Source of the DNA: Planobispora longispora
GTDB taxonomy: Bacteria; Actinomycetota; Actinomycetes; Streptosporangiales; Streptosporangiaceae
Assembly (NCBI RefSeq): GCF_016863135.1
Contig: NZ_BOOH01000026.1
Location: 1-64,000 of the forward strand
Direction: 5' to 3'
Length of the DNA stretch: 64,000 nucleotides
The translations under genes were made by a program, and so were the position numbers. Below are positions 1-64,000 of the stretch, one piece after another (positions within the stretch are counted from its first letter, which is position 1; every line of letters begins with the position of its first letter). The notes below the pieces were generated by a model. The model did not search any database. It had not been told where the DNA came from and was given only the letters and a program-made list of their open reading frames with translations.

Positions 1-38
1 TGTGAGGTTTCCAAGCAAGGTGGTTCTGAAGAATCTCG

Positions 39-54
39 CCGTGATATCTCACGG
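39..54. promoter_or_regulatory. Palindrome upstream of the XRE/TPR regulator
   Basis: Arms CCGTGA and TCACGG (39-44 and 49-54) are separated by four bases, about 65 bp ahead of the regulator start. A palindrome here suits an operator for the HTH protein that follows. No binding evidence is available, so this is inference from position and symmetry. Confidence 0.35.
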
Positions 55-119
55 TGTGATGGACTAGAGAAGCTCCACTTCCCTCGAAAGGCGTGCTACC
101 AGGGGAACGGAACGCCGCC

Positions 120-1550
120 ATGACTATGGATCAAGAGCGAGTGCGACAGGTACTTGAGACTGTTTTCGCACGTCAGGACGTGGAAGGCGTGTGCAAGCGT
201 CGTGATCTCGGAGGGGTGATCCGCCTCCTCACCAAGTACGGCATCACTCAAGGACAGATCGCGAATCTCACCGGAATCCCCCAGGGGCGCATCAGCGAGT
301 ACAAGAGCGGCAAGCGCATCCCGACCGCGAAGCATACGTTTGAGGCGTTCGCTGATGGTTTGGGTATGCCTGGCCACCTGCGTAGCGCCCTGGGTCTTGC
401 TGCCAGAACCGAAGTGAACGGCACTCTGATGGTCGATGGGGGTATACACATCCCCGGAGACACATTTGATCTCCAGGTGCTGGCAGAAGCCGTCGGGAAG
501 AGGAGCGATGTCGTGAAACGGCGCGAAATGCTGGCGATGGTCGCGAAGGTCGGCGCAAGCGCGGCAGTAATACAGACTGAGGCATGGGAGCGGGTAGCCC
601 ATGCACTGAGTAAGCCGTCTTCTCTTGATGAATCAATAGTCCGAGAGATGGAGGCTCGCTCAGCCGGGTTCCATAGGCTGGAGGAAATAATCCCGGCTGC
701 AGTCCTCTTCAAGGGACTGACCGTACATCTAAGAGAGCTCGGGACACTCCTCAGTGGAATTCCCGCGAACGCATCAGATGAACTCCGCACGAGGTTCGTC
801 GCGGTGGCCGGGGAAAGCAGCGTGCTCGCGGGATGGGCAGCGAGCGATATGGGGAATGCGGCAGCAGCACGCAACTACTACGAGACGGCAGAGCGAGCGG
901 CGAAAGAAGCGGAGGATCCTGCGATCCTTGCATGCTCGCTCGGCTATCGCAGCTATGCTCCCAGCGTTAAGGGGGCGCACGGTCGTTCTCGCGCACTTCT
1001 CTCCAGTGCGCTTGAAGCCCTGTCGGGCCGCTCCGAGTCTCCCGGAACCCTGTCGTGGATCGCAGCTCGGCATGCGGAAGAAAGTGCTGCCCTTGGAGAC
1101 AAGGCCGTCGCGCTTAACTCTTGGGCACGTGCTGACGATGCATACAGCATGACCGACACCGAAGAGGACAGAGTCTGGACGAGATTCCTCGACCAGAACC
1201 GCTTCGACTCCTACCGAATATCTACATATGCGAATATCGGCAGGCTCGACGAGGCACAGGAGGCAGCAAGCGCTCTGCTGGCCCGGCTGGGGCACCCAGA
1301 CCGGAAGAAGGCCGTAATCATCCTCGAAGGGATCGCGGTAGCCCACCTCTCGCAAGGCTCCGTACAGGAAGCGTGCAAGCTCGCACGCGAAGGACTCTCC
1401 CTCGTGCGAGAGACCGAGTTCCTTATGTGGCTACCTAAGTTCGAGGCGATCGGTCAAGGATTGACTAGGTGGCGCGCTCAGCCGCCCGTCCGTGCGTACC
1501 TAGAAGACCTCGCAACGACTAAGCGCCACTTCGCTTCGTCTCTTCGCTGA
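120..1550 (+). CDS. XRE-family helix-turn-helix regulator with C-terminal TPR-like region
   Basis: This is a cytoplasmic DNA-binding regulator of a class that is very numerous in actinomycetes. An XRE helix-turn-helix lies near residues 43-83 (TQGQIANLTGIPQGRISEYK). A long alpha-helical region of Ala/Glu/Arg-rich repeats resembling tetratricopeptides follows, where a ligand or partner would bind. I prefer the ATG at 120, which has an AGGGGA about 13 bases upstream; an in-frame GTG at 93 would add nine residues. A palindrome at 39-54 may be its operator. The gene is less GC-rich than the core genes to the right. Its 3' end overlaps the convergent cutA by 32 bp. The target is unknown. Confidence 0.8.
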   Translation: MTMDQERVRQVLETVFARQDVEGVCKRRDLGGVIRLLTKYGITQGQIANLTGIPQGRISEYKSGKRIPTAKHTFEAFADGLGMPGHLRSALGLAARTEVNGTLMVDGGIHIPGDTFDLQVLAEAVGKRSDVVKRREMLAMVAKVGASAAVIQTEAWERVAHALSKPSSLDESIVREMEARSAGFHRLEEIIPAAVLFKGLTVHLRELGTLLSGIPANASDELRTRFVAVAGESSVLAGWAASDMGNAAAARNYYETAERAAKEAEDPAILACSLGYRSYAPSVKGAHGRSRALLSSALEALSGRSESPGTLSWIAARHAEESAALGDKAVALNSWARADDAYSMTDTEEDRVWTRFLDQNRFDSYRISTYANIGRLDEAQEAASALLARLGHPDRKKAVIILEGIAVAHLSQGSVQEACKLAREGLSLVRETEFLMWLPKFEAIGQGLTRWRAQPPVRAYLEDLATTKRHFASSLR

Positions 1551-1845
1551 CCCAGCTCAGATACTCCCGGCTTCCTGCAACTATCGGAGTTGCGATGATC
1601 TCGGGGGTATCGTAGGAGTGGTTCGCCTTGATGTGTTCCTCTAGTGCGGGGAACATATCGGCCGTCGTCTTAATGAGAAGCTGCCACTCCTGAGCTGTCT
1701 CCAGCTTTCCGTCCCACCAGTAAATGGAACGAATCGGCCCTACGATCTGGACACACGCGGCAAGTCGCGCCTGCGTAATGCTCCGCGCTAGACTTTCGCT
1801 AACTTCCAAACTATCAACAGTTGTTAGGACTTGCATGTATTCCAT
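1519..1845 (-). CDS. cutA: CutA-family divalent-cation tolerance protein
   Basis: A 108-aa protein of the usual CutA length. It has the family signatures VLTTVDS near the N terminus, RLAACVQI near residue 30, IYWWDGKLE near 42, and a C-terminal region with YDTPEIIATPI and YLSW. CutA forms ferredoxin-like trimers that bind divalent metals; its physiological role is unsettled. The ATG at 1845 sits only one base after a strong GGGGGAGG, so the second ATG at 1836 may be the real start. It is convergent with the regulator at 120-1550 and overlaps its end. Finding cutA inside an apparently foreign segment is unusual but not unprecedented. Confidence 0.85.
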   Translation of the reverse strand: MEYMQVLTTVDSLEVSESLARSITQARLAACVQIVGPIRSIYWWDGKLETAQEWQLLIKTTADMFPALEEHIKANHSYDTPEIIATPIVAGSREYLSWVSEETKRSGA

Positions 1846-2085
1846 ACCTCCCCCTCTCTGGGTTGCAGGATACCAAAGATTGCTTTATTTAGGCTAGAGG
1901 TGACAATTGTGTGGACCTTGCAGTAGGGTCTATGGAAATGTAATCTTTGATTGAACCTCGACGAGTCGATTTTGAGCTTTACTGTCCTTTAGTTTGCCAA
2001 CTCCCCAAGTTGACTCCTCTAAATCTGAGGGTATGGGAGTAGAAGCGCTTCTACTCTCATCTGGAATATTTCGAAAAGGAAGTTG

Positions 2086-2925
2086 TTATTCCCAAATTTC
2101 TCCTCTTTTCCACCGATCACCCTTGGGGATGTATGATGTAGCGTTGACAATGGAGCTCGTTCGGAAAGGAACTCCGTCATTATTAATGACGGTCACGCCC
2201 GTCTGGCCCGCCGCAGCCCAGCTCAGATCTAACTCCCAGAGGCAATCGCATTTGTTGGCGGTAGCTAGAACCAGGAAGACTTCGGGTTCGGTATCGGAAA
2301 CCTTGTAAGGAAATACTATTGGCTTGTTGTCCCCCTCTTCCCCGTTGAAATAATCTAGCGTGGGAGGTGTTCTGTCAAGGTTGACCTCAAATGCCCGTGA
2401 TACGATAGGCCCGGCGCCGCGCGGGGGTATCACAACTCCTGACGGTACGGGAGGGCGTCGTTCTAAAATCCGTGCACGTAAATTTGTGATAACAACAGGC
2501 TTTGATTCCTTTCCTTGAATGGTAATGGATATATCCGTAAATGGGCCATCGATGGCGCCATGTGCCTGCGCCCATCGATCCAGATCGATTGGATCCATAT
2601 CGATTATATTTTCTGGCGGACTCCCGAGATCTGCTACATCCATTTCAGGGAATAGATAGGCGGAGGAGCGCATAGTAAATCGACGGGATTGGATGAAATC
2701 CTGAGATATGGCAACCGTGATGGGATCTTCATTTATCAGCTTCTTTTGAATGGTTGCGATAAGTGATGAAATGGCGCCAGTTGTCATATTGGTGATTGTT
2801 GCGGCAAGGGCTGCTACTAGAAGACCGATAAGCCACTTGCGGAGCGTTGAGAGTTTTGTTTCTCGTATCTTCCTCGCCCGGCGATTCGCCAGCGGTCTCC
2901 CTGTCTTTTTCCTCGGTCTACGCAT
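2086..2925 (-). CDS. Membrane-anchored protein of unknown function
   Basis: I do not recognise the family. The 279-aa product has a very basic N terminus (about 25 residues), then a hydrophobic segment near residues 32-50 (WLIGLLVAALAATITNMTTG) and a polar domain with beta-rich stretches and a Pro-rich loop near 150-165. The topology suggests a single-pass membrane protein with the C-terminal domain outside. An AGGA precedes the ATG. Base composition is clearly poorer in GC than the housekeeping genes and many codons end in A/T, which supports recent acquisition. No partner gene is evident. Confidence 0.6.
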   Translation of the reverse strand: MRRPRKKTGRPLANRRARKIRETKLSTLRKWLIGLLVAALAATITNMTTGAISSLIATIQKKLINEDPITVAISQDFIQSRRFTMRSSAYLFPEMDVADLGSPPENIIDMDPIDLDRWAQAHGAIDGPFTDISITIQGKESKPVVITNLRARILERRPPVPSGVVIPPRGAGPIVSRAFEVNLDRTPPTLDYFNGEEGDNKPIVFPYKVSDTEPEVFLVLATANKCDCLWELDLSWAAAGQTGVTVINNDGVPFRTSSIVNATSYIPKGDRWKRGEIWE

Positions 2926-3390
2926 CAGTTCCTATCCTTTAAGGTTCCACAAGGGCGTAGCGGTCCTATCTTGCAGCGCGGTAGTCGGCATGTCGATTCT
3001 CCGCAGAGTTGACATGTTAAACTTCAGACACACCTGTCTCGCATGATGACAATAGAAGACTTGTTCCTGTCCACTCTAATGCACGTAGTAGCTCTTTCTT
3101 GCATGTTGAATATTTGCATGCTTGTATCTCATATAAATGTATGGACAAAATCTCTGTACATTGCTCTCTCTGGGAGTGCTTCTGAATCTGAAGGCTTGAC
3201 TGTTAATTTGATCAGGCCTCTGGCCTGCGGAAACAAGTTTCCTTCGTGTGGTGTCCGCCTTTGATCGTCGGTTGCTCTCCTCTTTCGTTGAGAGGGCCGC
3301 GACCTAGGGGTTTCCCTAGGTCGATTCCTGATGCCCCATGCAACATCTCTCTTTAAGCTGATCCTTTGACTCCCATACAAAGGAGGCGCA
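2926..3390. other. Long low-GC intergenic stretch with leader hairpins
   Basis: About 465 bp without a convincing gene. Reading frames here are short and have no ribosome binding site. The last 120 bp carries structured DNA: an imperfect CCTCT/AGAGG stem near 3279-3295 and a perfect hairpin at 3300-3323, followed by the strong ribosome binding site of the gene at 3391. It probably holds the promoter and untranslated leader of that gene. Confidence 0.4.
3300..3323 (+). promoter_or_regulatory. Perfect 10-bp hairpin in the leader of the 3391 gene
   Basis: Arms 3300-3309 (CGACCTAGGG) and 3314-3323 (CCCTAGGTCG) pair perfectly around a GTTT loop. There is no T-run afterwards, so it could be a weak terminator or an attenuator, or a leader structure that protects the transcript. 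It ends 67 bp before the start codon. Confidence 0.45.
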
Positions 3391-3756
3391 ATGGCCATCA
3401 CGGGTGTACAGAACGTGACAAACGTCCGGGGTAGTGGGGTTCAGTTCATTAACACCGAAAACTCGGGCAACAACCGCATCATCTCTCCTCAGCAAACAGT
3501 GAACGTAGGTAACTGCTGGGTTCCCTGGGCACGAAATGAAAACGAGCTGATCGGTCACAGTCTCCTCATTATCGACACCACCACTGACCAAGTTCTCTGG
3601 TATATATGGCAGCGGTGGGCGCCAGACGGAGATTTCGTCCGCGCGTCCCAGAAGGGCTGGGAAGATCCTGGAACGCCCATCCCTGGGGAGTCGACACCTG
3701 GCCACTCAATCAATCTCTGGATCGCAGAGAACGAGATTAGAGCGGATCGAGTCTGA
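3391..3756 (+). CDS. Small protein of unknown function
   Basis: A 121-aa soluble protein that I do not recognise. The start is well supported by an almost ideal ribosome binding site (AAAGGAGG) seven bases upstream of the ATG. The sequence is rich in Asn, Val and Trp and lacks a signal peptide or membrane segment. A cluster of Trp residues near 70-75 (WYIWQRW) and a Gly/Ser/Pro-rich turn near 93-105 are the obvious landmarks. It follows a 465-bp structured leader and precedes the attachment-site-like sequence at 4055-4099, so it is probably cargo of the same island. Confidence 0.6.
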   Translation: MAITGVQNVTNVRGSGVQFINTENSGNNRIISPQQTVNVGNCWVPWARNENELIGHSLLIIDTTTDQVLWYIWQRWAPDGDFVRASQKGWEDPGTPIPGESTPGHSINLWIAENEIRADRV

Positions 3757-4054
3757 GGCGTCTAGCGATATCCGGTTACCATGACTACTAGTTACGGTCG
3801 TCATTCCGGTCATCGTGTAGGAAGTGCCTGACGAGGACGGGAGCGTTCCTCGGAAAACCGCCCGTCATTGTCTTCAGGGGATACTCGTTGATCATGGGGT
3901 TCCCCGCCCGCTCCGGGGAGGAGTCACGGGAGCCAATTTTGGGAGCCACCACCCTGCGGCTCCCTCAGACTCCCCGCGTCCTCCCCGGAGTGTTCTGTAA
4001 GGTGAGAGGCGCCCGATCGACTCAGATCGACGTGGTCAGACTTGCCTGTTTACC
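3757..4054. other. Non-coding stretch with a 12-bp inverted repeat beside the att-like site
   Basis: No gene is supported. The stretch contains a perfect 12-bp inverted repeat, 3911-3922 (CTCCGGGGAGGA) and 3979-3990 (TCCTCCCCGGAG). Between its arms is a short direct repeat, GGGAGCCA, twice near 3929-3948. Repeats flanking a recombination core are typical of integrase arm or excisionase sites, but they could equally be a transcription terminator with a long loop. Confidence 0.35.
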
Positions 4055-4099
4055 TTCGCATCGAAGGGGTCAGGGGTTCGAATCCCCTCATCTCCACCA
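4055..4099 (+). other. Isolated 3' half of a tRNA-Ala-like or tmRNA gene (attR-type site)
   Basis: The sequence shows a complete T arm (stem AGGGG/CCCCT around TTCGAAT, 4072-4088), a 3' acceptor strand CATCTCC (4089-4095), discriminator A and encoded CCA (4097-4099). Upstream, 4055-4061 could be an anticodon loop with CGC, followed by a five-base variable loop, but the bases before it do not pair with the 3' anticodon stem, so the 5' half is missing. U at acceptor position 70 fits the G3-U70 pair of both tRNA-Ala and tmRNA, and I cannot decide between them. A truncated RNA 3' end with CCA is the hallmark of a tyrosine-integrase attachment duplicate. Confidence 0.65.
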
Positions 4100-4106
4100 G
4101 GTCAGA

Positions 4107-4136
4107 GGCCGCTTCCGAGAGATCGGGAGCGGCCTT
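4107..4136 (+). terminator. Hairpin terminator after the RNA 3' half
   Basis: GGCCGCTTCC and GGGAGCGGCC form a 10-bp stem (one G-T pair) around an eight-base loop, followed by TTCT. Its position just after the CCA suggests it was the native terminator of the interrupted RNA gene, so the chromosomal side probably lies to the right. Confidence 0.6.
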
Positions 4137-4173
4137 CTGCGTTGCTGAGCGACCGACTGGGTGACTACGCCCG

Positions 4174-4368
4174 CTACTCGGGGTCGCGACCGGAGATCGC
4201 CATCACGGCGGAGGTCAGGATGCAGCCCAGTCCGACGGCGGAATTGGCGATCAGAAAGGGAACAGCGTCGTTGTCGACACCGCTGGCAACCGCTCCGCAT
4301 CCTCCCAGGAGAAGAACGGCCCACCCGATGGTCAGCGGGAACATGTGAGATCGATTCTGAGGTTTCAC
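4174..4368 (-). CDS. 64-aa two-helix membrane protein, paralogue of 7642-7836
   Basis: A small protein with two hydrophobic segments (about residues 10-30 and 37-58) joined by a short VDNDAVP turn. The GTG start is supported by GGAGG seven bases upstream. It aligns end to end with the 64-aa product at 7642-7836: PL..GW near residue 11, ND.-P at the turn, then IA...GLG..LT and AI..R.P at the C terminus. I do not know the family function. It sits between the attachment-like site and the broken integrase. Confidence 0.6.
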   Translation of the reverse strand: MKPQNRSHMFPLTIGWAVLLLGGCGAVASGVDNDAVPFLIANSAVGLGCILTSAVMAISGRDPE

Positions 4369-4420
4369 TGATCATCCTCCGCGGGGGTAGGCCAGCCGGA
4401 CGATGATGTCACGGCGTGAA

Positions 4421-4905
4421 TCAGTCAGGGAACGACTGGTCCACGGCCTCTGCTCCCTCCAGAAGCGCGGGCCGGAGTTGCTTGCGGTAGACGGTTTCGG
4501 TGACGCTGGTGTTGCGGTGGCCGACCGGGCGGGAGATGTTCTCCAGCGGGATTCCGGGGTCGGACAGCAGTGAGACGGAGCTGTGGCGCATCTCGCGGGG
4601 TGTCCACTTCTTCTCGTTCAGGCCGGCCTTCTTGAGCACGGCCCGGAACGAGCGCCAGACCATGATGGACGGCGGGGCGCCGTCGAGGTCATGGGGCCAG
4701 GTGAGCGGTCTCAGCTCCTCCGTACGGGCTCCCAGCGGCAGCGACAGCACGATGTAGGCGTGCGGCGCCGTACCCTCGGACGCCTTGAGTACGGCTTCCG
4801 CCTGCTCCCAGGGGGGAGGCACTTGGATGGACGGCCCGCCTTGCCCTTGGGGATCTCACACAGCAGCACCGCGTTCCGCTTCACCTCGTCGCGAGCCTGT
4901 GCGCG
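4421..4905 (-). pseudogene. Decayed tyrosine recombinase/integrase
   Basis: The readable part (4421-4822) contains the catalytic landmarks of a phage-type integrase: Arg I in GARTEELRPLTW, a degenerate R-x-x-H box in TPREMRHSS, a GH box in VGHRNTS, and the nucleophile region ETVYRKQL. Two lesions are visible. First, the upstream coding continues in another frame (4823-4905 reads AQARDEVKRNAVLLCEIPKG), with the shift at a run of six C residues on the coding strand (4811-4816). Second, IMVWRS is followed directly by FRAVLKKAGL, although intact relatives have roughly 60-80 residues between these points. The N-terminal core-binding domain is not recognisable. It is inactive by inspection. Confidence 0.75.
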
Positions 4906-5286
4906 GGAGTTCGTTCCGAACGAGAGAGCTGGTCAGCCGAGACGGGGTACGGCAGCGCAGACGAAGTCTCGGCGCATGCGGTCCAGGTCGCGGCTGAACT
5001 CGGACTGAACTGCTATGACCCTCAGCGGGATCGGCTTCGAACCTAGGCGCCGCACCGGGCCGTGGCCGTACTCCGAAACGAGGGTGCGGGGAACCGGGGT
5101 GCTCACACTCATTCCGGGAGCGGCCGACCACGAGACCCGAGGGAGTGGCATGGTTCCGACCGCCGCCAGGAGGTCGATGGGAACTCACGGTCGGCCTGCC
5201 CGATGGCGAGCCCGACCCATCGGCCGGTGACGTCGTTGACGGGGACGACGCGGGAGACGAGTCAGGCCGGGTAGCGGCGTCGTAGG
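4906..5286. other. Degenerate stretch between integrase remnant and frnE-like gene
   Basis: I see no gene I can support. A minus-strand frame at 4933-5112 (MSVSTPVPRTLVSEYGHGPV...) has plausible codon use but no recognised domain or good ribosome binding site. It may be a fragment of element cargo. The rest looks like decayed coding sequence from the integrated element. Confidence 0.3.
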
Positions 5287-5913
5287 TCAGGGAAGGACTC
5301 GGCCGGGCTCCAGCAGCTCACGCAGCGCGGCGGGGGACTGGACGCCGGGGACCGGCCGGGCGCCGTCGATCACCAGGGAGGGGACTCCGGTGACACCGCA
5401 CTCGATCGCGCGGCGCCGGTCCGCCCGTACGGCATCGGCGTAGCCGTCACCGGCGAGGACGGCGTGCACCTCGTCATCCGCCAGACCGGTCTCGCCGCCC
5501 AGGAGCCGCAGAACCTGCGGGTCGGCCACGTTCAGACCTTCGGTGTGATAGGCACGCAGCAGGCGTTCCATCATCTGGTCTCCCCGACCGCGATCGGCCG
5601 CCAGATGGCACAACCGGTGCGCGTCGAAAGTGTTCACCGGCCGGGCCAGGTGCAGGTTGAGCTCCAGTCCTTCGGCGGCGCCCAACGATCGGATCCGCGT
5701 GACACGGGCCGCAGCCTGATCACCCCACCATCCGGTCATGGCTTCGGCGGCCGTCGGCCCGGGAGTCCGGCCTTCGCCGGGCGCGAGCTCGTAGCTGCGC
5801 CACACGAGCTGCACCCTGTCACGATCGGTGACCGTCTCCAGCGCCGCCGCCAGACGTCTTTTGCCGATGTAGCACCAGGGGCACAGCACGTCGGCGTAGA
5901 TCTCGACCTTCAT
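5287..5913 (-). CDS. DsbA-family oxidoreductase of the FrnE type
   Basis: A 208-aa thioredoxin-fold protein. The N terminus reads MKVEIYADVLCPWCYIGKRR, giving a CPWC active site at residues 11-14, followed by the helical insertion and the cis-Pro segment GVTGVPSLVI near 180 expected for the DsbA/2-hydroxychromene-2-carboxylate isomerase superfamily. No signal peptide is present, so it acts in the cytoplasm, probably as a thiol-disulfide oxidoreductase or isomerase. The ATG at 5913 has GAGGAGAGG upstream. Longer upstream frames are out of family. It lies downstream of the monooxygenase-like gene on the same strand, 119 bp apart. Confidence 0.85.
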   Translation of the reverse strand: MKVEIYADVLCPWCYIGKRRLAAALETVTDRDRVQLVWRSYELAPGEGRTPGPTAAEAMTGWWGDQAAARVTRIRSLGAAEGLELNLHLARPVNTFDAHRLCHLAADRGRGDQMMERLLRAYHTEGLNVADPQVLRLLGGETGLADDEVHAVLAGDGYADAVRADRRRAIECGVTGVPSLVIDGARPVPGVQSPAALRELLEPGRVLP

Positions 5914-6032
5914 GAACGTCCTCTCCTCGATGAACCGCCGCCGACGGTGGCACTTCACCTCGATGGCGTGGATGAGCGGGGTCTCCACCCGGCCCGCCGG
6001 GAGACGGTCCTCCGGGCGAGACGCAGGTGCGG

Positions 6033-6395
6033 TCAGGAGCCGGGGCGTTGCGGTCCGGGACCGACCTCGCGGACGACGGTGTAGGTGGGCGCACCGCTCA
6101 TACGCGCTTCGGCCCTCCCTGACAGACCCTCCAGGGCCGCGCGGATGGCGGCCATCCGTCCCTCGGTGTCCGAGGTCTCCACGAAGTCGCGGTAGTCCCT
6201 TTCGCTGGCCCAGTGCACGATGTTGTACACGCGGGTGCCGTCGGTGCTCACATGGAAGCGGGCCGAGCGGTAGCCGGGGTAGAAACGCACCCACCGCTCC
6301 TGGATCTCCGCGAAGGCCTCCACGAGCTCATGCTGCGTGTCGAAGCCGTCGACGGTGTAGTCGATGATCGAATAGAACCCGGGATCAGGACTCAC
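6033..6395 (-). CDS. Antibiotic-biosynthesis-monooxygenase-like (ABM fold) protein
   Basis: A 120-aa protein with the small alpha/beta barrel pattern of ABM-domain proteins: an early beta strand (YSIIDYTVDG), a helix with AFAEIQERWV, the phrase PGYRSARFHVSTDGTRVYNIVHWAS, and a helix before a final strand (YTVVREV). Such proteins act as cofactor-free monooxygenases or stress-related dimeric proteins, and the substrate is unknown. The GTG start at 6395 has a GAGGAG about eight bases upstream. It is divergent from the DUF4287 gene across a 409-bp gap and upstream of the FrnE-like gene on the same strand. Confidence 0.7.
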   Translation of the reverse strand: MSPDPGFYSIIDYTVDGFDTQHELVEAFAEIQERWVRFYPGYRSARFHVSTDGTRVYNIVHWASERDYRDFVETSDTEGRMAAIRAALEGLSGRAEARMSGAPTYTVVREVGPGPQRPGS

Positions 6396-6804
6396 GTGAT
6401 GCTCCTCATGATCGGTTGCGGGGTACACGGCCCAGTGGCCCATCCTGCGACCTCGACCATGGTTGAGATCAAGCCTGAACAGCTGGAGTTGGCGGCGAGC
6501 CAGACGGGTCCCCAGCGGATGGGCGGGGCACCGTGCAGGAGGGCGGGGAGGATCGTCCTGTCGTCCGCGGCGCCGTGCGGGGTCCGGTCGGACCGCATGA
6601 TCGCGTGTTGATCCGGTCGTTGCCATACGGGATCGTTTACTCCCGGAAATGTGATGGGAGACATCACGCGCCGGCGACGTGGATCGGCGGCAGTGATGAG
6701 CGACCGGAACGGGATCGGCCGGTGGGCCCGTCGTAGGAACTGTCCAGGCGGAACCGTACGGGCGGGACACCGCGGACCGGCGGCCGCGGCGAACGGAGAG
6801 ACGC
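6396..6804. other. Divergent intergenic region, nothing recognised
   Basis: About 409 bp between two divergent genes. It must carry both promoters. I see no strong palindrome, RNA gene or supportable small gene. Confidence 0.4.
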
Positions 6805-7092
6805 ATGTCGTTCCAGGCGTACTTGGACAACATCGAGGACAAGACCGGCCTCACCCCGCGTGAGTTCATCGCGCTGGCTGAGGAACGCGGTTTCGACGCC
6901 CCGTCCACGAAAGCGGGTGTGATCATTGACTGGCTGAAGCAGGACTACGGCCTCGGGCGGGGACACGCGATGGCGCTGGTGCATGTGATCAAGAAGGGGC
7001 CGAAGATCGACGCCAAGCACGTCGGCGGCTCCGGATCCCACCGCGACGAGTCCGACACGCTCTGGCTGGACGGAAAGCAGAACCGGCCCTGA
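6805..7092 (+). CDS. DUF4287-type small protein
   Basis: A 95-aa soluble protein with the DUF4287 pattern: MSFQAYLDNIEDKTGLTPREF at the start, a KAGVIIDWLKQDYGLGRGHAMAL core around residues 40-60, and a basic tail. The function is unknown; the domain is often fused to DUF5655, which is absent here. It has GGAGA about seven bases upstream of the ATG. It stands alone between a long promoter region and the remnant at 7156. Confidence 0.8.
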   Translation: MSFQAYLDNIEDKTGLTPREFIALAEERGFDAPSTKAGVIIDWLKQDYGLGRGHAMALVHVIKKGPKIDAKHVGGSGSHRDESDTLWLDGKQNRP

Positions 7093-7155
7093 CGCGGCCG
7101 GCCACCGCCGATCGCGTCGAGTCGGGCGCGGGTCGGGCTGAGGTTCGTCCGACCG

Positions 7156-7554
7156 TCACCGTCGATCACCAGTCGTCGGTGATGAGGTGCTCGGGCGGGG
7201 CCGTGATCCTGACGGGGGTTCCCCATCCTCGGTTCCCTCGGACGTTCCGCCGTCGGCGCCGGCCGCACCGCGAGAGGCGACCAGTTTGAGGAAGCCCGGG
7301 TTGATCCCGTTGATCAGGTCCTCTCCCCGGATGACTCCGGCCAGGTTCCGCCCGTAGCTCCATTTCCCCACCGTCGACGGCGACTTCCGGACGTACTCGC
7401 CGTCCTCGGACCGCACGTAGGCCTGTGGGGAGAACTCCCGGCCGATGCTGATCGCCCGGGACCGGCCTGTCCCCTCCGGCTGCTGGGTGATCTCCGTGGT
7501 GTCGGCGGCGTACACGCCTGAAGCCCTGAAGCGGTAAGCGCCGGACGCCTTCAT
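7156..7554 (-). pseudogene. Broken lipoprotein-like remnant
   Basis: The frame encodes a segment resembling the middle of LppX/LprG-like actinobacterial lipoproteins (ASGAYRFRASGVYAADTTEI near the N terminus, then YVRSEDGEYVRKSP and ...GFLKLVASRG). It has no signal peptide or lipobox. The expected terminal motif, TPVRITAPPEHLITDDW, appears in a different frame at about 7166-7220, which implies a frameshift near 7230-7260. The start lies in a short direct duplication, in which ATG-A-GGCGTCCGGC recurs near 7545 and 7570. I read this as an N-truncated, frameshifted pseudogene. A short functional protein in the listed frame is the less likely alternative. Confidence 0.4.
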
Positions 7555-7641
7555 GTCCCAGGTCGCCGGACGCCGTCATGTCTGTCTCAGGTGGCCGGAG
7601 GCCCGCGCAGGGTGACCAATTGAGTGAGTGTGCGTTCCTGG

Positions 7642-7836
7642 TCAGCGCGGCCAACGGTCGTTGATCGCTACGGCGATCGCCGTCAGATGGAATCCCAGGC
7701 CGATGCCTATGATCGCGATCACGGAGGGGACGTCGTTCGCCCCGGCGTCTCCGAAGAAGGCGATGAAGAGGGCGAAGACGAGGATGAGCCATCCGACGCC
7801 CAAGGGGAGCAGGTACAGGTTGCGGTGACGTTGCAT
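7642..7836 (-). CDS. 64-aa two-helix membrane protein, paralogue of 4174-4368
   Basis: Same length and plan as the product at 4174-4368: basic start, hydrophobic segment (residues 10-30), a GANDVP turn, a second hydrophobic segment (IIGIGLGFHLTAIAVAI) and a basic end. Identities cluster in PL..GW, ND.P, IA, GLG..LT and AI..R.P. The ATG has AAGGA seven bases upstream. The function is unknown; a role as a small membrane modulator is conceivable, but I have no evidence for it. Confidence 0.65.
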   Translation of the reverse strand: MQRHRNLYLLPLGVGWLILVFALFIAFFGDAGANDVPSVIAIIGIGLGFHLTAIAVAINDRWPR

Positions 7837-8005
7837 GGGCGGTCCTTGCGGCGAGGCTCACAAGAGCTAGATCGTTTTACCGCCTCAGATCCTCCCGTGA
7901 AGAGGAGTCCTCCGGGAAGATCTGGTCCGTTGCCGCAGCTCCCTCCAGGGGCATCGGGCAGGGACGGCTGCCGTCCCTGCCGCAGGCCTTGTCCGGCGGG
8001 GGGTG

Positions 8006-8419
8006 CTACCAGCGTTCCACGAGGTGCTCGCGGTCGGACGGCGGGTCGTACGGATCCGGCCAGTAGTCGACGACCCGGCTGATCAGCCCTTCGCCGGAGA
8101 GCTCGAACCACACGCACGCGTCCTGATGCTCGTCGCCGACACGCGCGTCGATCCACGCCGCGGCGTGGCGGCCGTCGGCGACGACACGCCGCGCCTGCAG
8201 GTGCCAGTCGCCGGGATAGTCCATGTTGAACCGGAGAAAGGCCGACTTCCCGCGGATCCGCTCCCGGGTCTGCGGCATCTCGTACACCACGTCCTCGGCG
8301 AGCAGGGCGCCGAAGCGCTCCCAGTCACGCCGTTCGGCGCTGTCGATGTAGGCGTGTACGGCACGCCGGCTTTCGGAGGTCTCGTCCATGCGCCGGACGT
8401 TACATCCGGGCACCGACAC
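8006..8419 (-). CDS. SnoaL/NTF2-like protein
   Basis: A 137-aa protein of the cone-shaped NTF2/SnoaL-like superfamily: a helical start (AVHAYIDSAERRDWERFGALL), ...EDVVYEMPQTRERIRGKSAFL, then a beta-rich half ending in a strand (FELSGEGLISRVVDYW). Members include polyketide cyclases, dehydratases and many uncharacterised proteins; the substrate cannot be told. The GTG at 8419 follows GGAGGAGG by four bases, and an in-frame GTG at 8413 and ATG at 8389 are alternatives. It is a single gene between the small membrane protein and the DUF418 gene on the same strand. Confidence 0.75.
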   Translation of the reverse strand: MSVPGCNVRRMDETSESRRAVHAYIDSAERRDWERFGALLAEDVVYEMPQTRERIRGKSAFLRFNMDYPGDWHLQARRVVADGRHAAAWIDARVGDEHQDACVWFELSGEGLISRVVDYWPDPYDPPSDREHLVERW

Positions 8420-8452
8420 CCGGCCTCCTCCGAACGGCTTCGGATGGACGGG

Positions 8453-9625
8453 TCACCGGCGCCGGTAGGTGAGGCGCCGCAGCGCGGTCTCGGCGGGTCC
8501 TCTCCGTCCGCCGGGGGCCATCAGCGCGGCGAGCACCACCGTGACCAGCCAGGTCACCACGGCGATGCCGGACGCCGCGGCGTCGCCGGCACGCGTGCCG
8601 AGCCCTCCGGCGTACGGCGCGAACAGCGCCACGAAGATCACTGACTGGAGGAGGTAGCAGGTCAGCGACCACTGACCGCACGCGGCGAGGGCTCGGACGA
8701 TCACACCGGGAGAACCGTGCCTCATCCGGCCGGCGATGAGCCCGATGATCGCCGCGTACGCGAGTCCGCCGGCGATGCCCGTCACGCTGTGCAGCGCGTA
8801 CGCCGGCACGGCCACCATGTCCGACGGCGTCCAGAGCCGGGTGTCGATCAGCATCAGCGGCGCTCCGCCGGCGACGGCCAGTCCCGTGCCCAGGACCGCG
8901 ACGCGGGAGAGCAGGTCCCGGTGCGGCGCGGGGTCCTCCAGCACGCGGCGGCGGGCCGCCCAGATCCCGAGCAGGAAGGCCGGCGCCACGCTGGCGGCGA
9001 AGTAGGTGGGCGTCATCCCGGACCAGCCGATCAGCCGCATCACCGTCGCCTCGATCGGGTCCGCCATGGCGGCGGGCGTGTCGCCCTTGGGGGCGGAGAC
9101 GGTGAGCAGCCCGAAGCCGGACAGCACCACGACGTGCAGCACGAGTCCGACGGCGGCGGCTCGCAGCACGGCCCTGTCCTCGCGCCGGATGAACCCGACG
9201 AGCACGAGCCCGATCAGCCCGTACGCCCCGAGGATGTCGCCGAAGAACAGCAGCAGCGCGTGAAAGAACCCGAACGCCAGCAGCCACAGGCTCCGGCGGC
9301 GCAGCACCTTGCGCACCTGGGGCCAGCTCCCGCCCGTGGCGAGTTGCCGGTCGGCGAGCTGCACCAGGCCGTAGCCGAACAGGGCGGCGAACATGGGCAG
9401 CGCGCGCCCGTCCACCAGCAGGATCTGGACCCCGGCGACCAGCCGGTCGAGGACGCCGCCGTCGAGAGCGTAGCCGCGGAAGCCCGTCTCGTGGCCCGAC
9501 AGGTACATGTGCGCGTGCGCCAGCGCGATGAGCAGCAGCATCAGCCCGCGCGCGAGGTCGGGTGCGAGCGCGCGCTGGGCGACGGGGGTGGCTCCGTGAG
9601 CGGGAGCCGGTGGGGCGATGGACAT
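8453..9625 (-). CDS. DUF418 multi-pass membrane protein
   Basis: A 390-aa integral membrane protein with the typical opening DLARGLMLLLIALAHAHMYL, many hydrophobic segments, and the C-terminal DUF418 core (WSLTCYLLQSVIFVALFAPY ... GPAETALRRLTY). The family is related to acyltransferase-3-like membrane proteins; the transported or modified substrate is unknown. The ATG at 9625 is preceded by GAGGGG. It is divergent from a TetR regulator, with two palindromes between them, so TetR control is likely. Confidence 0.85.
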   Translation of the reverse strand: MSIAPPAPAHGATPVAQRALAPDLARGLMLLLIALAHAHMYLSGHETGFRGYALDGGVLDRLVAGVQILLVDGRALPMFAALFGYGLVQLADRQLATGGSWPQVRKVLRRRSLWLLAFGFFHALLLFFGDILGAYGLIGLVLVGFIRREDRAVLRAAAVGLVLHVVVLSGFGLLTVSAPKGDTPAAMADPIEATVMRLIGWSGMTPTYFAASVAPAFLLGIWAARRRVLEDPAPHRDLLSRVAVLGTGLAVAGGAPLMLIDTRLWTPSDMVAVPAYALHSVTGIAGGLAYAAIIGLIAGRMRHGSPGVIVRALAACGQWSLTCYLLQSVIFVALFAPYAGGLGTRAGDAAASGIAVVTWLVTVVLAALMAPGGRRGPAETALRRLTYRRR

Positions 9626-9640
9626 GGCTGTCCCCTCAGA

Positions 9641-9664
9641 ATTAGATACAGGAATGTAGCTAAT
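9641..9664. promoter_or_regulatory. TetR operator 1 (DUF418/TetR divergent region)
   Basis: Half-sites ATTAGATACA (9641-9650) and TGTAGCTAAT (9655-9664) form an imperfect palindrome (9 of 10 paired) with a 4-bp spacer. It repeats at 9672-9695 with the same spacer length, 31 bp on. Its position between divergent tetR and DUF418 genes indicates an autoregulatory operator. Confidence 0.65.
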
Positions 9665-9671
9665 TCTGAGA

Positions 9672-9695
9672 CTAGGATACATTTGTGTATCTAAT
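9672..9695. promoter_or_regulatory. TetR operator 2 (DUF418/TetR divergent region)
   Basis: Half-sites CTAGGATACA (9672-9681) and TGTATCTAAT (9686-9695), spacer 4 bp. The outer half-sites of operators 1 and 2 are perfect inverted copies of each other. This site lies just ahead of the tetR ribosome binding site (AAGGGG). Confidence 0.65.
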
Positions 9696-9704
9696 CAAGG
9701 GGGT

Positions 9705-10319
9705 GTGGTGGTGAGCGATCGCGGCGCCCGGACGCGCCGGCGCGGTGAAGAGCTGATCAGGGCCATTCACGACGCCGTGCTGGAAGAGGTGGTGGAGGTC
9801 GGCGTGGGACGGCTGACCATGGACGGCATCGGCCGGCGTGCGGCGACACCCCGCACCACGCTGTACCGCCGCTGGTCGGATCCGATCGAGGTGCTCCTCG
9901 ACGCGCTCTACCACCAGCACCCGGTCGAGGAGCCGGCCCCCGGGGCCGACGACCTGCGCGGCGACCTCATCCGGGCCCTGCGCCTCATGGTCGAGTGGGC
10001 CCTCAGTCCGGCGGGCCGCGCCGTCGCCGCGATCCTCACCGACCCCAAGAGCGCCGCGCTGATGTCCGAGGCGCTGTTCGAGCGGGTCTTCGCCAGTCGC
10101 GGCGGCACGTTCACCCGGACCGTGCTGCGGCACTACGCCGACCGGGGCCGCTTCCCGGCGGAGCTGCTCACCCCTGTCGTGGCCGACATCGGCGAGGCCC
10201 TCGTCACCAAGCGCCTGATCGACACCGGGGCGCCGCCCGCCGACGAGGACCTCGCGGCGATCGTCGACCAGGCGATCCTGCCCGCGATCGGGCTCGGCCC
10301 GCGAGCGCCCCGGGCGTGA
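9705..10319 (+). CDS. TetR/AcrR-family regulator
   Basis: A 204-aa regulator with an N-terminal helix-turn-helix near residues 30-65 (LTMDGIGRRAATPRTTLYRR, WSDPIEVLLDALY) and a helical ligand-binding domain. Three consecutive GTG codons (9705, 9708, 9711) could start it; AAGGGG precedes them. It is divergent from the DUF418 membrane protein with two palindromic operators between, so it probably represses both. Related half-sites (TTGGATA/TATCTAA) precede the DoxX-like gene downstream, so that gene may belong to the same regulon. The ligand is unknown. Confidence 0.85.
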   Translation: MVVSDRGARTRRRGEELIRAIHDAVLEEVVEVGVGRLTMDGIGRRAATPRTTLYRRWSDPIEVLLDALYHQHPVEEPAPGADDLRGDLIRALRLMVEWALSPAGRAVAAILTDPKSAALMSEALFERVFASRGGTFTRTVLRHYADRGRFPAELLTPVVADIGEALVTKRLIDTGAPPADEDLAAIVDQAILPAIGLGPRAPRA

Positions 10320-10413
10320 GCTCGGGGAACGGCGCCCTTCCGTAGGCGAACCGGCTCCGGGGGTGGACTGGAGGGCGGGCGGATCGAGGGGCTCGTCGCA
10401 ATGAACGCCTCTA

Positions 10414-10434
10414 TTGGATAGCGGAACTATCTAA
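10414..10434. promoter_or_regulatory. Palindrome A ahead of the DoxX-like gene
   Basis: TTGGATAG (10414-10421) and CTATCTAA (10427-10434) around five bases. It shares the TTRGATA/TATCTAA half-site with the tetR operators at 9641-9695, but the total length is 21 rather than 24 bp. Confidence 0.55.
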
Positions 10435-10436
10435 AA

Positions 10437-10457
10437 TTGGATACCATCGCTATCTAA
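10437..10457. promoter_or_regulatory. Palindrome B ahead of the DoxX-like gene
   Basis: TTGGATA (10437-10443) and TATCTAA (10451-10457) around seven bases, 23 bp (about two helical turns) after palindrome A. It abuts the AAGGAG ribosome binding site, so binding would block both transcription and translation initiation. Confidence 0.55.
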
Positions 10458-10471
10458 GGAGAGTGAGTTCT

Positions 10472-10987
10472 ATGACCGTGATCGTTCTTGTCGTGGCCAC
10501 ACTGGCCTTCCGTCTGTCGGGTGCGGTATTCGGCCTGGCCCGATTCGCCGCCTGGCGGGTGAGCGCCGCACACGGCCTGGCGTGCATGCTCGTGATGACG
10601 GCGAGCGCCCACTTCGTCCCGTCGGACGTGACCTTCATGCCGAACCACGCCGACCTGGTGGCCATGGTCCCGCCGTTCGTCCCGTTCCCCGCGCTCGTGG
10701 TCTACCTGACCGGTGTCCTGGAACTGGCCGGGGCGGTGGGACTCGTGATCCCGGCCACCCGGCGGGCGGCCGGAGTCTGCCTGGCGGCGCTGTTCGTGCT
10801 CATGCTTCCGGCCAACATCCACTCCGCGCTGGCCGGGGTGGCCTTCGCGGGAGAGGCGGCGTCGCCGCTGTGGCAGCGCATCCCCGAGCAGGTCCTCTAC
10901 ATCGGCGTGGCGCTCTGGGCGGCAGGCGTCATGGGGACGCGTGCGGGCCGTACGGCCCCCGCGAGCGGCGCGTTTCCCGCGCGTTGA
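10472..10987 (+). CDS. DoxX-like membrane protein
   Basis: A 171-aa protein with four hydrophobic segments in the DoxX arrangement: an N-terminal helix, a helix ending MTASAHFVP, a third with VVYLTGVLELAGAVGLVIP, and a fourth near residues 105-120 (VCLAALFVLMLPANIHSAL). DoxX proteins are small quinone- or thiol-associated membrane proteins of varied role. The ATG at 10472 has AAGGAG nine bases upstream; an in-frame GTG at 10463 overlaps that site and is unlikely. Two palindromes directly upstream suggest repression, probably by the neighbouring TetR. Confidence 0.8.
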   Translation: MTVIVLVVATLAFRLSGAVFGLARFAAWRVSAAHGLACMLVMTASAHFVPSDVTFMPNHADLVAMVPPFVPFPALVVYLTGVLELAGAVGLVIPATRRAAGVCLAALFVLMLPANIHSALAGVAFAGEAASPLWQRIPEQVLYIGVALWAAGVMGTRAGRTAPASGAFPAR

Positions 10988-11097
10988 GAGGGGATGCCCG
11001 GCGATGTGCCTTCCGGGCCCGGGGAGTTCGCGGCCGGAGAGTCCCTCCGGCCGCGACCGGCGCCGGTCTGCTGTTCCGGAGCTTCACGGGCCGGGCC

Positions 11098-11541
11098 TCA
11101 GTCCGGGCGGGCCGTCTCGAGGAACGCGACGCAGCGGCCCAGCAGGGAGATCAGGGTCTCCCGCTCCTCCTCGCTGAACTCGGCGGCGAGTCCTCGCTCG
11201 ATGCGCACCGCGCGGGCGTCCCCGTCGGCCAGCACCCGCCCGCCCTTCTCGGTGAGCCGGGTCTCCAGGATGTTCTTGTGCCACTGGTGCGGGGTGCGCT
11301 CGATCAGGCCGTTCTCCTGGAGGTTCTTGAGCACGGTGGTCATGGTCGGCGGGGTGACGGCGCATGCCCGGGCGAGCGCGGCGGCTGAGATGCCGGGATT
11401 CTGTGACAGATACAGCAGCGCCGCGTACTGCGACACCGTCAGGTGAGCCGGTTTCAGCGCGGCGTGCTTGGCCGCGTTGAGCGCCTGCTCGGCGCGCTTG
11501 AGGTGGGAGCCCAGGCGCTCCGGGATCGGCATCGACGTCAT
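11098..11541 (-). CDS. MarR-family regulator
   Basis: A 147-aa winged-helix regulator. The recognition region is ISAAALARACAVTPPTMTTVLKNLQENGLIERTPH (residues about 50-85), followed by the wing with TRLTEKGGRVL and a dimerisation helix. It is divergent from the SMP-30-like gene, with an AT-rich gap holding an inverted repeat, and so probably controls that gene and itself. The ligand is unknown. There is no visible redox-sensing Cys pair. Confidence 0.85.
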   Translation of the reverse strand: MTSMPIPERLGSHLKRAEQALNAAKHAALKPAHLTVSQYAALLYLSQNPGISAAALARACAVTPPTMTTVLKNLQENGLIERTPHQWHKNILETRLTEKGGRVLADGDARAVRIERGLAAEFSEEERETLISLLGRCVAFLETARPD

Positions 11542-11587
11542 CCCCGAATGGTAACGGCGTAGAAGGTTTGTACGTTGACCTCTATTA

Positions 11588-11623
11588 GAGTTCTAACTAT
11601 GATTAGCATCCAATCAGATCATA
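11588..11623. promoter_or_regulatory. Putative MarR operator region
   Basis: Within an unusually AT-rich divergent spacer lie a palindrome AGTTCTAACT (11588-11597) and an inverted pair CTATGAT (11596-11602) / ATCATAG (11617-11623). These are the only symmetric elements between marR and the SMP-30-like gene. Confidence 0.45.
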
Positions 11624-11662
11624 GATAGCTAACTTTGTTGAATGATCGAGTGGAGAAGCGCC

Positions 11663-12736
11663 GTGCCCCGAACCCGCCAGTCCGTCGTCATGGTGACCGC
11701 GGCTCTCGCCGCCGCCCTGTCCTGCCCCCCGCCCGCCCAAGCCGCCCAAGCCGCCCCAGCCGTCCGAAGCACTCAGGCCGAAAGCACCCAGGCCGCCCTG
11801 ACCGCCCCGGCCGGTCCGTTCGCGCCGGCCGGTCAGGGGACGCGCCCCCGGATCTCCACGGCGTACGAGCTGCCGGGTGAGCGGGTCTACCCCGAGGGCA
11901 TCGCCGCCGACCCGCGTACCGGCGACCTCTACGCCGGATCGTTCGCCGACGGCACGATCTTCAAGATGACCCCGGGACGGCGTGCGGCCCAGGTCTTCCT
12001 GCCGCCGGGCGCGGACGGTCGCCGTACCGCCAACGGGCTGAAGGCGGACCGGTCCGGACGGCTCTGGGTGACCGACTCCAGCACCGGAGTCTCCGTCTAC
12101 GACACGCGCAGCCGCCGTCTGCTGGCGCGCTTCGAGGTCCCGGGGCAGGGGGCGCGCTTCGTCAACGATCTCGCCATCACCCCGGACGGCAGCGCCTACC
12201 TGACCGACAGCGTCCGTGCCGTGGTCTACCGCGTCACCCCGGAACAGCTGGCCGAGGCCGGCGACGAGCCCGTGGCGCTCACCCCCCGTTTCGACCTGAG
12301 CGGCGTCCTCGACGCGCACGCGCCCGGCGCCTTCACCCTGAACGGGATCGTCGCCGATCCGTCCGGACGCCACCTGCTGACCGTGGACATGACCGGCGGC
12401 GACCTCTACCGCCTCGACCCCGTCTCGGGGGCGGTCCGCCGGGTCGCCCTGCACGGCGGCGACATGCTCCACGCCGACGGGCTGGAACTGCAGAAGGGCA
12501 GGCTCTGGGTGGTCCACAACACCGCCGACGCCATCAGCCGGTGGCGGCTGTCCGAGGACGGCTCATCGGCCCGGGCGGAGCGGAAGGTGACCGACGAGGC
12601 GCTGCAGCTCCCGACGACGCTGGTGCGCGTCCGCGGGACGCTCTACGTGGTCCGCTCGCAGTTCGACAAGGGCGGTCCGCTGGGCGAGGGCACCCCGCGC
12701 ACGCCCTTCACGGTCGCCGCCGTGCGCGGTCTCTGA
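11663..12736 (+). CDS. Secreted SMP-30/gluconolactonase-like beta-propeller protein
   Basis: A 357-aa product with an N-terminal signal sequence (basic start, then VVMVTAALAAALSCPPPAQA) and a low-complexity Ala/Pro/Gln linker. The propeller domain has blade motifs such as PEGIAADPRTGDLYAGSFADG, ANGLKADRSGRLWVTD, VNDLAITPDGSAYLTDS and LNGIVADPSGRHLLTVD. The SMP-30 family includes lactonases and related hydrolases; the metal ligands are not certain here. I choose GTG 11663 because GGAGA lies seven bases upstream; an ATG at 11642 has no ribosome binding site. It is divergent from marR and probably regulated by it. Confidence 0.75.
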   Translation: MPRTRQSVVMVTAALAAALSCPPPAQAAQAAPAVRSTQAESTQAALTAPAGPFAPAGQGTRPRISTAYELPGERVYPEGIAADPRTGDLYAGSFADGTIFKMTPGRRAAQVFLPPGADGRRTANGLKADRSGRLWVTDSSTGVSVYDTRSRRLLARFEVPGQGARFVNDLAITPDGSAYLTDSVRAVVYRVTPEQLAEAGDEPVALTPRFDLSGVLDAHAPGAFTLNGIVADPSGRHLLTVDMTGGDLYRLDPVSGAVRRVALHGGDMLHADGLELQKGRLWVVHNTADAISRWRLSEDGSSARAERKVTDEALQLPTTLVRVRGTLYVVRSQFDKGGPLGEGTPRTPFTVAAVRGL

Positions 12737-12796
12737 GTCCTCGGTGAGCGGGCGGTCCCGGGGAACGGCCTCCCGGGACCGGCGGCTGGGCGGGCG

Positions 12797-12842
12797 GATG
12801 GGGACATCCGGTGGACAACGATGGGGACATCCGGTGGACAAC
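12797..12842. repeat. Two perfect 23-bp tandem copies
   Basis: Unit 12797-12819 (begins GATGGGGACATCC, ends GGTGGACAAC) is repeated exactly at 12820-12842, in the gap between the SMP-30-like gene and the AlkZ-like gene. Confidence 0.9.
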
Positions 12843-12900
12843 ACAGTCGGATGGCGATTTTCTCGGTACTTGCGGAGACCCGGGTGGACCATCGCCGGCA

Positions 12901-13007
12901 CCCGTCCGCTGCCCGTCCGTCCGCTGCCCGTCCGTCCGCTGTCCGCTGTCCGCCGCCCGCCGCCCGCCGCCCGCCGCCCGCCGCCCGCCGCCCGCCGCCC
13001 GCCGCCC
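12901..13007. repeat. Low-complexity tract with eight copies of a heptamer
   Basis: 12901-12950 has irregular CCCGTCCGCTG-type repeats. 12951-13006 is eight perfect copies of CGCCGCC. The tract ends 17 bp before the start codon of the AlkZ-like gene, so copy-number change would alter its 5' untranslated region. Confidence 0.9.
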
Positions 13008-13023
13008 AAGACAAGGATTCCGC

Positions 13024-14157
13024 ATGAGCCTCACCGCCCGACAGCTCAACCGGGCCACGCTCGACCGGCAACTGCTCCTGCGCCGCGAACCGCTGAACGT
13101 GGCCGATGCCGTCCGCCGCATCGTCGCGGTGCAGGCGCAGGAGGCCGCGTCACCGTACATCGCCCTGTGGAACCGGATCACCGCCTTCGACCCGGCGGAC
13201 CTCGACGCCGCGTTCGCCGACCGCGCGGTGGTCAAGGCGTCGCTGATGCGCATCACACTGCACGCCGTACACGCCGAGGACTATCCGAAGTTCCACAACG
13301 CGATGTGGCGCACCCTGCGGGCCGCGCGGCTGGGCGACTCCCGTTTCACCTCGAGCGGGCTGTCCGTCGCCGACGCCGACGCGCTCCTGCCCCACCTCGC
13401 GGAGTTCACGGTCCGCCCGCGCACCGTCACCGAGGTCGAAGGCCTGCTCGCGGCCCGGCTCGGTGAGCGCAAGCGGGGCGCGTGGTGGGCGCTGCGGACC
13501 TTCGCGCCCCTGCACCACGCGCCGACCGGCGGGCCGTGGTCGTTCACGAGGCCGTCGTCGTTCGTCGCCGCCCCGGCCAAGCCCGACCCCGACGGCGAGG
13601 ACGAGTCCGCGCGGTGGCTGGCCCTGCGGTATCTGCAGGGGTTCGGCCCCGCCTCGGTGCGTGACTTCGCGCAGTTCACCATGCTCAGGCGGCCGGTGGC
13701 GGCGCAGGCGCTGAAAGCCCTGGGCGGCGGGGTCGAGGAGCTGGAAGGCCCGGACGGGGAGGTGCTGTTCGACGTGGCCGGGGCGTCGATCCCGGCCGGG
13801 GACGCCGTCGCGCCGCCGCGGCTGCTGCCCATGTGGGACAGCACTCTGCTCGCCTACTCCGATCGCAGCCGCGTCGTCCCGCCGGACTACCGCCCGCTGA
13901 TCACCCGGCGCAACGGCGACGTCCTGCCGACCCTGCTCGTCGACGGCTACGTCGCCGGGGTGTGGCGCCCGGTCGAGGGAGGCGTCGAGGCGACGGCCTT
14001 CCACCGGCTGGACGAGGAGACGTGGGAGGGACTCGCGGCCGAGGCGGGCGCGCTGGTGACGTTCCTGGCGGGACGGGAGCCGGCCGTCTACCGCCGCTAC
14101 GCCCACTGGTGGGCCAAGCAGATGCCGAGCGCCGAGGTCAGGGTGCTCCCGGGCTGA
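13024..14157 (+). CDS. Winged-helix protein of the AlkZ/YcaQ (HTH_42) family
   Basis: A 377-aa protein matching the HTH_42 family, which includes the DNA glycosylases AlkZ and YcaQ that unhook interstrand crosslinks. The N-terminal half contains the QxQ motif (Q37-A-Q39 in VAVQAQEAASPYIALWNR) characteristic of catalytic members. The middle has tandem winged helices (YLQGFGPASVRDFAQF) and the C terminus a beta-rich domain (LLVDGYVAGVWRP). The ATG at 13024 has AAGGA six bases upstream; earlier in-frame starts run through the heptamer repeat and are unlikely. The role may be DNA repair or protection against a crosslinking metabolite, but substrate specificity cannot be read. Confidence 0.8.
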   Translation: MSLTARQLNRATLDRQLLLRREPLNVADAVRRIVAVQAQEAASPYIALWNRITAFDPADLDAAFADRAVVKASLMRITLHAVHAEDYPKFHNAMWRTLRAARLGDSRFTSSGLSVADADALLPHLAEFTVRPRTVTEVEGLLAARLGERKRGAWWALRTFAPLHHAPTGGPWSFTRPSSFVAAPAKPDPDGEDESARWLALRYLQGFGPASVRDFAQFTMLRRPVAAQALKALGGGVEELEGPDGEVLFDVAGASIPAGDAVAPPRLLPMWDSTLLAYSDRSRVVPPDYRPLITRRNGDVLPTLLVDGYVAGVWRPVEGGVEATAFHRLDEETWEGLAAEAGALVTFLAGREPAVYRRYAHWWAKQMPSAEVRVLPG

Positions 14158-14535
14158 TCATCTCCTGGTCGCGGATCCGTCCGGGGCCTGCCTGTCCAGG
14201 ATCGCGTCCAGCGCCCGCCGGGAGCTCCGGAGCTGGGCGATCGTCTCGGTGACGCGGGCGCGCTCGCGCCGTACGTCCTCGATGAAGGCGGGGCAGGCGG
14301 CCGCCGCGATCAGCTCCTCGTCGTCGTGGACGCAGCGCAGGAGCCGGGCGATGACCGCGGTCGGCAGGCCGGCGGCGAGCAGGGCGCGGATGTGGCGCAC
14401 CGTCGCGACGTCCGCCCGGGCGTACTCCCGGTAGCCGTTGGCGAGCCGGACGGGTCTGAGCAGGCCCTGCTCCTCGTAGTAACGCAGCAGCCGCCGGTTC
14501 ACCCCGGTCTCGAGAGCCAGGTCGCCGATCCGCAT
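14158..14535 (-). CDS. MerR-family regulator
   Basis: A 125-aa MerR protein: N-terminal winged HTH (MRIGDLALETGVNRRLLRYYEEQGLL, NGYREYARADVATVRHI) and a long C-terminal dimerisation helix with a short tail. There is one Cys pair (RCVHDDE and AACPAF near residues 67 and 80), which may or may not bind an effector. It is divergent from the SDR gene, and the spacer has the over-long 19-bp promoter characteristic of MerR activation. The cognate target is therefore the SDR gene. Confidence 0.85.
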   Translation of the reverse strand: MRIGDLALETGVNRRLLRYYEEQGLLRPVRLANGYREYARADVATVRHIRALLAAGLPTAVIARLLRCVHDDEELIAAAACPAFIEDVRRERARVTETIAQLRSSRRALDAILDRQAPDGSATRR

Positions 14536-14546
14536 GCGGCTCCTCC

Positions 14547-14577
14547 TTGACCTTCACATCGGTGTGACGCCTTACGG
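14547..14577 (+). promoter_or_regulatory. MerR-type promoter with 19-bp spacer and central palindrome
   Basis: TTGACC (-35, 14547-14552) and TTACGG (-10, 14572-14577) are 19 bp apart. A perfect palindrome, TCACA-TCGG-TGTGA (14554-14567), lies in the spacer. This is the classic arrangement in which MerR-type dimers untwist an over-long spacer. It reads towards the SDR gene. Confidence 0.7.
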
Positions 14578-14616
14578 TCGCCAGTATCACCGATCAAGAG
14601 AAGCGAGGGGACGCCG

Positions 14617-15378
14617 ATGTCCGGAGCAGTGATCATTGGGGCGGGCCCGGGGATCGGGCAGGCGGTGGCCAGGCGGTTCGCCCGGGAGGGGATGCCGATC
14701 ACCCTGGTCGCCCGGAGCGACCGCACGCTGCGGGCGGCGGCGGAAGCGGTCGCGCCCAGCGGTGTGCCCGTGGTCGCGTTCGCGGCCGACGGCGCCGACC
14801 GGGAGGCGTTGCGCGCGGCGCTGGACGGGGCGGCCGCCGAGCACGGCCTGCCGGACGTCGTCGTGTACAACGCCGCGATCATCCAGGCCGACGCGCCGGG
14901 CGAGCTGTCGGTGCGCGGCCACCTGGAGGCGTGGGCGGTCAACGTGGTCGGCGCGCTCAACGCGGCCGCCCACGTCGCGCCCGCCATGGCCGCCCGCGGC
15001 AGCGGGACGTTCCTCGTCACCGGCGGCATGCCGGAGCCGGAGCCGCGGTACGTGAGCCTCTCGCTGGGCAAGGCGGGGGTCAGGACCCTGGTCGAGCTGC
15101 TCGACCGGGAGTACGGGCCGTCCGGGGTGCACGTGGCGAGCGTGACCGTGGCCGGCCCGGTCGCTCCCGGGACCGGCTTCGACCCCGACGACATCGCCGA
15201 ACACTACTGGCGGCTGCACACCCAGCCGCGGCACCGGTGGGAGCGGGAGGCGCTGCACGCGGGCTCAGGCGCGTTCCTGCCGGGGCAGGATCACCTCGCG
15301 CAGGATGAGCAGGGCCGCGGCGGCCAGCGGGATGCCCAGCAGCGCGCCCACCACGCCGAGCAGCGCGCCGCCGAGTAG
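14617..15378 (+). CDS. SDR-family oxidoreductase with degenerate catalytic motif and read-through tail
   Basis: A 253-aa Rossmann-fold protein beginning MSGAVIIGAGPGIGQAVARRF. The SDR NNAG-equivalent is VVYNAAI, but the YxxxK position reads LSLGK (about residues 150-154), so the catalytic Tyr is missing. Activity may be altered or absent. The SDR fold ends near residue 220 (HRWEREALHAG); the remaining 30 residues are Gln/Arg-rich and lie antisense to the AI-2E gene, overlapping it by 114 bp. The original stop was probably lost. AGGGGA precedes the ATG. Probably MerR-controlled. Confidence 0.75.
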   Translation: MSGAVIIGAGPGIGQAVARRFAREGMPITLVARSDRTLRAAAEAVAPSGVPVVAFAADGADREALRAALDGAAAEHGLPDVVVYNAAIIQADAPGELSVRGHLEAWAVNVVGALNAAAHVAPAMAARGSGTFLVTGGMPEPEPRYVSLSLGKAGVRTLVELLDREYGPSGVHVASVTVAGPVAPGTGFDPDDIAEHYWRLHTQPRHRWEREALHAGSGAFLPGQDHLAQDEQGRGGQRDAQQRAHHAEQRAAE

Positions 15379-16569
15379 CGCGCTGACCACCGTGACCAGC
15401 GGCGGGACCTCCACCGAGCTCAGCATCACCTTCGGGGCGATCAGATAGTTCTCGATCTGCTGGTAGATGGTGAAGAAGACGATGCAGACGATGCCGACCG
15501 TGGGGGAGACGAAGAACCCGACCAGCGAGGCCACGCCCGCGCCGATGAAGGCGCCGACCATGGGGATCAGGTCGGTCAGGGCCACGATCAGGGCCAGGGC
15601 CAGGGCGTACGGCACCCGCATGATGCTCAGGAAGATGAAGGTCGTCACTCCGGCGATCAGCGAGATGATCAGGTTGCCGGCGACGTAGCCGCCGATGCGC
15701 TGGATGATCTCGTCGCCGAGCAGGCGGACGCGGTTCCGGCGGGACCGGGGCGCCAGGCGGTAGCTGATCTCCTTGATGGAGGTGAGCGAGCCCAGGAAGT
15801 AGAGCGTGAGGACGAGCACGGTCAGCGAGTTGAAGACCGCGCCGAGCAGGACCGTGCCCAGGCCGAGCACGCCGCCGAACATCTGGGTGCCGAAGGCGCC
15901 GCTGGTGACGTACTGCTGGAGCTTGTCCAGCAGCTGGAAGCGCTGGTCGAGGTCGCGGATCATCGGATTGTTCTGGAGTTCCCGGACGTAGTCGGGGACG
16001 TTGTCCACGAACTGGGTGAACTGCGTGGTCAGCGGTGGCACGACCGCCAGGCCGAAGACGACGAAGAGCGCGATGACCCCGAGGAAGACGATGGTGATCG
16101 CGACCATGCGCGGCAGGTTGCGCCGCTGGAGGGACTCGACGGCCGGGTTGAGCCCGACGGCGAGGAAGAGCGAGACCACGATCAGGATGATCACCGAGCC
16201 CGCGCTCACGATGGCCTGCACCAGCCACCAGGCGGTGAGGACGCCCAGGGCCGCGGTGAAGCCGAACGCGAACGGGCTGCCGCGCATCGACCGGCCGGGC
16301 CGCCCGAAGGGCCCGTCGGCCACGGTGATGTCCACGGCGGGCGCGGCGGAGTCGTCCGGTCCGGCGAGGTCCGGGGATCGGGGGTCGCCCGGCCCGGCGG
16401 GTCCCGAGGCGCCGACGGGGGCGATCGGGGACCCCGCGGCGGGCGGGACCGGCGCCGCGGCGCCGAGATCGGACAGGGGACCGGCGGAGGTCAGGACCGG
16501 CTCGGGAGCCGGTCCTGCCGGTCGCGGTTCCGGCGGGGAATCGCCGTCACGGGAGACGGGTGCGGGCAC
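15265..16569 (-). CDS. AI-2E/PerM-family membrane transporter
   Basis: A 434-aa protein. About 95 N-terminal residues are Pro/Ala/Gly-rich and presumably cytoplasmic and disordered. The membrane part has eight or so helices: paired helices near 105-155, an amphipathic middle (about 175-240), then VLVLTLYFLGSLTSIKE, YVAGNLIISLIAGVTTF, ALTDLIPMVGAFIGAG and the final ALLGIPLAAAALLILRE. Family members export autoinducer-2 or act as Na+/H+ antiporters or permeases; substrate is not predictable. Convergent with, and overlapping, the SDR gene. Confidence 0.85.
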   Translation of the reverse strand: MPAPVSRDGDSPPEPRPAGPAPEPVLTSAGPLSDLGAAAPVPPAAGSPIAPVGASGPAGPGDPRSPDLAGPDDSAAPAVDITVADGPFGRPGRSMRGSPFAFGFTAALGVLTAWWLVQAIVSAGSVIILIVVSLFLAVGLNPAVESLQRRNLPRMVAITIVFLGVIALFVVFGLAVVPPLTTQFTQFVDNVPDYVRELQNNPMIRDLDQRFQLLDKLQQYVTSGAFGTQMFGGVLGLGTVLLGAVFNSLTVLVLTLYFLGSLTSIKEISYRLAPRSRRNRVRLLGDEIIQRIGGYVAGNLIISLIAGVTTFIFLSIMRVPYALALALIVALTDLIPMVGAFIGAGVASLVGFFVSPTVGIVCIVFFTIYQQIENYLIAPKVMLSSVEVPPLVTVVSALLGGALLGVVGALLGIPLAAAALLILREVILPRQERA

Positions 16570-16685
16570 ACCCCTCCACTTCCCCCCGACTGGGGAAATA
16601 GTCGGAAAAGCGAGGTAAACCCGTCATATCCCTTCGGCGGCGGCCGTCTCCCCCCGCCCGGCCGACGCACGTCACCCTGGCACGC

Positions 16686-16765
16686 GGTTCAGGTCACCGT
16701 GCCTACGGGGTTCAGGTCACCGCGCCTACGGGGTTCAGATCACGCCGACCACGGTTCAGGTCATG
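16686..16765. repeat. 23-bp imperfect tandem repeat at the end of the 16756 gene
   Basis: About three and a half copies of a GGTTCAGGTCACC...TACGG unit. Copies at 16686-16708 and 16709-16731 differ by one base. The last partial copy includes the stop codon of the gene at 16756-17976, so the array appears to have grown out of that gene's 3' end. Confidence 0.75.
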
Positions 16766-17976
16766 CTGACATAGCGGCGAGGACGCAGAGCGTGGCCGCG
16801 CAGGGCCGCCAGGGCGGCCGATCGCCCCTCGGAGGTGAGCGCGCCCTCCCGGCGCAGTCCCAGGGCGTCCAGGCGGCGGGTCAATTCGGTCAGGGAGGCC
16901 TCGATCTCCGGGTGGCGCCACTCCTCGCAGCCGATCACGGCGGTCACGCTCTCCCGGTCGGCGGGCCGCCCCTCGGCCAGCAACATGAGCGCCACCTCCC
17001 TGGCGGACACCCTGAAGTCGTGCTCCCCGGCCGTGGCGACCAGAAGCGTGGCCGTGGCGGTCTCCCAGAGCAGGTCCGGGGCCCCGAGCAGGCGTCCGCC
17101 GTCCGGGGTGGTCACCAGCCTCCGCGGCGCGTCCTCCTCGCGCAGGGTGCCCATCTCCAGCGCGGCCTCGCGGACCGCCGCCAGCTCGGCGTCACTCCAG
17201 CGGCTCTCGTCGAGCACGACGGGGGCGAGACCGCCCTGCGGGGTCAGCGGGATCCCGCCGGGACGGCGGCCCGCCCGCAGCAGCCAGCGCAGCGCCTGGA
17301 GATGATCCCCCCTCGGGACCGGGATGGGGGCGTGCAGGCGCACCTCGAAGGGCTGGGCCAGATCGCGCCAGGCCGTGCCCCGGCCCAGGACCCAGCGGTT
17401 CAGCCGCTCGCCCTGGACGCGGTGGAGCCAGTTGTCGCCGCCCAGCTCGGTGCGGGGAGCGGTCAGCCAGTGCCGGGTCAGCCGCTCCCGGTCCGGGGAG
17501 GATCCCGGGTCGAGCTCGCCGGAGACGATGGCCAGCTCCAGCGCGGCCGAGCAGGCGCCGTGCGCGCCCAGTTCCTCCGGGCCCATGATGGAGCTCCAGC
17601 GCAGTTCCGGAACGTCGGGCGGGAGCACCCCGGTGGCGTCCAGCGCCGCCTGGTAGGCGGCCAGGCCCGCGTCCTCGCCGGAGCGGGCGTAGGCGCGCAG
17701 GATCTGCGAGGTCACCGGGGCGACGCAGAGCGCGGCGTAGCGCTCCAGCCCGCCCCGGCGCAGCAGCCGGCCCAGGGCCCGGGCGACCGCGGGCCGGTCG
17801 CCGCCGACCTTGGTGGGCAAGGTGTACCAGAGGAATTCGCACACGTTGAGCTCGGTGATCGTCTCCAGCGGCTCGCCGCCGGTCAACCACTCGATCGCGC
17901 TCCGGGCGTGTTCGGCGTAGTCGGGTTCGGATCGCTCCATCTCGATCAGGAGCGCGGCCACGTCCGGTGCAGGCAT
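16756..17976 (-). CDS. Actinobacterial protein of unknown function
   Basis: A soluble, mainly helical protein of about 406 aa that I cannot assign. Landmarks: NVCEFLWYTLPTKVGGD near residue 45, RWSSIMGPEELGAHGACSAA near 125, and RGDHLQALRWLLRAGRRPGG near 220. A C-terminal half (residues about 300-400) has a winged-helix-like pattern (VSAREVALMLLAEGRPADRE ... ELTRRLDALGL). The ATG at 17976 is my choice; in-frame starts up to 18039 are possible and none has a convincing ribosome binding site. It is alone between the exporter and pmt. Confidence 0.6.
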   Translation of the reverse strand: MPAPDVAALLIEMERSEPDYAEHARSAIEWLTGGEPLETITELNVCEFLWYTLPTKVGGDRPAVARALGRLLRRGGLERYAALCVAPVTSQILRAYARSGEDAGLAAYQAALDATGVLPPDVPELRWSSIMGPEELGAHGACSAALELAIVSGELDPGSSPDRERLTRHWLTAPRTELGGDNWLHRVQGERLNRWVLGRGTAWRDLAQPFEVRLHAPIPVPRGDHLQALRWLLRAGRRPGGIPLTPQGGLAPVVLDESRWSDAELAAVREAALEMGTLREEDAPRRLVTTPDGGRLLGAPDLLWETATATLLVATAGEHDFRVSAREVALMLLAEGRPADRESVTAVIGCEEWRHPEIEASLTELTRRLDALGLRREGALTSEGRSAALAALRGHALRPRRYVSMT

Positions 17977-18086
17977 GCTCCGAAGTCTGCCGTATGACTG
18001 CATGCCCTGACGATGAACGTGACGTAGTGGATCGCGCACGTCGCCTACCCTACGAAATCGGCTCTAAGCGGCTCGTATGCGAACGG

Positions 18087-19706
18087 TCAGATCCAGCCCT
18101 TGAAGAGCATCCGCGCATGCCAGTCCGTATACGGGATGGCCTCCGCGGTGAGCACCGGGTAGAGCCACCAGAAGTTGGCGAGCGCGAGCAGCGTGAACGC
18201 GCCGACGATCCCGGCGCCGACCATGCGGCGCTGCACCGGGGCGGTCGCCGGGCCGATGAGCAGCCCGGCCGCGAGCACGATCGCCAGGATCATGAACGGC
18301 ACCATCGGGACCGCGTAGAACAGGAACATGGTCCGGTCCTTGGCGATGGCGTAGTAGAACCAGGGCAGCCAGCCCGCGGCGTAGGCCAGCAGAACAGCGC
18401 CGGCCCGCCAGTCGCGGGTGGCGACGTACCAGGCGATCATGGCGATGAGCGCGGCGAGCGCGCCGTACCAGATGACCGGCGTGCCGACGCCCAGCACCGC
18501 CTCGGAGCAGCCGTTGGCGTCGCCGCAGCCGGGCTTGACGGACTCGTAGTGGAAGGCCACCGGGCGCAGCAGCAGCGGCCACTGCCACGGCTCCGACTGG
18601 TAGCCGTGCGGGGTCGACAGGCCGCTGTGGAAGTCCAGGACCTGGAAGTGGTAGGCCAGCCAGGAGCGGGCCGAGTCGAAGACGAAGTAGAACGGTCCCT
18701 GCGAGACGGCCTGGTCCCAGTTGCGCCCCCAGCCGTTCGGGGTGGCGAACCAGCCGGCCCAGGAGGCGACGTAGGTCGCCGCGGGGACCAGCGACATCGC
18801 GAACAGCGCGGTGGGGGCGTCCTTGCCCAGGGCGCCGGTGTACGGCCGGCGCAGCCCGACGGCCCGGCGGGCTCCCGCGTCCCAGACCAGGGACATGACG
18901 GCGAAGGCGAGCAGGAAGAAGATCCCGGACCACTTGACCGCGCAGGCCGCGCCGAGCATCACCCCGGCGGCGATCCGCCACGGGCGCATGCCCAGCCACG
19001 GCCCGTCCTCGGTGAGCCGCGAGGAGACGTACCAGTCGGCGAGGCGGGCCCGGGCGCGGTCGCGGTCGACCACCAGGCAGGCGAACCCGGCGAGCACGAA
19101 GAGCATCAGGAAGATGTCCAGCAGCGCGGTGCGGGAGAGCACGAAGTGCAGGCCGTCCAGCGCCAGCAGGAGCCCGGCCAGGCAGCCCAGCAGGGTGGAG
19201 CGGGTCATCCGGCGGGCCACCCGGGCCAGGATCAGGATCGAGGCCACCCCGGCCACCGCCACCGCGACGCGCCAGCCGAACGGGGTCATGCCGAAGAACT
19301 GCTCACCGGCTCCGATCATCCACTTGCCCAGCGGCGGGTGGACGACGTAGGAGGCGCACTTGTCGATCTCGGCCGGGGCGCACTGCTGCCAGATGTTCTG
19401 GTTGCCCTGCATCAGCAGCTTGTCGGCGTCCTTGACGGGGTTGTGCTCGGCGCCGAAGGTGATCAGCGCGAAGGCGTCCTTGGCGTAGTAGGTCTCGTCG
19501 AACATGACCGTGTTCGGGCGGCCGAGGTTGACGAAGCGCAGGACGGCGCCGAACATCGCGACCAGCAGCGGGCCCAGCCAGCCCCACAGCACGCTGCCCG
19601 GCATGGGCGGCACCAGCCGGTCGTGCACGGAGTCCTTGGGCGCGCGCTCGGAGGGCCGGGGTTCCGGCTGGTCGAACGCCTGGTCAGGGAAATCGGTCAC
19701 GGCCAC
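18087..19706 (-). CDS. pmt: Protein O-mannosyltransferase (GT39), copy 1
   Basis: An integral membrane glycosyltransferase that moves mannose from polyprenyl-phosphate-mannose to Ser/Thr of exported proteins. Visible features: a catalytic loop with VMFDETYYAKDAFALITFG (the acidic DE pair after the first helix), VVHPPLGKWMIGAGEQFFG, about ten hydrophobic segments, and QGPFYFVFDSARSWLAYHFQ with YQSEPWQWPLLLRP in the luminal domain. GTG 19706 is the likely start (GTG 19700 and 19760 also in frame). It is divergent from rsmI, matching the conserved actinobacterial pair (Rv1002c/Rv1003 in M. tuberculosis). A close paralogue lies at 20913-22475 in opposite orientation. Confidence 0.9.
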   Translation of the reverse strand: MAVTDFPDQAFDQPEPRPSERAPKDSVHDRLVPPMPGSVLWGWLGPLLVAMFGAVLRFVNLGRPNTVMFDETYYAKDAFALITFGAEHNPVKDADKLLMQGNQNIWQQCAPAEIDKCASYVVHPPLGKWMIGAGEQFFGMTPFGWRVAVAVAGVASILILARVARRMTRSTLLGCLAGLLLALDGLHFVLSRTALLDIFLMLFVLAGFACLVVDRDRARARLADWYVSSRLTEDGPWLGMRPWRIAAGVMLGAACAVKWSGIFFLLAFAVMSLVWDAGARRAVGLRRPYTGALGKDAPTALFAMSLVPAATYVASWAGWFATPNGWGRNWDQAVSQGPFYFVFDSARSWLAYHFQVLDFHSGLSTPHGYQSEPWQWPLLLRPVAFHYESVKPGCGDANGCSEAVLGVGTPVIWYGALAALIAMIAWYVATRDWRAGAVLLAYAAGWLPWFYYAIAKDRTMFLFYAVPMVPFMILAIVLAAGLLIGPATAPVQRRMVGAGIVGAFTLLALANFWWLYPVLTAEAIPYTDWHARMLFKGWI

Positions 19707-19842
19707 CCGGACATCGTAAGGGGCAGCCCGGCCACCCCACCCGGGAAACACCGCATACACCCATAATTAGGGAGCTTCTCCCAGGATGGTCAGGGGTTCT
19801 TCCCCGTCCGGACTCTACTCCGGGGTGGGGGAGGATGAGGGG

Positions 19843-20772
19843 GTGACCGACAGCTTGAGAGACGGTGTGACCGGTGAGCGGGGCGTTCCGGCCGGGAGCC
19901 CGGTCGCCGGCGTGACCGCAGGTGCGTCCGGCGGCGCGTCCGGCGGGGGGAGACTGGTTCTGGCCGGGGCCCCGATCGGGCAGGCGGGCGACGCCTCGCC
20001 ACGCCTGCGCGACGCGCTGGAGACGGCCGACGTGGTGGCGGCCGAGGACACCCGCCGCCTGCGCCGTCTCGCCGCCGAGCTGGGCGCGCGGATCGACGGC
20101 CGGATCGTCTCCTACTACGACGCCAACGAGACCGGCCGGGCCGCCGAGCTCCTGGAGGTGCTCCAGGCCGGATACACCGTGCTGGTCATCACCGACGCGG
20201 GCATGCCCGGCGTCTCCGACCCCGGCTACCGCCTGACCCGGCTGGCCGTCGAGGCCGGCGTCACCGTCACCTCGCTGCCGGGCCCCTCCGCGGTCACCAC
20301 CGCGCTGGCGATCTCCGGGCTGCCCAGCGACCGGTTCTGCTTCGAGGGCTTCCCGCCGCGCAAGGCGGGCGAGCGGGCGCGCAGGCTGACCGCCCTGGCC
20401 GCCGAGGAGCGCACGATGGTCTTCTTCGAGGCGCCGCACCGCCTGGCCGCGGCCCTGGCCGCGATGGCGGAGGCGTTCGGCGCCGACCGGCCCGCGGCCG
20501 TCTGCCGCGAGCTGACCAAGACCTATGAGGAGGTACGGCGGGGCGGCCTGGGCGAGCTGGCCGAGTGGGCGGCCGGAGGGGTCAAGGGCGAGATCACCGT
20601 GGTCGTCGCCGGGCACGTCCCGGGAGACCTGGAGCCGGTCATGGACGACCTGGTCGCCGAGGTCGCGCGGCGCGAGGAGGCGGGCGTGCCGCGGAAACAG
20701 GCGATCGTGGACGTGGCCAAGGCCGCGGGCATCCCCAAGCGGGAGCTCTACGACGCCGTCCACCGGGGCTGA
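19843..20772 (+). CDS. rsmI: 16S rRNA (cytidine-1402-2'-O)-methyltransferase RsmI
   Basis: A SAM-dependent tetrapyrrole-methylase-fold enzyme that 2'-O-methylates C1402 of 16S rRNA, with RsmH acting on the same base. Signatures: RLVLAGAPIGQAGDASPRL, VVAAEDTRRLRRL, VLVITDAGMPGVSDPGYRL, SLPGPSAVTTALAISGLPSD and RELTKTYEEVRRG. The C-terminal helix-turn-helix-like tail ends KRELYDAVHRG. I choose GTG 19843 (GAGGAT/GAGGGG upstream); the stretch of residues 1-35 is low-complexity. Its last codons form the first unit of a 20-bp tandem array. Confidence 0.92.
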   Translation: MTDSLRDGVTGERGVPAGSPVAGVTAGASGGASGGGRLVLAGAPIGQAGDASPRLRDALETADVVAAEDTRRLRRLAAELGARIDGRIVSYYDANETGRAAELLEVLQAGYTVLVITDAGMPGVSDPGYRLTRLAVEAGVTVTSLPGPSAVTTALAISGLPSDRFCFEGFPPRKAGERARRLTALAAEERTMVFFEAPHRLAAALAAMAEAFGADRPAAVCRELTKTYEEVRRGGLGELAEWAAGGVKGEITVVVAGHVPGDLEPVMDDLVAEVARREEAGVPRKQAIVDVAKAAGIPKRELYDAVHRG

Positions 20773-20850
20773 CTGGCGTCCACGGGGGCCGACTGGCGTC
20801 CACGGGGGCCGACTGGCGTCCACGGGGGCTGACTGGCGTTCACCGGGGCC
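20761..20850. repeat. 20-bp tandem repeat starting inside the rsmI stop region
   Basis: Four contiguous units begin at 20771, 20791, 20811 and 20831 (GACTGGCGTCCACGGGGGCC and close variants), plus a half unit at 20761-20770 that belongs to the rsmI coding end. The array fills the gap to the second pmt gene. Confidence 0.9.
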
Positions 20851-20912
20851 GACCCGAACGCGGTCTTCGCGATGCCGCCCATTGGAGCTGACTTGTCAGC
20901 ATAATTTCCCAA

Positions 20913-22475
20913 ATGGGATCAACGCGGGAGCGGCTGGTGCCGCCCATGCCGGGCAACGTGCTGTGGGGCTGGCTGGGTCCGCTGCTGGTCGCCGCGTTCG
21001 GCGCGGTCCTGCGCTTCGCCGACCTCGGCCGCCCGCACGCGGTCATGTTCGACGAGACCTACTACGCCAAGGACGCGCTCGCGCTGATCACCTTCGGCGT
21101 GGAGCGCAAGGCGTTCGGCAGCGTCGAGGACCCCGTCGCCGACCGCATGCTCATCGCCGGGGACACCCGCATCTGGGAGACGTGCGTCCCGCCGGACAGC
21201 GGTGCCTGCCCCCTGTACGTGGCCCACCCTCCGCTGGGCAAGTGGATGATCGGAGCCGGTGAGCAGTTCTTCGGCGCGAACCCGTTCGGCTGGCGCGTCG
21301 CGGTGGCGGTGGCCGGGGTGGCCTCGATCCTGATCCTGGCCCGGGTGGCCCGCCGGATGACCCGCTCCACCCTGCTGGGCTGCCTGGCCGGGCTCCTGCT
21401 GGCGCTGGACGGCCTGCACTTCGTGCTCTCCCGCACCGCGCTGCTGGACGGCCTGCTGGCCTTCTGGGTGCTGGCCGGGTTCGCCTGCCTGGTGGTCGAC
21501 CGCGACCACATGCGCTCGAAGCTGGTGGACTGGTACGAATCCTCCCCGCTGAGCGAGCAGGGACCCGGGCTGGGCGCGCGCCCGTGGCGGCTCGCGGCCG
21601 GCGCGTGCCTGGGGGCGGCCTGCGCGGTCAAGTGGTCCGGGATCTTCTTCCTGCTCGCCTTCGCCGTCATGTCCCTGGTCTGGGACGCGGGAGCCCGCAG
21701 GGCGATCGGGCTGCGGCGGCCGTACACCGGCGCCGTGAACAGGGACGCGACCACCGCGCTGTCCGGCATGGTGCTGGTCCCGGCGGCCGTCTACGTCGCC
21801 TCCTGGGCCGGCTGGTTCGCCACTCCGCTGGGCTGGGGGCGCAACTGGGAGCAGGCCGCCTCGCAGGGGCCGTTCTACTTCGTCTTCGACTCGCTGCGGT
21901 CGTGGCTGGCCTACCACTTCCAGGTCCTGGACTTCCACAGCGGCCTGTCGACTCCGCACGACTACCAGTCGGAGCCGTGGCAGTGGCCGCTGCTGCTGCG
22001 CCCGGTGCCCTTCCACTGGGACACCCCGCCGAGCGGGTGCGGCGCCGCCCGGTGCGCGCAGGAGGTTCTCGGGGTCGGCACGCCGGTCATCTGGTACGGC
22101 GCGCTCGCCGCGTTCATCGTCATGATCGCCTGGTACGTCGCCGCCCGTGACTGGCGGGCCGGGGCCGTGCTGTCGGCCTACGCCGCGGGCTGGCTGCCCT
22201 GGTTCTACTACGCGTTCGCCGACGACAGGACCATGTACCTGTTCTACATGGCCCCGGCGGTGCCGTTCATGGCCCTGGCGATCGTGCTCGCCGCCGGGCT
22301 GCTCGTCGGCCCGGCGGGCGCCCCGCCCAACCGCAGGGCGCTGGGGGCCGCGCTGGCGGGCACCTTCGCGCTGCTCGCGCTCGCCAACTTCGGGTGGCTC
22401 CACCCCGTTCTCTCCGGGGAGGTCATCCCTCACGAGGACTGGTGGCGGCGGATGCTGCTGCGGGGGTGGGTGTGA
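20913..22475 (+). CDS. Protein O-mannosyltransferase (GT39), copy 2
   Basis: A 520-aa close paralogue of the 18087-19706 product; long stretches are identical (for example WMIGAGEQFFG, RRMTRSTLLGCLAGLLLALD, QGPFYFVFDS, YQSEPWQWPLLLRP). It has the same acidic catalytic site (VMFDETYYAKD) and the same membrane plan. Differences cluster in the first luminal loop (an insertion around VERKAFGSVEDPVADRMLIA) and the Cys-containing second loop. It probably accepts the same lipid donor with different protein acceptors. Its last 53 bp overlap the convergent gene at 22423. It follows rsmI on the same strand after the 20-bp repeat array. Confidence 0.9.
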   Translation: MGSTRERLVPPMPGNVLWGWLGPLLVAAFGAVLRFADLGRPHAVMFDETYYAKDALALITFGVERKAFGSVEDPVADRMLIAGDTRIWETCVPPDSGACPLYVAHPPLGKWMIGAGEQFFGANPFGWRVAVAVAGVASILILARVARRMTRSTLLGCLAGLLLALDGLHFVLSRTALLDGLLAFWVLAGFACLVVDRDHMRSKLVDWYESSPLSEQGPGLGARPWRLAAGACLGAACAVKWSGIFFLLAFAVMSLVWDAGARRAIGLRRPYTGAVNRDATTALSGMVLVPAAVYVASWAGWFATPLGWGRNWEQAASQGPFYFVFDSLRSWLAYHFQVLDFHSGLSTPHDYQSEPWQWPLLLRPVPFHWDTPPSGCGAARCAQEVLGVGTPVIWYGALAAFIVMIAWYVAARDWRAGAVLSAYAAGWLPWFYYAFADDRTMYLFYMAPAVPFMALAIVLAAGLLVGPAGAPPNRRALGAALAGTFALLALANFGWLHPVLSGEVIPHEDWWRRMLLRGWV

Positions 22476-23994
22476 CCCGGGAGGCCCGGCGGGACAGGCG
22501 CAGCCGGCCCGGCAGGGCGACCCCGTGCCGCAGCGAGATCGCCGCGGCGACGCAGGCCAGCGGGACCGCCGGCAGCACGTAGCGGTAGTCGAACTCGGCG
22601 GTCGCCGCCGGGGCCAGCAGGAGGCCGAAGGCGGCCAGCCACGGCAGCAGGACGGGCCCGCCCAGTTTGCGCCAGCGCGCGACCACCCCGGCCAGGCCGA
22701 CCAGCAGCAGGACGCCCAGCACGATGCCGGGCAGCCGGACGATCTGCTGGTAGCCCTGCATGAAGCCGGCCCACGGGTCGTGCAGGTCGGTGCCGACCAC
22801 CCGCGGCTTCTCGGCGATCAGCACGCTCGGCAGGCCGGGGTCGTACTCGTGGGCGTCGCGGTCGGTGGTGCTGCTCTTGGGAGAGGACCACGACGGGAGC
22901 ACCTTGTTGGCGAGGGGGAACTCGTACTGCTGGTAGGTGGCCGCGTCGGGGAAGCGCGGCCGGCCCCAGTGGAAGGCGCGGAAGAAGTCGGTGGCCACGA
23001 TGGCGAGATAGTCGCCCGGCTGGGACAGGATGGCCCGCTTGGCGAAATCCCCCGCGGTCCGGCTCATCTCCGGGGTGAACGTGGTGCCCGTCCCGAAGGC
23101 GTGGAAGCGCTGGCCGTTCCTGGCCCACCACAGGTACTTCTGCCCGAACTGCCGCTGCTCGGGAGGGTCGCTGATGCACAGCAGCGCCAGCTCCAGCTCC
23201 TCGCGCGGATTGATCCCCATCTTCTTGCAGTCGGCGAACATCGCGGTGCGCATGTAGAGGATCGCGCCGTCGCTGTTGGTCATCGCGACGTTGCCGTGCG
23301 CCGAGGCGAACCAGGCCATGTATCCGGCCACCGGCACCGCGCACACGGTCACCATGGCCGCGACCGGCTTCCACCCCGTCCGCTTGACCAGCAGGTAGAC
23401 CACGACCAGGGCGAGGATCGGCAGCCCGATCGACCGGGTCAGCGCGGTGATCGCGAGCAGCAGCCCGATCGCCGCGCCCAGCTTCCAGGACAGCGTGCGG
23501 TGCCAGAGCACCAGCGTGATGACCCCCACGACCAGCAGCGTGAACATCGTGTCGGACATGATCATGTGTTCGAGCTGGATCTGGTAGGCGTCGAACAGCG
23601 CCGGCGCCGCCGCCAGCGCCGCTCCCCAGCCCGGCAGCCCGAACCGCGCGCGCAGCAGCGCGTAGACCAGCCCGCCCACGGCCAGCCCCATCAGGTGCTG
23701 GGTGAAGGCCACCAGGGCGAAGCTGTGGAAGGGGCGCAGCAGGAGCAGCCAGAACGAGTAGCCGTTCGGGCGCAGGGCGCTGGGCCGGTCGGGGTAGACC
23801 GCCCCCGAGACGTACTCGTAGGAGTCGTTGAACCACAGCGCCGGGCCGTACCCGAGCATGGTGACCATGCGCAGCAGGAAGGCGGCGGCCAGAACGGCCG
23901 CGAACACGCGGTGGCGGTACAGGAACAGCAGCACCCGGGCCTTCCTTCCGGGCGGGGGCATGTCCAGGCGTGGTCGATCCGCGACGGTCACCAT
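22423..23994 (-). CDS. Multi-pass membrane protein resembling GT39/ArnT-like glycosyltransferases
   Basis: A 523-aa protein with about ten hydrophobic segments. After the first helix comes an acidic loop (LWFNDSYEYVSGAVYPDRPS), comparable to the DE/ND catalytic loop of GT-C enzymes, and a later loop with HMIMSDTMFTLLV. A long hydrophilic domain (residues about 240-420, with Cys near 260 and 280) is probably extracytoplasmic. These features fit a polyprenyl-phosphate-sugar-dependent glycosyltransferase; donor and acceptor are unknown. ATG 23994. It overlaps copy 2 of pmt at its 3' end and is divergent from the GT2 gene at 24096. Confidence 0.65.
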   Translation of the reverse strand: MVTVADRPRLDMPPPGRKARVLLFLYRHRVFAAVLAAAFLLRMVTMLGYGPALWFNDSYEYVSGAVYPDRPSALRPNGYSFWLLLLRPFHSFALVAFTQHLMGLAVGGLVYALLRARFGLPGWGAALAAAPALFDAYQIQLEHMIMSDTMFTLLVVGVITLVLWHRTLSWKLGAAIGLLLAITALTRSIGLPILALVVVYLLVKRTGWKPVAAMVTVCAVPVAGYMAWFASAHGNVAMTNSDGAILYMRTAMFADCKKMGINPREELELALLCISDPPEQRQFGQKYLWWARNGQRFHAFGTGTTFTPEMSRTAGDFAKRAILSQPGDYLAIVATDFFRAFHWGRPRFPDAATYQQYEFPLANKVLPSWSSPKSSTTDRDAHEYDPGLPSVLIAEKPRVVGTDLHDPWAGFMQGYQQIVRLPGIVLGVLLLVGLAGVVARWRKLGGPVLLPWLAAFGLLLAPAATAEFDYRYVLPAVPLACVAAAISLRHGVALPGRLRLSRRASRVTPTPAAASAATSPREG

Positions 23995-24095
23995 GCATTA
24001 CAGAATGCCAGCCGTTTGGCCGAGACGACGCGGGCATGGCGAGGTAGAGGGCATCATGGTGGGATTGCCTCTGCTGTGACTGAAGGGTTCGAGAC

Positions 24096-25325
24096 GTGGA
24101 ACTGACCGTGGTCATGCCCTGCCTCAATGAGGCGGAGACCGTGGAGACGTGCGTGCGCAAGGCCCTGGCCTGCATGCGCGAGCACGGGATCGACGGAGAG
24201 GTGCTGATCGCCGACAACGGCAGCACCGACGGCTCGCAGCAGCTGGCCCGTGACGCCGGAGCCAGGGTGGTGCACGTCGACGCCAAGGGGTACGGCAACG
24301 CCCTCATGGGCGGCATCCGCGCCGCCCGCGGCAAGTTCGTCATCATGGGAGACGCCGACGACTCCTACGACTTCACCGCGCTGCTGCCGTTCGTGGAGCA
24401 GCTGCGCGACGGCGCCGACCTGGTGATGGGCAACCGCTTCAAGGGCGGGATCGCCCCGGGCGCGATGCCGCCGCTCCACCGCTACCTCGGCAACCCGGTG
24501 CTGTCCTTCATCGGCCGGCTGTTCTTCCCCAGCGCCATCGGCGACTTCCACTGCGGCCTGCGGGGCTTCCGCCGCGACTCCATCCTCCGGCTGGGCCTGC
24601 AGACCGGCGGCATGGAGTTCGCCAGCGAGATGGTCGTCCGCTCGACCCTGTCAGGGCTGGACGTGCGCGAGGTGCCCACCACGCTCTCGCCCGACGGCCG
24701 CTCCCGCCCGCCGCACCTGCGCTCCTGGCGCGACGGCTGGCGCCACCTGCGCTTCCTGATGCTGTACAGCCCGCGCTGGCTGTTCTTCATCCCCGGCCTG
24801 GTCATGATGACCCTCGGCCTGGTCGCGGGCACCGCGCTGACCTTCGGCCCGGTCTACATCGGCAAGCTCGGCTTCGACGTCGACACCCTGGTCGGCGCGT
24901 CGGCGATGCTGGTGATCGGTTTCCAGGCGGTGCTGTTCGCCCTGTTCACGAAGGTGTACGCCGCGGAGGAGGGCTTCCTGCCCGAGGACCGGCGGGTGCG
25001 CAAGCTCGTGGACATCGTCTCGCTGGAGAAGGGCCTGATCGCCGGCGGCCTGCTGGCCCTGGCCGGTCTCGGCGGCCTGGTCGCCTCGCTGGTCCACTGG
25101 CAGACCCGCAGCTTCGGCCCGCTGATCCCGTCGGAGTCGCTGCGCCTCGTCGTGCCCTCGGCCACGGCGCTGATCATGAGCTTCCAGACCATCTTCGCCT
25201 CGCTGTTCATCAGCATCCTGGGCATCCGCCGCACCCGCGAGACGCCCATCGACGTGGCCGCCTCGGCCGCGGAGGAGGCCGCCGAGGCCGTCACCCGGGA
25301 GCGGCGCGAGAGCAGCACCGCCTGA
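24096..25325 (+). CDS. GT2 glycosyltransferase with C-terminal membrane helices
   Basis: A 409-aa protein. The GT-A domain (residues 1-220) starts MELTVVMPCLNEAETVETC, with IADNGSTDGS for nucleotide-sugar binding, the metal motif GDADDSYDF near 87 and FHCGLRGFRRDSI for acceptor binding. Four hydrophobic segments follow (about 228-250, 258-285, 312-335, 345-370) and a Glu/Ala-rich tail. This plan fits polyprenyl-phosphate-hexose synthases. It may therefore make a lipid-linked donor for the neighbouring GT-C enzymes. GTG start with GAAGGG upstream. Divergent from the membrane glycosyltransferase. Confidence 0.8.
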   Translation: MELTVVMPCLNEAETVETCVRKALACMREHGIDGEVLIADNGSTDGSQQLARDAGARVVHVDAKGYGNALMGGIRAARGKFVIMGDADDSYDFTALLPFVEQLRDGADLVMGNRFKGGIAPGAMPPLHRYLGNPVLSFIGRLFFPSAIGDFHCGLRGFRRDSILRLGLQTGGMEFASEMVVRSTLSGLDVREVPTTLSPDGRSRPPHLRSWRDGWRHLRFLMLYSPRWLFFIPGLVMMTLGLVAGTALTFGPVYIGKLGFDVDTLVGASAMLVIGFQAVLFALFTKVYAAEEGFLPEDRRVRKLVDIVSLEKGLIAGGLLALAGLGGLVASLVHWQTRSFGPLIPSESLRLVVPSATALIMSFQTIFASLFISILGIRRTRETPIDVAASAAEEAAEAVTRERRESSTA

Positions 25326-25391
25326 CCCGGAATCCGGGCGTGTCACGGGTAGGCACAAGATTCACAGGCGACCGGCACTAGGCTTGGAGCC

Positions 25392-27182
25392 ATGTCCCAG
25401 CACATCCTGACCGCGGTCGCCTGGCCCTACGCCAACGGCCCCCGCCACATCGGGCACGTCTCCGGATTCGGCGTGCCGTCCGACGTCTTCAGCCGTTACC
25501 AGCGGATGGCGGGCAACAAGGTCCTGATGGTCTCCGGGACCGACGAGCACGGCACGCCCATCCAGGTGCAGGCCGACAAGGAGGGCCTGGGCGTCCGCGA
25601 GGTCGCCGACCGCTACAACCGGGTGATCGCCGAAGACCTCACGGCCCTGGGGCTCTCCTACGACCTGTTCACCCGGACCACGACCGCCAACCACTACGCC
25701 GTGGCGCAGGAGATCTTCAAGGGCCTGCACGCCAACGGCTACGTCTTCCCCAAGACCACGATGGGCGCGATCTCGCCGTCCACCGGCCGCACCCTGCCCG
25801 ACCGCTACATCGAGGGCACCTGCCCGATCTGCTCCTACGACGGGGCGCGCGGCGACCAGTGCGACAACTGCGGCAACCAGCTCGACCCGATCGAGCTGAT
25901 CAACCCGGTCAGCCGGATCAACGGCGAGACGCCGATCTTCGTGGAGACCGAGCACTTCATGCTCGACCTGCCCGCCTTCGCCGAGGTGCTCGGCGGCTGG
26001 CTGCAGTCCAAGCAGGGCGAGTGGCGGCCCAACGTGCTGAAGTTCTCCCTCAACCTGCTCGGCGACCTGCACCCGCGGGCGATCACCCGTGACCTCGACT
26101 GGGGCGTGCCGATCCCGCTGGAGGGCTGGAGCGACCAGGCCAACAAGCGGCTGTACGTCTGGTTCGACGCGGTCATCGGCTACCTCAGCGCCTCCATCGA
26201 GTGGGCCCGCCGCTCCGGCGACCCGGACGCCTGGCGCCAGTGGTGGCAGAACCCCGAGGCCCGCGGCTACTACTTCATGGGCAAGGACAACATCGTCTTC
26301 CACTCGGAGATCTGGCCCGCGCTGCTGCTCGGCTACAACGGCCAGGGCGCCAGGGGCGGCACGCCGGGCTCGCTCGGCGCGCTGAACCTCCCCTCCGAGG
26401 TGGTCTCCAGCGAGTTCCTGACCATGGAGGGGCGCAAGTTCTCCTCCTCCCGCCAGGTCGTCATCTACGTGCGCGACTTCCTGGAGCGCTACGACGCCGA
26501 CGCGCTGCGCTACTACATCGCGGTGGCCGGGCCGGAGAACCAGGACACCGACTTCACCTGGTCGGAGTTCCTCAACCGGAACAACGGCGAGCTGGTGGCC
26601 GCCTGGGGCAACCTGGTCAACCGCTCGATCTCGATGGCCGCCAAGAACTTCGGGGCCGTCCCCGAGGCGGGCGAGCTGACCGACGCCGACCGGGCGCTGC
26701 TGGAGCGCTCGCGCGCGGCCTTCGCCCCCGTCGGCGCGGAGCTGGCCCGCTCCCGGTTCAAGAACGCGGTGACCGAGGCGTTCGACGTCGTCCGCGACGC
26801 CAACCGCTACCTCGCCGAGCAGGAGCCCTGGAAGATCAAGGACGACCCCGCGCGGGTCGGATCCATCCTGCACGTCGCCCTGCAGGTGGTCGACGACGCC
26901 AAGACCCTGCTGACCCCGTTCCTGCCCAACTCCTCCAACAAGATCTACTCGATGCTCGGCGGCACCGGCGTCTGGTCGGGCATGCCCGAGCTGCAGGAGG
27001 TCGCCGAGGAGGGCGGGGAGGGCGGCCGGAGCTACCCGGTCATCAGCGGCTCCTACGAGGGGGCGGCCCGCTGGGAGTCCGTCCCGATCCGGCCGGGCAC
27101 CCCGCTCGCCCCGCCGACCCCGCTGTTCCGCAAGCTCGACCCCAAGATCGTCGACGAGGAGCTCGCCCGCCTGGGCGAGTAG
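25392..27182 (+). CDS. metG: Methionyl-tRNA synthetase
   Basis: A 596-aa class I synthetase. HIGH motif HIGH at residues 19-22 ([15 protein letters not shown]), zinc-knuckle cysteines C144, C147, C157 and C160 (CPICSYDG...CDNCGNQL), and a KMSKS-type loop reading KFSSS from K349 (the variant of the single-zinc MetG1-type enzymes). The anticodon-binding helical domain follows, with LVNRSISM and [19 protein letters not shown]. There is no C-terminal EMAP-like domain. The ATG at 25392 has TTGGAG upstream. It is followed by a strong terminator and tatD. Confidence 0.95.
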
Positions 27183-27197
27183 CCCGCCGGAGCCGTA

Positions 27198-27230
27198 CGG
27201 CCGTCCGGACCACCCCGGTCCGGGCGGCCG
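27198..27230 (+). terminator. Hairpin terminator after metG
   Basis: 14-bp stem (27198-27211 with 27217-27230, one G-T pair) around a five-base loop, 16 bp after the metG stop. GC-rich stem without a T-run, as common in actinomycetes. Confidence 0.7.
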
Positions 27231-27313
27231 CGCCGTGCGGCGGCGGGCTCTCACCCTCCCCGGAGGGGCGCTCTCAGGACGCCCGCCGGTCGTCTGGCGG
27301 TAAGTTTGGCGAT

Positions 27314-28168
27314 GTGACCAGCATGCCGGCCGCGCCGGAGCCGTTGACCGGCGATGTCTTCGACAGCCACTGCCACCTCGACATCATGGTGGGCAACCGC
27401 CAGGCGTCCTCGGGCGACCCCGTGGCGCAGGCCGCGCAGGCGGCCGAGGCGAGCGTGGAGCGGATCCTCGAGGAGGCCCGGGCCGTCGGGGTGACCCGGC
27501 TGGTCACGATCGGCTACGACCTGGGCTCCTCGCGGTGGAACACCGATGTCGCCCGCATCCACCCGGACGTCTACGCCGGGGTGGCGATCCACCCCAACGA
27601 GGCGCACGCCGCCACCCCCGAGGTCCTGGCGGAGATCGAGGAGATGGCGGGCGAGCCCCAGGTCAGGGCGGTGGGGGAGACCGGGCTCGACTACTACCGC
27701 GACTGGGCGTCCCGGGACGACCAGCACGCCAGCTTCCGGGCGCACATCGAGATCGCCAAACGGACCGGCAAGGCCCTGGTCATCCACGACCGGGACGCCC
27801 ACGACGACGTGCTGCGCGTGCTCGCCGACCAGGGAGCCCCGGACGTCGTGGTCTTCCACAGCTTCTCCGGCGACGCCGAGCTGGCCAGGAAGTGCGCCGA
27901 CGCCGGTTACTTCATGTCCTTCTCCGGCCCGGTCACCTACAAGAACGCCGGCTATCTCCGTGAGGCGGCCGAGACGGCCCCCAAGGAGCTGATCCTCGTC
28001 GAGACCGACGCGCCCTACCTGCCCCCCGTCCCGCACCGGGGCAAGCCGAACGCGCCCTACCTCATCCCGCTGGTCCTGCGCTGCCTGGCGGAGGTCAAGG
28101 GCATGGACCCCGGCGAGCTGGCCGCGGCGATCCGCGCCAACGGGGAGACCGTCTTCGGCGCCTGGTGA
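27314..28168 (+). CDS. tatD: TatD-family metal-dependent DNase
   Basis: A 284-aa TIM-barrel hydrolase. Metal ligands fit the family: DSHCHLD near residue 18, AVGETGLDYYRDW (Glu), ALVIHDRDAHDD (His), VVFHSFSGD (His) and LVETDAPYLPP (Asp). TatD proteins act as 3'-5' exonucleases or endonucleases in DNA repair and turnover. Start: GTG 27314 or ATG 27323, with no clear ribosome binding site upstream, so a leaderless transcript is possible. In many actinobacteria rpfB and rsmA follow tatD; here a kinase/FG-GAP operon intervenes before rsmA. Confidence 0.92.
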   Translation: MTSMPAAPEPLTGDVFDSHCHLDIMVGNRQASSGDPVAQAAQAAEASVERILEEARAVGVTRLVTIGYDLGSSRWNTDVARIHPDVYAGVAIHPNEAHAATPEVLAEIEEMAGEPQVRAVGETGLDYYRDWASRDDQHASFRAHIEIAKRTGKALVIHDRDAHDDVLRVLADQGAPDVVVFHSFSGDAELARKCADAGYFMSFSGPVTYKNAGYLREAAETAPKELILVETDAPYLPPVPHRGKPNAPYLIPLVLRCLAEVKGMDPGELAAAIRANGETVFGAW

Positions 28169-28211
28169 CCGCCTGGCGACCGCCTGGTGACCGTCCGCCG
28201 ACCGGCGGCGC

Positions 28212-29594
28212 TCACCCCGTGGCCGCGCCGAAGTCGATCGAGACGCCGCCGTCGAGGGCCGGGATGTCCCCCGAGCCCGGGGTGAGCGGGGTGACCGCGC
28301 CGTCGTTGCGGCCCAGCAGCGCCACGCTTCCCGAGCTTCCGCGGTCCGGGACCCCGACCACCAGCTTGTTCCCGCTGGCGGCCACCGACCAGCCGAAACG
28401 CTCGTCGGGGCCGGCCCCGCCCACCAGCCGCTCCTGGTCCGGGGACCCCACCGGGAACAGGCTCACGCCGCCGCGGCGGTCGGGCCCGTCGAACGGGGCG
28501 CCCACCGCCAGCCGCAGCCCCTCGCCCCCGGAGAACGCCAGCGAGAAACCGTACCCCTCGCCCGAGGCCGGCTCCTTCTGGGTGAACGTCGCCACCGGGG
28601 CGATCTCCTCGGCCTCGGTCGCCCTGAAGAGCTGGACCAGCCCGGAGTCCTTCACCGAGCCGCTGTCGCCGAGGGGGGCGCCCACCGCCAGGTAGCCCGT
28701 GCCCCCCTCCTCGCCGTAGGCCAGGGCGTAGCCGAACCGGTCGCCGGCCTCGGCCTTCGCGACCTCGCGCAGGTCCCACTTCTTGCTGACCTGCTCCCCC
28801 CGGTTCTTCCGCACGTCGAACAGGATCCCGATCGACCCCGAGTCGAGGTTCCCCTCGTCGACCTGCACACCCGTCCCGTCGTCGTTCTCGTACGGCAGGC
28901 CGACGGCGAGATCGATCTCGTCGGCGTCCCCGCCCAGCCCGCCCAGCTCCACCGCCCAGCCGAACATGTCGCCGACCTCGCCGTTGCCGGTGACCCCCTC
29001 GGTGTTCTGGGAGATCCGCCGGGCGTCGCCGAGGCCGCGGGCCTCGAACAGGTGGACCGCGCCGGAGTCGTTGACCCCGTCGGCGTTCTCGTGCGGCGCC
29101 CCCACCGCGACCAGGGGGCCGCGCGCGGCCAGGGACCAGCCGAAGTGGGCGTCGGCCTCCGGTTCCCGGGCGGTCAGGCGGGTGATCCTGCGTTCCGCTC
29201 CGCCGTACACCGCGTAGACCGCGCCGGCGTCCTCGGCGCCGGACACGTCCGCGTACGGCGCGCCGACCAGCAGGTCGGCGCAGCGGTCCTCGTCGAGGTG
29301 GGTCAGCTTCACCGACCACCCGAAGCCGTCACCCGCCGCGGGCTCGGAAGCCGTCACGGCGATCCCGCTCCCGCCCCGGCCGGACAGCACGTGCACCGCC
29401 CCCGCGCCTTCGGTGTCCGCCGCGTCCGCGAGCGGGTCGCCGGTCACGGCGTCGTCCGTCCCGTCGCCGTCGAAGTCGTTCGCGCCCGCCGCGGCGCAGG
29501 GGTCGGGAGATGCGGCGGTCACGGGGACGGCCGCGGAGGCGGGGGGCAGCAGGGGCAGCGCCGCCGCGAGGAGGAGGGAGAACAGGGTCTTCAC
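28212..29594 (-). CDS. Secreted FG-GAP/integrin-alpha-like repeat protein
   Basis: A 460-aa exported protein. It has a signal peptide ([20 protein letters not shown]), a Ca-binding-like DFDGDGTDD near residue 43, and about six FG-GAP-type blades marked by repeated GDGFGWSV, DRCADLLVGAPY, DAHFGWSLA, GDMFGWAVE, GDRFGYAL and DERFGWSVA. This is a seven-bladed propeller of the integrin-alpha/VCBS type, used for protein or glycan binding outside the cell. It overlaps the upstream kinase gene by 4 bp (ATGA), so the two are translationally coupled. Confidence 0.85.
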   Translation of the reverse strand: MKTLFSLLLAAALPLLPPASAAVPVTAASPDPCAAAGANDFDGDGTDDAVTGDPLADAADTEGAGAVHVLSGRGGSGIAVTASEPAAGDGFGWSVKLTHLDEDRCADLLVGAPYADVSGAEDAGAVYAVYGGAERRITRLTAREPEADAHFGWSLAARGPLVAVGAPHENADGVNDSGAVHLFEARGLGDARRISQNTEGVTGNGEVGDMFGWAVELGGLGGDADEIDLAVGLPYENDDGTGVQVDEGNLDSGSIGILFDVRKNRGEQVSKKWDLREVAKAEAGDRFGYALAYGEEGGTGYLAVGAPLGDSGSVKDSGLVQLFRATEAEEIAPVATFTQKEPASGEGYGFSLAFSGGEGLRLAVGAPFDGPDRRGGVSLFPVGSPDQERLVGGAGPDERFGWSVAASGNKLVVGVPDRGSSGSVALLGRNDGAVTPLTPGSGDIPALDGGVSIDFGAATG

Positions 29595-31651
29595 GACAGC
29601 TTCACCTCGATCTTCTTGCCGCCCTCGATCACCTGGACGGTGAGCTTGGCCGGGTTGCGGGCCGGGGGAAGGTCGTAGACGAGCTCGCCGTCCACCTTGG
29701 CCCCGGGGATCAGGGCGCTGGGCAGTTCGGAGGTGAGCGGCGCGGGAGTGTGGGCGGTGCCCCGGTCGTCGATCAGGACGGGCGGGGTGCGGCCGATCGG
29801 GACCAGCTCGCCGCCGGTGTTGATCAGGGTCCAGTCGATCACGCAGAACCGGCCGCGCTCCGGGGTCGCGCCCTGGTAGGAGGTCAGGCCGCAGGTCGGG
29901 GGCCGGGGGATGACCAGTTGCGGGTCCGTGAGCGGAGAGCCGAGCGGGATGCGGCGGCCGACGTCGGTGACGGCGGTGGCGCCCGGCGCGGGCGTCCGGC
30001 CGCCGGGCGTGCCGGTCCCGGCGGTCCCGCCGACGGCGTTGATCAGAACGACCGCGGTCACCGCCAGCGCGGCCACCGCGGCCAGCCCGGCGATCATCCA
30101 GCGTCGCCGGCTCCGGGCCGGGACGGGCTCGCCCGGGCCGGGGAAGGGCGGTCCGGGCGGGGCTCCCGGGGCGGGCGGGATCGTGGGCCGGCCCCCCGGG
30201 GCGGGCGGGATCGTGGGCCGGCCCCCCGGGGCGGGCGGGATCGTGGACCGGTCACCCGGGACGCCCACCGGTTCCGGGGACGGCCGGGGCGGGGATCCCG
30301 GCCGCGGGGGGGCGCCCGGCGGGAAGGCCCCGGAGACGGAGAACGTTCCAGGCGCGGGGGTCCCGCGTGCCGGGGTCTCGCGCGGAGGGGCCCCGTGCGC
30401 GGAGGTCTCCCGCGTGGAGGTCTCGCGCGGAGGGGCGCCGTAGGCGGAGGTCTCGCGCGCGGGGGCTCCGCCGGTGGGAGGGGTTTCCCGCGGGGAGAGG
30501 CCGGGCTCCGGGGAGGAGGCCGGTTCCGGGGCGGTCGCGGGCGCGGGACGGGAGGCTCCCGTCCGCGGGGGAACGGTGGACGCCGCCCCCGGCGGGACGG
30601 AGGACGGCCCGGTCGTCCAGGGGTACGGGGGCGGGGTGGTCTCGGTGCCGAGCGAGCCGATGGCGCCGAGCGTCTGGGTGGAGTCGGCCTCGATGTTGGG
30701 CGGGGGCTCCCACGACCCGCTGATCAGGTCGGTGGCGACCAGCGTGGGCGCGGGCCGTTCGACCGCCGGGCTCGGCGACGGGGCCGCGATCCCGCCGCCG
30801 ACCAGGGCGATCAGCAGGTCCTGGGCGGTGGGGCGCTGGTAGGGGTCCATCGTGGTGGCCCGGCGGGCCAGGTCGTTCAGCGGGGCCGGGAGCGCGCCGA
30901 GGTCGGGCGGGCTGTTGAGCAGCCGGGTGGCCATGGTGAGGATGTCGCCCCGGCCGTAGGGGTGGCGGCCGTTGCCCGCGTAGGCGACCATGCAGCCCCA
31001 GGCGAACACGTCGGCCGCCGGGGTGATCTCCTGGCCGCGCACCTGCTCGGGGGCCCACCAGCCGGGGCTGCCGAGCACCTCGCCCGACTTGGTGAACCCG
31101 GAGGTGGCGTCCAGCGCGCGGGCGATGCCGAAGTCGATCACGCGGGGGCCCGACATGGACAGGATCACGTTGGCGGGCTTGAGGTCGCGGTGGACCAGCC
31201 CGGCCACGTGGATGGCGGCCAGCGCGGCGGCCACCCCGAGGGCGACGCCGTGCAGCGGCCCGGGTTCGAGCGCGCCGTGCTCGGTGATCTGCCGGGACAG
31301 CGGGGTCCCCGCGATGTACTCGGTCACCATGTACGGCCGGCCGTCGTCGGCGTTGCCGTTGTCGAGCACCTGGGCGGTGCAGAAGGAGGCCACCCGCCGG
31401 GCGTTGTCCACCTCGGCGTGGAAGCGCGCGGCGAACCCCTCCTCGATCGCGAACTCCGCCTTGACGACCTTGACCGCGACCGGACGCCCGGTCGGGGCCA
31501 GCGCGAGGTAGACGGTGCCCATGCCGCCCTCGCCGAGCCGGCCGAGCAGGCGGTACGGGCCGATCTGCTCGGGGTCGCCGGCGCGCAGTCCCCCGACACC
31601 GGGCTGGTTCACGTAGTGCTCACGGGGGAGCTCCCCTTCTCCTGTGGCCAT
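29591..31651 (-). CDS. Membrane Ser/Thr protein kinase (PknB-like) with extracellular domain
   Basis: A 686-aa kinase. The catalytic domain (residues 33-295) has the Gly loop GEGGMGTV (40-47), Lys61 in VAVKVVK, HRD at 154-156 and DFG at 173-175, then [12 protein letters not shown] in the activation segment. A Pro/Thr/Ser-rich linker with repeats follows. One transmembrane helix ([20 protein letters not shown]) lies near residue 540, then a secreted beta domain of the DUF4352-like type ([20 protein letters not shown]). ATG 31651 is the likely start, with G-rich sequence directly upstream. The coupled FG-GAP protein may be its ligand-sensing partner or substrate (inference). Confidence 0.88.
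30171..30260. repeat. Three 30-bp tandem copies in the kinase linker
   Basis: Units 30171-30200, 30201-30230 and 30231-30260 encode a ten-residue repeat ([10 protein letters not shown]) in the juxtamembrane linker. The third copy has diverged. Confidence 0.9.
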
Positions 31652-31778
31652 CCCCCGTGGGGTAACCGTATCCACAACGGGACCTCTCGTCTTCATCATG
31701 CGTCGCCGCATCGTGTTCGATGCGCGAAACTTGTTGGATGTCGTGGGGAGTCGGGAAGAGAACGGGCGGGGAACCAGC

Positions 31779-32624
31779 ATGAGCCTTCTCGGGCCCGTAG
31801 AAATACGTAATTTGGCGGAGAAGCTGGACATTCGGCCGACGAAGAAGCTCGGCCAGAACTTCGTGATCGACGGCGGCACGGTCCGCCGGATCGTCCGGAC
31901 CGCCGGGCTCGACCCCGACGACGTGGTCATCGAGGTCGGCCCCGGACTGGGCTCGCTCACCCTGGCGCTGCTCCCCGAGGTCCGCGCGGTGGTGGCGGTG
32001 GAGATCGACCCGGTCCTGGCCGGGCAGCTCCCCCTGACCGTCGCCGAGCGCGCCCCCGAGCTGGCCGGGCGGCTCACCGTGGTGCTCGCCGACGCCATGC
32101 GCGTCCGGCCGGAGGAGCTGCCCGAGGAGAAGCCGACCGCGCTGGTCGCCAACCTGCCCTACAACGTCTCGGTGCCGGTCGTGCTGCACCTGCTGGAGAC
32201 CCTGCCCTCGCTCCGGAACGTCCTGGTCATGGTCCAGTCGGAGGTCGCCGACCGGCTGGCCGCCGTACCGGGCTCGAAGATCTACGGCATCCCCTCGGTC
32301 AAGGCGGCCTGGTACGCCGACGTCCGCCGCGCCGGCCCCGTCGGCCGCACGGTCTTCTGGCCGGTGCCCAACGTGGACTCCGGCCTCGTCGCGATGACCC
32401 GCCGCGAGCCTCCGGCCACCGGGGCCGCCCGCGAGGAGGTCTTCGAGGTCGTGGACGCCGCTTTCGCCCAGCGCCGCAAGACCCTGCGCGCCGCCCTGGC
32501 CTCCTGGGCCGGTACGGCCGCCGCCGCCGAGCGGGCCCTGCGCGGGGCCGGGATCGACCCCTCGGCGCGCGGCGAGCAGCTCACGGTCGAGGATTTCGCC
32601 CGGATCGCCGAGAACCGCCCGTAG
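31779..32624 (+). CDS. rsmA: 16S rRNA adenine-1518/1519 dimethyltransferase
   Basis: A 281-aa KsgA-type enzyme that dimethylates two adjacent adenines near the 3' end of 16S rRNA. Signatures: [20 protein letters not shown] (family N-terminal box), [12 protein letters not shown] (SAM site), [10 protein letters not shown], and the catalytic [12 protein letters not shown]-terminal helical domain includes [16 protein letters not shown] 31779 follows GGGGA by seven bases. Divergent from the kinase and 107 bp ahead of ispE. Loss of this enzyme gives kasugamycin resistance in other bacteria. Confidence 0.95.
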
Positions 32625-32731
32625 TGAGGACGAGCCGCCCATGGCGTGATTTGTCGATCTGTTGGCATTGGTGTCGGAGCGGTCCCGTTACGATCGGAGA
32701 CCGTGACTAGCGAGCGTGCCGAGGGGGACGC

Positions 32732-33655
32732 ATGAACTCCGTGACCGTCCGCGTTCCCGCCAAGGTCAACCTGCAGCTGGCGGTGGGCCCGCTCCGCGAT
32801 GACGGCTACCACGACCTGGTGAACGTCTTCCACGCCGTCTCGATCTTCGATGAGGTGACGGCCAGCGCGGAGACCGGGATGAGCGTCCGGGTCGAGGGCG
32901 AGTCCGCCGACCAGGTGCCGGAGGACGGCGACAACCTCGCCATCCAGGCCGCCGTCGCGCTGGCCCGGCACGCCGGCCGCTCCTACGGCGTGAGCCTGGC
33001 CATCCGCAAGGCGATCCCGGTGGCGGGCGGCATGGCGGGCGGCAGCGCCGACGCGGCCGCGGCCCTGGTCGCCTGCAACGAGCTGTGGGGTCTCGGCCTG
33101 CCGCTGGAGGACCTCATGGAGATCGCCTCCGACCTCGGCAGCGACGTCCCGTTCGCGCTGCTGGGCGGGACCGCCGTGGGCACCGGCCGGGGCGAGCGGC
33201 TGGCCCCCCTGGAGGTCGGCGGAACGTTCCACTGGGTCTTCGCCCTGGCCGACGGCGGCCTGTCCACCGCGAAGGTGTACGGCGAGTGCGACCGCATCCG
33301 CGAGCGGGGCGGAGAGCGGATCGGGCACCCCCGGGCCGCCGAGCCGCTGCTGGCCGCGCTCCGCGCCGGCGACGCGAAGGCGCTCGGCGCCGAGCTCACC
33401 AACGACCTGCAGCCCGCCGCCCTGTCCCTGCGCGGCTCCCTGGCCCGCACCCTCCAGGCCGGCGGCGAGCACGGGGCCCTGGGCGCCGTCGTCTCCGGCT
33501 CCGGCCCGACCTGCGCCTTCCTGGCGGAGTCCGCGGCCCACGCCGAGACGCTGGCCGCCGCCCTGAAGACCGAGAACGTCGCCCGCGACGTCCTGACCGC
33601 CCACGGCCCCGTCCCCGGGCCCACGGTCGTCCACGAGTCCCCGAAGCCCCGGTGA
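32732..33655 (+). CDS. ispE: 4-diphosphocytidyl-2-C-methyl-D-erythritol kinase
   Basis: A GHMP-family kinase of 307 aa in the MEP isoprenoid pathway; it phosphorylates CDP-methylerythritol at the 2-hydroxyl. Signatures: VRVPAKVNLQLAVGPLRDDG near the N terminus, the ATP loop PVAGGMAGGSADAAAAL near residues 92-108, DLGSDVPFALLGGTAVGTGRG, and SGSGPTCAFLAES near 250. The ATG at 32732 has GAGGGGGA upstream. The rsmA-ispE order is the usual actinobacterial arrangement. Confidence 0.95.
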   Translation: MNSVTVRVPAKVNLQLAVGPLRDDGYHDLVNVFHAVSIFDEVTASAETGMSVRVEGESADQVPEDGDNLAIQAAVALARHAGRSYGVSLAIRKAIPVAGGMAGGSADAAAALVACNELWGLGLPLEDLMEIASDLGSDVPFALLGGTAVGTGRGERLAPLEVGGTFHWVFALADGGLSTAKVYGECDRIRERGGERIGHPRAAEPLLAALRAGDAKALGAELTNDLQPAALSLRGSLARTLQAGGEHGALGAVVSGSGPTCAFLAESAAHAETLAAALKTENVARDVLTAHGPVPGPTVVHESPKPR

Positions 33656-33758
33656 GACCCCGTTCCTCCGGGAGCTCGCGAAGGCGCGGTGACGTCCGGG
33701 CGGACCGGTCGCCGCGCCCGCGTGGGGACGGTTCCGCACCGGATACCCTTGTCGCACG

Positions 33759-35585
<1,827 letters not shown>

Positions 35586-35650
35586 CGTCCCGCCGTACGG
35601 CGGCGCCGAGCCCCGCCGTACGGCGGCGGCCCCGACGGTCTCTACGGCGA

Positions 35651-35682
35651 CGGCCCCGACGGTCTGAAGGCCGTCGGGGCCG
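35651..35682 (+). terminator. Hairpin terminator after the ABC-F gene
   Basis: Perfect 12-bp stem (CGGCCCCGACGG with CCGTCGGGGCCG) and eight-base loop. The 3' arm continues into four GTCGGGGCC-type repeats (to about 35706), so alternative hairpins are possible. Confidence 0.6.
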
Positions 35683-35777
35683 TCGGGGCCGTCGGGGCCG
35701 TCGGGGATCCGCCGGACGGTCCCGGTCCGGGGAGAAACCCCTTCGATTTCCACAATCCGGAGGATTGCGCCCACCAA

Positions 35778-35809
35778 TTGTCTCTGTTAGATATATCTGA
35801 CAGAGACAA
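35778..35809. promoter_or_regulatory. 32-bp near-perfect palindrome, PadR operator
   Basis: Left arm TTGTCTCTGT at 35778-35787 and right arm ACAGAGACAA at 35800-35809, with AGATATATCT at the centre. Only one symmetric pair (T/G) breaks the palindrome. It ends immediately before the AAGGAGGTG ribosome binding site of the padR gene, as expected for an autorepressed PadR operon. Confidence 0.8.
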
Positions 35810-35819
35810 GGAGGTGCCG

Positions 35820-36422
35820 ATGGCACGGCGGAGCCAGACGGAGACGGCGGTCCTGGGGGGCCTGAGCATGCATCCGATGACGGCCTACGCGCTGCGGGAG
35901 GCGATCCGGGACGTGCTCGGGCACTTCTGGAGCGAGAGCTTCGGGCAGATCTATCCGACGCTCAACGCCCTCGAACAGCAGGGCCATGTGGAGCGCCGGG
36001 AGGGTCCGCGCGCCGGTTCGTCGACCTTCGTCATCACCGACTCCGGCACCGCGCGCCTGCACGAGCTGCTGAGCGAGCCGATCACGGCGGCGCCGCCGCG
36101 GAACGGCCTCCTGCTGCGCCTGTTCTTCGGCCGGACCCTGGGCGCGCGGAAGTGCCGGGAGCTGCTGCTGGAGGCGAAGGCGGACGCCGTGCGGAGCCTG
36201 GCCGAATACGACGACCTGGCCCGCGCGCTCTCCGAGGAGGAGAAGGGCTCCCCGGACCTGCCCTACATCCTGACGACCATCTCGGCCGGCAGGCACAGCG
36301 CCGAAGGCGTCGTCGCCTGGGTCGACGAAGCCCTCGCCCTGCTTGAGGACGCTCCCGTGAACGACGCTCCCGTGAACGACGCTCCCGTGAACGACGCCTC
36401 CACGAACGGAGAATCACGATGA
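35820..36422 (+). CDS. PadR-family regulator
   Basis: A 200-aa winged-helix regulator: MARRSQTETAVLGGLSMHPM at the start, ALREAIRDVLGHFWSESFGQ and IYPTLNALEQQGHVERREG in the DNA-binding domain, then the helical PadR C-terminal domain (RLFFGRTLGARKCRELLLEA). The ATG at 35820 follows a near-perfect AAGGAGGTG. The last 20 residues come from four 15-bp repeats (NDAPV three times) and appear expendable. It overlaps the CPBP protease gene by 4 bp (ATGA) and sits behind a 32-bp palindrome, so it should repress its own operon. Confidence 0.9.
   Translation: MARRSQTETAVLGGLSMHPMTAYALREAIRDVLGHFWSESFGQIYPTLNALEQQGHVERREGPRAGSSTFVITDSGTARLHELLSEPITAAPPRNGLLLRLFFGRTLGARKCRELLLEAKADAVRSLAEYDDLARALSEEEKGSPDLPYILTTISAGRHSAEGVVAWVDEALALLEDAPVNDAPVNDAPVNDASTNGESR
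36348..36407. repeat. Four 15-bp tandem units at the end of padR
   Basis: Three perfect units GACGCTCCCGTGAAC from 36348, 36363 and 36378, plus a diverged fourth (36393-36407). The unit length keeps the reading frame. Confidence 0.92.
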
Positions 36423-37345
36423 CCGCACCGGCCGATCTCGGGGACGTCGCGTCGCGGCGCCGCCCGGTCTCGCGGCTCCGCGCCCGGATCAACTTCGCGA
36501 TCTTCTCGGCCGTCGCCGCCGGCGGCGGCTGGCTCTTCGCGGCCATGGACCGGGCCGCCGGGGAGACCGTCGGCACCGGGAGCGTGGGCTCCACGAGCGG
36601 CGGTACGAACGGGCAGGAGCTGTGGATCGCCGTCCCGGCGCTGACCGCCCTCGTCCTCTACTTCCTCAGCCGGGACGGCGCCGGGCCTGTGGGGCTCACG
36701 CCGCGGTTCGCGGGCCGGGCCCGCTGGTTCGGGTTCGCGACGGCGCTCTCCCCGGTCACGGCCGTCGTCGCGGTGGCGGCGGCGACGGCCGCCGGCGTCG
36801 CGACGTTCTCCGTCGCCCCCTCGGCCGGCGCGCCGTCCCTGCCCGTCGCCTTCGCCACCGGGCTCGGTTTCCTGCTGGTCAAGAACCTGCTGGAGGAGTT
36901 CATCTTCCGGGGTTACGGCACGCGCACCGCGATGGCCCTCGGCCTGCGCGGCGTCGCCCCGCACCTGCTCGTCGGGCTGGTCTGGGGGTTGTGGCACCTT
37001 CCGCTGTACACGGTCTGGATGTCCCAGGAGGACTTCCGCCGGACCACGTCGCTGCCGTGGGCGTGGTACCTGCCGCTCTTCTTCGCGGGCATCATGGCGC
37101 TGGCCGTCCTCTACGGCGAGATGCGCGTGCGGACCGGCTCGATCTGGCCCGGCGTGGTGCTCCACACGGTCAACAACGCGCTCGTGAACCCGCTCCTGCT
37201 CAACGGCCATCTGAGCTACCGGGGGAACGGCGACGTGCTGTTCGGCGTCGCCCCGAACTCACTCGCCTCGGTCCTCGTCTTCGGCGGGGTGGGGCTCGTC
37301 CTCCTGCGCCGCCGGCGCCGGAGCGGCGGCCGACCGGGGGAGTGA
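36419..37345 (+). CDS. CPBP-family intramembrane metalloprotease
   Basis: A 308-aa polytopic protein of the CAAX-protease/bacteriocin-processing (Abi) family. The catalytic motif is EEFIFRG near residue 160 (LLEEFIFRGYGTRTAM), the second motif WGLWHLPLY near 192, and the third VLHTVNNAL near 245. These provide the Glu and His residues of the membrane-embedded active site. At least seven hydrophobic segments are present, with a basic C terminus. It is translationally coupled to padR. Family roles include processing of membrane peptides and bacteriocin immunity; the substrate here is unknown. Confidence 0.88.
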   Translation: MTAPADLGDVASRRRPVSRLRARINFAIFSAVAAGGGWLFAAMDRAAGETVGTGSVGSTSGGTNGQELWIAVPALTALVLYFLSRDGAGPVGLTPRFAGRARWFGFATALSPVTAVVAVAAATAAGVATFSVAPSAGAPSLPVAFATGLGFLLVKNLLEEFIFRGYGTRTAMALGLRGVAPHLLVGLVWGLWHLPLYTVWMSQEDFRRTTSLPWAWYLPLFFAGIMALAVLYGEMRVRTGSIWPGVVLHTVNNALVNPLLLNGHLSYRGNGDVLFGVAPNSLASVLVFGGVGLVLLRRRRRSGGRPGE

Positions 37346-37435
37346 GCGCGGGCCGCCGTCCGGGGGAGTGAGCGGGGGTGGGCGACCGTTTCGTTCTTGA
37401 TCGGGTTTAGGCCCCCGGGACAGGGCAGAGTGGGA

Positions 37436-37966
37436 TCAATGCGCTCCGGTGTCGGTCGCGTCAAAAGGGATGAGTAGCGTGCGCAGCAGGCCCGCGAGGG
37501 CCTGCTGTTCGCGCTGTCCGAGGCCGGCCAGCAGCTCGTGCTCGCGGCGGAGCAGGTCGGCGAAGGCGTCGTCCACCCGCTTGAGCCCGGCCTCGGTCAG
37601 CGAGACCAGGACGCCGCGCCGGTCCTCGGGGTCGGGGCGGCGCCGTACCAGCCCGGCCGCGGCGAGGCGGTCGATCCGGTTGGTCATCGTGCCGGAGGTG
37701 ACCAGGGTGGCGCGGAGCAGGGCTCCCGGGCTCAGCTCGTACGGCTTGCCGGCCCGGCGCAGGGCGGTGAGGACGTCGAACTCCCAGCTCTCCAGCCCGT
37801 GCTCGGCGAAGGAGGCCCGGCGGGCGCGGTCGAGGTGGCGGGCCAGCCGGGAGACGCGGCTGAGCACCTGGAGCGGCTCCACGTCCAGGTCGGGGCGTTC
37901 CTGCCGCCAGGCCGCGACCAGGTGATCGACTTCATCGTGGGCCTGGTCCGGGTCATGCGGGGTCAT
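37436..37966 (-). CDS. MarR-family regulator
   Basis: A 176-aa winged-helix protein: DVEPLQVLSRVSRLARHLDR at the dimer helix, LESWEFDVLTALRRAGKPYE, LLRATLVTSGTMTNRIDRLA as recognition helix, wing RRRPDPEDRRGVLVSLTEAG, then helices. It is divergent from a trans-aconitate-methyltransferase-like gene, with two TCTTGACATC-type elements between, so it probably represses both genes. Confidence 0.88.
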   Translation of the reverse strand: MTPHDPDQAHDEVDHLVAAWRQERPDLDVEPLQVLSRVSRLARHLDRARRASFAEHGLESWEFDVLTALRRAGKPYELSPGALLRATLVTSGTMTNRIDRLAAAGLVRRRPDPEDRRGVLVSLTEAGLKRVDDAFADLLRREHELLAGLGQREQQALAGLLRTLLIPFDATDTGAH

Positions 37967-37983
37967 GACACGCAGTCTATCTT

Positions 37984-38032
37984 TCTTGACATCGAGATAT
38001 CTCCGGGGATATCAATTATCTTGATGTCAAGA
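37984..38032. promoter_or_regulatory. MarR operator pair between marR and tam-like gene
   Basis: TCTTGACATCGAGATA (37984-37999) and TATCTTGATGTCAAGA (38017-38032) are inverted copies (15 of 16). The second contains its own palindrome TCTTGA-TG-TCAAGA. A GATATC pair lies between (at 37995 and 38008). The right copy covers the ATG at 38024, so that codon may not be the true start. Confidence 0.65.
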
Positions 38033-38818
38033 GATATGTGGGACCCAGAGACCTACGGCCGTTACGCCGACGAGCGGTCGCGCCCGTTCTTCGATCTCAC
38101 CGGCAGGATAGCCGCCGTGGACCCCGCCTACGTCGTCGACGCGGGCTGCGGCACCGGTGATCTCACCGCCGAGCTGGCCAGGCGCTGGCCCGGAGCCGAA
38201 GTGCACGGCTTCGACTCCTCGACCGCGATGATCGACAAGGCCCCGGCGGGGGAGCGCCTCTCCTTCTCCGTCGGCGACGTCATGGACTGGCGGCCCGACC
38301 GCCCGGTGGACGTGATCGTCTCCAACGCCGTCCTGCAGTGGGTGCCCGAGCACCGGGACCTGCTGTCCCGCTGGGTCGAGGCGCTCGCGCCCGGAGGGTG
38401 GCTCGCCTTCCAGGTGCCCGGCAACTTCGACGCCCCCAGCCACGTGATCCTGCGCGACCTGTGCCGGACCAAGTGGCTCGAATGGCTCGGAGACCTGGTC
38501 AGGAACGAACCCGTGGGAAGCCCGGCCGAATACCTGGAGCGGCTCGCCGCCCTCGGGTGCGCGGTGGACGCCTGGGAGACGACCTACCTGCACGTCCTGC
38601 CCGGGGAGAACGCCGTGCTCCACTGGGTCAGCGGCACCGCCCTGCGCCCGGTGATCGACCGCCTCCCCCCCGCCGAGCGCAACGAGTTCATCGCCGACTT
38701 CGCGGCCCAGCTGAACGAGGCTTACCCGCGCCGGCCGTACGGCACCGTCTTCCCCTTCCGGAGAATCTTCGTCGTGGCGCGCAAGCCCGGCCCTGGACGG
38801 GTAGGGGAGGATCAATAA
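38024..38818 (+). CDS. Trans-aconitate 2-methyltransferase-like SAM enzyme
   Basis: A 264-aa class I methyltransferase. SAM motif I VVDAGCGTGDLTAEL near residue 40, VHGFDSSTAMIDKA (motif II), VIVSNAVLQWVPEH and LAPGGWLAFQVPGNFDAPSH (motif III-IV) match the Tam family, which methylates trans-aconitate, a toxic by-product of the citrate cycle. Start ATG 38024 overlaps the operator; ATG 38036 (MWDPETYGRYADERSRPFF) matches the usual family N terminus better and is perhaps real. Divergent marR probably controls it. Confidence 0.85.
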   Translation: MSRDMWDPETYGRYADERSRPFFDLTGRIAAVDPAYVVDAGCGTGDLTAELARRWPGAEVHGFDSSTAMIDKAPAGERLSFSVGDVMDWRPDRPVDVIVSNAVLQWVPEHRDLLSRWVEALAPGGWLAFQVPGNFDAPSHVILRDLCRTKWLEWLGDLVRNEPVGSPAEYLERLAALGCAVDAWETTYLHVLPGENAVLHWVSGTALRPVIDRLPPAERNEFIADFAAQLNEAYPRRPYGTVFPFRRIFVVARKPGPGRVGEDQ

Positions 38819-38862
38819 ATACTTCGAGGGCACAGTAGATACCAGGTAAATGGGGCCGGCCT

Positions 38863-40341
38863 GTGGCGATGGAGATCGAAGACAAGTTCGACGTCCCGGC
38901 GGACTACGAGATTCCCGACCTGACGGGTCTGCCGGGCTGCGACGACATAGTCGGCCCTCGATCCCACCAGCTCGTGGCGATCTACTTCGACACCCCCGAC
39001 CTCAGGCTCGCCGCGCGCGGCATCACCCTGCGGCGGCGCAGGGGCGGCACCGATCCCGGCTGGCACCTGAAACTGCCCAAGACCAGAGGCGCCCGGCAGG
39101 AGATCACCCACCCGCTGACCCGGAGCATCAAGACGGTGCCGCCGGAGCTGGCCGACCTGGTCCTCGCCTTCACCCGGGGCGCCCCGCTCGTCCCCGTCGC
39201 CGAGCTCGACACCCGCCGCTCGGTCACCCTGCTGCGCAACGGCGCGGGCGTGACGCTCGTGGAGGTCGCCGACGACCGGGTCAAGGGCACCGTGCTCGGC
39301 GAGGAGCCGCACGTCGAGCGCTGGCGCGAGGTCGAGGCCGAGCTGGGCACGGGCGACGGGAAGCTGCTGGAGCGGGTCGGCAAGCGGCTCCGCAAGGCCG
39401 GGGCGAGCCCCGCCGGATCGTCCAGCAAGCTGGCCCGCCTGCTCGGCGCCGCCCGCGAGATCCCCGCGGTCCGGGTCGCCAAGACCGGGAAGGGGAGCGC
39501 CGGTGAGATCATCGTCGGTTATCTGTCCTCCCAGGTGGCGGCCCTGTTCTCCCAGGACCCCCGGGTACGGCGGGCCGAGCCGGACGCCGTGCACCAGATG
39601 CGCGTGGCCTGCCGCCGGATGCGCAGCGCGCTCAAGTCCTTCAGGAAGATCGCCGAGAACACCGAGCCCCTGCAGGAGGAGCTCAAGTGGCTGGGCGGGG
39701 TCCTCGGCGAGGCACGCGACCTGGAGGTCATCCGCGACCGGTTCTCCCACGCCCTCGACTCCCTGGACGGCGAGCTGATCGTGGGGCCGGTTCGCTCCCG
39801 GCTCGGCTCCGACCTGCTGGACGACGAGCAGGAGGCGTACGAGCGGATCAGACAGGCGCTCACCGGCGAACGGTACTTCGCCCTGCTCGACGCCCTCGAC
39901 GACCTGGTCGCGGCCCCTCAGCTCACCAAGGCGGCCGCCAAGCCCGCCGCGACCCTCGAGGCCGTCGCCGCCAAGAGCTGGCGCCGGGTCACCCGCGCCT
40001 ACGGCGCCGCCCAGGCCGTCGAGGACCCGGACAAGCGAGAGACCGCCATGCACGAGGTGCGCAAGGCCGCCAAACGCGCCCGCTACACCGCCGAGGTGCT
40101 CGGCATGTCCGAGCTGGCCGACCGGGCGGAGGCCGTGCAGGACGTGCTGGGCGCCCACCGGGACGGCCTGGTCGCCCAGGAGCGGCTCACCGCGGAGGCC
40201 GGGCGGGCGCGGCAGGCGGGGGAGGACACCTTCACCTACGGCGTCCTGACGGGCCTCGAACGGGCCCGGGCCGCGCGCGCCTCCAAGGAGTTCCCCGGCG
40301 TGTGGGAGAAGACCACCCAGGCGGTCGCCAAGCTCCTGTGA
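38863..40341 (+). CDS. CYTH-CHAD domain protein (polyphosphate-associated)
   Basis: A 492-aa two-domain protein. The N-terminal CYTH tunnel domain (residues 1-200) has the ExExK-type motif EIEDKF, LAARGITLRRRRGG, GWHLKLPK and VEAELGTGD, which bind triphosphate and metal. The CHAD domain (about 215-490) has paired helices with conserved His/Arg, HQMRVACRRMRSALKSF and HEVRKAAKRARYTAEVL, known to bind polyphosphate. It lies next to the ppk/Nudix operon (opposite strand), which strengthens the polyphosphate assignment. GTG 38863 or ATG 38869 is the start. Confidence 0.9.
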   Translation: MAMEIEDKFDVPADYEIPDLTGLPGCDDIVGPRSHQLVAIYFDTPDLRLAARGITLRRRRGGTDPGWHLKLPKTRGARQEITHPLTRSIKTVPPELADLVLAFTRGAPLVPVAELDTRRSVTLLRNGAGVTLVEVADDRVKGTVLGEEPHVERWREVEAELGTGDGKLLERVGKRLRKAGASPAGSSSKLARLLGAAREIPAVRVAKTGKGSAGEIIVGYLSSQVAALFSQDPRVRRAEPDAVHQMRVACRRMRSALKSFRKIAENTEPLQEELKWLGGVLGEARDLEVIRDRFSHALDSLDGELIVGPVRSRLGSDLLDDEQEAYERIRQALTGERYFALLDALDDLVAAPQLTKAAAKPAATLEAVAAKSWRRVTRAYGAAQAVEDPDKRETAMHEVRKAAKRARYTAEVLGMSELADRAEAVQDVLGAHRDGLVAQERLTAEAGRARQAGEDTFTYGVLTGLERARAARASKEFPGVWEKTTQAVAKLL

Positions 40342-40483
40342 CCGCCGCCGCACGACGGACGGCAGGATGTGGGTCGGGGCCGCGGGCGGTGTGACGGGCC
40401 TCTTCAGGACGTACGGTGAAACCGCGGGCGGTGTGACGGAGCCTGTCAGCCGGGCGTCGGGGCCGCGGGCGGTGCGAGGGGCC

Positions 40484-41362
40484 TCAGGTCGTGTAACGGT
40501 CCATCGCCACGACCCGGCCCCCGGCGCGGTGCAGGACCAGGAACGCGCCCTTGCGCAGGTGCGAGTCGGCGGGCCGGTCGACGATCCCGGAGATCAGCTC
40601 GGTGAGCACCTTGCCGTGGCTGCACAGCGCCGCCGGCCGGTCCGCGGACAGCGCCTCGGCGACCAGGCGGCGTGAGGCCCGGAGGTCGTAGTCGCGCTCC
40701 GAGAGCAGGGGCTCGTGGCGGATCTCCAGCCCGGCCCGCTCGGCGTACGGCTCCAGGGTCTGCACGCAGCGCCTGCTCGGCGAGCTGACCAGCTCCACCG
40801 GGCGGTAGCCGTACAGGGCGTCCGCGAGCACCCCGGCCTGGGCCGTGCCGGTCTCGTCCAGCGGGCGCAGGTCGTCGTCGCCCCGCCACTCCTGGCGCGA
40901 ACCGGCCACGCCGTGCCGGACCAGCAGCAGCGGCGTGGTCGTCAGCGGGAGCGCGGTGAGCGCGCGGAGCAGACCGGCGTCCCACTCGTAGGTCAGCCGC
41001 CGCCGGGCCTCCTCCAGCGGCACCCAGGCCACCTCGTCGACCTCGTCCAGTCCGGTGTGCCGGCCGTCCGAGACCGCGCGGGCCAGCCAGTAGTCGACCC
41101 GCTTGAGCCGGCCGCCCTTCATGTAGTGGACCGGCGGGAGCAGCCGGCCCAGGACGACCGCGGCCCCCGTCTCCTCGGCCACCTCGCGCAGCGCGCCGCC
41201 GATCACGTGCTCGCCGGGCTTCAGCTTGCCCTTGGGGAAGGTCCAGTCGTCGTACTTGGGCCGGTGGACGAGGGCGACCTCCGGGGCCGACTCCTCGCCC
41301 CGCCACACCACCGCCCCGGCCGCGCGGATCACGTCGGTCGGGTGGACGTCGGGCTCAGTCAT
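40484..41362 (-). CDS. Nudix hydrolase fused to histidine phosphatase (MutT1-like)
   Basis: A 292-aa bifunctional protein. The Nudix box starts [12 protein letters not shown] and continues [11 protein letters not shown] (residues ~45-67), fitting GX5EX7REUXEEXGU. The C-terminal half begins [15 protein letters not shown] (RHG catalytic His near 145) and ends in [12 protein letters not shown], a phosphoglycerate-mutase-type histidine phosphatase. Mycobacterial MutT1 has this architecture and degrades 8-oxo-(d)GTP and diadenosine polyphosphates. The start codon overlaps the end of ppk by 8 bp, so it is coupled to polyphosphate synthesis. Confidence 0.9.
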
Positions 41363-43418
41363 CGATGGTCCTCCATCGGCGGGTGCCGATCAGGTGGCTC
41401 TGCAGGTCGTCGCCGGTGTGCCGGGTCCAGGAACCGTCCGCGTTGAGCCACCACGTCGCCGTGGTGTCCGCCATCGCCCGGTCGAGGAGATCGCCCAGGT
41501 AGGACCGTTGCTGCTGGCTGACGACCTTGACCAGCGCCTCCACCCGGCGGTCCAGGTTGCGCCGCATCAGGTCGGCGCTGCCGATCCAGATCTCCGGACG
41601 GCGGCCCTGGCCGAACTCGTAGATCCGCGAGTGCTCCAGGAACCGGCCCAGCACGCTTCTGACCCGGATGTTGTCCGACAGTCCGGGGATACCCGGCCGC
41701 AGCGTGCACACTCCTCGAACCCACAGGTCCACCGGGACGCCCGCCTGCGACGCCCGGTAGAGGGCGTCGATGATCGGCTCGTCCACCAGGGAGTTCGTCT
41801 TCATCCGGATCCTGGCCGGACGGCCCGCCAGCGCGTGGGAGATCTCCCGCTCGACCCTGGCCAGCAGCCCGCCCCGGAGCGAGTGCGGGGCGACCAGCAG
41901 CCGCCGGTAGGCCGAGTGGTTGGAGTATCCCGTCAGGTGGATGAACAGGTCCGTGACGTCCTCGCCGACGAGCGGGTCGGCGGTCAGCAACCCCAGGTCC
42001 TCGTACATCCGGGCGGTCTTGGGGTTGTAGTTGCCGGTGCCGATGTGGCAGTAGCTGCGCAGCTCCCCGGAGGACTCCTGGCGGACGACCAGGGCCAGCT
42101 TGCAGTGGGTCTTCAGGCCCACCACGCCGTAGACCACGTGGCACCCGGCCCGCTCCAGCTTGCGCGCCCAGCTGATGTTGGCGTGCTCGTCGAACCGCGC
42201 CTTGATCTCCACCACCACGACGACCTGCTTGCCCGCCTCGGCCGCGTCGATCAGCGCGTCCACGATCGGGGAGTCGCCGCTGGTCCGGTAGAGCGTCTGC
42301 TTGATCGCCAGCACGTTCGGGTCGGCGGCGGCCTGCTCGATGAAGCGCTGCACGCTCGTGGCGAACGAGTCGTACGGATGGTGCAGCAGCACGTCCCGCT
42401 CGCGGAGCACCGCGAAGATGTCGTCCTCGACGTGGACGACCTCCGCGGGCACGAACGGGCGGAAGCTCAGCTCCCCCCGGTCCAGGTCGGCGATCGTGTG
42501 CAGCCCGGTGAGGTCGAGCGGGCCGGGCAGCCGGTAGATCTCGTGCTCGGCCACGCCGAGCTCCTCCACCAGCAGCTCCAGCACGCCCGGCGTGATGCTG
42601 TCCTCCACCTCCAGCCGGACCGGCGGGCCGAAGCGCCGCTTGAGCAGCTCCTTCTCCAGCGCCTGCATGAGGTTCTCGGTGACGTCCTCGTCCACCTCGA
42701 GATCCTCGTTCCGGGTGACCCGGAAGACATGGTGCTCGACGATCTCCATGCCCTTGAAGAGCTGGCCCAGGTGGGCCGCGATCACGTCTTCGAGCGGGAC
42801 GAACCGGTCCCTGGACACCGCGACGAAGCGGGGCAGCCGGCCCGGCACCTTCACCCGGGCGAACACCGTGTGCCCGGTCGAGGGGTTCCGGACCGTCACG
42901 GCGAGGTTGAGGGAGAGACCCGAAATGTAGGGGAACGGGTGGGCGGGATCGACGGCCAGCGGCGTCAGCACCGGCCGGATCCGCTCCCGGAACAGCTTGC
43001 GCATCTCGGTGCGCTCGTCGCGGCTCAGATCGTCCCAGCGGACGATCACGATGCCCTCGGCGGCGAGCTGCGGAGAGACCCGCTCGTGGAAGCAGGTCGC
43101 GTGCCGCTGCGCCAGCTCGTCGGCGATGGCGGCGATCCTGGCCAGCTCCTCGCGGGGCTTCATCCCGCTCTTGGTGCGCAGCAGCAGGCCGGTGGCCATC
43201 CGTCGTTTCAGCCCGGCCACCCGTACCCGGAAGAACTCGTCCAGGTTGCTGGCGAAGATCGCCAGAAAGCGGACCCGCTCCAGCAACGGCAGGGACGGGT
43301 CCTCCGCCAGCTCCAGGACACGCTGGTTGAACTGGAGCCAGCTCTCTTCCCGGTTGAGGAAGCGCTCCTGTGGGAGAGGTGGCCCTTCTGGGGCAGGATG
43401 CACGGGTTCGACGGACAT
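41355..43418 (-). CDS. ppk: Polyphosphate kinase 1
   Basis: A 687-aa PPK1 that reversibly makes polyphosphate from ATP. The N domain begins [20 protein letters not shown], then [20 protein letters not shown]. The catalytic core holds [65 protein letters not shown] (with the autophosphorylated His) and [22 protein letters not shown] 43418 lacks a strong ribosome binding site. It is downstream of the TetR gene (46 bp) and overlaps the Nudix gene. The ppk-mutT1 pair is conserved in mycobacteria. Confidence 0.95.
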
Positions 43419-43463
43419 ATGACCACAATGCCCGCTTTTGTTGAACGGGACGTTAATTTCGGC

Positions 43464-44486
43464 TCAACGGCTGCTGTTGCTTGCCCGCTCAGCCTCCCTG
43501 GCCTCGCGGATCCGGGCCCGCTCCAGCTCGCGCTGCTCGCGCTCGCGGGCCTTCTCGGCCTCGCGAAGCTCCCGCTCGCGCGCCCTCTCCTGCTCACGCG
43601 CCAGTTTCTCGGCCTCGCGCTGCTCGCGCTCGCGGATCTTCTCCTGCTCCTTCAGCTCGCGCAGCCGCGCCTTCTCGGCCTCGCGCGCCAGTTTCTCGGC
43701 CTCACGCAGCTCGCGCTCGCGGATCTTCTCCCGCTCCTTCAGCTCGCGCTCGCGGGCCTTCTCGGCCTCGCGCAGCTCGCGCTCCCTGGCGCGCTCGCGC
43801 TCGCGCAGCTCCTTCTCGGTCGGGCGCGGCAGGAGCGGCGCCCGCCGCTCCTCGATCAGCCGGGAGCCGGAGGTCAGGCGGGGCTGCGGGTTCAGGCCCG
43901 TCAGCCCGTTCCACGCGAGGTTGACCAGGTGCGCGGCCACCTCCTCGCGCGAGGGCCGCCGCACGTCCAGCCACCACTGGCCGGTCAGCGCCACCATGCC
44001 GACCAGCATCTGGGCGTACATCGGCGCCAGCTTCGGGTCGTAGCCGCGCCCGGCGAACTCGTCGACCATGACATCCTCGACCTGGCTGGCGATGTCGTTG
44101 ATCAGGCTGGCGAACGTGCCCGTGCCCGACGCCGCGTGGGAGTCGCGGACCAGGATCCGGAAGCCCTCGCTGTTCTCCTCCACGTAGGCCAGCAGCGCCA
44201 GCGCGGCCCGCTCCAGCTTCACCAGCGCGTGCGAGGCCGACAGGGCCTCGGTGACCATGCCGAGCAGCTTCTGCATCTCGCGGTCGACGACGACGGCGTA
44301 GACGCCCTCCTTGCCGCCGAAGTGCTCGTAGACCACCGGCTTGGAGACGTTGGCGGTCGCCGCTATCTCCTCGACCGAGGTGCCGTCGAACCCCTTCTCC
44401 GCGAACAGGGTCCGGCTGATCTGGATCAGCTGCTCCCGGCGCTCCTTGCCGGTCATCCTTCGTCGGGGTTCGCTCACAGTTCCCAT
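43464..44486 (-). CDS. TetR regulator with a ~115-residue ER/K-rich helical tail
   Basis: A 340-aa regulator, against about 200 for most TetR proteins. HTH: SRTLFAEKGFDGTSVEEIAA and VSKPVVYEHFGGKEGVYAVV (residues 25-68); ligand-binding domain to about residue 215. Residues ~223-336 are almost only Glu, Arg, Ala, Lys and Leu in repeats such as ELREAEKARERELKEREKI. This would form a stable single alpha helix or long coiled coil. Start ATG 44486 or GTG 44477. It lies upstream of ppk on the same strand. The tail could be a spacer, a dimer extension or an RNA/DNA-binding arm; none is proven. Confidence 0.85.
   Translation of the reverse strand: MGTVSEPRRRMTGKERREQLIQISRTLFAEKGFDGTSVEEIAATANVSKPVVYEHFGGKEGVYAVVVDREMQKLLGMVTEALSASHALVKLERAALALLAYVEENSEGFRILVRDSHAASGTGTFASLINDIASQVEDVMVDEFAGRGYDPKLAPMYAQMLVGMVALTGQWWLDVRRPSREEVAAHLVNLAWNGLTGLNPQPRLTSGSRLIEERRAPLLPRPTEKELRERERARERELREAEKARERELKEREKIRERELREAEKLAREAEKARLRELKEQEKIREREQREAEKLAREQERARERELREAEKAREREQRELERARIREAREAERASNSSR
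43500..43815. repeat. Imperfect repeats encoding the charged TetR tail
   Basis: Irregular repetition of GCTCGCGCTCGCG-, GGCCTTCTCGGCCTCGCG- and CGCCAGTTTCTCGGCCTC-type words on the + strand. The repeats keep frame and encode the ER/K tail. Slippage here would lengthen or shorten the helix. Confidence 0.8.
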
Positions 44487-44512
44487 AATGACGTTCCCGG
44501 CCGACGAAACGG

Positions 44513-44559
44513 GACGCCCGCCGGATCGGACCGCCGGAGCGGGCCGACTGGCGGGCGTC
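44513..44559 (-). terminator. Inverted repeat after the desaturase gene
   Basis: GACGCCCGCC (44513-44522) and GGCGGGCGTC (44550-44559) pair perfectly around a 27-base loop, which can itself form a short hairpin. Located between the desaturase stop and the tetR start; a terminator is the simplest reading. Confidence 0.45.
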
Positions 44560-44664
44560 GCCGCGCGGATCGCGACGGCGGTGGAGGGACGGCCGGTGTG
44601 TCCGGGAGGGCCAGGCGGACCGGCGTGCCCGGATAGCCTGGCGTGCCCAGACGGCTCGGTATGG

Positions 44665-45609
44665 TCAGGAGGCAATGCGCTTCGCCGCCAGCCGCTCGGG
44701 GGTGGGCCAGCGGACGTCGTGGGCCCAGCCGAACCTCTCGAACCAGCGGATCATGCCGGCGCTGAGGTCGATCTGCCCCTTCAGCGCGCCGTGGCGGGCG
44801 CACGTCGGGTCGGAGTGGTGCAGGTTGTGCCAGGACTCGCCGAAGGACGGGATGGCCAGCCACCACACGTTCCGCGACTTGTCGCGCGACTCGAAGGCCT
44901 CCTCGCCGAAGACGTGGCAGATGGAGTTGATCGACCAGGTCACGTGGTGGAGCAGGCCGATGCGGACCAGCGTGCCCCAGAAGAAACCGGTCGCCGCGCC
45001 CTGCCACGACCAGGTCAGCAGGCCGCCCAGCACCGCCGGGGCCGTCATCGAGAAGATCGCCAGCGCCGGGAACCACTTGTGCAGCTTGATGATGTCCGGG
45101 TCCTTGACCAGGTCGGGGGCGTACTTCTCGCGGTTGGCGCGAGTGGACTCGAACAGCCAGCCCATGTGCGCCCAGAGCAGGCCCTTGGCCAGCGACCAGA
45201 AGCCGGGGCCGAACCGCCACGGCGAGTGCGGGTCGCCGTCCTTGTCGGAGAACTTGTGGTGCTTGCGGTGGGTGGCCACCCAGTCCAGCACCGACATCTC
45301 CAGCGAGAGGCTGCCCGCGATGCCCAGCGCGAGCTTCAGCGGGCGCTTGGCCTTGAAGGAGCCGTGCGTGAAGTAGCGGTGGAACCCGACGGTGACGCCC
45401 AGCCCGGACACCAGGTAGAAGACGCCGGCGATCACGACGTCGGTCCAGCCCAGTAGTCCCCACCCCCAGGCGATGGGGACGGCGGCGGCCAGGGCGACCA
45501 GCGGCGCCCCCACGACCACGCCGAAGGTGATGAGCTCGGGTGTGGTCTTCAGCTCCGGGTCGATGTCCGGCTTGGGCCCTGGGGTGGGACGGTCCGTGGT
45601 GACTGTCAT
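44665..45609 (-). CDS. Acyl-CoA/fatty-acid delta-9 desaturase
   Basis: A 314-aa membrane di-iron desaturase. The three histidine boxes are GFHRYFTHGSF, ATHRKHHKFSDKDGDPHSP and SWHNLHHSDPTCARHG. Hydrophobic pairs lie near residues 30-70 and 165-210. The enzyme introduces a double bond into saturated acyl chains (stearoyl-type) to adjust membrane fluidity. ATG 45609 has GAGG six bases upstream. A 22-bp palindrome about 55 bp upstream suggests TetR-type control; the neighbouring TetR at 43464 is one candidate regulator. Confidence 0.9.
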   Translation of the reverse strand: MTVTTDRPTPGPKPDIDPELKTTPELITFGVVVGAPLVALAAAVPIAWGWGLLGWTDVVIAGVFYLVSGLGVTVGFHRYFTHGSFKAKRPLKLALGIAGSLSLEMSVLDWVATHRKHHKFSDKDGDPHSPWRFGPGFWSLAKGLLWAHMGWLFESTRANREKYAPDLVKDPDIIKLHKWFPALAIFSMTAPAVLGGLLTWSWQGAATGFFWGTLVRIGLLHHVTWSINSICHVFGEEAFESRDKSRNVWWLAIPSFGESWHNLHHSDPTCARHGALKGQIDLSAGMIRWFERFGWAHDVRWPTPERLAAKRIAS

Positions 45610-45661
45610 GCGCTACCTCGCGGTTGGAGAAGGATGGACCTTTTGTCCGGCTACGCAACCG

Positions 45662-45683
45662 TAACCTACGCTAGAGTAAGTTA
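45662..45683. promoter_or_regulatory. 22-bp palindrome upstream of the desaturase
   Basis: TAACCTACGCT and AGAGTAAGTTA (centre CTAG) match in 9 of 11 symmetric positions. Inner TACG...AGTA elements resemble operators of actinobacterial lipid-gene TetR repressors; that resemblance is from memory. It is the only symmetric element in the promoter. Confidence 0.55.
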
Positions 45684-46019
45684 GGAGTGGCCAAGAACCA
45701 ACACGACTTCGCTGGGAATTTCCTGGCACGGGCGAACCTTGCTTCCAGCTCTTCTGACCTGGTAAGGAACGAGCCCTGTACGTCTGCCCCGCCGGACGGT
45801 CGCTAATCCACCGTTCCGGGACGGGTGGTGGCCGCGAAGTGTCCGCGCCGACGGCGCGAGGGGCGGGCGGCGGGGACGGCCGGACGGCGGAGCCGGCGGC
45901 TGATGGCCGGACGGCGGAGCCGGCGGCTGATCCATAAAGGGGCGAGTCGCCTGGCTTATCGGTAAGGTGGGGACGGAGCGGTTCTGTCAGGTCGTGACCT
46001 GTGAGAACCGTCCGGGCGA
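45684..46019. other. Non-coding stretch before tRNA-Gln
   Basis: About 335 bp without a supportable gene. It contains a perfect 27-bp tandem duplication and presumably the tRNA promoter. Nothing else recognised. Confidence 0.5.
45878..45931. repeat. Perfect 27-bp tandem duplication upstream of tRNA-Gln
   Basis: 45878-45904 is repeated exactly at 45905-45931 (unit begins GGCCGGACGGCGG and ends GGCTGAT). Confidence 0.92.
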
Positions 46020-46091
46020 TCCGGCATTGGGTAATTGGCAGCCCCCAAGGTTTTGGTCCTTGTTGTCCAGGTTCGAGTCCTGGTGCCGGAG
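46020..46091 (+). tRNA. tRNA-Gln (TTG)
   Basis: A complete 72-nt cloverleaf. Acceptor TCCGGCA (46020-46026) pairs with TGCCGGA (46084-46090). D arm GGGTAATTGGCAGCCC. Anticodon stem CAAGG/CCTTG with loop TTTTGGT gives anticodon TTG. T arm CCAGG-TTCGAGT-CCTGG; discriminator G. CCA is not encoded. It stands alone upstream of glmU. Confidence 0.95.
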
Positions 46092-46255
46092 CTGTGATTT
46101 TTGTCCTCTTTGTAGGGCGGCAGGTTGGCTGGGTGGATCCCGGCCCGGCAGGTATCCTCACGTTGTCGAGTGGGTGACGGTGCGGTGCCCGGGAGGTAGC
46201 CGTACGTCATCCCGCTTCGCCATGTCTCAATCGCGATGCCGAGGGAGCCTCGTCC

Positions 46256-47710
46256 GTGAGTGTGCCGCGCCCGGCCGCCGTCATCGTCCTCGCCGCAGGC
46301 GAGGGCACCCGGATGAAATCGAAAACACCCAAAATCCTGCACGAGCTGTGCGGTCGCACCCTGGTGGACCACATGCTCACCGCCGCTCGAGGTCTCGAAC
46401 CCGAGCGGCTCATTGTTGTCATCGGCCACGGGCGGGAGCGGGTCGGCGCGCATCTGGCGCTCACCAGTCCCGACGCGCAGACCGTGGTCCAGGCCGAACA
46501 GCGGGGCACGGGGCACGCGGTCCGGACCGTCCTGGAGGAGGTCGGGGCCGTCGAGGGCACGGTGCTGGTGACGTACGGCGACACGCCGCTGCTGCGCACG
46601 AGCACTCTCGCCGGGCTGCTGGAGCGGCACGCCGGGGAGGGCAACGCCGTCACGGTCCTCACCGCGGAGGTCCCGGACCCGCACGGGTACGGGCGGATCG
46701 TCCGCGACGGGACCGGGGCCGTGCTGGAGATCGTCGAGGAGAAGGACGCCACCGCGGAGCAGCGGGCGATCCGGGAGATGAACTCGGGCGTCTACGCCTT
46801 CGACGGCGCGCTGCTGGCCGACGCGGTCAAGCGGGTCTCCACCGCCAACGTCCAGGGGGAGGAGTACCTCACCGACGTCCTGTCGATCCTGCGCCGGGAC
46901 GGTCACCGGGTCGGCGCGTACGTCGCGGCCGACCACGTCGAGGTCGAGGGCGTCAACGACCGGGTCCAGCTGGCGTTCGCGCGCAAGGTGCTCAACTCCC
47001 GGCTGCTGGAGGCGCACATGCGGGCGGGCGTGACGGTGGTGGACCCGGACAGCACGTGGGTGGACGCGGACGTCGTCCTGGAGCAGGACGTCCTGCTGCA
47101 CCCGGGCACGCAGCTGCACGGCCGCACGTCGGTGGGCGAGGGGGCCGAGATCGGGCCGGCGACCACGCTGACGGACACGGTGGTCGGCGAGGGCGCGGTG
47201 GTGCGCAACGCCGTCTGCGTGGAGGCGGAGATCGGGCCGGAGGCCATGGTGGGGCCGTACGCCTACCTGCGCCCGGGCACCGTGCTGGCCCGCAAGGCGA
47301 AGGCCGGGACGTACGTCGAGATGAAGAACGCCCGGGTGGGCGAGGGCTCGAAGGTTCCGCACCTGACCTATGTGGGCGACGCCACCCTCGGGGCAGGGGT
47401 GAACATCGGGGCCTCGTCGGTGTTCGTCAACTACGACGGCGTCAGCAAGCACCACACGACGGTGGGGGACCACGCGTTCGTGGGGTGCGACACCATGCTC
47501 GTCGCGCCGGTGGACATCGGCGACGGCGCTTACACCGCCGCGGGCTCGGTCATCGCCAGCGACGTCCCTCCGGGGGCGATGGGGGTGGCCCGGGCGCGGC
47601 AGCGCAACATCGAAGGGTGGACGGCGCGCAAGCGGCCGGGCACCAGATCGGCGGAGGCGGCGCAGCGCGCGGCCGAGGCCGGAGATCAGCAGGGGAGCAC
47701 CTCCACATGA
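46256..47710 (+). CDS. glmU: Bifunctional GlcNAc-1-P uridylyltransferase / GlcN-1-P acetyltransferase
   Basis: A 484-aa enzyme giving UDP-GlcNAc for peptidoglycan and surface glycans. The N-terminal pyrophosphorylase domain has VIVLAAGEGTRMKSKTPKIL, EQRGTGHAVRTVLEE and YGDTPLL. The C-terminal left-handed beta-helix has hexapeptide repeats (VGEGAEIGPATTL, AEIGPEAMVGPYAYLRPGTV) and the acetyl-transfer site with HLTYVGDATLG and NYDGVSKHHTTVGDHAFVG. The GTG start at 46256 has AGGGAG upstream. Overlaps prs by 4 bp. Its product could also feed the polysaccharide locus at 50454 onwards. Confidence 0.95.
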   Translation: MSVPRPAAVIVLAAGEGTRMKSKTPKILHELCGRTLVDHMLTAARGLEPERLIVVIGHGRERVGAHLALTSPDAQTVVQAEQRGTGHAVRTVLEEVGAVEGTVLVTYGDTPLLRTSTLAGLLERHAGEGNAVTVLTAEVPDPHGYGRIVRDGTGAVLEIVEEKDATAEQRAIREMNSGVYAFDGALLADAVKRVSTANVQGEEYLTDVLSILRRDGHRVGAYVAADHVEVEGVNDRVQLAFARKVLNSRLLEAHMRAGVTVVDPDSTWVDADVVLEQDVLLHPGTQLHGRTSVGEGAEIGPATTLTDTVVGEGAVVRNAVCVEAEIGPEAMVGPYAYLRPGTVLARKAKAGTYVEMKNARVGEGSKVPHLTYVGDATLGAGVNIGASSVFVNYDGVSKHHTTVGDHAFVGCDTMLVAPVDIGDGAYTAAGSVIASDVPPGAMGVARARQRNIEGWTARKRPGTRSAEAAQRAAEAGDQQGSTST

Positions 47711-48684
47711 GCAGCATCAAGCAGACCGGCGAGAAGAAGATGATGTTCTTCTCCGGGCGCTCGCATCCGGCGCTGGCGGAGGAGGTGGCCAGCCATCTGG
47801 GAGTGGAGCTCACGCCGACGACGTTGCGCGACTTCGCCAACGGTGAGATCTACGCCCGCTACCAGGAGTCGGTGCGGGGCAGCGACGCGTTCGTCATCCA
47901 GAGCCACACCGAGCCCATCAACAAGTGGATCATGGAGCAGCTGATCATGGTGGACGCGCTCAAGCGCGCCTCCGCCAAGCGGATCACCGTGGTCATGCCG
48001 TTCTTCGGTTACGCCCGCCAGGACAAGAAGGGCCGGGGCCGCGAGCCCATCACGGCCCGCCTGATGGCGGACCTGTTCAAGACGGCGGGCGCCGACCGGC
48101 TGATGTCGATCGACCTGCACACCTCGCAGATCCAGGGGTTCTTCGACGGCCCGGTGGACCACCTGTTCGCGATGCCGGTGCTGGTCAACTACATGAAGGA
48201 CAAGATCGACCTGGCCAACACCACGGTCGTCTCGCCGGACACCGGCCGGGTGCGGCTCTCGGAGCGCTGGGCCGACACGCTGGGCACGCCGCTGGCCTTC
48301 ATCCACAAGCGCCGTGACCTGGACGTGGCCAACCAGGTGAAGGTGAACGAGGTCGTCGGCAAGGTGCGGGGCCGCACCTGCGTGCTGATCGACGACATGA
48401 TCGACACGGCGGGCACGATCTGCAAGGCCGCCGACGCGCTGTACGAGCAGGGCGCGACCGACGTGATCGTGGCCGCCACGCACGCGGTGTTCTCCGATCC
48501 GGCGGTGGACCGCCTGAAGAACTCGCAGGTGTCGGAGGTCATCGTCACCAACACGCTGCCGCTGCCGGAGGAGAAGAAGTTCGACAAGCTGACCGTGCTG
48601 TCGATCGCTCCGGTGATCGCGCGTGCGATCACCGAGGTGTTCAGCGACGGCTCGGTGACGAGCATGTTCGAGGGCGACTGCTGA
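47707..48684 (+). CDS. prs: Ribose-phosphate pyrophosphokinase
   Basis: A 325-aa PRPP synthetase making PRPP from ribose-5-phosphate and ATP. Motifs: MMFFSGRSHPALAEEVASHL, FANGEIYARYQESVRGSDAF, VVMPFFGYARQDKKGRGREP (ATP loop), SIDLHTSQIQGFFDGPVDHL (metal His), and the PRPP loop VLIDDMIDTAGTICKAADAL. The ATG at 47707 overlaps glmU (ATGA). glmU-prs-rplY-pth is the standard actinobacterial order. A strong hairpin follows. Confidence 0.96.
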   Translation: MSSIKQTGEKKMMFFSGRSHPALAEEVASHLGVELTPTTLRDFANGEIYARYQESVRGSDAFVIQSHTEPINKWIMEQLIMVDALKRASAKRITVVMPFFGYARQDKKGRGREPITARLMADLFKTAGADRLMSIDLHTSQIQGFFDGPVDHLFAMPVLVNYMKDKIDLANTTVVSPDTGRVRLSERWADTLGTPLAFIHKRRDLDVANQVKVNEVVGKVRGRTCVLIDDMIDTAGTICKAADALYEQGATDVIVAATHAVFSDPAVDRLKNSQVSEVIVTNTLPLPEEKKFDKLTVLSIAPVIARAITEVFSDGSVTSMFEGDC

Positions 48685-48698
48685 GAGACCCTTGAGAG

Positions 48699-48731
48699 AC
48701 CGGCCCGGGGACCAGCGGTCCCCGGGCCGGT
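48699..48731 (+). terminator. Strong hairpin terminator after prs
   Basis: Perfect 15-bp stem (48699-48713 with 48717-48731) and a three-base AGC loop, 14 bp after the prs stop codon. Confidence 0.85.
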
Positions 48732-48919
48732 CCTGTGTCCGGGGGCGCGCCGGACCGGCCGGGCCGGCTGGGCCGGGACCCGGCGGCGGGCCCGGCGGGG
48801 CCGAGCGCTGCCGCGGGCAGGATAGGCTGTAAAGGTTGCGCGCGCTCGTAACGCCTTCCGCTAGGGCGGGTGAGGGGGAGCGCGCCTCTCCGTCATCGAC
48901 GATCCCTAGGAGATCCGCC

Positions 48920-49549
48920 GTGTCCGAGGTAGTCATCAAGGCCGAGCAGCGCAGCGTGTTCGGCAAGGGCGCCGCCCGCAAGATCCGTCGCGAGCACAAG
49001 GTGCCCGTCGTCCTGTACGGCCACGGCACGGACCCGCAGCACCTGACCCTGCCGGGCCACGAGCTGCTGCTCGCCCTGCGCACGCCGAACGTCCTGATCC
49101 GCCTCGAGGGCGCGGTGAGCGAGCTCGCGCTGCCCAAGGGCGTCCAGCGCGACCCGCTCAAGGGCTTCCTGGAGCACGTCGACCTGCTGCTCGTCAAGCG
49201 CGGCGAGAAGGTCACCGTGGACATCCCGGTCACCGTCGTGGGCGAGGTGGCCGACGGCATCCTCGACCAGCAGATGGTCGCCGTCTCGGTCGAGGCCGAG
49301 GCGACCCACATCCCCGAGGGCGTCGAGGTCAGCGTCGAGGGCCTGGAGGTGGGCACGCAGATCACCGCGGGCGACCTGAAGCTGCCCAAGGGCGCGACGC
49401 TCGTCGCCGACGCGGAGGCGATGGTGCTGGTGATCTCCGCCGCGCCGACCGCCGAGGCCGTCGAGGGCGAGACCGCCGCCGAGGCTCCGGCCGAGGGCGA
49501 GACCGCCGAGGCTCCGGCCGAGGGTGAGGCCGCCGAGGCCGCCGAGTAA
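48920..49549 (+). CDS. rplY: 50S ribosomal protein L25 (Ctc/TL5 type)
   Basis: A 209-aa two-domain L25 that binds 5S rRNA. The N domain has [20 protein letters not shown] and [15 protein letters not shown]; the C-terminal TL5/Ctc beta-domain follows ([20 protein letters not shown]). It ends in an acidic repeat tail ([20 protein letters not shown]) probably disordered. The GTG start at 48920 has AGGAG eight bases upstream. Confidence 0.93.
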
Positions 49550-49569
49550 CGGCGTTCTCTGCTACACCT

Positions 49570-49601
49570 GTCAGGGCAGTCCGGGACCGGGCTGCCCTGA
49601 C
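49570..49601 (+). terminator. Hairpin terminator after rplY
   Basis: Perfect 10-bp stem, GTCAGGGCAG (49570-49579) with CTGCCCTGAC (49592-49601), around a 12-base loop. Confidence 0.75.
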
Positions 49602-49679
49602 GCGCGTGTGAGGCCGGGCATGGGTTCGTTGTGGACGTGGATACGGCATGGACGCCATGGAGACGAAGGGACGCCGACC

Positions 49680-50276
49680 GTGGACCGCTGGCTGGTGGTG
49701 GGTCTGGGGAACCCCGGGCCGGAGTACGCCGGGAACCGGCACAACGTGGGGTTCATGGTGCTGGACGAGTTGGCCGCGCGGGCGGGTGAGCGCTTCAAGG
49801 CGCACAAGTCGCGGGCCGAGGTGCTGACCGGCCGGGTGGCGGGCGCCCCCGCCGTGCTGGTCAAGCCCCTGTCGTTCATGAACCTCTCGGGTGGCCCGGT
49901 CAAGGCCGTCGCCGACTTCTACAAGGTCGATCCGGCGCGTGTGATCGTCGTCCACGACGAACTGGACGTCCCGTACGGCGCGCTCCGGGCCAAGCTGGGC
50001 GGCGGCGACAACGGCCACAACGGCCTGAAGTCGATCACGAAGTCGCTGGGGACCAGGGACTACCTGCGGCTGCGGTTCGGCATCGGCCGCCCGCCCGGCC
50101 GGATGGACGCCGCCTCCTTCGTCCTGAAGGACTTCGCCACCGCCGAGCGCAAGGATCTGGGCTTCCTCGTCGACCGGGCCGCCGACGTGGTGGAGTCTCT
50201 GGTGAAGGCGGGCCTGGAGCCGACGCAGAACACCTTCCACGCCGCCGACCTGAAGCCGTCCGGGCCGCCCCGGTAG
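49680..50276 (+). CDS. pth: Peptidyl-tRNA hydrolase
   Basis: A 198-aa Pth that releases stalled peptidyl-tRNAs. Key residues: N in [20 protein letters not shown] (catalytic His in NRHNVGF), [26 protein letters not shown] (Asp) and [16 protein letters not shown] 49680 follows AAGGGA by about eight bases. It closes the conserved glmU-prs-rplY-pth block; the polysaccharide locus starts 177 bp later. Confidence 0.95.
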
Positions 50277-50453
50277 GGCCGCCGGGCCGGGGCCGTTCCC
50301 CCGGCCGATCGGGTATCCGTTTTCCCGGCGAACCGGGCATGAGGTCCAACTTCCATAGACGTAGACGTTTCGGTCTTCAACCTCCGGGGCTTTCCTCCCG
50401 TCGATACCATCCCATTGCATTCCGTAGATGGTTGATTACACGGAGGAAACCGA

Positions 50454-51899
50454 GTGCGTGACGTGACCGCCGTGCAGACGGCGCCGGGGCCGGCGCCCGC
50501 GGCCCGTCCGCGGGTGCCGGGCTGGGTGCGCGGGCACCGGGTGCGGGCCGTCGTCTCGGACGTGGGCTGCGCCTGTCTCGCCGGCGCCCTCGCGCTGTTC
50601 GTGCGCTTCGGCGAGGTCACGCCGTACGTCGCGCCCTATGTGGCGCTGAGCGCGGCGCTGCCCGTGGTGTGGGTGTGCGCGGTCGCGCTGAACCGGGCCT
50701 ACGAGCCCCGGCTGATCGGGCTGGGCCCGGAGGAGTTCCAGCGGGTCATCCAGTGCGGGTTCATGCTCACCGCCGCCCTCGCCGTGGGCGCCTACGTGAC
50801 CAAGACCGACGTGGCGCGGGGTTACGTCGTGCTGGCGGTCCCGCTGACCACCGTCCTGACCCTGCTCGCGCGCTACGGCCTGCGCCGGATGCTGCACCGG
50901 AGGCGGGCGCGCGGCGGGTGCATGCGGCGGGTCGTCGCGGTGGGGCACCGTACGGCGGTCGCCGAGCTGGTCGACCGGTTCCGCCGCGAGCCGTACCACG
51001 GGATGAAGGTCGTGGGGGCCTGCACGCCGTACACCGGAAGAGACGAGGTGGCGGGGGTCCCGGTCCTGGGCGGTTTCGCCGACGTGCCGCTCGCGGTGGG
51101 ACAGGCGGAGGCCGACACCGTGGCGGTGCTGGCCTGCCCGGAGATGGACGGGCTGGCGCTGCGCCGGCTGGCCTGGCGGCTGGAGAAGACGCACACCGAT
51201 CTCGTGGTCGCCCCGGCGCTGATGGAGGTGGCCGGGCCGCGGACCACGATCCGCCCGGTGGCGGGCCTGCCGCTGCTGCACGTGGAGCACCCGGAGCTGG
51301 TCGGCGTGCGCCAGGTGGTCAAGAACCTGTTCGACCGGCTCGTCGCCGGGGTGCTGCTGGTCGCGCTGCTCCCGCTGCTGCTGGGGCTGGCGCTGGCGGT
51401 CCGGGCGTCGAGCCCGGGCCCGGTGCTGTTCCGGCAGACGCGGGTGGGGCGGGACGGCGAGGAGTTCACGATCTACAAGTTCCGGACGATGGCGGTGGAC
51501 GCCGAGGGGCGGAAGATCGGGCTGGTGAGCGACGGCGGGGGCGTGCTGTTCAAGATCCGGGACGACCCGCGGGTGACCGCGCTGGGCGCGCGGATGCGCC
51601 GTCACTCCCTGGACGAGCTGCCGCAGCTGATCAACGTGCTGTTCGGCCACATGTCGCTGGTGGGCCCCCGGCCGCCGCTGCCGGAGGAGGTCGCCCGGTA
51701 CGGCGACGACGTCCGGCGCAGGCTGGTGGTCAAGCCGGGGATGACGGGGCTGTGGCAGGTGAGCGGGAGGTCCGATCTGAGCTGGGAGGAATCGGTCCGG
51801 CTCGACCTGCGTTACGTGGAGAACTGGTCCCTCACTTTGGATCTTCAGATCCTGTGGAAGACTTGGTCGGCTGTCGCGCGAGGAGCTGGAGCGTACTGA
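50454..51899 (+). CDS. Polyprenyl-phosphate sugar-1-phosphate transferase (initiating enzyme)
   Basis: A 481-aa membrane enzyme of the WbaP/CpsE-like class that loads the first sugar phosphate onto undecaprenyl phosphate. Four N-terminal helices (about residues 33-150) precede a CoA-binding-like middle domain. A re-entrant helix VKNLFDRLVAGVLLVALLPL then leads to the catalytic domain: FRQTRVGRDGEEFTIYKFRT, LDELPQLINVLFGHMSLVG, PRPPLPEEV and MTGLWQVSGRSDLSWEE. GTG 50454 with GGAGGAAA. Its stop overlaps the cysQ-like start (TGATG). This enzyme defines the locus as polysaccharide biosynthesis. Confidence 0.9.
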   Translation: MRDVTAVQTAPGPAPAARPRVPGWVRGHRVRAVVSDVGCACLAGALALFVRFGEVTPYVAPYVALSAALPVVWVCAVALNRAYEPRLIGLGPEEFQRVIQCGFMLTAALAVGAYVTKTDVARGYVVLAVPLTTVLTLLARYGLRRMLHRRRARGGCMRRVVAVGHRTAVAELVDRFRREPYHGMKVVGACTPYTGRDEVAGVPVLGGFADVPLAVGQAEADTVAVLACPEMDGLALRRLAWRLEKTHTDLVVAPALMEVAGPRTTIRPVAGLPLLHVEHPELVGVRQVVKNLFDRLVAGVLLVALLPLLLGLALAVRASSPGPVLFRQTRVGRDGEEFTIYKFRTMAVDAEGRKIGLVSDGGGVLFKIRDDPRVTALGARMRRHSLDELPQLINVLFGHMSLVGPRPPLPEEVARYGDDVRRRLVVKPGMTGLWQVSGRSDLSWEESVRLDLRYVENWSLTLDLQILWKTWSAVARGAGAY

Positions 51900-52666
51900 T
51901 GACGATTCGCGACGATCATGAGCTGGCCAGGGATCTGGCGGAGGACGCGGGCGAGAGGCTCCTGGCCCTCCGGGAGAAGGAGGGCTTCGGCGACCCGTCC
52001 GCGCTGCGCAAGGAGGGCGACGCGGCCTCGCACCGGTTCCTGATGGAGGCGCTCACGCGACTGCGCCCGAGTGACAGTGTGCTGTCCGAGGAGGCGACCC
52101 AGCAGGAGCGGCTCGATCCCCGCCGGCTCAGGGCCGACCGGGTGTGGATCGTCGATCCGCTGGACGGCACGCGGGAGTTCGCCGAGGAGGGCCGCCAGGA
52201 CTGGGCGGTCCACGTGGCGCTCTGGGAGCGCGGCGAGCTGGTCGCCGGGGCGGTGGCGCTGCCCGCCCAGGGCAGGACGCTGTTCACCGGGAATCCCCCG
52301 GCGCTGCCGCCGCTCCCGGCGGAGGCCAGGCCCCGGATCGCGGTCAGCCGGACGCGGCCTCCGGAGTTCGTGCGCAACCTCGCCGGTCTCGTCGGCGCCG
52401 ACCTGGTGCCGATCGGGTCGGCGGGCGCCAAGATCTCCGCGGTGCTCACCGGAGAGGTCGAGGCCTACGTCCACGCCGGCGGTCAGTACGAATGGGACTC
52501 CGCCGCGCCGGTCGCCGTGGCGCTGGCCTCCGGAGCCCACGCGAGCAGGATCGACGGCTCATCCCTGACCTACAACCAGGGCAACCCCTCACTACCGGAT
52601 ATTCTGGTTTCCCTACCTGGACTGGCGTCAACTTTGCTCGCCGGCATCCGGGATCTGCACCGATAG
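51899..52666 (+). CDS. cysQ: 3'(2'),5'-bisphosphate nucleotidase (CysQ-like)
   Basis: A 255-aa inositol-monophosphatase-fold enzyme. Metal site: SVLSEEATQQE (acidic pair) and VWIVDPLDGTREFAEEGRQD near residue 85, plus the second site GGQYEWDSAAPVAVALASG near 200. CysQ hydrolyses PAP left after sulfotransfer (and PAPS), relieving product inhibition. The ATG at 51899 overlaps the preceding stop by one base. Being coupled to a sugar transferase and followed by cysD and cysN ties sulfate metabolism to glycan assembly. An inositol phosphatase role is the alternative. Confidence 0.88.
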   Translation: MTIRDDHELARDLAEDAGERLLALREKEGFGDPSALRKEGDAASHRFLMEALTRLRPSDSVLSEEATQQERLDPRRLRADRVWIVDPLDGTREFAEEGRQDWAVHVALWERGELVAGAVALPAQGRTLFTGNPPALPPLPAEARPRIAVSRTRPPEFVRNLAGLVGADLVPIGSAGAKISAVLTGEVEAYVHAGGQYEWDSAAPVAVALASGAHASRIDGSSLTYNQGNPSLPDILVSLPGLASTLLAGIRDLHR

Positions 52667-52698
52667 AGGAAGACCCTCTCATCCCCGAGGAGAGTCAG

Positions 52699-53613
52699 AT
52701 GCTCCAGCGCGACTACACCACGTCGCAGCTCGATGTCCTCGAAGCGGAGGCCATCCACATCATGCGTGAGGTGGCAGCCGAGTTCGAGCGTCCGTGTCTG
52801 CTCTTCTCCGGGGGCAAAGACTCCATCGTGATGCTCCGCATCGCGGAGAAGGCGTTCTGGCCCGCGCCGATCCCCTTCCCGCTGATGCACGTGGACACCG
52901 GGCACAACTTCCCCGAGGTCATCGAGTTCCGCGACCGCCGGGTCGAGGAGCTGGGCGCGCGCCTGGTCGTGGCCTCCGTCCAGGACTCCATCGACGCCGG
53001 GCGGGTGGTGGAGGAGACCGGCCGCCGGGCCTCCCGCAACCGCCTGCAGACCACCACGCTGCTGGACGCCATCGAGGAGAACGAGTTCGACGCCGTGTTC
53101 GGCGGCGCGCGGCGCGACGAGGAGAAGGCCCGCGCCAAGGAGCGGGTGTTCTCCTTCCGCGACGACTTCGGCCAGTGGGACCCGAAGAACCAGCGGCCCG
53201 AGCTGTGGAACCTGTACAACGCCAAGATCCGCAAGGGCGAGCACATCCGGGTCTTCCCGCTGTCCAACTGGACCGAGCTGGACATCTGGGACTACATCCG
53301 CCGCGAGGGCATCGAGATCCCGTCGATCTACTTCGCGCACAGCCGCGCGGTGTTCGAGCGCGATGGCATGCTGCTGGCCGACAACCCGTGGATCACCCGG
53401 GGCGACGACGAGCCGCTCTTCGAGGCCGTCGTGCGCTACCGCACGGTGGGCGACGCCACCTGCACCGGGGCGGTGCAGTCGAGCGCCGGGACGGTCGAGG
53501 AGATCATCGACGAGATCGCCGCCACCCGCATCACCGAGCGCGGCGCCACCCGCGCCGACGACCGCGCCTCCGAGGCCGCGATGGAAGACCGCAAGAGGGA
53601 AGGCTACTTCTGA
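52699..53613 (+). CDS. cysD: Sulfate adenylyltransferase subunit 2
   Basis: A 304-aa PP-loop ATP pyrophosphatase. The loop PCLLFSGGKDSIVMLRIAEK (residues ~32-51) is diagnostic; others are MHVDTGHNFPEVIEFRDRRV, GGARRDEEKARAKERVFSFR and SNWTELDIWDYIRREGIEIP. CysD makes APS from ATP and sulfate together with CysN GTPase. ATG 52699 follows GAGGAGA. It overlaps cysN (TGATG). Located 33 bp after cysQ within the polysaccharide operon. Confidence 0.95.
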   Translation: MLQRDYTTSQLDVLEAEAIHIMREVAAEFERPCLLFSGGKDSIVMLRIAEKAFWPAPIPFPLMHVDTGHNFPEVIEFRDRRVEELGARLVVASVQDSIDAGRVVEETGRRASRNRLQTTTLLDAIEENEFDAVFGGARRDEEKARAKERVFSFRDDFGQWDPKNQRPELWNLYNAKIRKGEHIRVFPLSNWTELDIWDYIRREGIEIPSIYFAHSRAVFERDGMLLADNPWITRGDDEPLFEAVVRYRTVGDATCTGAVQSSAGTVEEIIDEIAATRITERGATRADDRASEAAMEDRKREGYF

Positions 53614-54875
53614 TGGACATTCTTCGCTTTGCCACCGCGGGAAGCGTCGACGACGGAAAGTCGACCCTGATCGGCCGGTTGCTCTTCGACTCCAAGGCGA
53701 TCTTCGAGGACCAGCTGGAGGCGGTCGAGCGCACCTCCCGCGACCGCGGCACGGAGTACACCGACCTGTCGCTGCTCACCGACGGCCTGCGGGCCGAGCG
53801 GGAGCAGGGCATCACGATCGACGTGGCCTACCGCTACTTCGCCACCCCGCGGCGCAAGTTCATCATCGCCGACACCCCCGGGCACATCCAGTACACCCGG
53901 AACATGGTCACCGGCGCCTCCACCGCGGACCTGGCGATCATTCTGATCGACGCCCGCAAGGGCGTGCTGGAGCAGTCGCGGCGGCACGCGTTCCTGACGA
54001 CCCTGCTGCGGGTGCCGCACCTGGTGCTGGCCGTCAACAAGATGGACCTCGTCGACTACTCCGAGGAGCGCTTCGAGGAGATCCGCGAGGAGTTCACCGC
54101 GTTCGCCTCCAAGCTGAACGCGCCCGACCTGACGTTCATCCCGATCTCGGCGCTGCTCGGCGACAACGTGGTGTCCCGCTCGCAGAACATGCCCTGGTAC
54201 AACGGGTCGTCGCTCCTGCACCACCTGGAGAACGTGCACATCGCCTCCGACCGCAACCTCGTCGACGTGCGCTTCCCCGTCCAGTACGTCATCCGCCCCC
54301 AGCGGGCCACCGACCCGGCCCTGCACGACTACCGCGGTTACGCGGGCCAGGTCGCCGGGGGCGTGCTGAAGCCGGGGGACGAGGTCATGCACCTGCCGTC
54401 CGGCCTGAGCACCCGCATCGCCTCCATCGACACCTACGACGGCCCGGTGGAGGAGGCGTTCGCGCCGATGTCGGTCACCCTCCGGCTGGAGGACGACATC
54501 GACATCTCGCGCGGCGACATGATCTGCCGCCCGAACAACCAGCCGCACGCCGCCCAGGAGCTGGAGGCGATGGTCTGCTGGATGACCGACGCGAGCAAGC
54601 TGGGCCCGCGCACCAAGCTGACCATCAAGCACACCACCAGGACGGCGCGGGCGCTGGTGCGCGACCTGCACTACCGGCTGGACGTCAACACCCTGCACCG
54701 CGACGAGGCGGCGCAGTCGCTCGGCCTGAACGAGATCGGCCGGGTCTCCCTCCGGGTCACCCAGCCCCTGTTCGTGGACGACTACGCGAGGAACCGCCTC
54801 ACCGGCGGCTTCATCCTGGTGGACGAGTCCACCAACAACACCGTCGGCGCCGGCATGATCGTCGACGCCCGGTAG
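53613..54875 (+). CDS. cysN: Sulfate adenylyltransferase subunit 1 (GTPase), without APS-kinase domain
   Basis: A 420-aa elongation-factor-like GTPase. P loop FATAGSVDDGKSTLIGRLLF, switch REQGITIDVAYRYFATPRRK, DTPGHIQYTRNMVTGAS, and NKMDLVDY. Two beta-barrel domains follow. Its GTPase drives APS synthesis by CysD. The length and end (NNTVGAGMIVDAR) show that no CysC (APS kinase) domain is fused, unlike many actinobacterial CysNC. PAPS formation therefore needs a separate kinase not seen in this window. Confidence 0.95.
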   Translation: MDILRFATAGSVDDGKSTLIGRLLFDSKAIFEDQLEAVERTSRDRGTEYTDLSLLTDGLRAEREQGITIDVAYRYFATPRRKFIIADTPGHIQYTRNMVTGASTADLAIILIDARKGVLEQSRRHAFLTTLLRVPHLVLAVNKMDLVDYSEERFEEIREEFTAFASKLNAPDLTFIPISALLGDNVVSRSQNMPWYNGSSLLHHLENVHIASDRNLVDVRFPVQYVIRPQRATDPALHDYRGYAGQVAGGVLKPGDEVMHLPSGLSTRIASIDTYDGPVEEAFAPMSVTLRLEDDIDISRGDMICRPNNQPHAAQELEAMVCWMTDASKLGPRTKLTIKHTTRTARALVRDLHYRLDVNTLHRDEAAQSLGLNEIGRVSLRVTQPLFVDDYARNRLTGGFILVDESTNNTVGAGMIVDAR

Positions 54876-54894
54876 ACCGCCTCCCCGGTCTCCG

Positions 54895-54924
54895 CCGCCG
54901 TGGTCCCGTGAGCGGCCACGGCGG
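54895..54924 (+). terminator. Hairpin terminator after cysN
   Basis: 9-bp perfect stem CCGCCGTGG / CCACGGCGG around 12 bases, 20 bp past the cysN stop. It separates the sulfate-activation operon from the sulfotransferase operon; the remaining gap to 55154 contains the next promoter. Confidence 0.7.
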
Positions 54925-55154
54925 GCCGGACGGTCCGGAGAACACGCTCTGACGTGTGCTTTCGCGGCGCCTGTCACCGCTGTCCGCCGCTGCGCGGACG
55001 GCGGCGGCGGGCGCCGTCGCCGTACGGTTCCCGAGGCGCGACGACCATGATCATCTCGCCGGGGCCGTAGGTAGATTGTTTGACCGTTCACTGACTGGCG
55101 AGTTACTCTCCGCGCTAGGGTCGGCACGTTCCGTATCCGCCGTGGTGAGGATTC

Positions 55155-56129
55155 GTGCCCGTGCCTACCAGTCCGTCCCCTGTCCGGGTCGTTTTCCTGG
55201 GTGGCCTCGGCCGTAGCGGCACCACGCTGCTGGAGCGGTTGCTGGGGGAGGTCCCCGGGATCGCCGCGCTCGGCGAGGTGGTCCACCTCTGGGAGCGGGG
55301 CGTGCTGGCCGGTGAGGCCTGCGGGTGCGGCGAGCCGTTCGGCGCGTGCCCCTTCTGGCTCCAGGTCGGCGACAGGGCGTTCGGCGGATGGTCCCGCGAA
55401 CGGGCCGAGCGCATGCTCGCGCTGCGCTGGCGGGTGGACCGCACCCGGCGGATCCCCGCGCTGGCGGCCCTCCTCGCCGGGGAGGAGACGGGGACCGGAG
55501 ACGGCGGGCGGCTCCTGGAGGAGCCCACCGAGCTGGAAGAATACGCCGCCGCCTACCGCCGCCTCTACGACGCCGCGGGCGAGGCGGCGGGCCGCTCGGT
55601 CGTCGTCGACTCCAGCAAGCACGCCTCCCTGGCCTTCTGCCTGGCGGCGGCCGGAACCGACGTGCACGTCGTGCACGTCGTGCGCGACCCCCGCGCGGTC
55701 GCGCACTCCTGGCACCGGCGGGTCTCCCGCCCCGAGGACGGCGCCCACATGACCCGCTGGCCGCCGGCCCGCACCTCGCTGCACTGGCTGGCCCAGAACC
55801 TCGGCCTCGAACTCCTGGCCCGCCGGGGCGTGCCGGTCACCCGGGTCCGCTACGAGGACCTGCTGGCCGATCCCGCGCGGATCCTCGGGCAGCTGGTCGG
55901 CGGGTTCGGCCTGCGCCCGCCGCCGCTCGGCTTCCTCGACGGCGGCACGGCCGAGCTGTCGCCCGCGCACACCGTCTCGGGCAACCCCATGCGCTTCACG
56001 GTGGGCCGCGTCGAGCTCGCCCGGGACGACCGCTGGCGCACCTCGGCCCCGTCCCGGCACCTGCGCCTGGTCACCGCACTGACCTGGCCACTCATGATCC
56101 GATACGACTATTCCTGGAGGTTCCGATGA
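55155..56129 (+). CDS. Sulfotransferase 1
   Basis: A 324-aa P-loop sulfotransferase. The 5'-phosphosulfate loop is VVFLGGLGRSGTTLLERLLG (residues ~11-30), and the 3'-phosphate motif is VVHVVRDPRAVAHSWHRRVS (~175-194). Between them are GAGEACGCGEPF-type Cys residues (a CGCG segment near 56-60) and VVVDSSKHASLAF. These motifs bind PAPS. The acceptor is probably a glycan. GTG 55155 with a nearby GAGG. Its end overlaps the GT2 gene (ATGA). Confidence 0.88.
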   Translation: MPVPTSPSPVRVVFLGGLGRSGTTLLERLLGEVPGIAALGEVVHLWERGVLAGEACGCGEPFGACPFWLQVGDRAFGGWSRERAERMLALRWRVDRTRRIPALAALLAGEETGTGDGGRLLEEPTELEEYAAAYRRLYDAAGEAAGRSVVVDSSKHASLAFCLAAAGTDVHVVHVVRDPRAVAHSWHRRVSRPEDGAHMTRWPPARTSLHWLAQNLGLELLARRGVPVTRVRYEDLLADPARILGQLVGGFGLRPPPLGFLDGGTAELSPAHTVSGNPMRFTVGRVELARDDRWRTSAPSRHLRLVTALTWPLMIRYDYSWRFR

Positions 56130-57067
56130 GTCCATCGGTGGGCGTGGTCATCCCCACCAGGGGACACCGGCCCCGCCAGCTGCGCGCCGCCGTACGCGCC
56201 GCTCTGGCGCAGGACTACCCGGGCCCCGTCGAGATCGTCGTCGTCGTCGACGGCGACGACCCCACGCCGGTCGCCGAGGAGGTGGCCGACCTCCTGGCCG
56301 GCCGGGCCATGGCGATCCGCGGAACCACCCCGCCCGAACGCGGCGTCCGGGTGCTCGGCAACCGGCTCACCCCCGGCCTGCCGGGCACCCGCAACACCGG
56401 CATCGCCGCCCTCGGCACCGACCTGGTGGCCTTCTGCGACGACGACGACCAGTGGCTGCCGGGCAAACTGTCCGCCCAGGTCGCGGCATTGTCGGCGGAG
56501 CCGGGAGCGGAGTTCGCGAGCTGCGCCATCGAGGTGGAGTACGGCTCCCGCCGCGTCCCGCGCCGGGCCGGGACCCGTCGGGTGACCCACCGGCATCTCG
56601 TGCGCTCGCGCATGGCGATGGTCCACTCCTCCACGTTCCTGTTCCGGCGGGGCGAGCTGTGGGTGGACGAGAGCGCCCCCGGCGGCCAGAACGAAGACTG
56701 GGACCTCGCCCTGCGCGCCGCCGGGCGGTGCCCCATCGTGCACGTCGACCGTCCCCTGGTCCGGGTGCGCTGGGGCGGCTCCGCGTACGCCACCCGCTGG
56801 GCCGACCGGATCGCCGGGCTCGAGTGGATGCTCGCCCGCCACCCCGAGCTGACCCGCGACCCGCGCGGCGCGGCCCGCGTCTACGGGCAGCTCGCCTTCC
56901 ACCACGCGGCCCTCGGCCACCGGAGAGAGGCCGGCCGCTGGGCCTGGCGGGCCTTCACCTCCCGGCACGGCGAACCCCGGGTGCCGCTCGCGCTCGCCGT
57001 GGCCCTGGGGCTGGTCTCGGCACGGGCGGTGCTGAGCAGGCTGCACCACCACGGACACGGCATATGA
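56126..57067 (+). CDS. GT2 glycosyltransferase
   Basis: A 313-aa GT-A enzyme without membrane helices: VGVVIPTRGHRPRQLRAAVR, EIVVVVDGDDPTPVAEEVAD, ARNTG-like GTRNTGIAALGTDLVAFCDD with DDDD metal motif near residues 109-112, and ENED-like GGQNEDWDLALRAA catalytic region near 190. It adds a sugar to the lipid-linked intermediate; the sugar is unknown. ATG 56126 has GGAGG upstream; coupled to both neighbours through ATGA overlaps. Confidence 0.85.
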   Translation: MSPSVGVVIPTRGHRPRQLRAAVRAALAQDYPGPVEIVVVVDGDDPTPVAEEVADLLAGRAMAIRGTTPPERGVRVLGNRLTPGLPGTRNTGIAALGTDLVAFCDDDDQWLPGKLSAQVAALSAEPGAEFASCAIEVEYGSRRVPRRAGTRRVTHRHLVRSRMAMVHSSTFLFRRGELWVDESAPGGQNEDWDLALRAAGRCPIVHVDRPLVRVRWGGSAYATRWADRIAGLEWMLARHPELTRDPRGAARVYGQLAFHHAALGHRREAGRWAWRAFTSRHGEPRVPLALAVALGLVSARAVLSRLHHHGHGI

Positions 57068-57918
57068 CGCGGACCGTCACCGGCCACGGTCACACGAGGG
57101 CCAAGGCGGCGGTTCCCCGGCAGCGGCCCCGGCCGGACAAGGCGACCCGCAAGCGGCTGCGCCGCCGCGTACGCGTGGCGGGTCTCGCGCTCGACCCGAT
57201 GACCGAGGGCGAGGTGGTCGACCACGTGGTCGCCGCGCTCAAACGCGGCGAGGGCGGCCACATCGTCACCCCGAACATCGACATCAGCCGGGCCGTCTCC
57301 CGCGACGCCGACCTGCGCGCGCTCGTCGAGGGCGCCGACCTGGCGGTGGCCGACGGCATGCCGCTGGTGTGGGCGGCGCGGCTGCTGCGCACCCCCGTCC
57401 CGGCCCGGGTCACCGGCGCCGACCTGATCTGGTCCCTGTCGGAGGCCGCGGCCTTCTACGGCTACCCGATCTACGTGCTGGGCGGCCCACCGGGTGTGGC
57501 CAGGGAGGCGGCGGCCAGGCTCATCGGCCACTACCCGTCGCTGACCGTCGCCGGGGTGGACGCGCCGCCGTACGGGTTCGAGCAGTGCCCGGAGAGCTAC
57601 GCCGCGGTCCGGGACGCGCTGCTGGCCGCCGCGCCCAGGCTGGTCTTCGTCGGGCTGGGCTTCCCCAAGCAGGACCGCCTCATCGCGGCGCTCCGCGAGG
57701 ACCTGCCCACCACCTGGTTCGTCGGGTGCGGCGCGGCCGTCTCCTTCACCGCGGGCGCGGTGCCCCGGGCTCCCGGGTGGATGCAGCGGGTGGGCCTGGA
57801 ATGGCTGTTCCGCCTGTGCAGCGAGCCCGGCCGCCTGGCCCGCCGCTACCTCGTCAACGACCTGCCCTTCGCGCTCCGTCTGCTGACCGTCTGCCTGGTG
57901 AGGCGCCTGTTCTCCTGA
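57064..57918 (+). CDS. WecG/TagA/CpsF-family glycosyltransferase
   Basis: A 284-aa GT26 enzyme. Basic N-terminal 40 residues, then VAGLALDPMTEGEVVDHVVA, IVTPNIDISRAVSRDADLRA, VADGMPLVWAARLLRTPVPA, RVTGADLIWSLSEAAAFYGY, VFVGLGFPKQDRLIAALRED and TWFVGCGAAVSFTAGAVPRA. Family members add the second sugar (ManNAc or GlcA types) to a polyprenyl-diphosphate-linked GlcNAc or similar. Coupled to the GT2 gene by ATGA. Last gene of the plus-strand operon. Confidence 0.92.
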   Translation: MTRTVTGHGHTRAKAAVPRQRPRPDKATRKRLRRRVRVAGLALDPMTEGEVVDHVVAALKRGEGGHIVTPNIDISRAVSRDADLRALVEGADLAVADGMPLVWAARLLRTPVPARVTGADLIWSLSEAAAFYGYPIYVLGGPPGVAREAAARLIGHYPSLTVAGVDAPPYGFEQCPESYAAVRDALLAAAPRLVFVGLGFPKQDRLIAALREDLPTTWFVGCGAAVSFTAGAVPRAPGWMQRVGLEWLFRLCSEPGRLARRYLVNDLPFALRLLTVCLVRRLFS

Positions 57919-57983
57919 ACGGGTACGGCGATAGGGCGCGTCGCCCGGGTCCGGCTCAGGGCTGAGCGCCGCCGGGGCTGCCG

Positions 57984-58538
57984 CTACGCGGTGGCGTGGG
58001 TGAACGGCTTGACCGGGGGCCATTCGACGTCGACCGCGAGGGTCTCGTTGATGTAGTTGGTGAAGACGTTCCGGGCGACGTTGGCGACGACTTCGACGAT
58101 CTCCTCGTCGCTGAGGCCGGCCTGGCGGGCGGCGGCGAAATCTTCCTCGCCGACGTGACCGCGGTCCCGGGTGACGGCGACGGCCAGACGCAAGATGGCA
58201 GCCGACGTGGGATCGCCGCTCTCGCCGCGGCGGGCGGCTTCGATCTCCTCCTCCGGAAGCTTGGTCACGTTGCGGGACACCATGGTGTGCGCCGACAGGC
58301 AGTAGGTGCAGCCGTTCATCTCCGCCACCGCCAGCGCGATCCGCTCCTGGTCCGCTGCCCGCAGCACTCCGCCCTTGAGCGCGCCGAACAGGCCGAGGAA
58401 CCCTTGGAGCGCGGCGGGGCTGTTGGCCATGGCCTTGGCCATGTTCGGGATCACGCCCATGGTCTGCCGGGTGGCCGCGAGCTGTTCGGCGGCGGTTCCG
58501 GTGGCGGTGTCGGGGTCGATCAGGTTCACACGGGTCAT
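57984..58538 (-). CDS. Carboxymuconolactone-decarboxylase-like (AhpD-type) protein
   Basis: A 184-aa all-helical CMD protein. The redox motif is GCTYCLSAHTMVSRN (CxxC near residues 73-76 plus His), as in AhpD-like peroxidase partners; the second half repeats the helical pair (NVARNVFTNYINETLAV). It probably reduces peroxides or handles thiol stress. ATG 58538 has AGAGG upstream. Divergent from TetR with two operators between. The pair sits between the two halves of the polysaccharide locus and is probably unrelated to it. Confidence 0.88.
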   Translation of the reverse strand: MTRVNLIDPDTATGTAAEQLAATRQTMGVIPNMAKAMANSPAALQGFLGLFGALKGGVLRAADQERIALAVAEMNGCTYCLSAHTMVSRNVTKLPEEEIEAARRGESGDPTSAAILRLAVAVTRDRGHVGEEDFAAARQAGLSDEEIVEVVANVARNVFTNYINETLAVDVEWPPVKPFTHATA

Positions 58539-58559
58539 CGAGGTGCCTCTCGCTCCTAT

Positions 58560-58575
58560 CGAACAGAACTGTTCG
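58560..58575. promoter_or_regulatory. TetR operator 1 (CMD/TetR)
   Basis: CGAACAG-AA-CTGTTCG: 7-bp perfect arms, directly upstream of the CMD gene. Confidence 0.7.
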
Positions 58576-58616
58576 TCCGATACGAGGTGAACGTAGATCG
58601 CGGGTTTCCCGTTTGT

Positions 58617-58632
58617 CAAACAGAACTGTTCG
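58617..58632. promoter_or_regulatory. TetR operator 2 (CMD/TetR)
   Basis: CAAACAG-AA-CTGTTCG: same core with one changed base in the left arm, 57 bp from operator 1 and 15 bp before the tetR ATG. Confidence 0.7.
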
Positions 58633-58647
58633 TTCGATACTGGCCGC

Positions 58648-59226
58648 ATGAGGAAGACGGGGGCCCCGCCGGTACGGCAACGGCTGCTGGAAACCGCGGA
58701 CGCGCTGTTTTACGCCGAAGGCATCCGCGCGGTCGGCATCGACCGGGTCATCGCCGACAGCGGCGTGGCCAAGTCCACGATGTATGTGCATTTCCGCACC
58801 AAGGAGGACCTGGTCGAGGCCTACCTGCGGCACCGTACCGACGCCTGGCGCGCCCATGTCGACGCCGAGGCGCGCGCCCGGGCCGACGACCCGGCCGACC
58901 GGGCGCTGGCCGTCTTCGACGTCTTCCACGAGCAGCTGTCAGCCCCCGGATACCGCGGCTGCCCCTTCATCAACGCCGCGGCCGAATACCCTCACCACCC
59001 CGGCATCCAGCAGACCATCGCCTACCACCGCGCCTGGCTCCACGGGCTCTTCCCCGGCATCCTCGGGACCGAGGCCGACCCGCGGCTCGCCGCCGCACTC
59101 GTCCAGCTCATCGACGGCGCCGTCACCGCCGCCCATCTCGACCGCGATCGCACCGCCGCCCGGACCGCCAAGGCCACGGCCAGGCTCCTGCTCGCCGCGG
59201 CGCCCCGGCGGCAAGGCGAATCGTGA
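58648..59226 (+). CDS. TetR/AcrR-family regulator
   Basis: A 192-aa regulator. HTH ALFYAEGIRAVGIDRVIADS and GVAKSTMYVHFRTKEDLVEA (residues ~19-60), ligand domain with SAPGYRGCPFINAAAEYPHH (a conserved Cys near residue 111 typical of this TetR subgroup). Divergent CMD gene and the two CGAACAG/CTGTTCG palindromes imply mutual repression, perhaps relieved by an electrophile acting on the Cys (inference). Nearest gene to the right is convergent. Confidence 0.88.
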   Translation: MRKTGAPPVRQRLLETADALFYAEGIRAVGIDRVIADSGVAKSTMYVHFRTKEDLVEAYLRHRTDAWRAHVDAEARARADDPADRALAVFDVFHEQLSAPGYRGCPFINAAAEYPHHPGIQQTIAYHRAWLHGLFPGILGTEADPRLAAALVQLIDGAVTAAHLDRDRTAARTAKATARLLLAAAPRRQGES

Positions 59227-59294
59227 CCCTGGTGATCGAGGACGTCCGCTTCCGCGCCCCGCGCGCCGTACCCACAACCGCGCCGTACCGGCCC

Positions 59295-60197
59295 TCAGGC
59301 GTAGGCCAGGTCCAGGACGCGGCGGGTTTCGTCCGGGGTCAGGCGGGATCGCGCCTCGGCCGGGGCGCGGCGGGAGTCCATCGGGCGGAAGGCCGTGCGG
59401 GACAGGCCGTGCCAGGCGAAGGCGCCGCCGGAGGAGGCGGGAGCCGTACAGGCGCGGGAGACACGGGACTCGGCGCGGGGGCTCCAGCTCAGGCCCGCCC
59501 AGTCGTACAGGTGGCGGAAACCCCGGAGCGGGTCGGCGGCCAGCTCCTCGTAGGAGACCAGCAGGATCCCCGGGTGGCGGGCGGCGAGGTCGGTGACGAC
59601 GGCGGTGGAGACCCGCCAGAGCGCGGCGGCCTTGGCCAGGCGGTCCTGGGAGCCCACCAGCGGGCGCAGTTCCTCCACCCGGGGGTGGTCGCGGACCAGC
59701 AGGGGCTGTTCCAGCAGCTCGTGGAAGTAGACCGTCCAGCCGAGCCGCTGCCAGCTGCCGGTGAAGGCCACCGGGTCGCGGATCAGGACGATCACCCGGC
59801 AGCCCAGCCGCTCGGCGAACCAGCCCGCCGACAGCAGCGCGAACGGGTCGTCGAGCAGCGCGCGGCGGCCGGTCAGGCGGCCGAAGGTGAACGCGGCGCC
59901 GTACCGGAGCATCCGGGCCAGGTCGTACGGCGCGCGGTTGCGGCGCAGCTCGGCCAGGAACCGGTAGCGCAGCGCCACCGTGTCGGTGAAGGCCCGCAGC
60001 CACACCTCGTCGTCGTCGGCGCTGATGTACTGGAAACGGTGGGTGACCTCGGCGTCGAGCACGCCGGGGGAGCGGCCGGGGCGGGGCAGCGGGTTGAGCG
60101 GCTCGTTGACGTAGACCAGCTCGCCGCCCGCCGCGAGCATCCGGCCCGCCCAGCTCGTGCCGCTCCTGGGCAGTCCGGTCACCAGCACGGGCGTCAT
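59295..60197 (-). CDS. Sulfotransferase 2
   Basis: A 300-aa P-loop sulfotransferase: MTPVLVTGLPRSGTSWAGRM (5'-PSB loop), VNEPLNPLPRPGRSPG, RVIVLIRDPVAFTGSWQRLG (3'-PB motif near residue 140), and VSYEELAADPLRGFRHLYDW. It has no signal peptide. AGGAGGTCGTG precedes the ATG, whose A is also the last base of the flippase stop (TGATG). It is the last gene of the minus-strand polysaccharide operon. The acceptor is unknown; a glycan is favoured by context. Confidence 0.88.
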   Translation of the reverse strand: MTPVLVTGLPRSGTSWAGRMLAAGGELVYVNEPLNPLPRPGRSPGVLDAEVTHRFQYISADDDEVWLRAFTDTVALRYRFLAELRRNRAPYDLARMLRYGAAFTFGRLTGRRALLDDPFALLSAGWFAERLGCRVIVLIRDPVAFTGSWQRLGWTVYFHELLEQPLLVRDHPRVEELRPLVGSQDRLAKAAALWRVSTAVVTDLAARHPGILLVSYEELAADPLRGFRHLYDWAGLSWSPRAESRVSRACTAPASSGGAFAWHGLSRTAFRPMDSRRAPAEARSRLTPDETRRVLDLAYA

Positions 60198-61828
60198 CAC
60201 GACCTCCTGAACGCGAGGGCGGGCGCCGCGTCGGGCCGTCGCCAGGGCGCGCACGCGGGCAGGGTGTGGCGGCCGAACGGGCGCAGGCCGTAGCGGCGGT
60301 GCAGCCGCCAGAGCGGGAGCAGGTTCTTGACCAGCACGCCGGCGGACCACCCCAGGGCCGCGCCGAGCGCGCCGAGAGAGGGGATCAGCGCCACGCCCAG
60401 CGCCGCGGTCACGGCCAGGGCGGCGAGCAGGTTCGCGAGGCTGGCGCGGGTGTGCCCGGCGGCGGTCAGCGCCACGTCGGCCATGCCGCAGGCGGTGGCG
60501 ATCATCATGGTGGCGGCGAGCACGAGCGCGACCGGGACGCCGGAGGCGTAGCCGTCACCGCCGCTGCCGCCGTCGCCGAAGAGGCCGAGCAGCCACGGTG
60601 CGAGCGCGGCGTAGGCCAGCCAGACCGGCCAGGTCAGCAGGACCAGCCAGGCGGTGGTGGTCTGGTAGATCCGGCGGGCGCGGAGCAGGTCGCCCTCGGC
60701 CAGCGCGCGGACCAGCCGGGGCTGCGCCGCCTGCGCCAGGCCCTGCCCGGCGAGCTGGCCCACGGCCTTGAAGCGGGTGGCGGCGGTGTAGACGGCCGCC
60801 TCGGCCGCTCCGGCGAGCGCCGCCACGATCACGATGTCGAACCGCTGGAACACCGCCTGCACGGCCGCCGCCGCCGACCTCGGCCAGGTGTGCCGCCACA
60901 GCTCGCGGGCGGCGCCCCGGGCGCGCGGCGCGCGGGGCAGCCTCCGGCGCAGCCAGAGCGCGGCCAGCAGGACCACCGGCAGGTACGGCAGCGCCCACGC
61001 CGCGAGCAGGACGGCCAGACCGGGGACGTCCGGCCGTGCCGGGCCGCCGTGAGGATCGGAGACGCCGAGGCCGGAGGAGGCGCCGGGGGCCGTGCCGAGA
61101 TCGGAGGAGGCGCCGGGGGCCGTGCCGAGGGCGGGGATGCCGGGATCTCCGAGGAGGGCCGGGAGCACCAGGGCGAGGAGGATCAGCTGGCCCAGCGGCC
61201 GGAGGACGCCGTCCAGGAGTGCCGTGAGCCGCATCGTGCCCAGTCCCCGGGTGGCCGCGACCAGGACGTCGGAGCACACGATGACGGGGAGCGCGAGTGC
61301 CGCCACGAGGACGGCGCCGGGCGCTCCCGCCGGGATGACCTCGCGGGACGGGACGACGCCTCCGGCGGCGACCACAGTGATGATCATGACGGTGACCGCG
61401 GCGGTCACCGAGAGGGCGAGGACCGGGACGAGCGCCGCGCGGAGGTAGGAGGCGGCCGCCCCGGGACCGCCTCGGGAGGCGGCGGGTCCGGAGCACTCCT
61501 GGGAAGTGGTCGGTCCGGAGTCGTCCTGGGAGGAGGCCGGTCCGGAGTCGTCCTGGGAGGCGGTCGGTCCGGAGTCGGTACGGCGGGTGCGGGCGAGGAA
61601 GTGGATCAGCCCGTTGCCGGCGTCCATCCGCAGGACCCCGGCGGTCATCAGGCAGAGCGCGGTCGCGGTGAAGAACGTGCCCGCCGTCTCCTGGCCGGTG
61701 GAGCGGGTGAGCAGCACCACCGTGAGGAACTGCACGGCGGCGCTGATGCCGGCCCCGGCCAGCCCGGCCAGTCCGTGCCTGGCCAGACCGCCGGGCACGC
61801 GGGGGACGGGGGTGTTCAGCGCCGCCAT
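60197..61828 (-). CDS. Wzx-type polysaccharide flippase (MOP superfamily)
   Basis: A 543-aa membrane protein with 12 or more hydrophobic segments. It starts ARHGLAGLAGAGISAAVQFL with TVVLLTRSTGQETAGTFFTA, the classic Wzx opening. Later: DIVIVAALAGAAEAAVYTAA, RFKAVGQLAGQGLAQAAQPR. It would flip the lipid-linked oligosaccharide across the membrane. Two loops have expanded by tandem repeats: about residues 82-115 (DSGPTASQD) and about 235-255 (GTAPGASSDL). Starts 13 bp inside the end of sulfotransferase 3. Confidence 0.88.
   Translation of the reverse strand: MAALNTPVPRVPGGLARHGLAGLAGAGISAAVQFLTVVLLTRSTGQETAGTFFTATALCLMTAGVLRMDAGNGLIHFLARTRRTDSGPTASQDDSGPASSQDDSGPTTSQECSGPAASRGGPGAAASYLRAALVPVLALSVTAAVTVMIITVVAAGGVVPSREVIPAGAPGAVLVAALALPVIVCSDVLVAATRGLGTMRLTALLDGVLRPLGQLILLALVLPALLGDPGIPALGTAPGASSDLGTAPGASSGLGVSDPHGGPARPDVPGLAVLLAAWALPYLPVVLLAALWLRRRLPRAPRARGAARELWRHTWPRSAAAAVQAVFQRFDIVIVAALAGAAEAAVYTAATRFKAVGQLAGQGLAQAAQPRLVRALAEGDLLRARRIYQTTTAWLVLLTWPVWLAYAALAPWLLGLFGDGGSGGDGYASGVPVALVLAATMMIATACGMADVALTAAGHTRASLANLLAALAVTAALGVALIPSLGALGAALGWSAGVLVKNLLPLWRLHRRYGLRPFGRHTLPACAPWRRPDAAPALAFRRS
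61072..61135. repeat. 30-bp tandem duplication in the flippase gene
   Basis: Two copies with few differences encode GTAPGASSDL/GTAPGASSGL in an external or cytoplasmic loop. Confidence 0.8.
61484..61578. repeat. 27-bp tandem repeat in the flippase gene
   Basis: Units begin near 61484, 61511, 61538 and 61565; the middle two are nearly identical. They encode a nine-residue motif (DSGPTASQD and variants) in an early loop. Confidence 0.88.
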
Positions 61829-62670
61829 GAGGGTTCCGCGCCGAGCCACCGGGCCAGCCGCGCGTCGGACTCCGCGAAGTGCTCGCTCAGCTCCCGGCGG
61901 AGCGAGGAGGGCATCGGCGCGGGCCGGGGGCGGGCGTTGTGCCGCTCGAAGATCGGGTCGCCGAGGTGCGGCAGCCCGAGGAACTCCAGCACGCGGTCGT
62001 GGACGACCTCCGGCCGGGTGAAGAAGCACCCGCTGTCCAGCACCAGCATGCGGTCCCGGCCGACCAGCCGCTCCAGCCGCTCCAGCTGCCCGGCGTAGCG
62101 GCCCCTGGCCAGGTAGGCGTGGTGGCGGTGGGCGTGGCTGGCGGAGTGGGGGGCGGCGGTCAGCGCCTCGGTCACGCCCGCGAGCCGTTCCTCCTCCAGC
62201 TCCACGGCCCTGGCGAAGGACGTCTCGGTCTCGAACCCCCGGGCCAGCTCGTGGGCGTGGGCGGAGAAGGCCCGCTCGACCGGGTCGCGGACCAGGACGA
62301 TCAGCTTCACCCCCGGCAGGTCCTCGGCGATGCGGGCGGGGGCCAGCGGATGGAACAGGTAGTAGGGCGAGGACTCGAAGGCCTGCGCCCGGTGGCCGTA
62401 CCGGCGGGACAGGCGGGAGACCGCCGCCCGCAGCGGGAAGTGCGCCCGGTACCACGGCAGGCCCCGGTCGTAGGCCATGTCGAAGTAGTGCACGCCCTTG
62501 TGCAGGACCGGCTTGAGCACCAGCGGGTGCTGGGTGAGCGCCCGGTAGAGCGAGGTCGTGCCGGAGCGCTGCGCGCCAGTGATCAGGAAGGCGGGCAGGA
62601 CCCGGCTCCCGGAGGTGAGACGTCCCGCGACCCGGGACGCGGCATGGGCGGAGCGCTTCAGCGTGGGCAT
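61816..62670 (-). CDS. Sulfotransferase 3 (heparan/N-deacetylase-type)
   Basis: A 284-aa P-loop sulfotransferase with the carbohydrate-sulfotransferase pattern: AFLITGAQRSGTTSLYRALT (5'-PSB loop), KPVLHKGVHYFDMAYDRGLP (K-E-hYF-like segment), FESSPYYLFHPLAPARIAED (SPxY), KLIVLVRDPVERAFSAHAHE (3'-PB), and VLDSGCFFTRPEVVHDRVLE. Eukaryotic heparan sulfotransferases share the K.vhYF / sP.Y / RdP.eRa.S order, which suggests a glycan acceptor. ATG 62670 shares its A with the upstream stop. Confidence 0.9.
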   Translation of the reverse strand: MPTLKRSAHAASRVAGRLTSGSRVLPAFLITGAQRSGTTSLYRALTQHPLVLKPVLHKGVHYFDMAYDRGLPWYRAHFPLRAAVSRLSRRYGHRAQAFESSPYYLFHPLAPARIAEDLPGVKLIVLVRDPVERAFSAHAHELARGFETETSFARAVELEEERLAGVTEALTAAPHSASHAHRHHAYLARGRYAGQLERLERLVGRDRMLVLDSGCFFTRPEVVHDRVLEFLGLPHLGDPIFERHNARPRPAPMPSSLRRELSEHFAESDARLARWLGAEPSWRR

Positions 62671-63590
62671 CACACCAGGACCTCCTGGGCGTCGACGACG
62701 GGGCTGAGCCAGCGCGCGGGCGGGCCGAGCGGCTCGTGGCCGTCGGCGGCGTGCCGCTCGGCCAGCGTGATCAGGTAGTGGACCGCGGTCAGCCGCGCCT
62801 CGGCGGCCGACAGCCCGAACGGGGCCAGGATCGGCAGCGCCTGCGCCACGCAGGCCCGGGCCGCGACGGCGGGTTTCATCCGGCGCAGGGCGGACTGGAA
62901 GAAGTGGTGCAGGGCGTCGAAGCCGAGCGGCACCCCGGTGGCGAACCGCTCCCAGTCCCACACCAGGAGCCGTCCGTCCGGGCCGAGCGCGATGTTCCAC
63001 GGGCAGAAGTCGCCGTGCCAGGCGTGTTTCCCCTCGCGGACCGCGCTGATCTCGCGGACGGCCTCGGTGAGCAGGTCGCGCGGGATCGCACCGCGCCGCA
63101 GGCGGGCGGTCCGGTCCGGGACGGGCAGCGGGGAGAGCGCGAGCACCTCCAGGCCGCGCCAGGACCCGTGGTGGAGCACGGCCGGCGGGACCACGGTCTT
63201 CAGCGGGACCTCGGCGAGCGCGTCGAGCGTCCGCGCCTCGTTGACGATGAGCTCGCGGGTGCGGACGGTGTCGCCGATCTTCACGAAGGCGACCGGCCCG
63301 GCGGGCCCGTGCGCCTCCAGGATGGGCTTGCGGTTGGCCCGCCGGGCCGGGCGGACGTGGAGCACCACCCGGACCGGCACGCCCAGCGCCTGGCTCAGGT
63401 GGGTCTCGATGGTGTCCTCTCCGGAGGGGACCATGACCTTCCCGCAGGGGTGCCACCACGAGCGGGGGACGAGCCTGCGGGGGACCAGAGGGTGCGGGAG
63501 CAGGCTGTACGGCTGCGCCTCGCCGGGGCCGGGGAAGAGCAGACTGATCGTCTGGCGCAGGTAACGCAGCCGGACGCGGGCGTCGTTCAT
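62670..63590 (-). CDS. Aminoglycoside-phosphotransferase-like kinase-fold protein
   Basis: A 306-aa protein. Kinase-fold landmarks: PVAFVKIGDTVRTRELIVNE (Lys and Glu), then the catalytic HGDFCPWNIALGPDGRLLVW with downstream DWERF (HGDxxxxN...DWE). These match APH/choline-kinase-like phosphotransferases. In a glycan locus it may phosphorylate a sugar or lipid, or regulate it; the substrate cannot be told. ATG 63590 overlaps the upstream gene by 4 bp. Confidence 0.8.
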   Translation of the reverse strand: MNDARVRLRYLRQTISLLFPGPGEAQPYSLLPHPLVPRRLVPRSWWHPCGKVMVPSGEDTIETHLSQALGVPVRVVLHVRPARRANRKPILEAHGPAGPVAFVKIGDTVRTRELIVNEARTLDALAEVPLKTVVPPAVLHHGSWRGLEVLALSPLPVPDRTARLRRGAIPRDLLTEAVREISAVREGKHAWHGDFCPWNIALGPDGRLLVWDWERFATGVPLGFDALHHFFQSALRRMKPAVAARACVAQALPILAPFGLSAAEARLTAVHYLITLAERHAADGHEPLGPPARWLSPVVDAQEVLV

Positions 63591-64000
63591 CGGGACCCGT
63601 CCTCCATGGAGTTCCTCCAGAGCAGTGCGAACGAGATCAGGTAGAGGCTGAGCGGCGTGACCAGCCCGTCGTAGACGAACATGTAGAGAAGCGTGAGGAT
63701 CATCACCAGGACCCCGGCCATGCCGATCGGCGAGCGGTCGGCCCAGTGTCGCCGGACGGCCCCGGCGAAGAAGGCGACGTAGAGAGCGGCCCCGACGAAC
63801 CCCTGAGTGATCATCAGGTGCCAGAGCTGGCCGTCGCTGCCCAGCGGGGGATGGCCGCAGGTCTCGCACCAGTCGCTCTTGCCGGTGGTGATCGTCTTGT
63901 GGTTGCCCGTCGCGTTGCGGGTGTTGCCGTAGCCGATGACAGGCGAGAACTGCGCGGCGGCGATGGTGGAGGCCACGGTGAAGGCGCGGATGTCGTTGCT
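63587..64000 (-). CDS. O-antigen polymerase/ligase-like membrane protein (partial)
   Basis: The C-terminal part of a membrane protein that continues past the window edge. Visible: a large external loop with FSPVIGYGNTRNATGNHKTI and WCETCGHPPLGSDGQLWHLM, followed by helices MITQGFVGAALYVAFFAGAV and VLVMILTLLYMFVYDGLVTP, and a basic end. The arrangement of loop then two to three helices matches Wzy/WaaL-like (O-antigen ligase) proteins. It would polymerise or ligate flipped repeats. First visible gene of the minus-strand operon. The 5' end is missing. Confidence 0.75.
   Translation of the reverse strand, partial: SNDIRAFTVASTIAAAQFSPVIGYGNTRNATGNHKTITTGKSDWCETCGHPPLGSDGQLWHLMITQGFVGAALYVAFFAGAVRRHWADRSPIGMAGVLVMILTLLYMFVYDGLVTPLSLYLISFALLWRNSMEDGSR

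What the first reader, a model, noticed from the sequence alone, without database searches (positions are those of the whole stretch)
43464..44486. TetR repressor carrying a predicted single-alpha-helix (ER/K) tail
About 115 C-terminal residues consist almost wholly of Glu, Arg, Ala, Lys and Leu, in blocks that pair i and i+4 charges. This is a rare extension on a TetR. It could be a rigid arm reaching another protein, RNA polymerase, or polyphosphate (Arg-rich), given the ppk neighbour.
Basis: partly seen in the sequence, partly recalled or inferred. Interest (0 to 1): 0.55.

Follow-up and report, generated by a model that had tools for sequence, protein, structure and literature searches.

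The report
Lipid-gene regulator with long charged helix
A common bacterial switch protein that probably controls how many unsaturated fatty acids go into the membrane has, in one family of soil bacteria, grown a long charged helix at its end whose job is still unknown.

Summary
The tail is real: the TetR gene at 43464-44486 (-) encodes 340 residues, and residues 224-339 are predicted as one unbroken helix. Opposite charges pair at i+1, i+3 and i+8, not i+4, unlike a myosin-VI single helix used as control. Repeats of 11/18/29 residues dominate. Net charge is small, and ppk is an incidental neighbour.

The core belongs to an orthologous group found across Actinomycetota, usually just downstream of a fatty-acid desaturase (167 of 170 loci; 22 of 29 more distant). 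A conserved operator precedes that desaturase in tailed and tailless members (141 of 155). In this genome it also precedes an acyl-ACP desaturase and trhA, so the predicted regulon resembles E. coli FabR's. The long tail has one inferred origin, in Streptosporangiaceae, ranges from 82 to 193 residues and evolves under weaker purifying selection than the core.

Best explanation: a FasR-like, probably acyl-CoA/ACP-sensing regulator of desaturation, carrying a lineage-specific helical arm that its basic function does not need. What the arm does is inference; weak contacts to DNA or neighbouring dimers is my guess.

The parts
43464..44486 (-). TetR-family regulator, 340 aa (ATG start), with C-terminal charged helix
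   Evidence: Pfam TetR_N, TetR_C_46, TetR_C_32; FasR of M. tuberculosis is the best NCBIfam, PDB-sequence and Foldseek match
43887..44486 (-). conserved TetR core, residues 1-200
   Evidence: 51-89 percent identical orthologues within the phylum and family
43818..43886 (-). linker, residues 201-223, Pro-containing, low-confidence part 214-222
43470..43817 (-). tail helix, residues 224-339, hendecad-type repeats
44665..45609 (-). membrane fatty-acid desaturase (PF00487), gene upstream on the same strand; gap to TetR 178 nt
   Evidence: same place in 167 of 170 loci
45651..45680 (-). predicted operator, exact core CGTAGGTTACG at 45660-45670, 41 nt upstream of the desaturase start
41355..43418 (-). 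polyphosphate kinase ppk1, 45 nt downstream of the TetR stop; neighbour only in part of the tailed clade
46256..47710 (+). glmU, syntenic marker of the orthologous group
   Evidence: gene name from its sequence and position, no family search run on it; found near the TetR in many relatives

Best explanation
The gene encodes an orthologue-group TetR regulator of unsaturated-fatty-acid supply. A FasR-like core dimer probably binds a long acyl-CoA or acyl-ACP and, depending on it, sits on an array of TACG-N4-CGTA half-sites in front of the adjacent membrane desaturase, of a soluble acyl-ACP desaturase and of trhA. This is the same kind of gene set that FabR controls in E. coli. In Streptosporangiaceae the core has gained, once, a C-terminal helix of about 60-140 residues (116 here, about 170 A at 1.5 A per residue) on a flexible Pro-containing linker. 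The helix is not of the classical E4K4 type: it is built of 11- and 7-residue units, with charges paired at i+1 and i+3, a ridge of Lys/Arg on one side, a weak Ala/Leu/Gln stripe on the other, and Glu between. The core function does not need it. My best guess is that it is a solvent-exposed arm whose basic ridge makes weak, sequence-independent contacts to DNA beside the operator or to the neighbouring dimer and so tunes how long the regulator stays bound. Shown by computation: the tail, its pattern, its single inferred origin, the conserved neighbour and the conserved DNA motif. Inferred: DNA binding, ligand, sign of regulation, and everything about what the arm does.
For: Core: FasR is the best hit by NCBIfam (101.7 bits), PDB sequence (6o6p, E 1.5e-23) and fold (Foldseek E 3.8e-8). 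Desaturase upstream on the same strand in 76 of 76 long-tailed, 13 of 13 mid and 78 of 81 tailless loci (one long row, L118, duplicates L001), and in 22 of 29 more distant ones. Operator core in 50 of 60 tailed, 14 of 14 mid, 76 of 79 tailless and 141 of all 155 upstream regions. In this 8.84-Mb genome the exact 11-mer occurs at 4 places (reversed-pattern control 1): before this desaturase, before an acyl-ACP desaturase (PF03405), before trhA (PF03006, TIGR01065), and near a GNAT gene. In 14 of 14 other genomes a site lies about 1.1 kb upstream of the TetR; sites abut trhA in 10 of 14 (4 of these tailless) and an acyl-ACP desaturase in at least 4 of 14. E. coli trhA is in the FabR regulon (PMC9017321, section 5 read). 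Tail: one helix; single origin on the tree, 67 rows, SH-aLRT 88; E:D 1815:94 in tails against 1267:595 in cores; median pN/pS 0.34 over 225 related pairs; 97.4 percent of 390 EK-to-EK spacings in helical phase against 23.9 percent in shuffles; Lys/Arg periodic at about 3.63 in 97 percent of 70 tails.
Against: No binding, ligand or expression data. The 2-mismatch operator search is noisy: 60 strand-matches against 27 for the reversed control over 14 genomes. 14 of 155 upstream regions lack the 9-mer, 10 of them tailed. The fourth own-genome site has no lipid gene. No sigma-70-like promoter was found at the operator, so overlap with a promoter, and hence repression, is not shown; FasR itself is an activator. 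For the arm: the net-charge moment is significant in only 19 percent of tails (p 0.095 here) because Glu flanks the basic ridge; net charge is only about +4.5 on average; [AL]RE spacings show no phase preference (27.2 v 26.3 percent); indels of 1-3 residues are common (81 of those listed); tail length is not conserved. A myosin-7a single helix does not bind DNA (PMC10335832).
Confidence: 0.5

Rival explanations
1. Near-neutral repeat expansion: a helix-compatible GC-rich repeat (GAGCGC-like) expanded by slippage and recombination; selection only keeps it soluble and helical, and it has no positive function.
For: Length varies from 82 to 193 residues; DNA tandem repeats of 33 and 87 bp; pN/pS 0.34 in tails against 0.077 in cores, some pairs up to 0.90; most frequent indel is 11 residues, the repeat unit; the C-terminal end after the helix is not conserved.
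Against: No loss in 67 sampled rows; near absence of D, N, P and G although E to D and K to N are single wobble changes; same charge pattern in 70 of 72 tails; pN/pS is still below 1.
Confidence: 0.22
2. Weak dimeric or higher-order helix packing: the two tails of a TetR dimer, or tails of neighbouring dimers on the operator array, pack along the Ala/Leu/Gln stripe as a straight hendecad-type coiled coil.
For: A/L/I/V/M/F/Q periodic at about 3.63 residues in 91 percent of 70 tails; 11-residue units; tails of a dimer are near each other; tandem half-sites suggest more than one dimer per operator.
Against: LIVMFYW at the best register is only 0.20 (heptad) and 0.21 (hendecad) at the median, 0.15 and 0.19 here; a low-confidence linker precedes the helix. 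No canonical coiled-coil control was run.
Confidence: 0.2
3. Classical ER/K single alpha-helix used as a rigid lever that reaches a partner protein such as RNA polymerase.
For: Composition and predicted single helix; i+3 ion pairs, which are counted as helix-stabilising in PMC5812594 (methods section read in part).
Against: i+4 pairs are not enriched, and the pattern is opposite to that of the myosin-VI helix; no conserved domain or motif follows the helix; lengths vary more than twofold.
Confidence: 0.12
4. Polyphosphate-binding tail linked to ppk.
For: ppk lies downstream in 60 of 72 long-tailed loci with room and in none of 94 others; Arg outnumbers Lys.
Against: 12 tailed loci with room lack ppk, including the deepest tailed rows L139 and L137; net charge +3 in 114 residues.
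Confidence: 0.04

Closest known systems
FasR (Rv3208), TetR-family activator of fas-acpS in M. tuberculosis
   Same: Best match by NCBIfam, PDB sequence and fold over the core; acyl-CoA-sensing TetR fold (PMC7382501, passages)
   Different: Score 101.7 against a curated cut-off of 330, so not a FasR; about 30 percent identity; FasR has an N-terminal, not a C-terminal, extension
Rv1019-type TetR of mycobacteria
   Same: An orthologue 65 percent identical over 198 residues lies between glmU and mfd in genomes of GTDB family f4, the place I recall for Rv1019; same operator motif found in those genomes
   Different: No tail (ends DPQLEGE or similar); no desaturase beside it. Rv1019 is reported to repress mfd-mazG (cited in PMC9579286, passages).
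FabR regulon of E. coli
   Same: TetR regulator over unsaturated-fatty-acid genes plus trhA (PMC9017321, abstract and section 5)
   Different: Works like it, not a member: the FabR model did not match this protein at E 0.001; enzymes are oxygen-dependent desaturases, not FabA/FabB
MadR (Rv0472c), TetR repressor of desA1/desA2
   Same: Controls acyl desaturases; saturated C16-C24 acyl-CoAs release it (PMC8872791, passages)
   Different: MadR sequence was not in hand; the mycobacterial-type orthologue found here lies elsewhere (glmU-mfd), so orthology is unlikely but untested by alignment
KER single alpha-helix of CAF-1
   Same: E/K/R helix with basic residues on one face next to a DNA-binding domain (PMC10335832, passages and one section)
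   Different: [quoted passage not shown] this tail is nearly neutral with pairs at i+1 and i+3

Membership tests
TetR family of regulators | TetR_N helix-turn-helix plus all-helical C-terminal domain | tested here: met
   PF00440, PF21943, PF19344 above cut-off; fold matches
FasR equivalog | NCBIfam NF053731 score at or above 330 | tested here: not met
   101.7 bits
FabR equivalog | match to NCBIfam FabR model | tested here: not met
   not among 21 families at E 0.001 for this protein; the mycobacterial-type orthologue scores 29 against 151
Single alpha-helix (SAH) domain | long uninterrupted helix of E, R, K | tested here: met
   helix 224-339, 68 percent charged
Single alpha-helix (SAH) domain | opposite charges at i+3 and i+4 | tested here: inconclusive
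   i+3 enriched, i+4 not; control helix has both
Single alpha-helix (SAH) domain | monomeric in solution, non-cooperative melting | not testable with these tools
   needs CD and ultracentrifugation
Coiled coil | hydrophobic residues at core heptad or hendecad positions | tested here: not met
   0.15 and 0.19 LIVMFYW at best registers; weak A/L/Q stripe remains; no coiled-coil control or dedicated predictor run
Orthologous group of desaturase-linked TetR | desaturase upstream on the same strand and CGTARGTTACG operator | tested here: met

The most novel reading that the evidence does not exclude
The tail is a distinct kind of natural charged helix: a straight, hendecad-built mixed-charge arm (i+1/i+3/i+8 charge order, basic ridge, Glu flanks) that a lipid-sensing bacterial regulator uses as a second, sequence-independent DNA- or polyanion-contacting element, fixed once in Streptosporangiaceae and kept since.
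Probability: 0.2. Interest if true: 0.6.

Novelty: new variant of a known kind. Interest (0 to 1): 0.4.

Why it matters
The operator and regulon give a testable function to a regulator group found across Actinomycetota: control of membrane unsaturation, with trhA included as in E. coli FabR. The mycobacterial-type members are predicted to control a DesA3-type desaturase and its reductase. The tail offers a natural set of helices of graded length and unusual charge order on an otherwise constant protein, suited to asking what charged helices do for a DNA-binding protein.

Tried and rejected
Classical ER/K helix with i/i+4 pairing: rejected by shuffles and by a myosin-VI control. Polyphosphate link: not supported. 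Tail as a lever for a terminal domain: no conserved end seen by eye in the printed tails. Ordinary coiled coil: low core hydrophobicity, though without a coiled-coil positive control. Solved structures resembling the tail: none at E 1 (a low-complexity query, so weak). Tail elsewhere in this genome: only itself at E 0.01 (composition correction may hide others; a full six-frame scan for charged helices was not possible). FasR and FabR membership: not met. Sigma-70-like promoter at the operator: none found.

Results that needed mending: the first script for codon comparison stopped with a division error (its composition part printed). In one search some core ratios above 1 came from gaps I had not aligned; redid this with gapped alignments. 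One search counts include L118, a duplicate of L001, and count L153 and L163 as long; one search moved these two to 'mid' and dropped L118. Some named and unnamed loci are the same genomes, so counts of loci are not counts of independent species. The tree left out about three quarters of the tailless loci L059-L117 and merged identical cores. From the 194 family genomes with a match tails were read in 30 returned loci and 60 fetched regions, chosen to cover genera.

Literature: searches listed no paper on such a tail on a TetR; only listings were seen there, and in one search 'tetr' also matched words such as tetramer.

Full report
What is there. The ORF at 43464-44486 on the minus strand encodes 340 residues. 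Its core carries TetR_N and TetR_C_46/32. The best NCBIfam model is FasR at 101.7 bits, far below its cut-off of 330; FasR is also the best PDB sequence match (6o6p, E 1.5e-23) and the best Foldseek match (E 3.8e-8, TM 0.39 by query and 0.66 by target). AlphaFold2 with 38 sequences gives mean pLDDT 80 and pTM 0.53, a low-confidence linker at 214-222 and one helix from 224 to 339. AlphaFold2 cannot tell a lone helix from one that pairs.

The charge pattern. In 114 tail residues, 105 are E, R, A, K or L; there are 41 basic and 38 acidic residues. Against 5000 shuffles, opposite charges are enriched at i+1, i+3 and i+8, depleted at i+2 and i+7, and not enriched at i+4. A combined score of opposite minus same charges at i+3 and i+4 was reached by 240 of 5000 shuffles, so the classical measure is only weakly above chance. 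Seventy of 72 distinct long tails share the pattern (L153 and L163 do not). The myosin-VI control shows the reverse.

The repeat. Units start mostly with EK; the consensus 11-mer is E-K-A-R-E-R-E-L-K/R-E-Q/A, with 7-residue units between. Of 390 EK-to-EK spacings up to 40 residues in 70 tails, 97.4 percent fall in helical phase against 23.9 percent in shuffles; E[KR] gives 73.6, ER 53.0, but [AL]RE 27.2 against 26.3, no effect. Identity autocorrelation follows the helix phase only modestly (r 0.39). Lys/Arg is periodic at about 3.63 residues in 97 percent of tails, A/L/I/V/M/F/Q in 91 percent, Glu/Asp in none, net charge in 19 percent. Tails share ancestry and repeats, so these are not independent trials.

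Selection. In 70 distinct tails E:D is 1815:94, K:N 812:11, Q:H 547:28, against 1267:595, 502:255 and 487:299 in the cores. Over 225 pairs of related genes, median pN/pS is 0.34 in tails (quartiles 0.19 and 0.47, maximum 0.90) and 0.077 in cores. Fifteen same-length pairs gave 0 to 0.27. So the tail is constrained, but much less than the core. The commonest gap in tail alignments is 11 residues (82), then 4, 7, 2, 1, 18 and 3.

Distribution. 194 of 200 genomes of the GTDB family have a match at E 1e-60, and 57 of 246 genomes drawn over the phylum at E 1e-40. After corrections, 169 loci fall into 81 tailless (7-15 residues after the core), 15 mid (32-144, first 45 residues basic) and 73 long (82-193). 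Streptomyces and Nocardiopsis loci are tailless, Actinomadura loci mid, and named Streptosporangiaceae long. On a tree of 124 cores the 67 long rows need one change (SH-aLRT 88, quick search, midpoint root). Outside the family, 29 orthologues end 4-22 residues after the core. The piece after the core is net positive in 41 of 42 distinct tailless, 13 of 15 mid and 68 of 70 long tails.

Neighbours. The desaturase is upstream on the same strand in 167 of 170 loci and 22 of 29 distant ones. ppk is downstream in 60 of 72 long-tailed loci with room and in 0 of 94 others; L139 and L137, the deepest tailed rows, have no ppk.

Operator and regulon. The 9-mer TAACCTACG/CGTAGGTTA lies upstream of the desaturase in 141 of 155 loci: 50 of 60 tailed, 14 of 14 mid, 76 of 79 tailless, and 1 of the 2 left over. 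It sits in an array such as TTACG-ATGG-CGTAGGTTACG-GTTG-CGTAG. In the window it is at 45651-45680, 41 nt before the desaturase start. The exact 11-mer CGTARGTTACG occurs at four places in this genome, reversed control one: here, before a PF03405 acyl-ACP desaturase, before a PF03006/TIGR01065 TrhA protein, and near a GNAT gene. In 14 other genomes, 7 of them with long tails among those surveyed and the rest mid or tailless or not classed here, a site lies about 1.1 kb upstream of the TetR in all 14; 27 returned loci held the desaturase in 11, trhA in 10, an acyl-ACP desaturase in 4 and none of these in 2; the reversed control gave 27 strand-matches against 60. In eight genomes of other families the pattern lies before trhA in three (L258, L260, L275), an acyl-ACP desaturase in one (L252), a desaturase in one (L250), and, in the f4 genomes whose desaturase loci I read, before a DesA3-type desaturase (PF00487, L261 and L257) and, in L253, its flavin/2Fe-2S reductase; control one match. 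In E. coli trhA is repressed by the TetR protein FabR together with fabA and fabB (PMC9017321, section 5).

Mechanism. Shown: sequence, pattern, distribution, motif. Inferred: the protein binds the motif; it senses acyl-CoA or acyl-ACP as FasR does (PMC7382501, passages) and as MadR does (PMC8872791, passages); it adjusts unsaturation. Repression is likely from FabR and MadR but not shown, and FasR activates. The tail is not needed for this. Its action is open: I favour weak contacts to DNA or neighbours through the basic ridge, at about one in three; repeat expansion tolerated by selection and weak helix pairing are close rivals. CAF-1's KER helix binds DNA, a myosin-7a helix does not (PMC10335832), so composition alone decides nothing.

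Novelty. The parts are known kinds; the combination of a lipid-type TetR with a long hendecad mixed-charge helix was not found in literature searches, nor in the PDB by sequence.

Noticed in passing
L253, L261, L256, L257 (genomes of GTDB family f4): The operator motif lies before a DesA3-type membrane desaturase and, in L253/L261, before its reductase, far from the TetR gene; predicts that the mycobacterial-type orthologue controls this desaturase.
   Followed up: partly
L188:2401-3078 (own genome C36:89078-89108) and L194, L196, L201, L204, L205, L208, L210, L213, L215, L216: Operator abutting trhA (PAQR/HlyIII family) in this genome and 10 of 14 others.
   Followed up: yes
L251 (G259): Operator motif just before a PlsC-type acyltransferase gene (PF01553).
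   Followed up: no
own genome C29:30224-30234 (L189): Exact operator 11-mer between two genes with no lipid link seen (GNAT acetyltransferase next to it); unexplained, possibly chance.
   Followed up: partly
L071, L081, L085, L110, L114, L153, L163, L166, L168, L175: Actinomadura-type orthologues carry a different, basic Lys/Ala-rich tail of about 40-60 residues, in two cases followed by long acidic stretches.
   Followed up: partly
38863-41362: CHAD+CYTH protein and a Nudix+histidine-phosphatase fusion next to ppk: looks like a polyphosphate-type cluster.
   Followed up: no
45870-45932: Two nearly adjacent direct copies of about 27 bp (GC-rich) in the gap between tRNA-Gln and the desaturase, seen by eye.
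   Followed up: no
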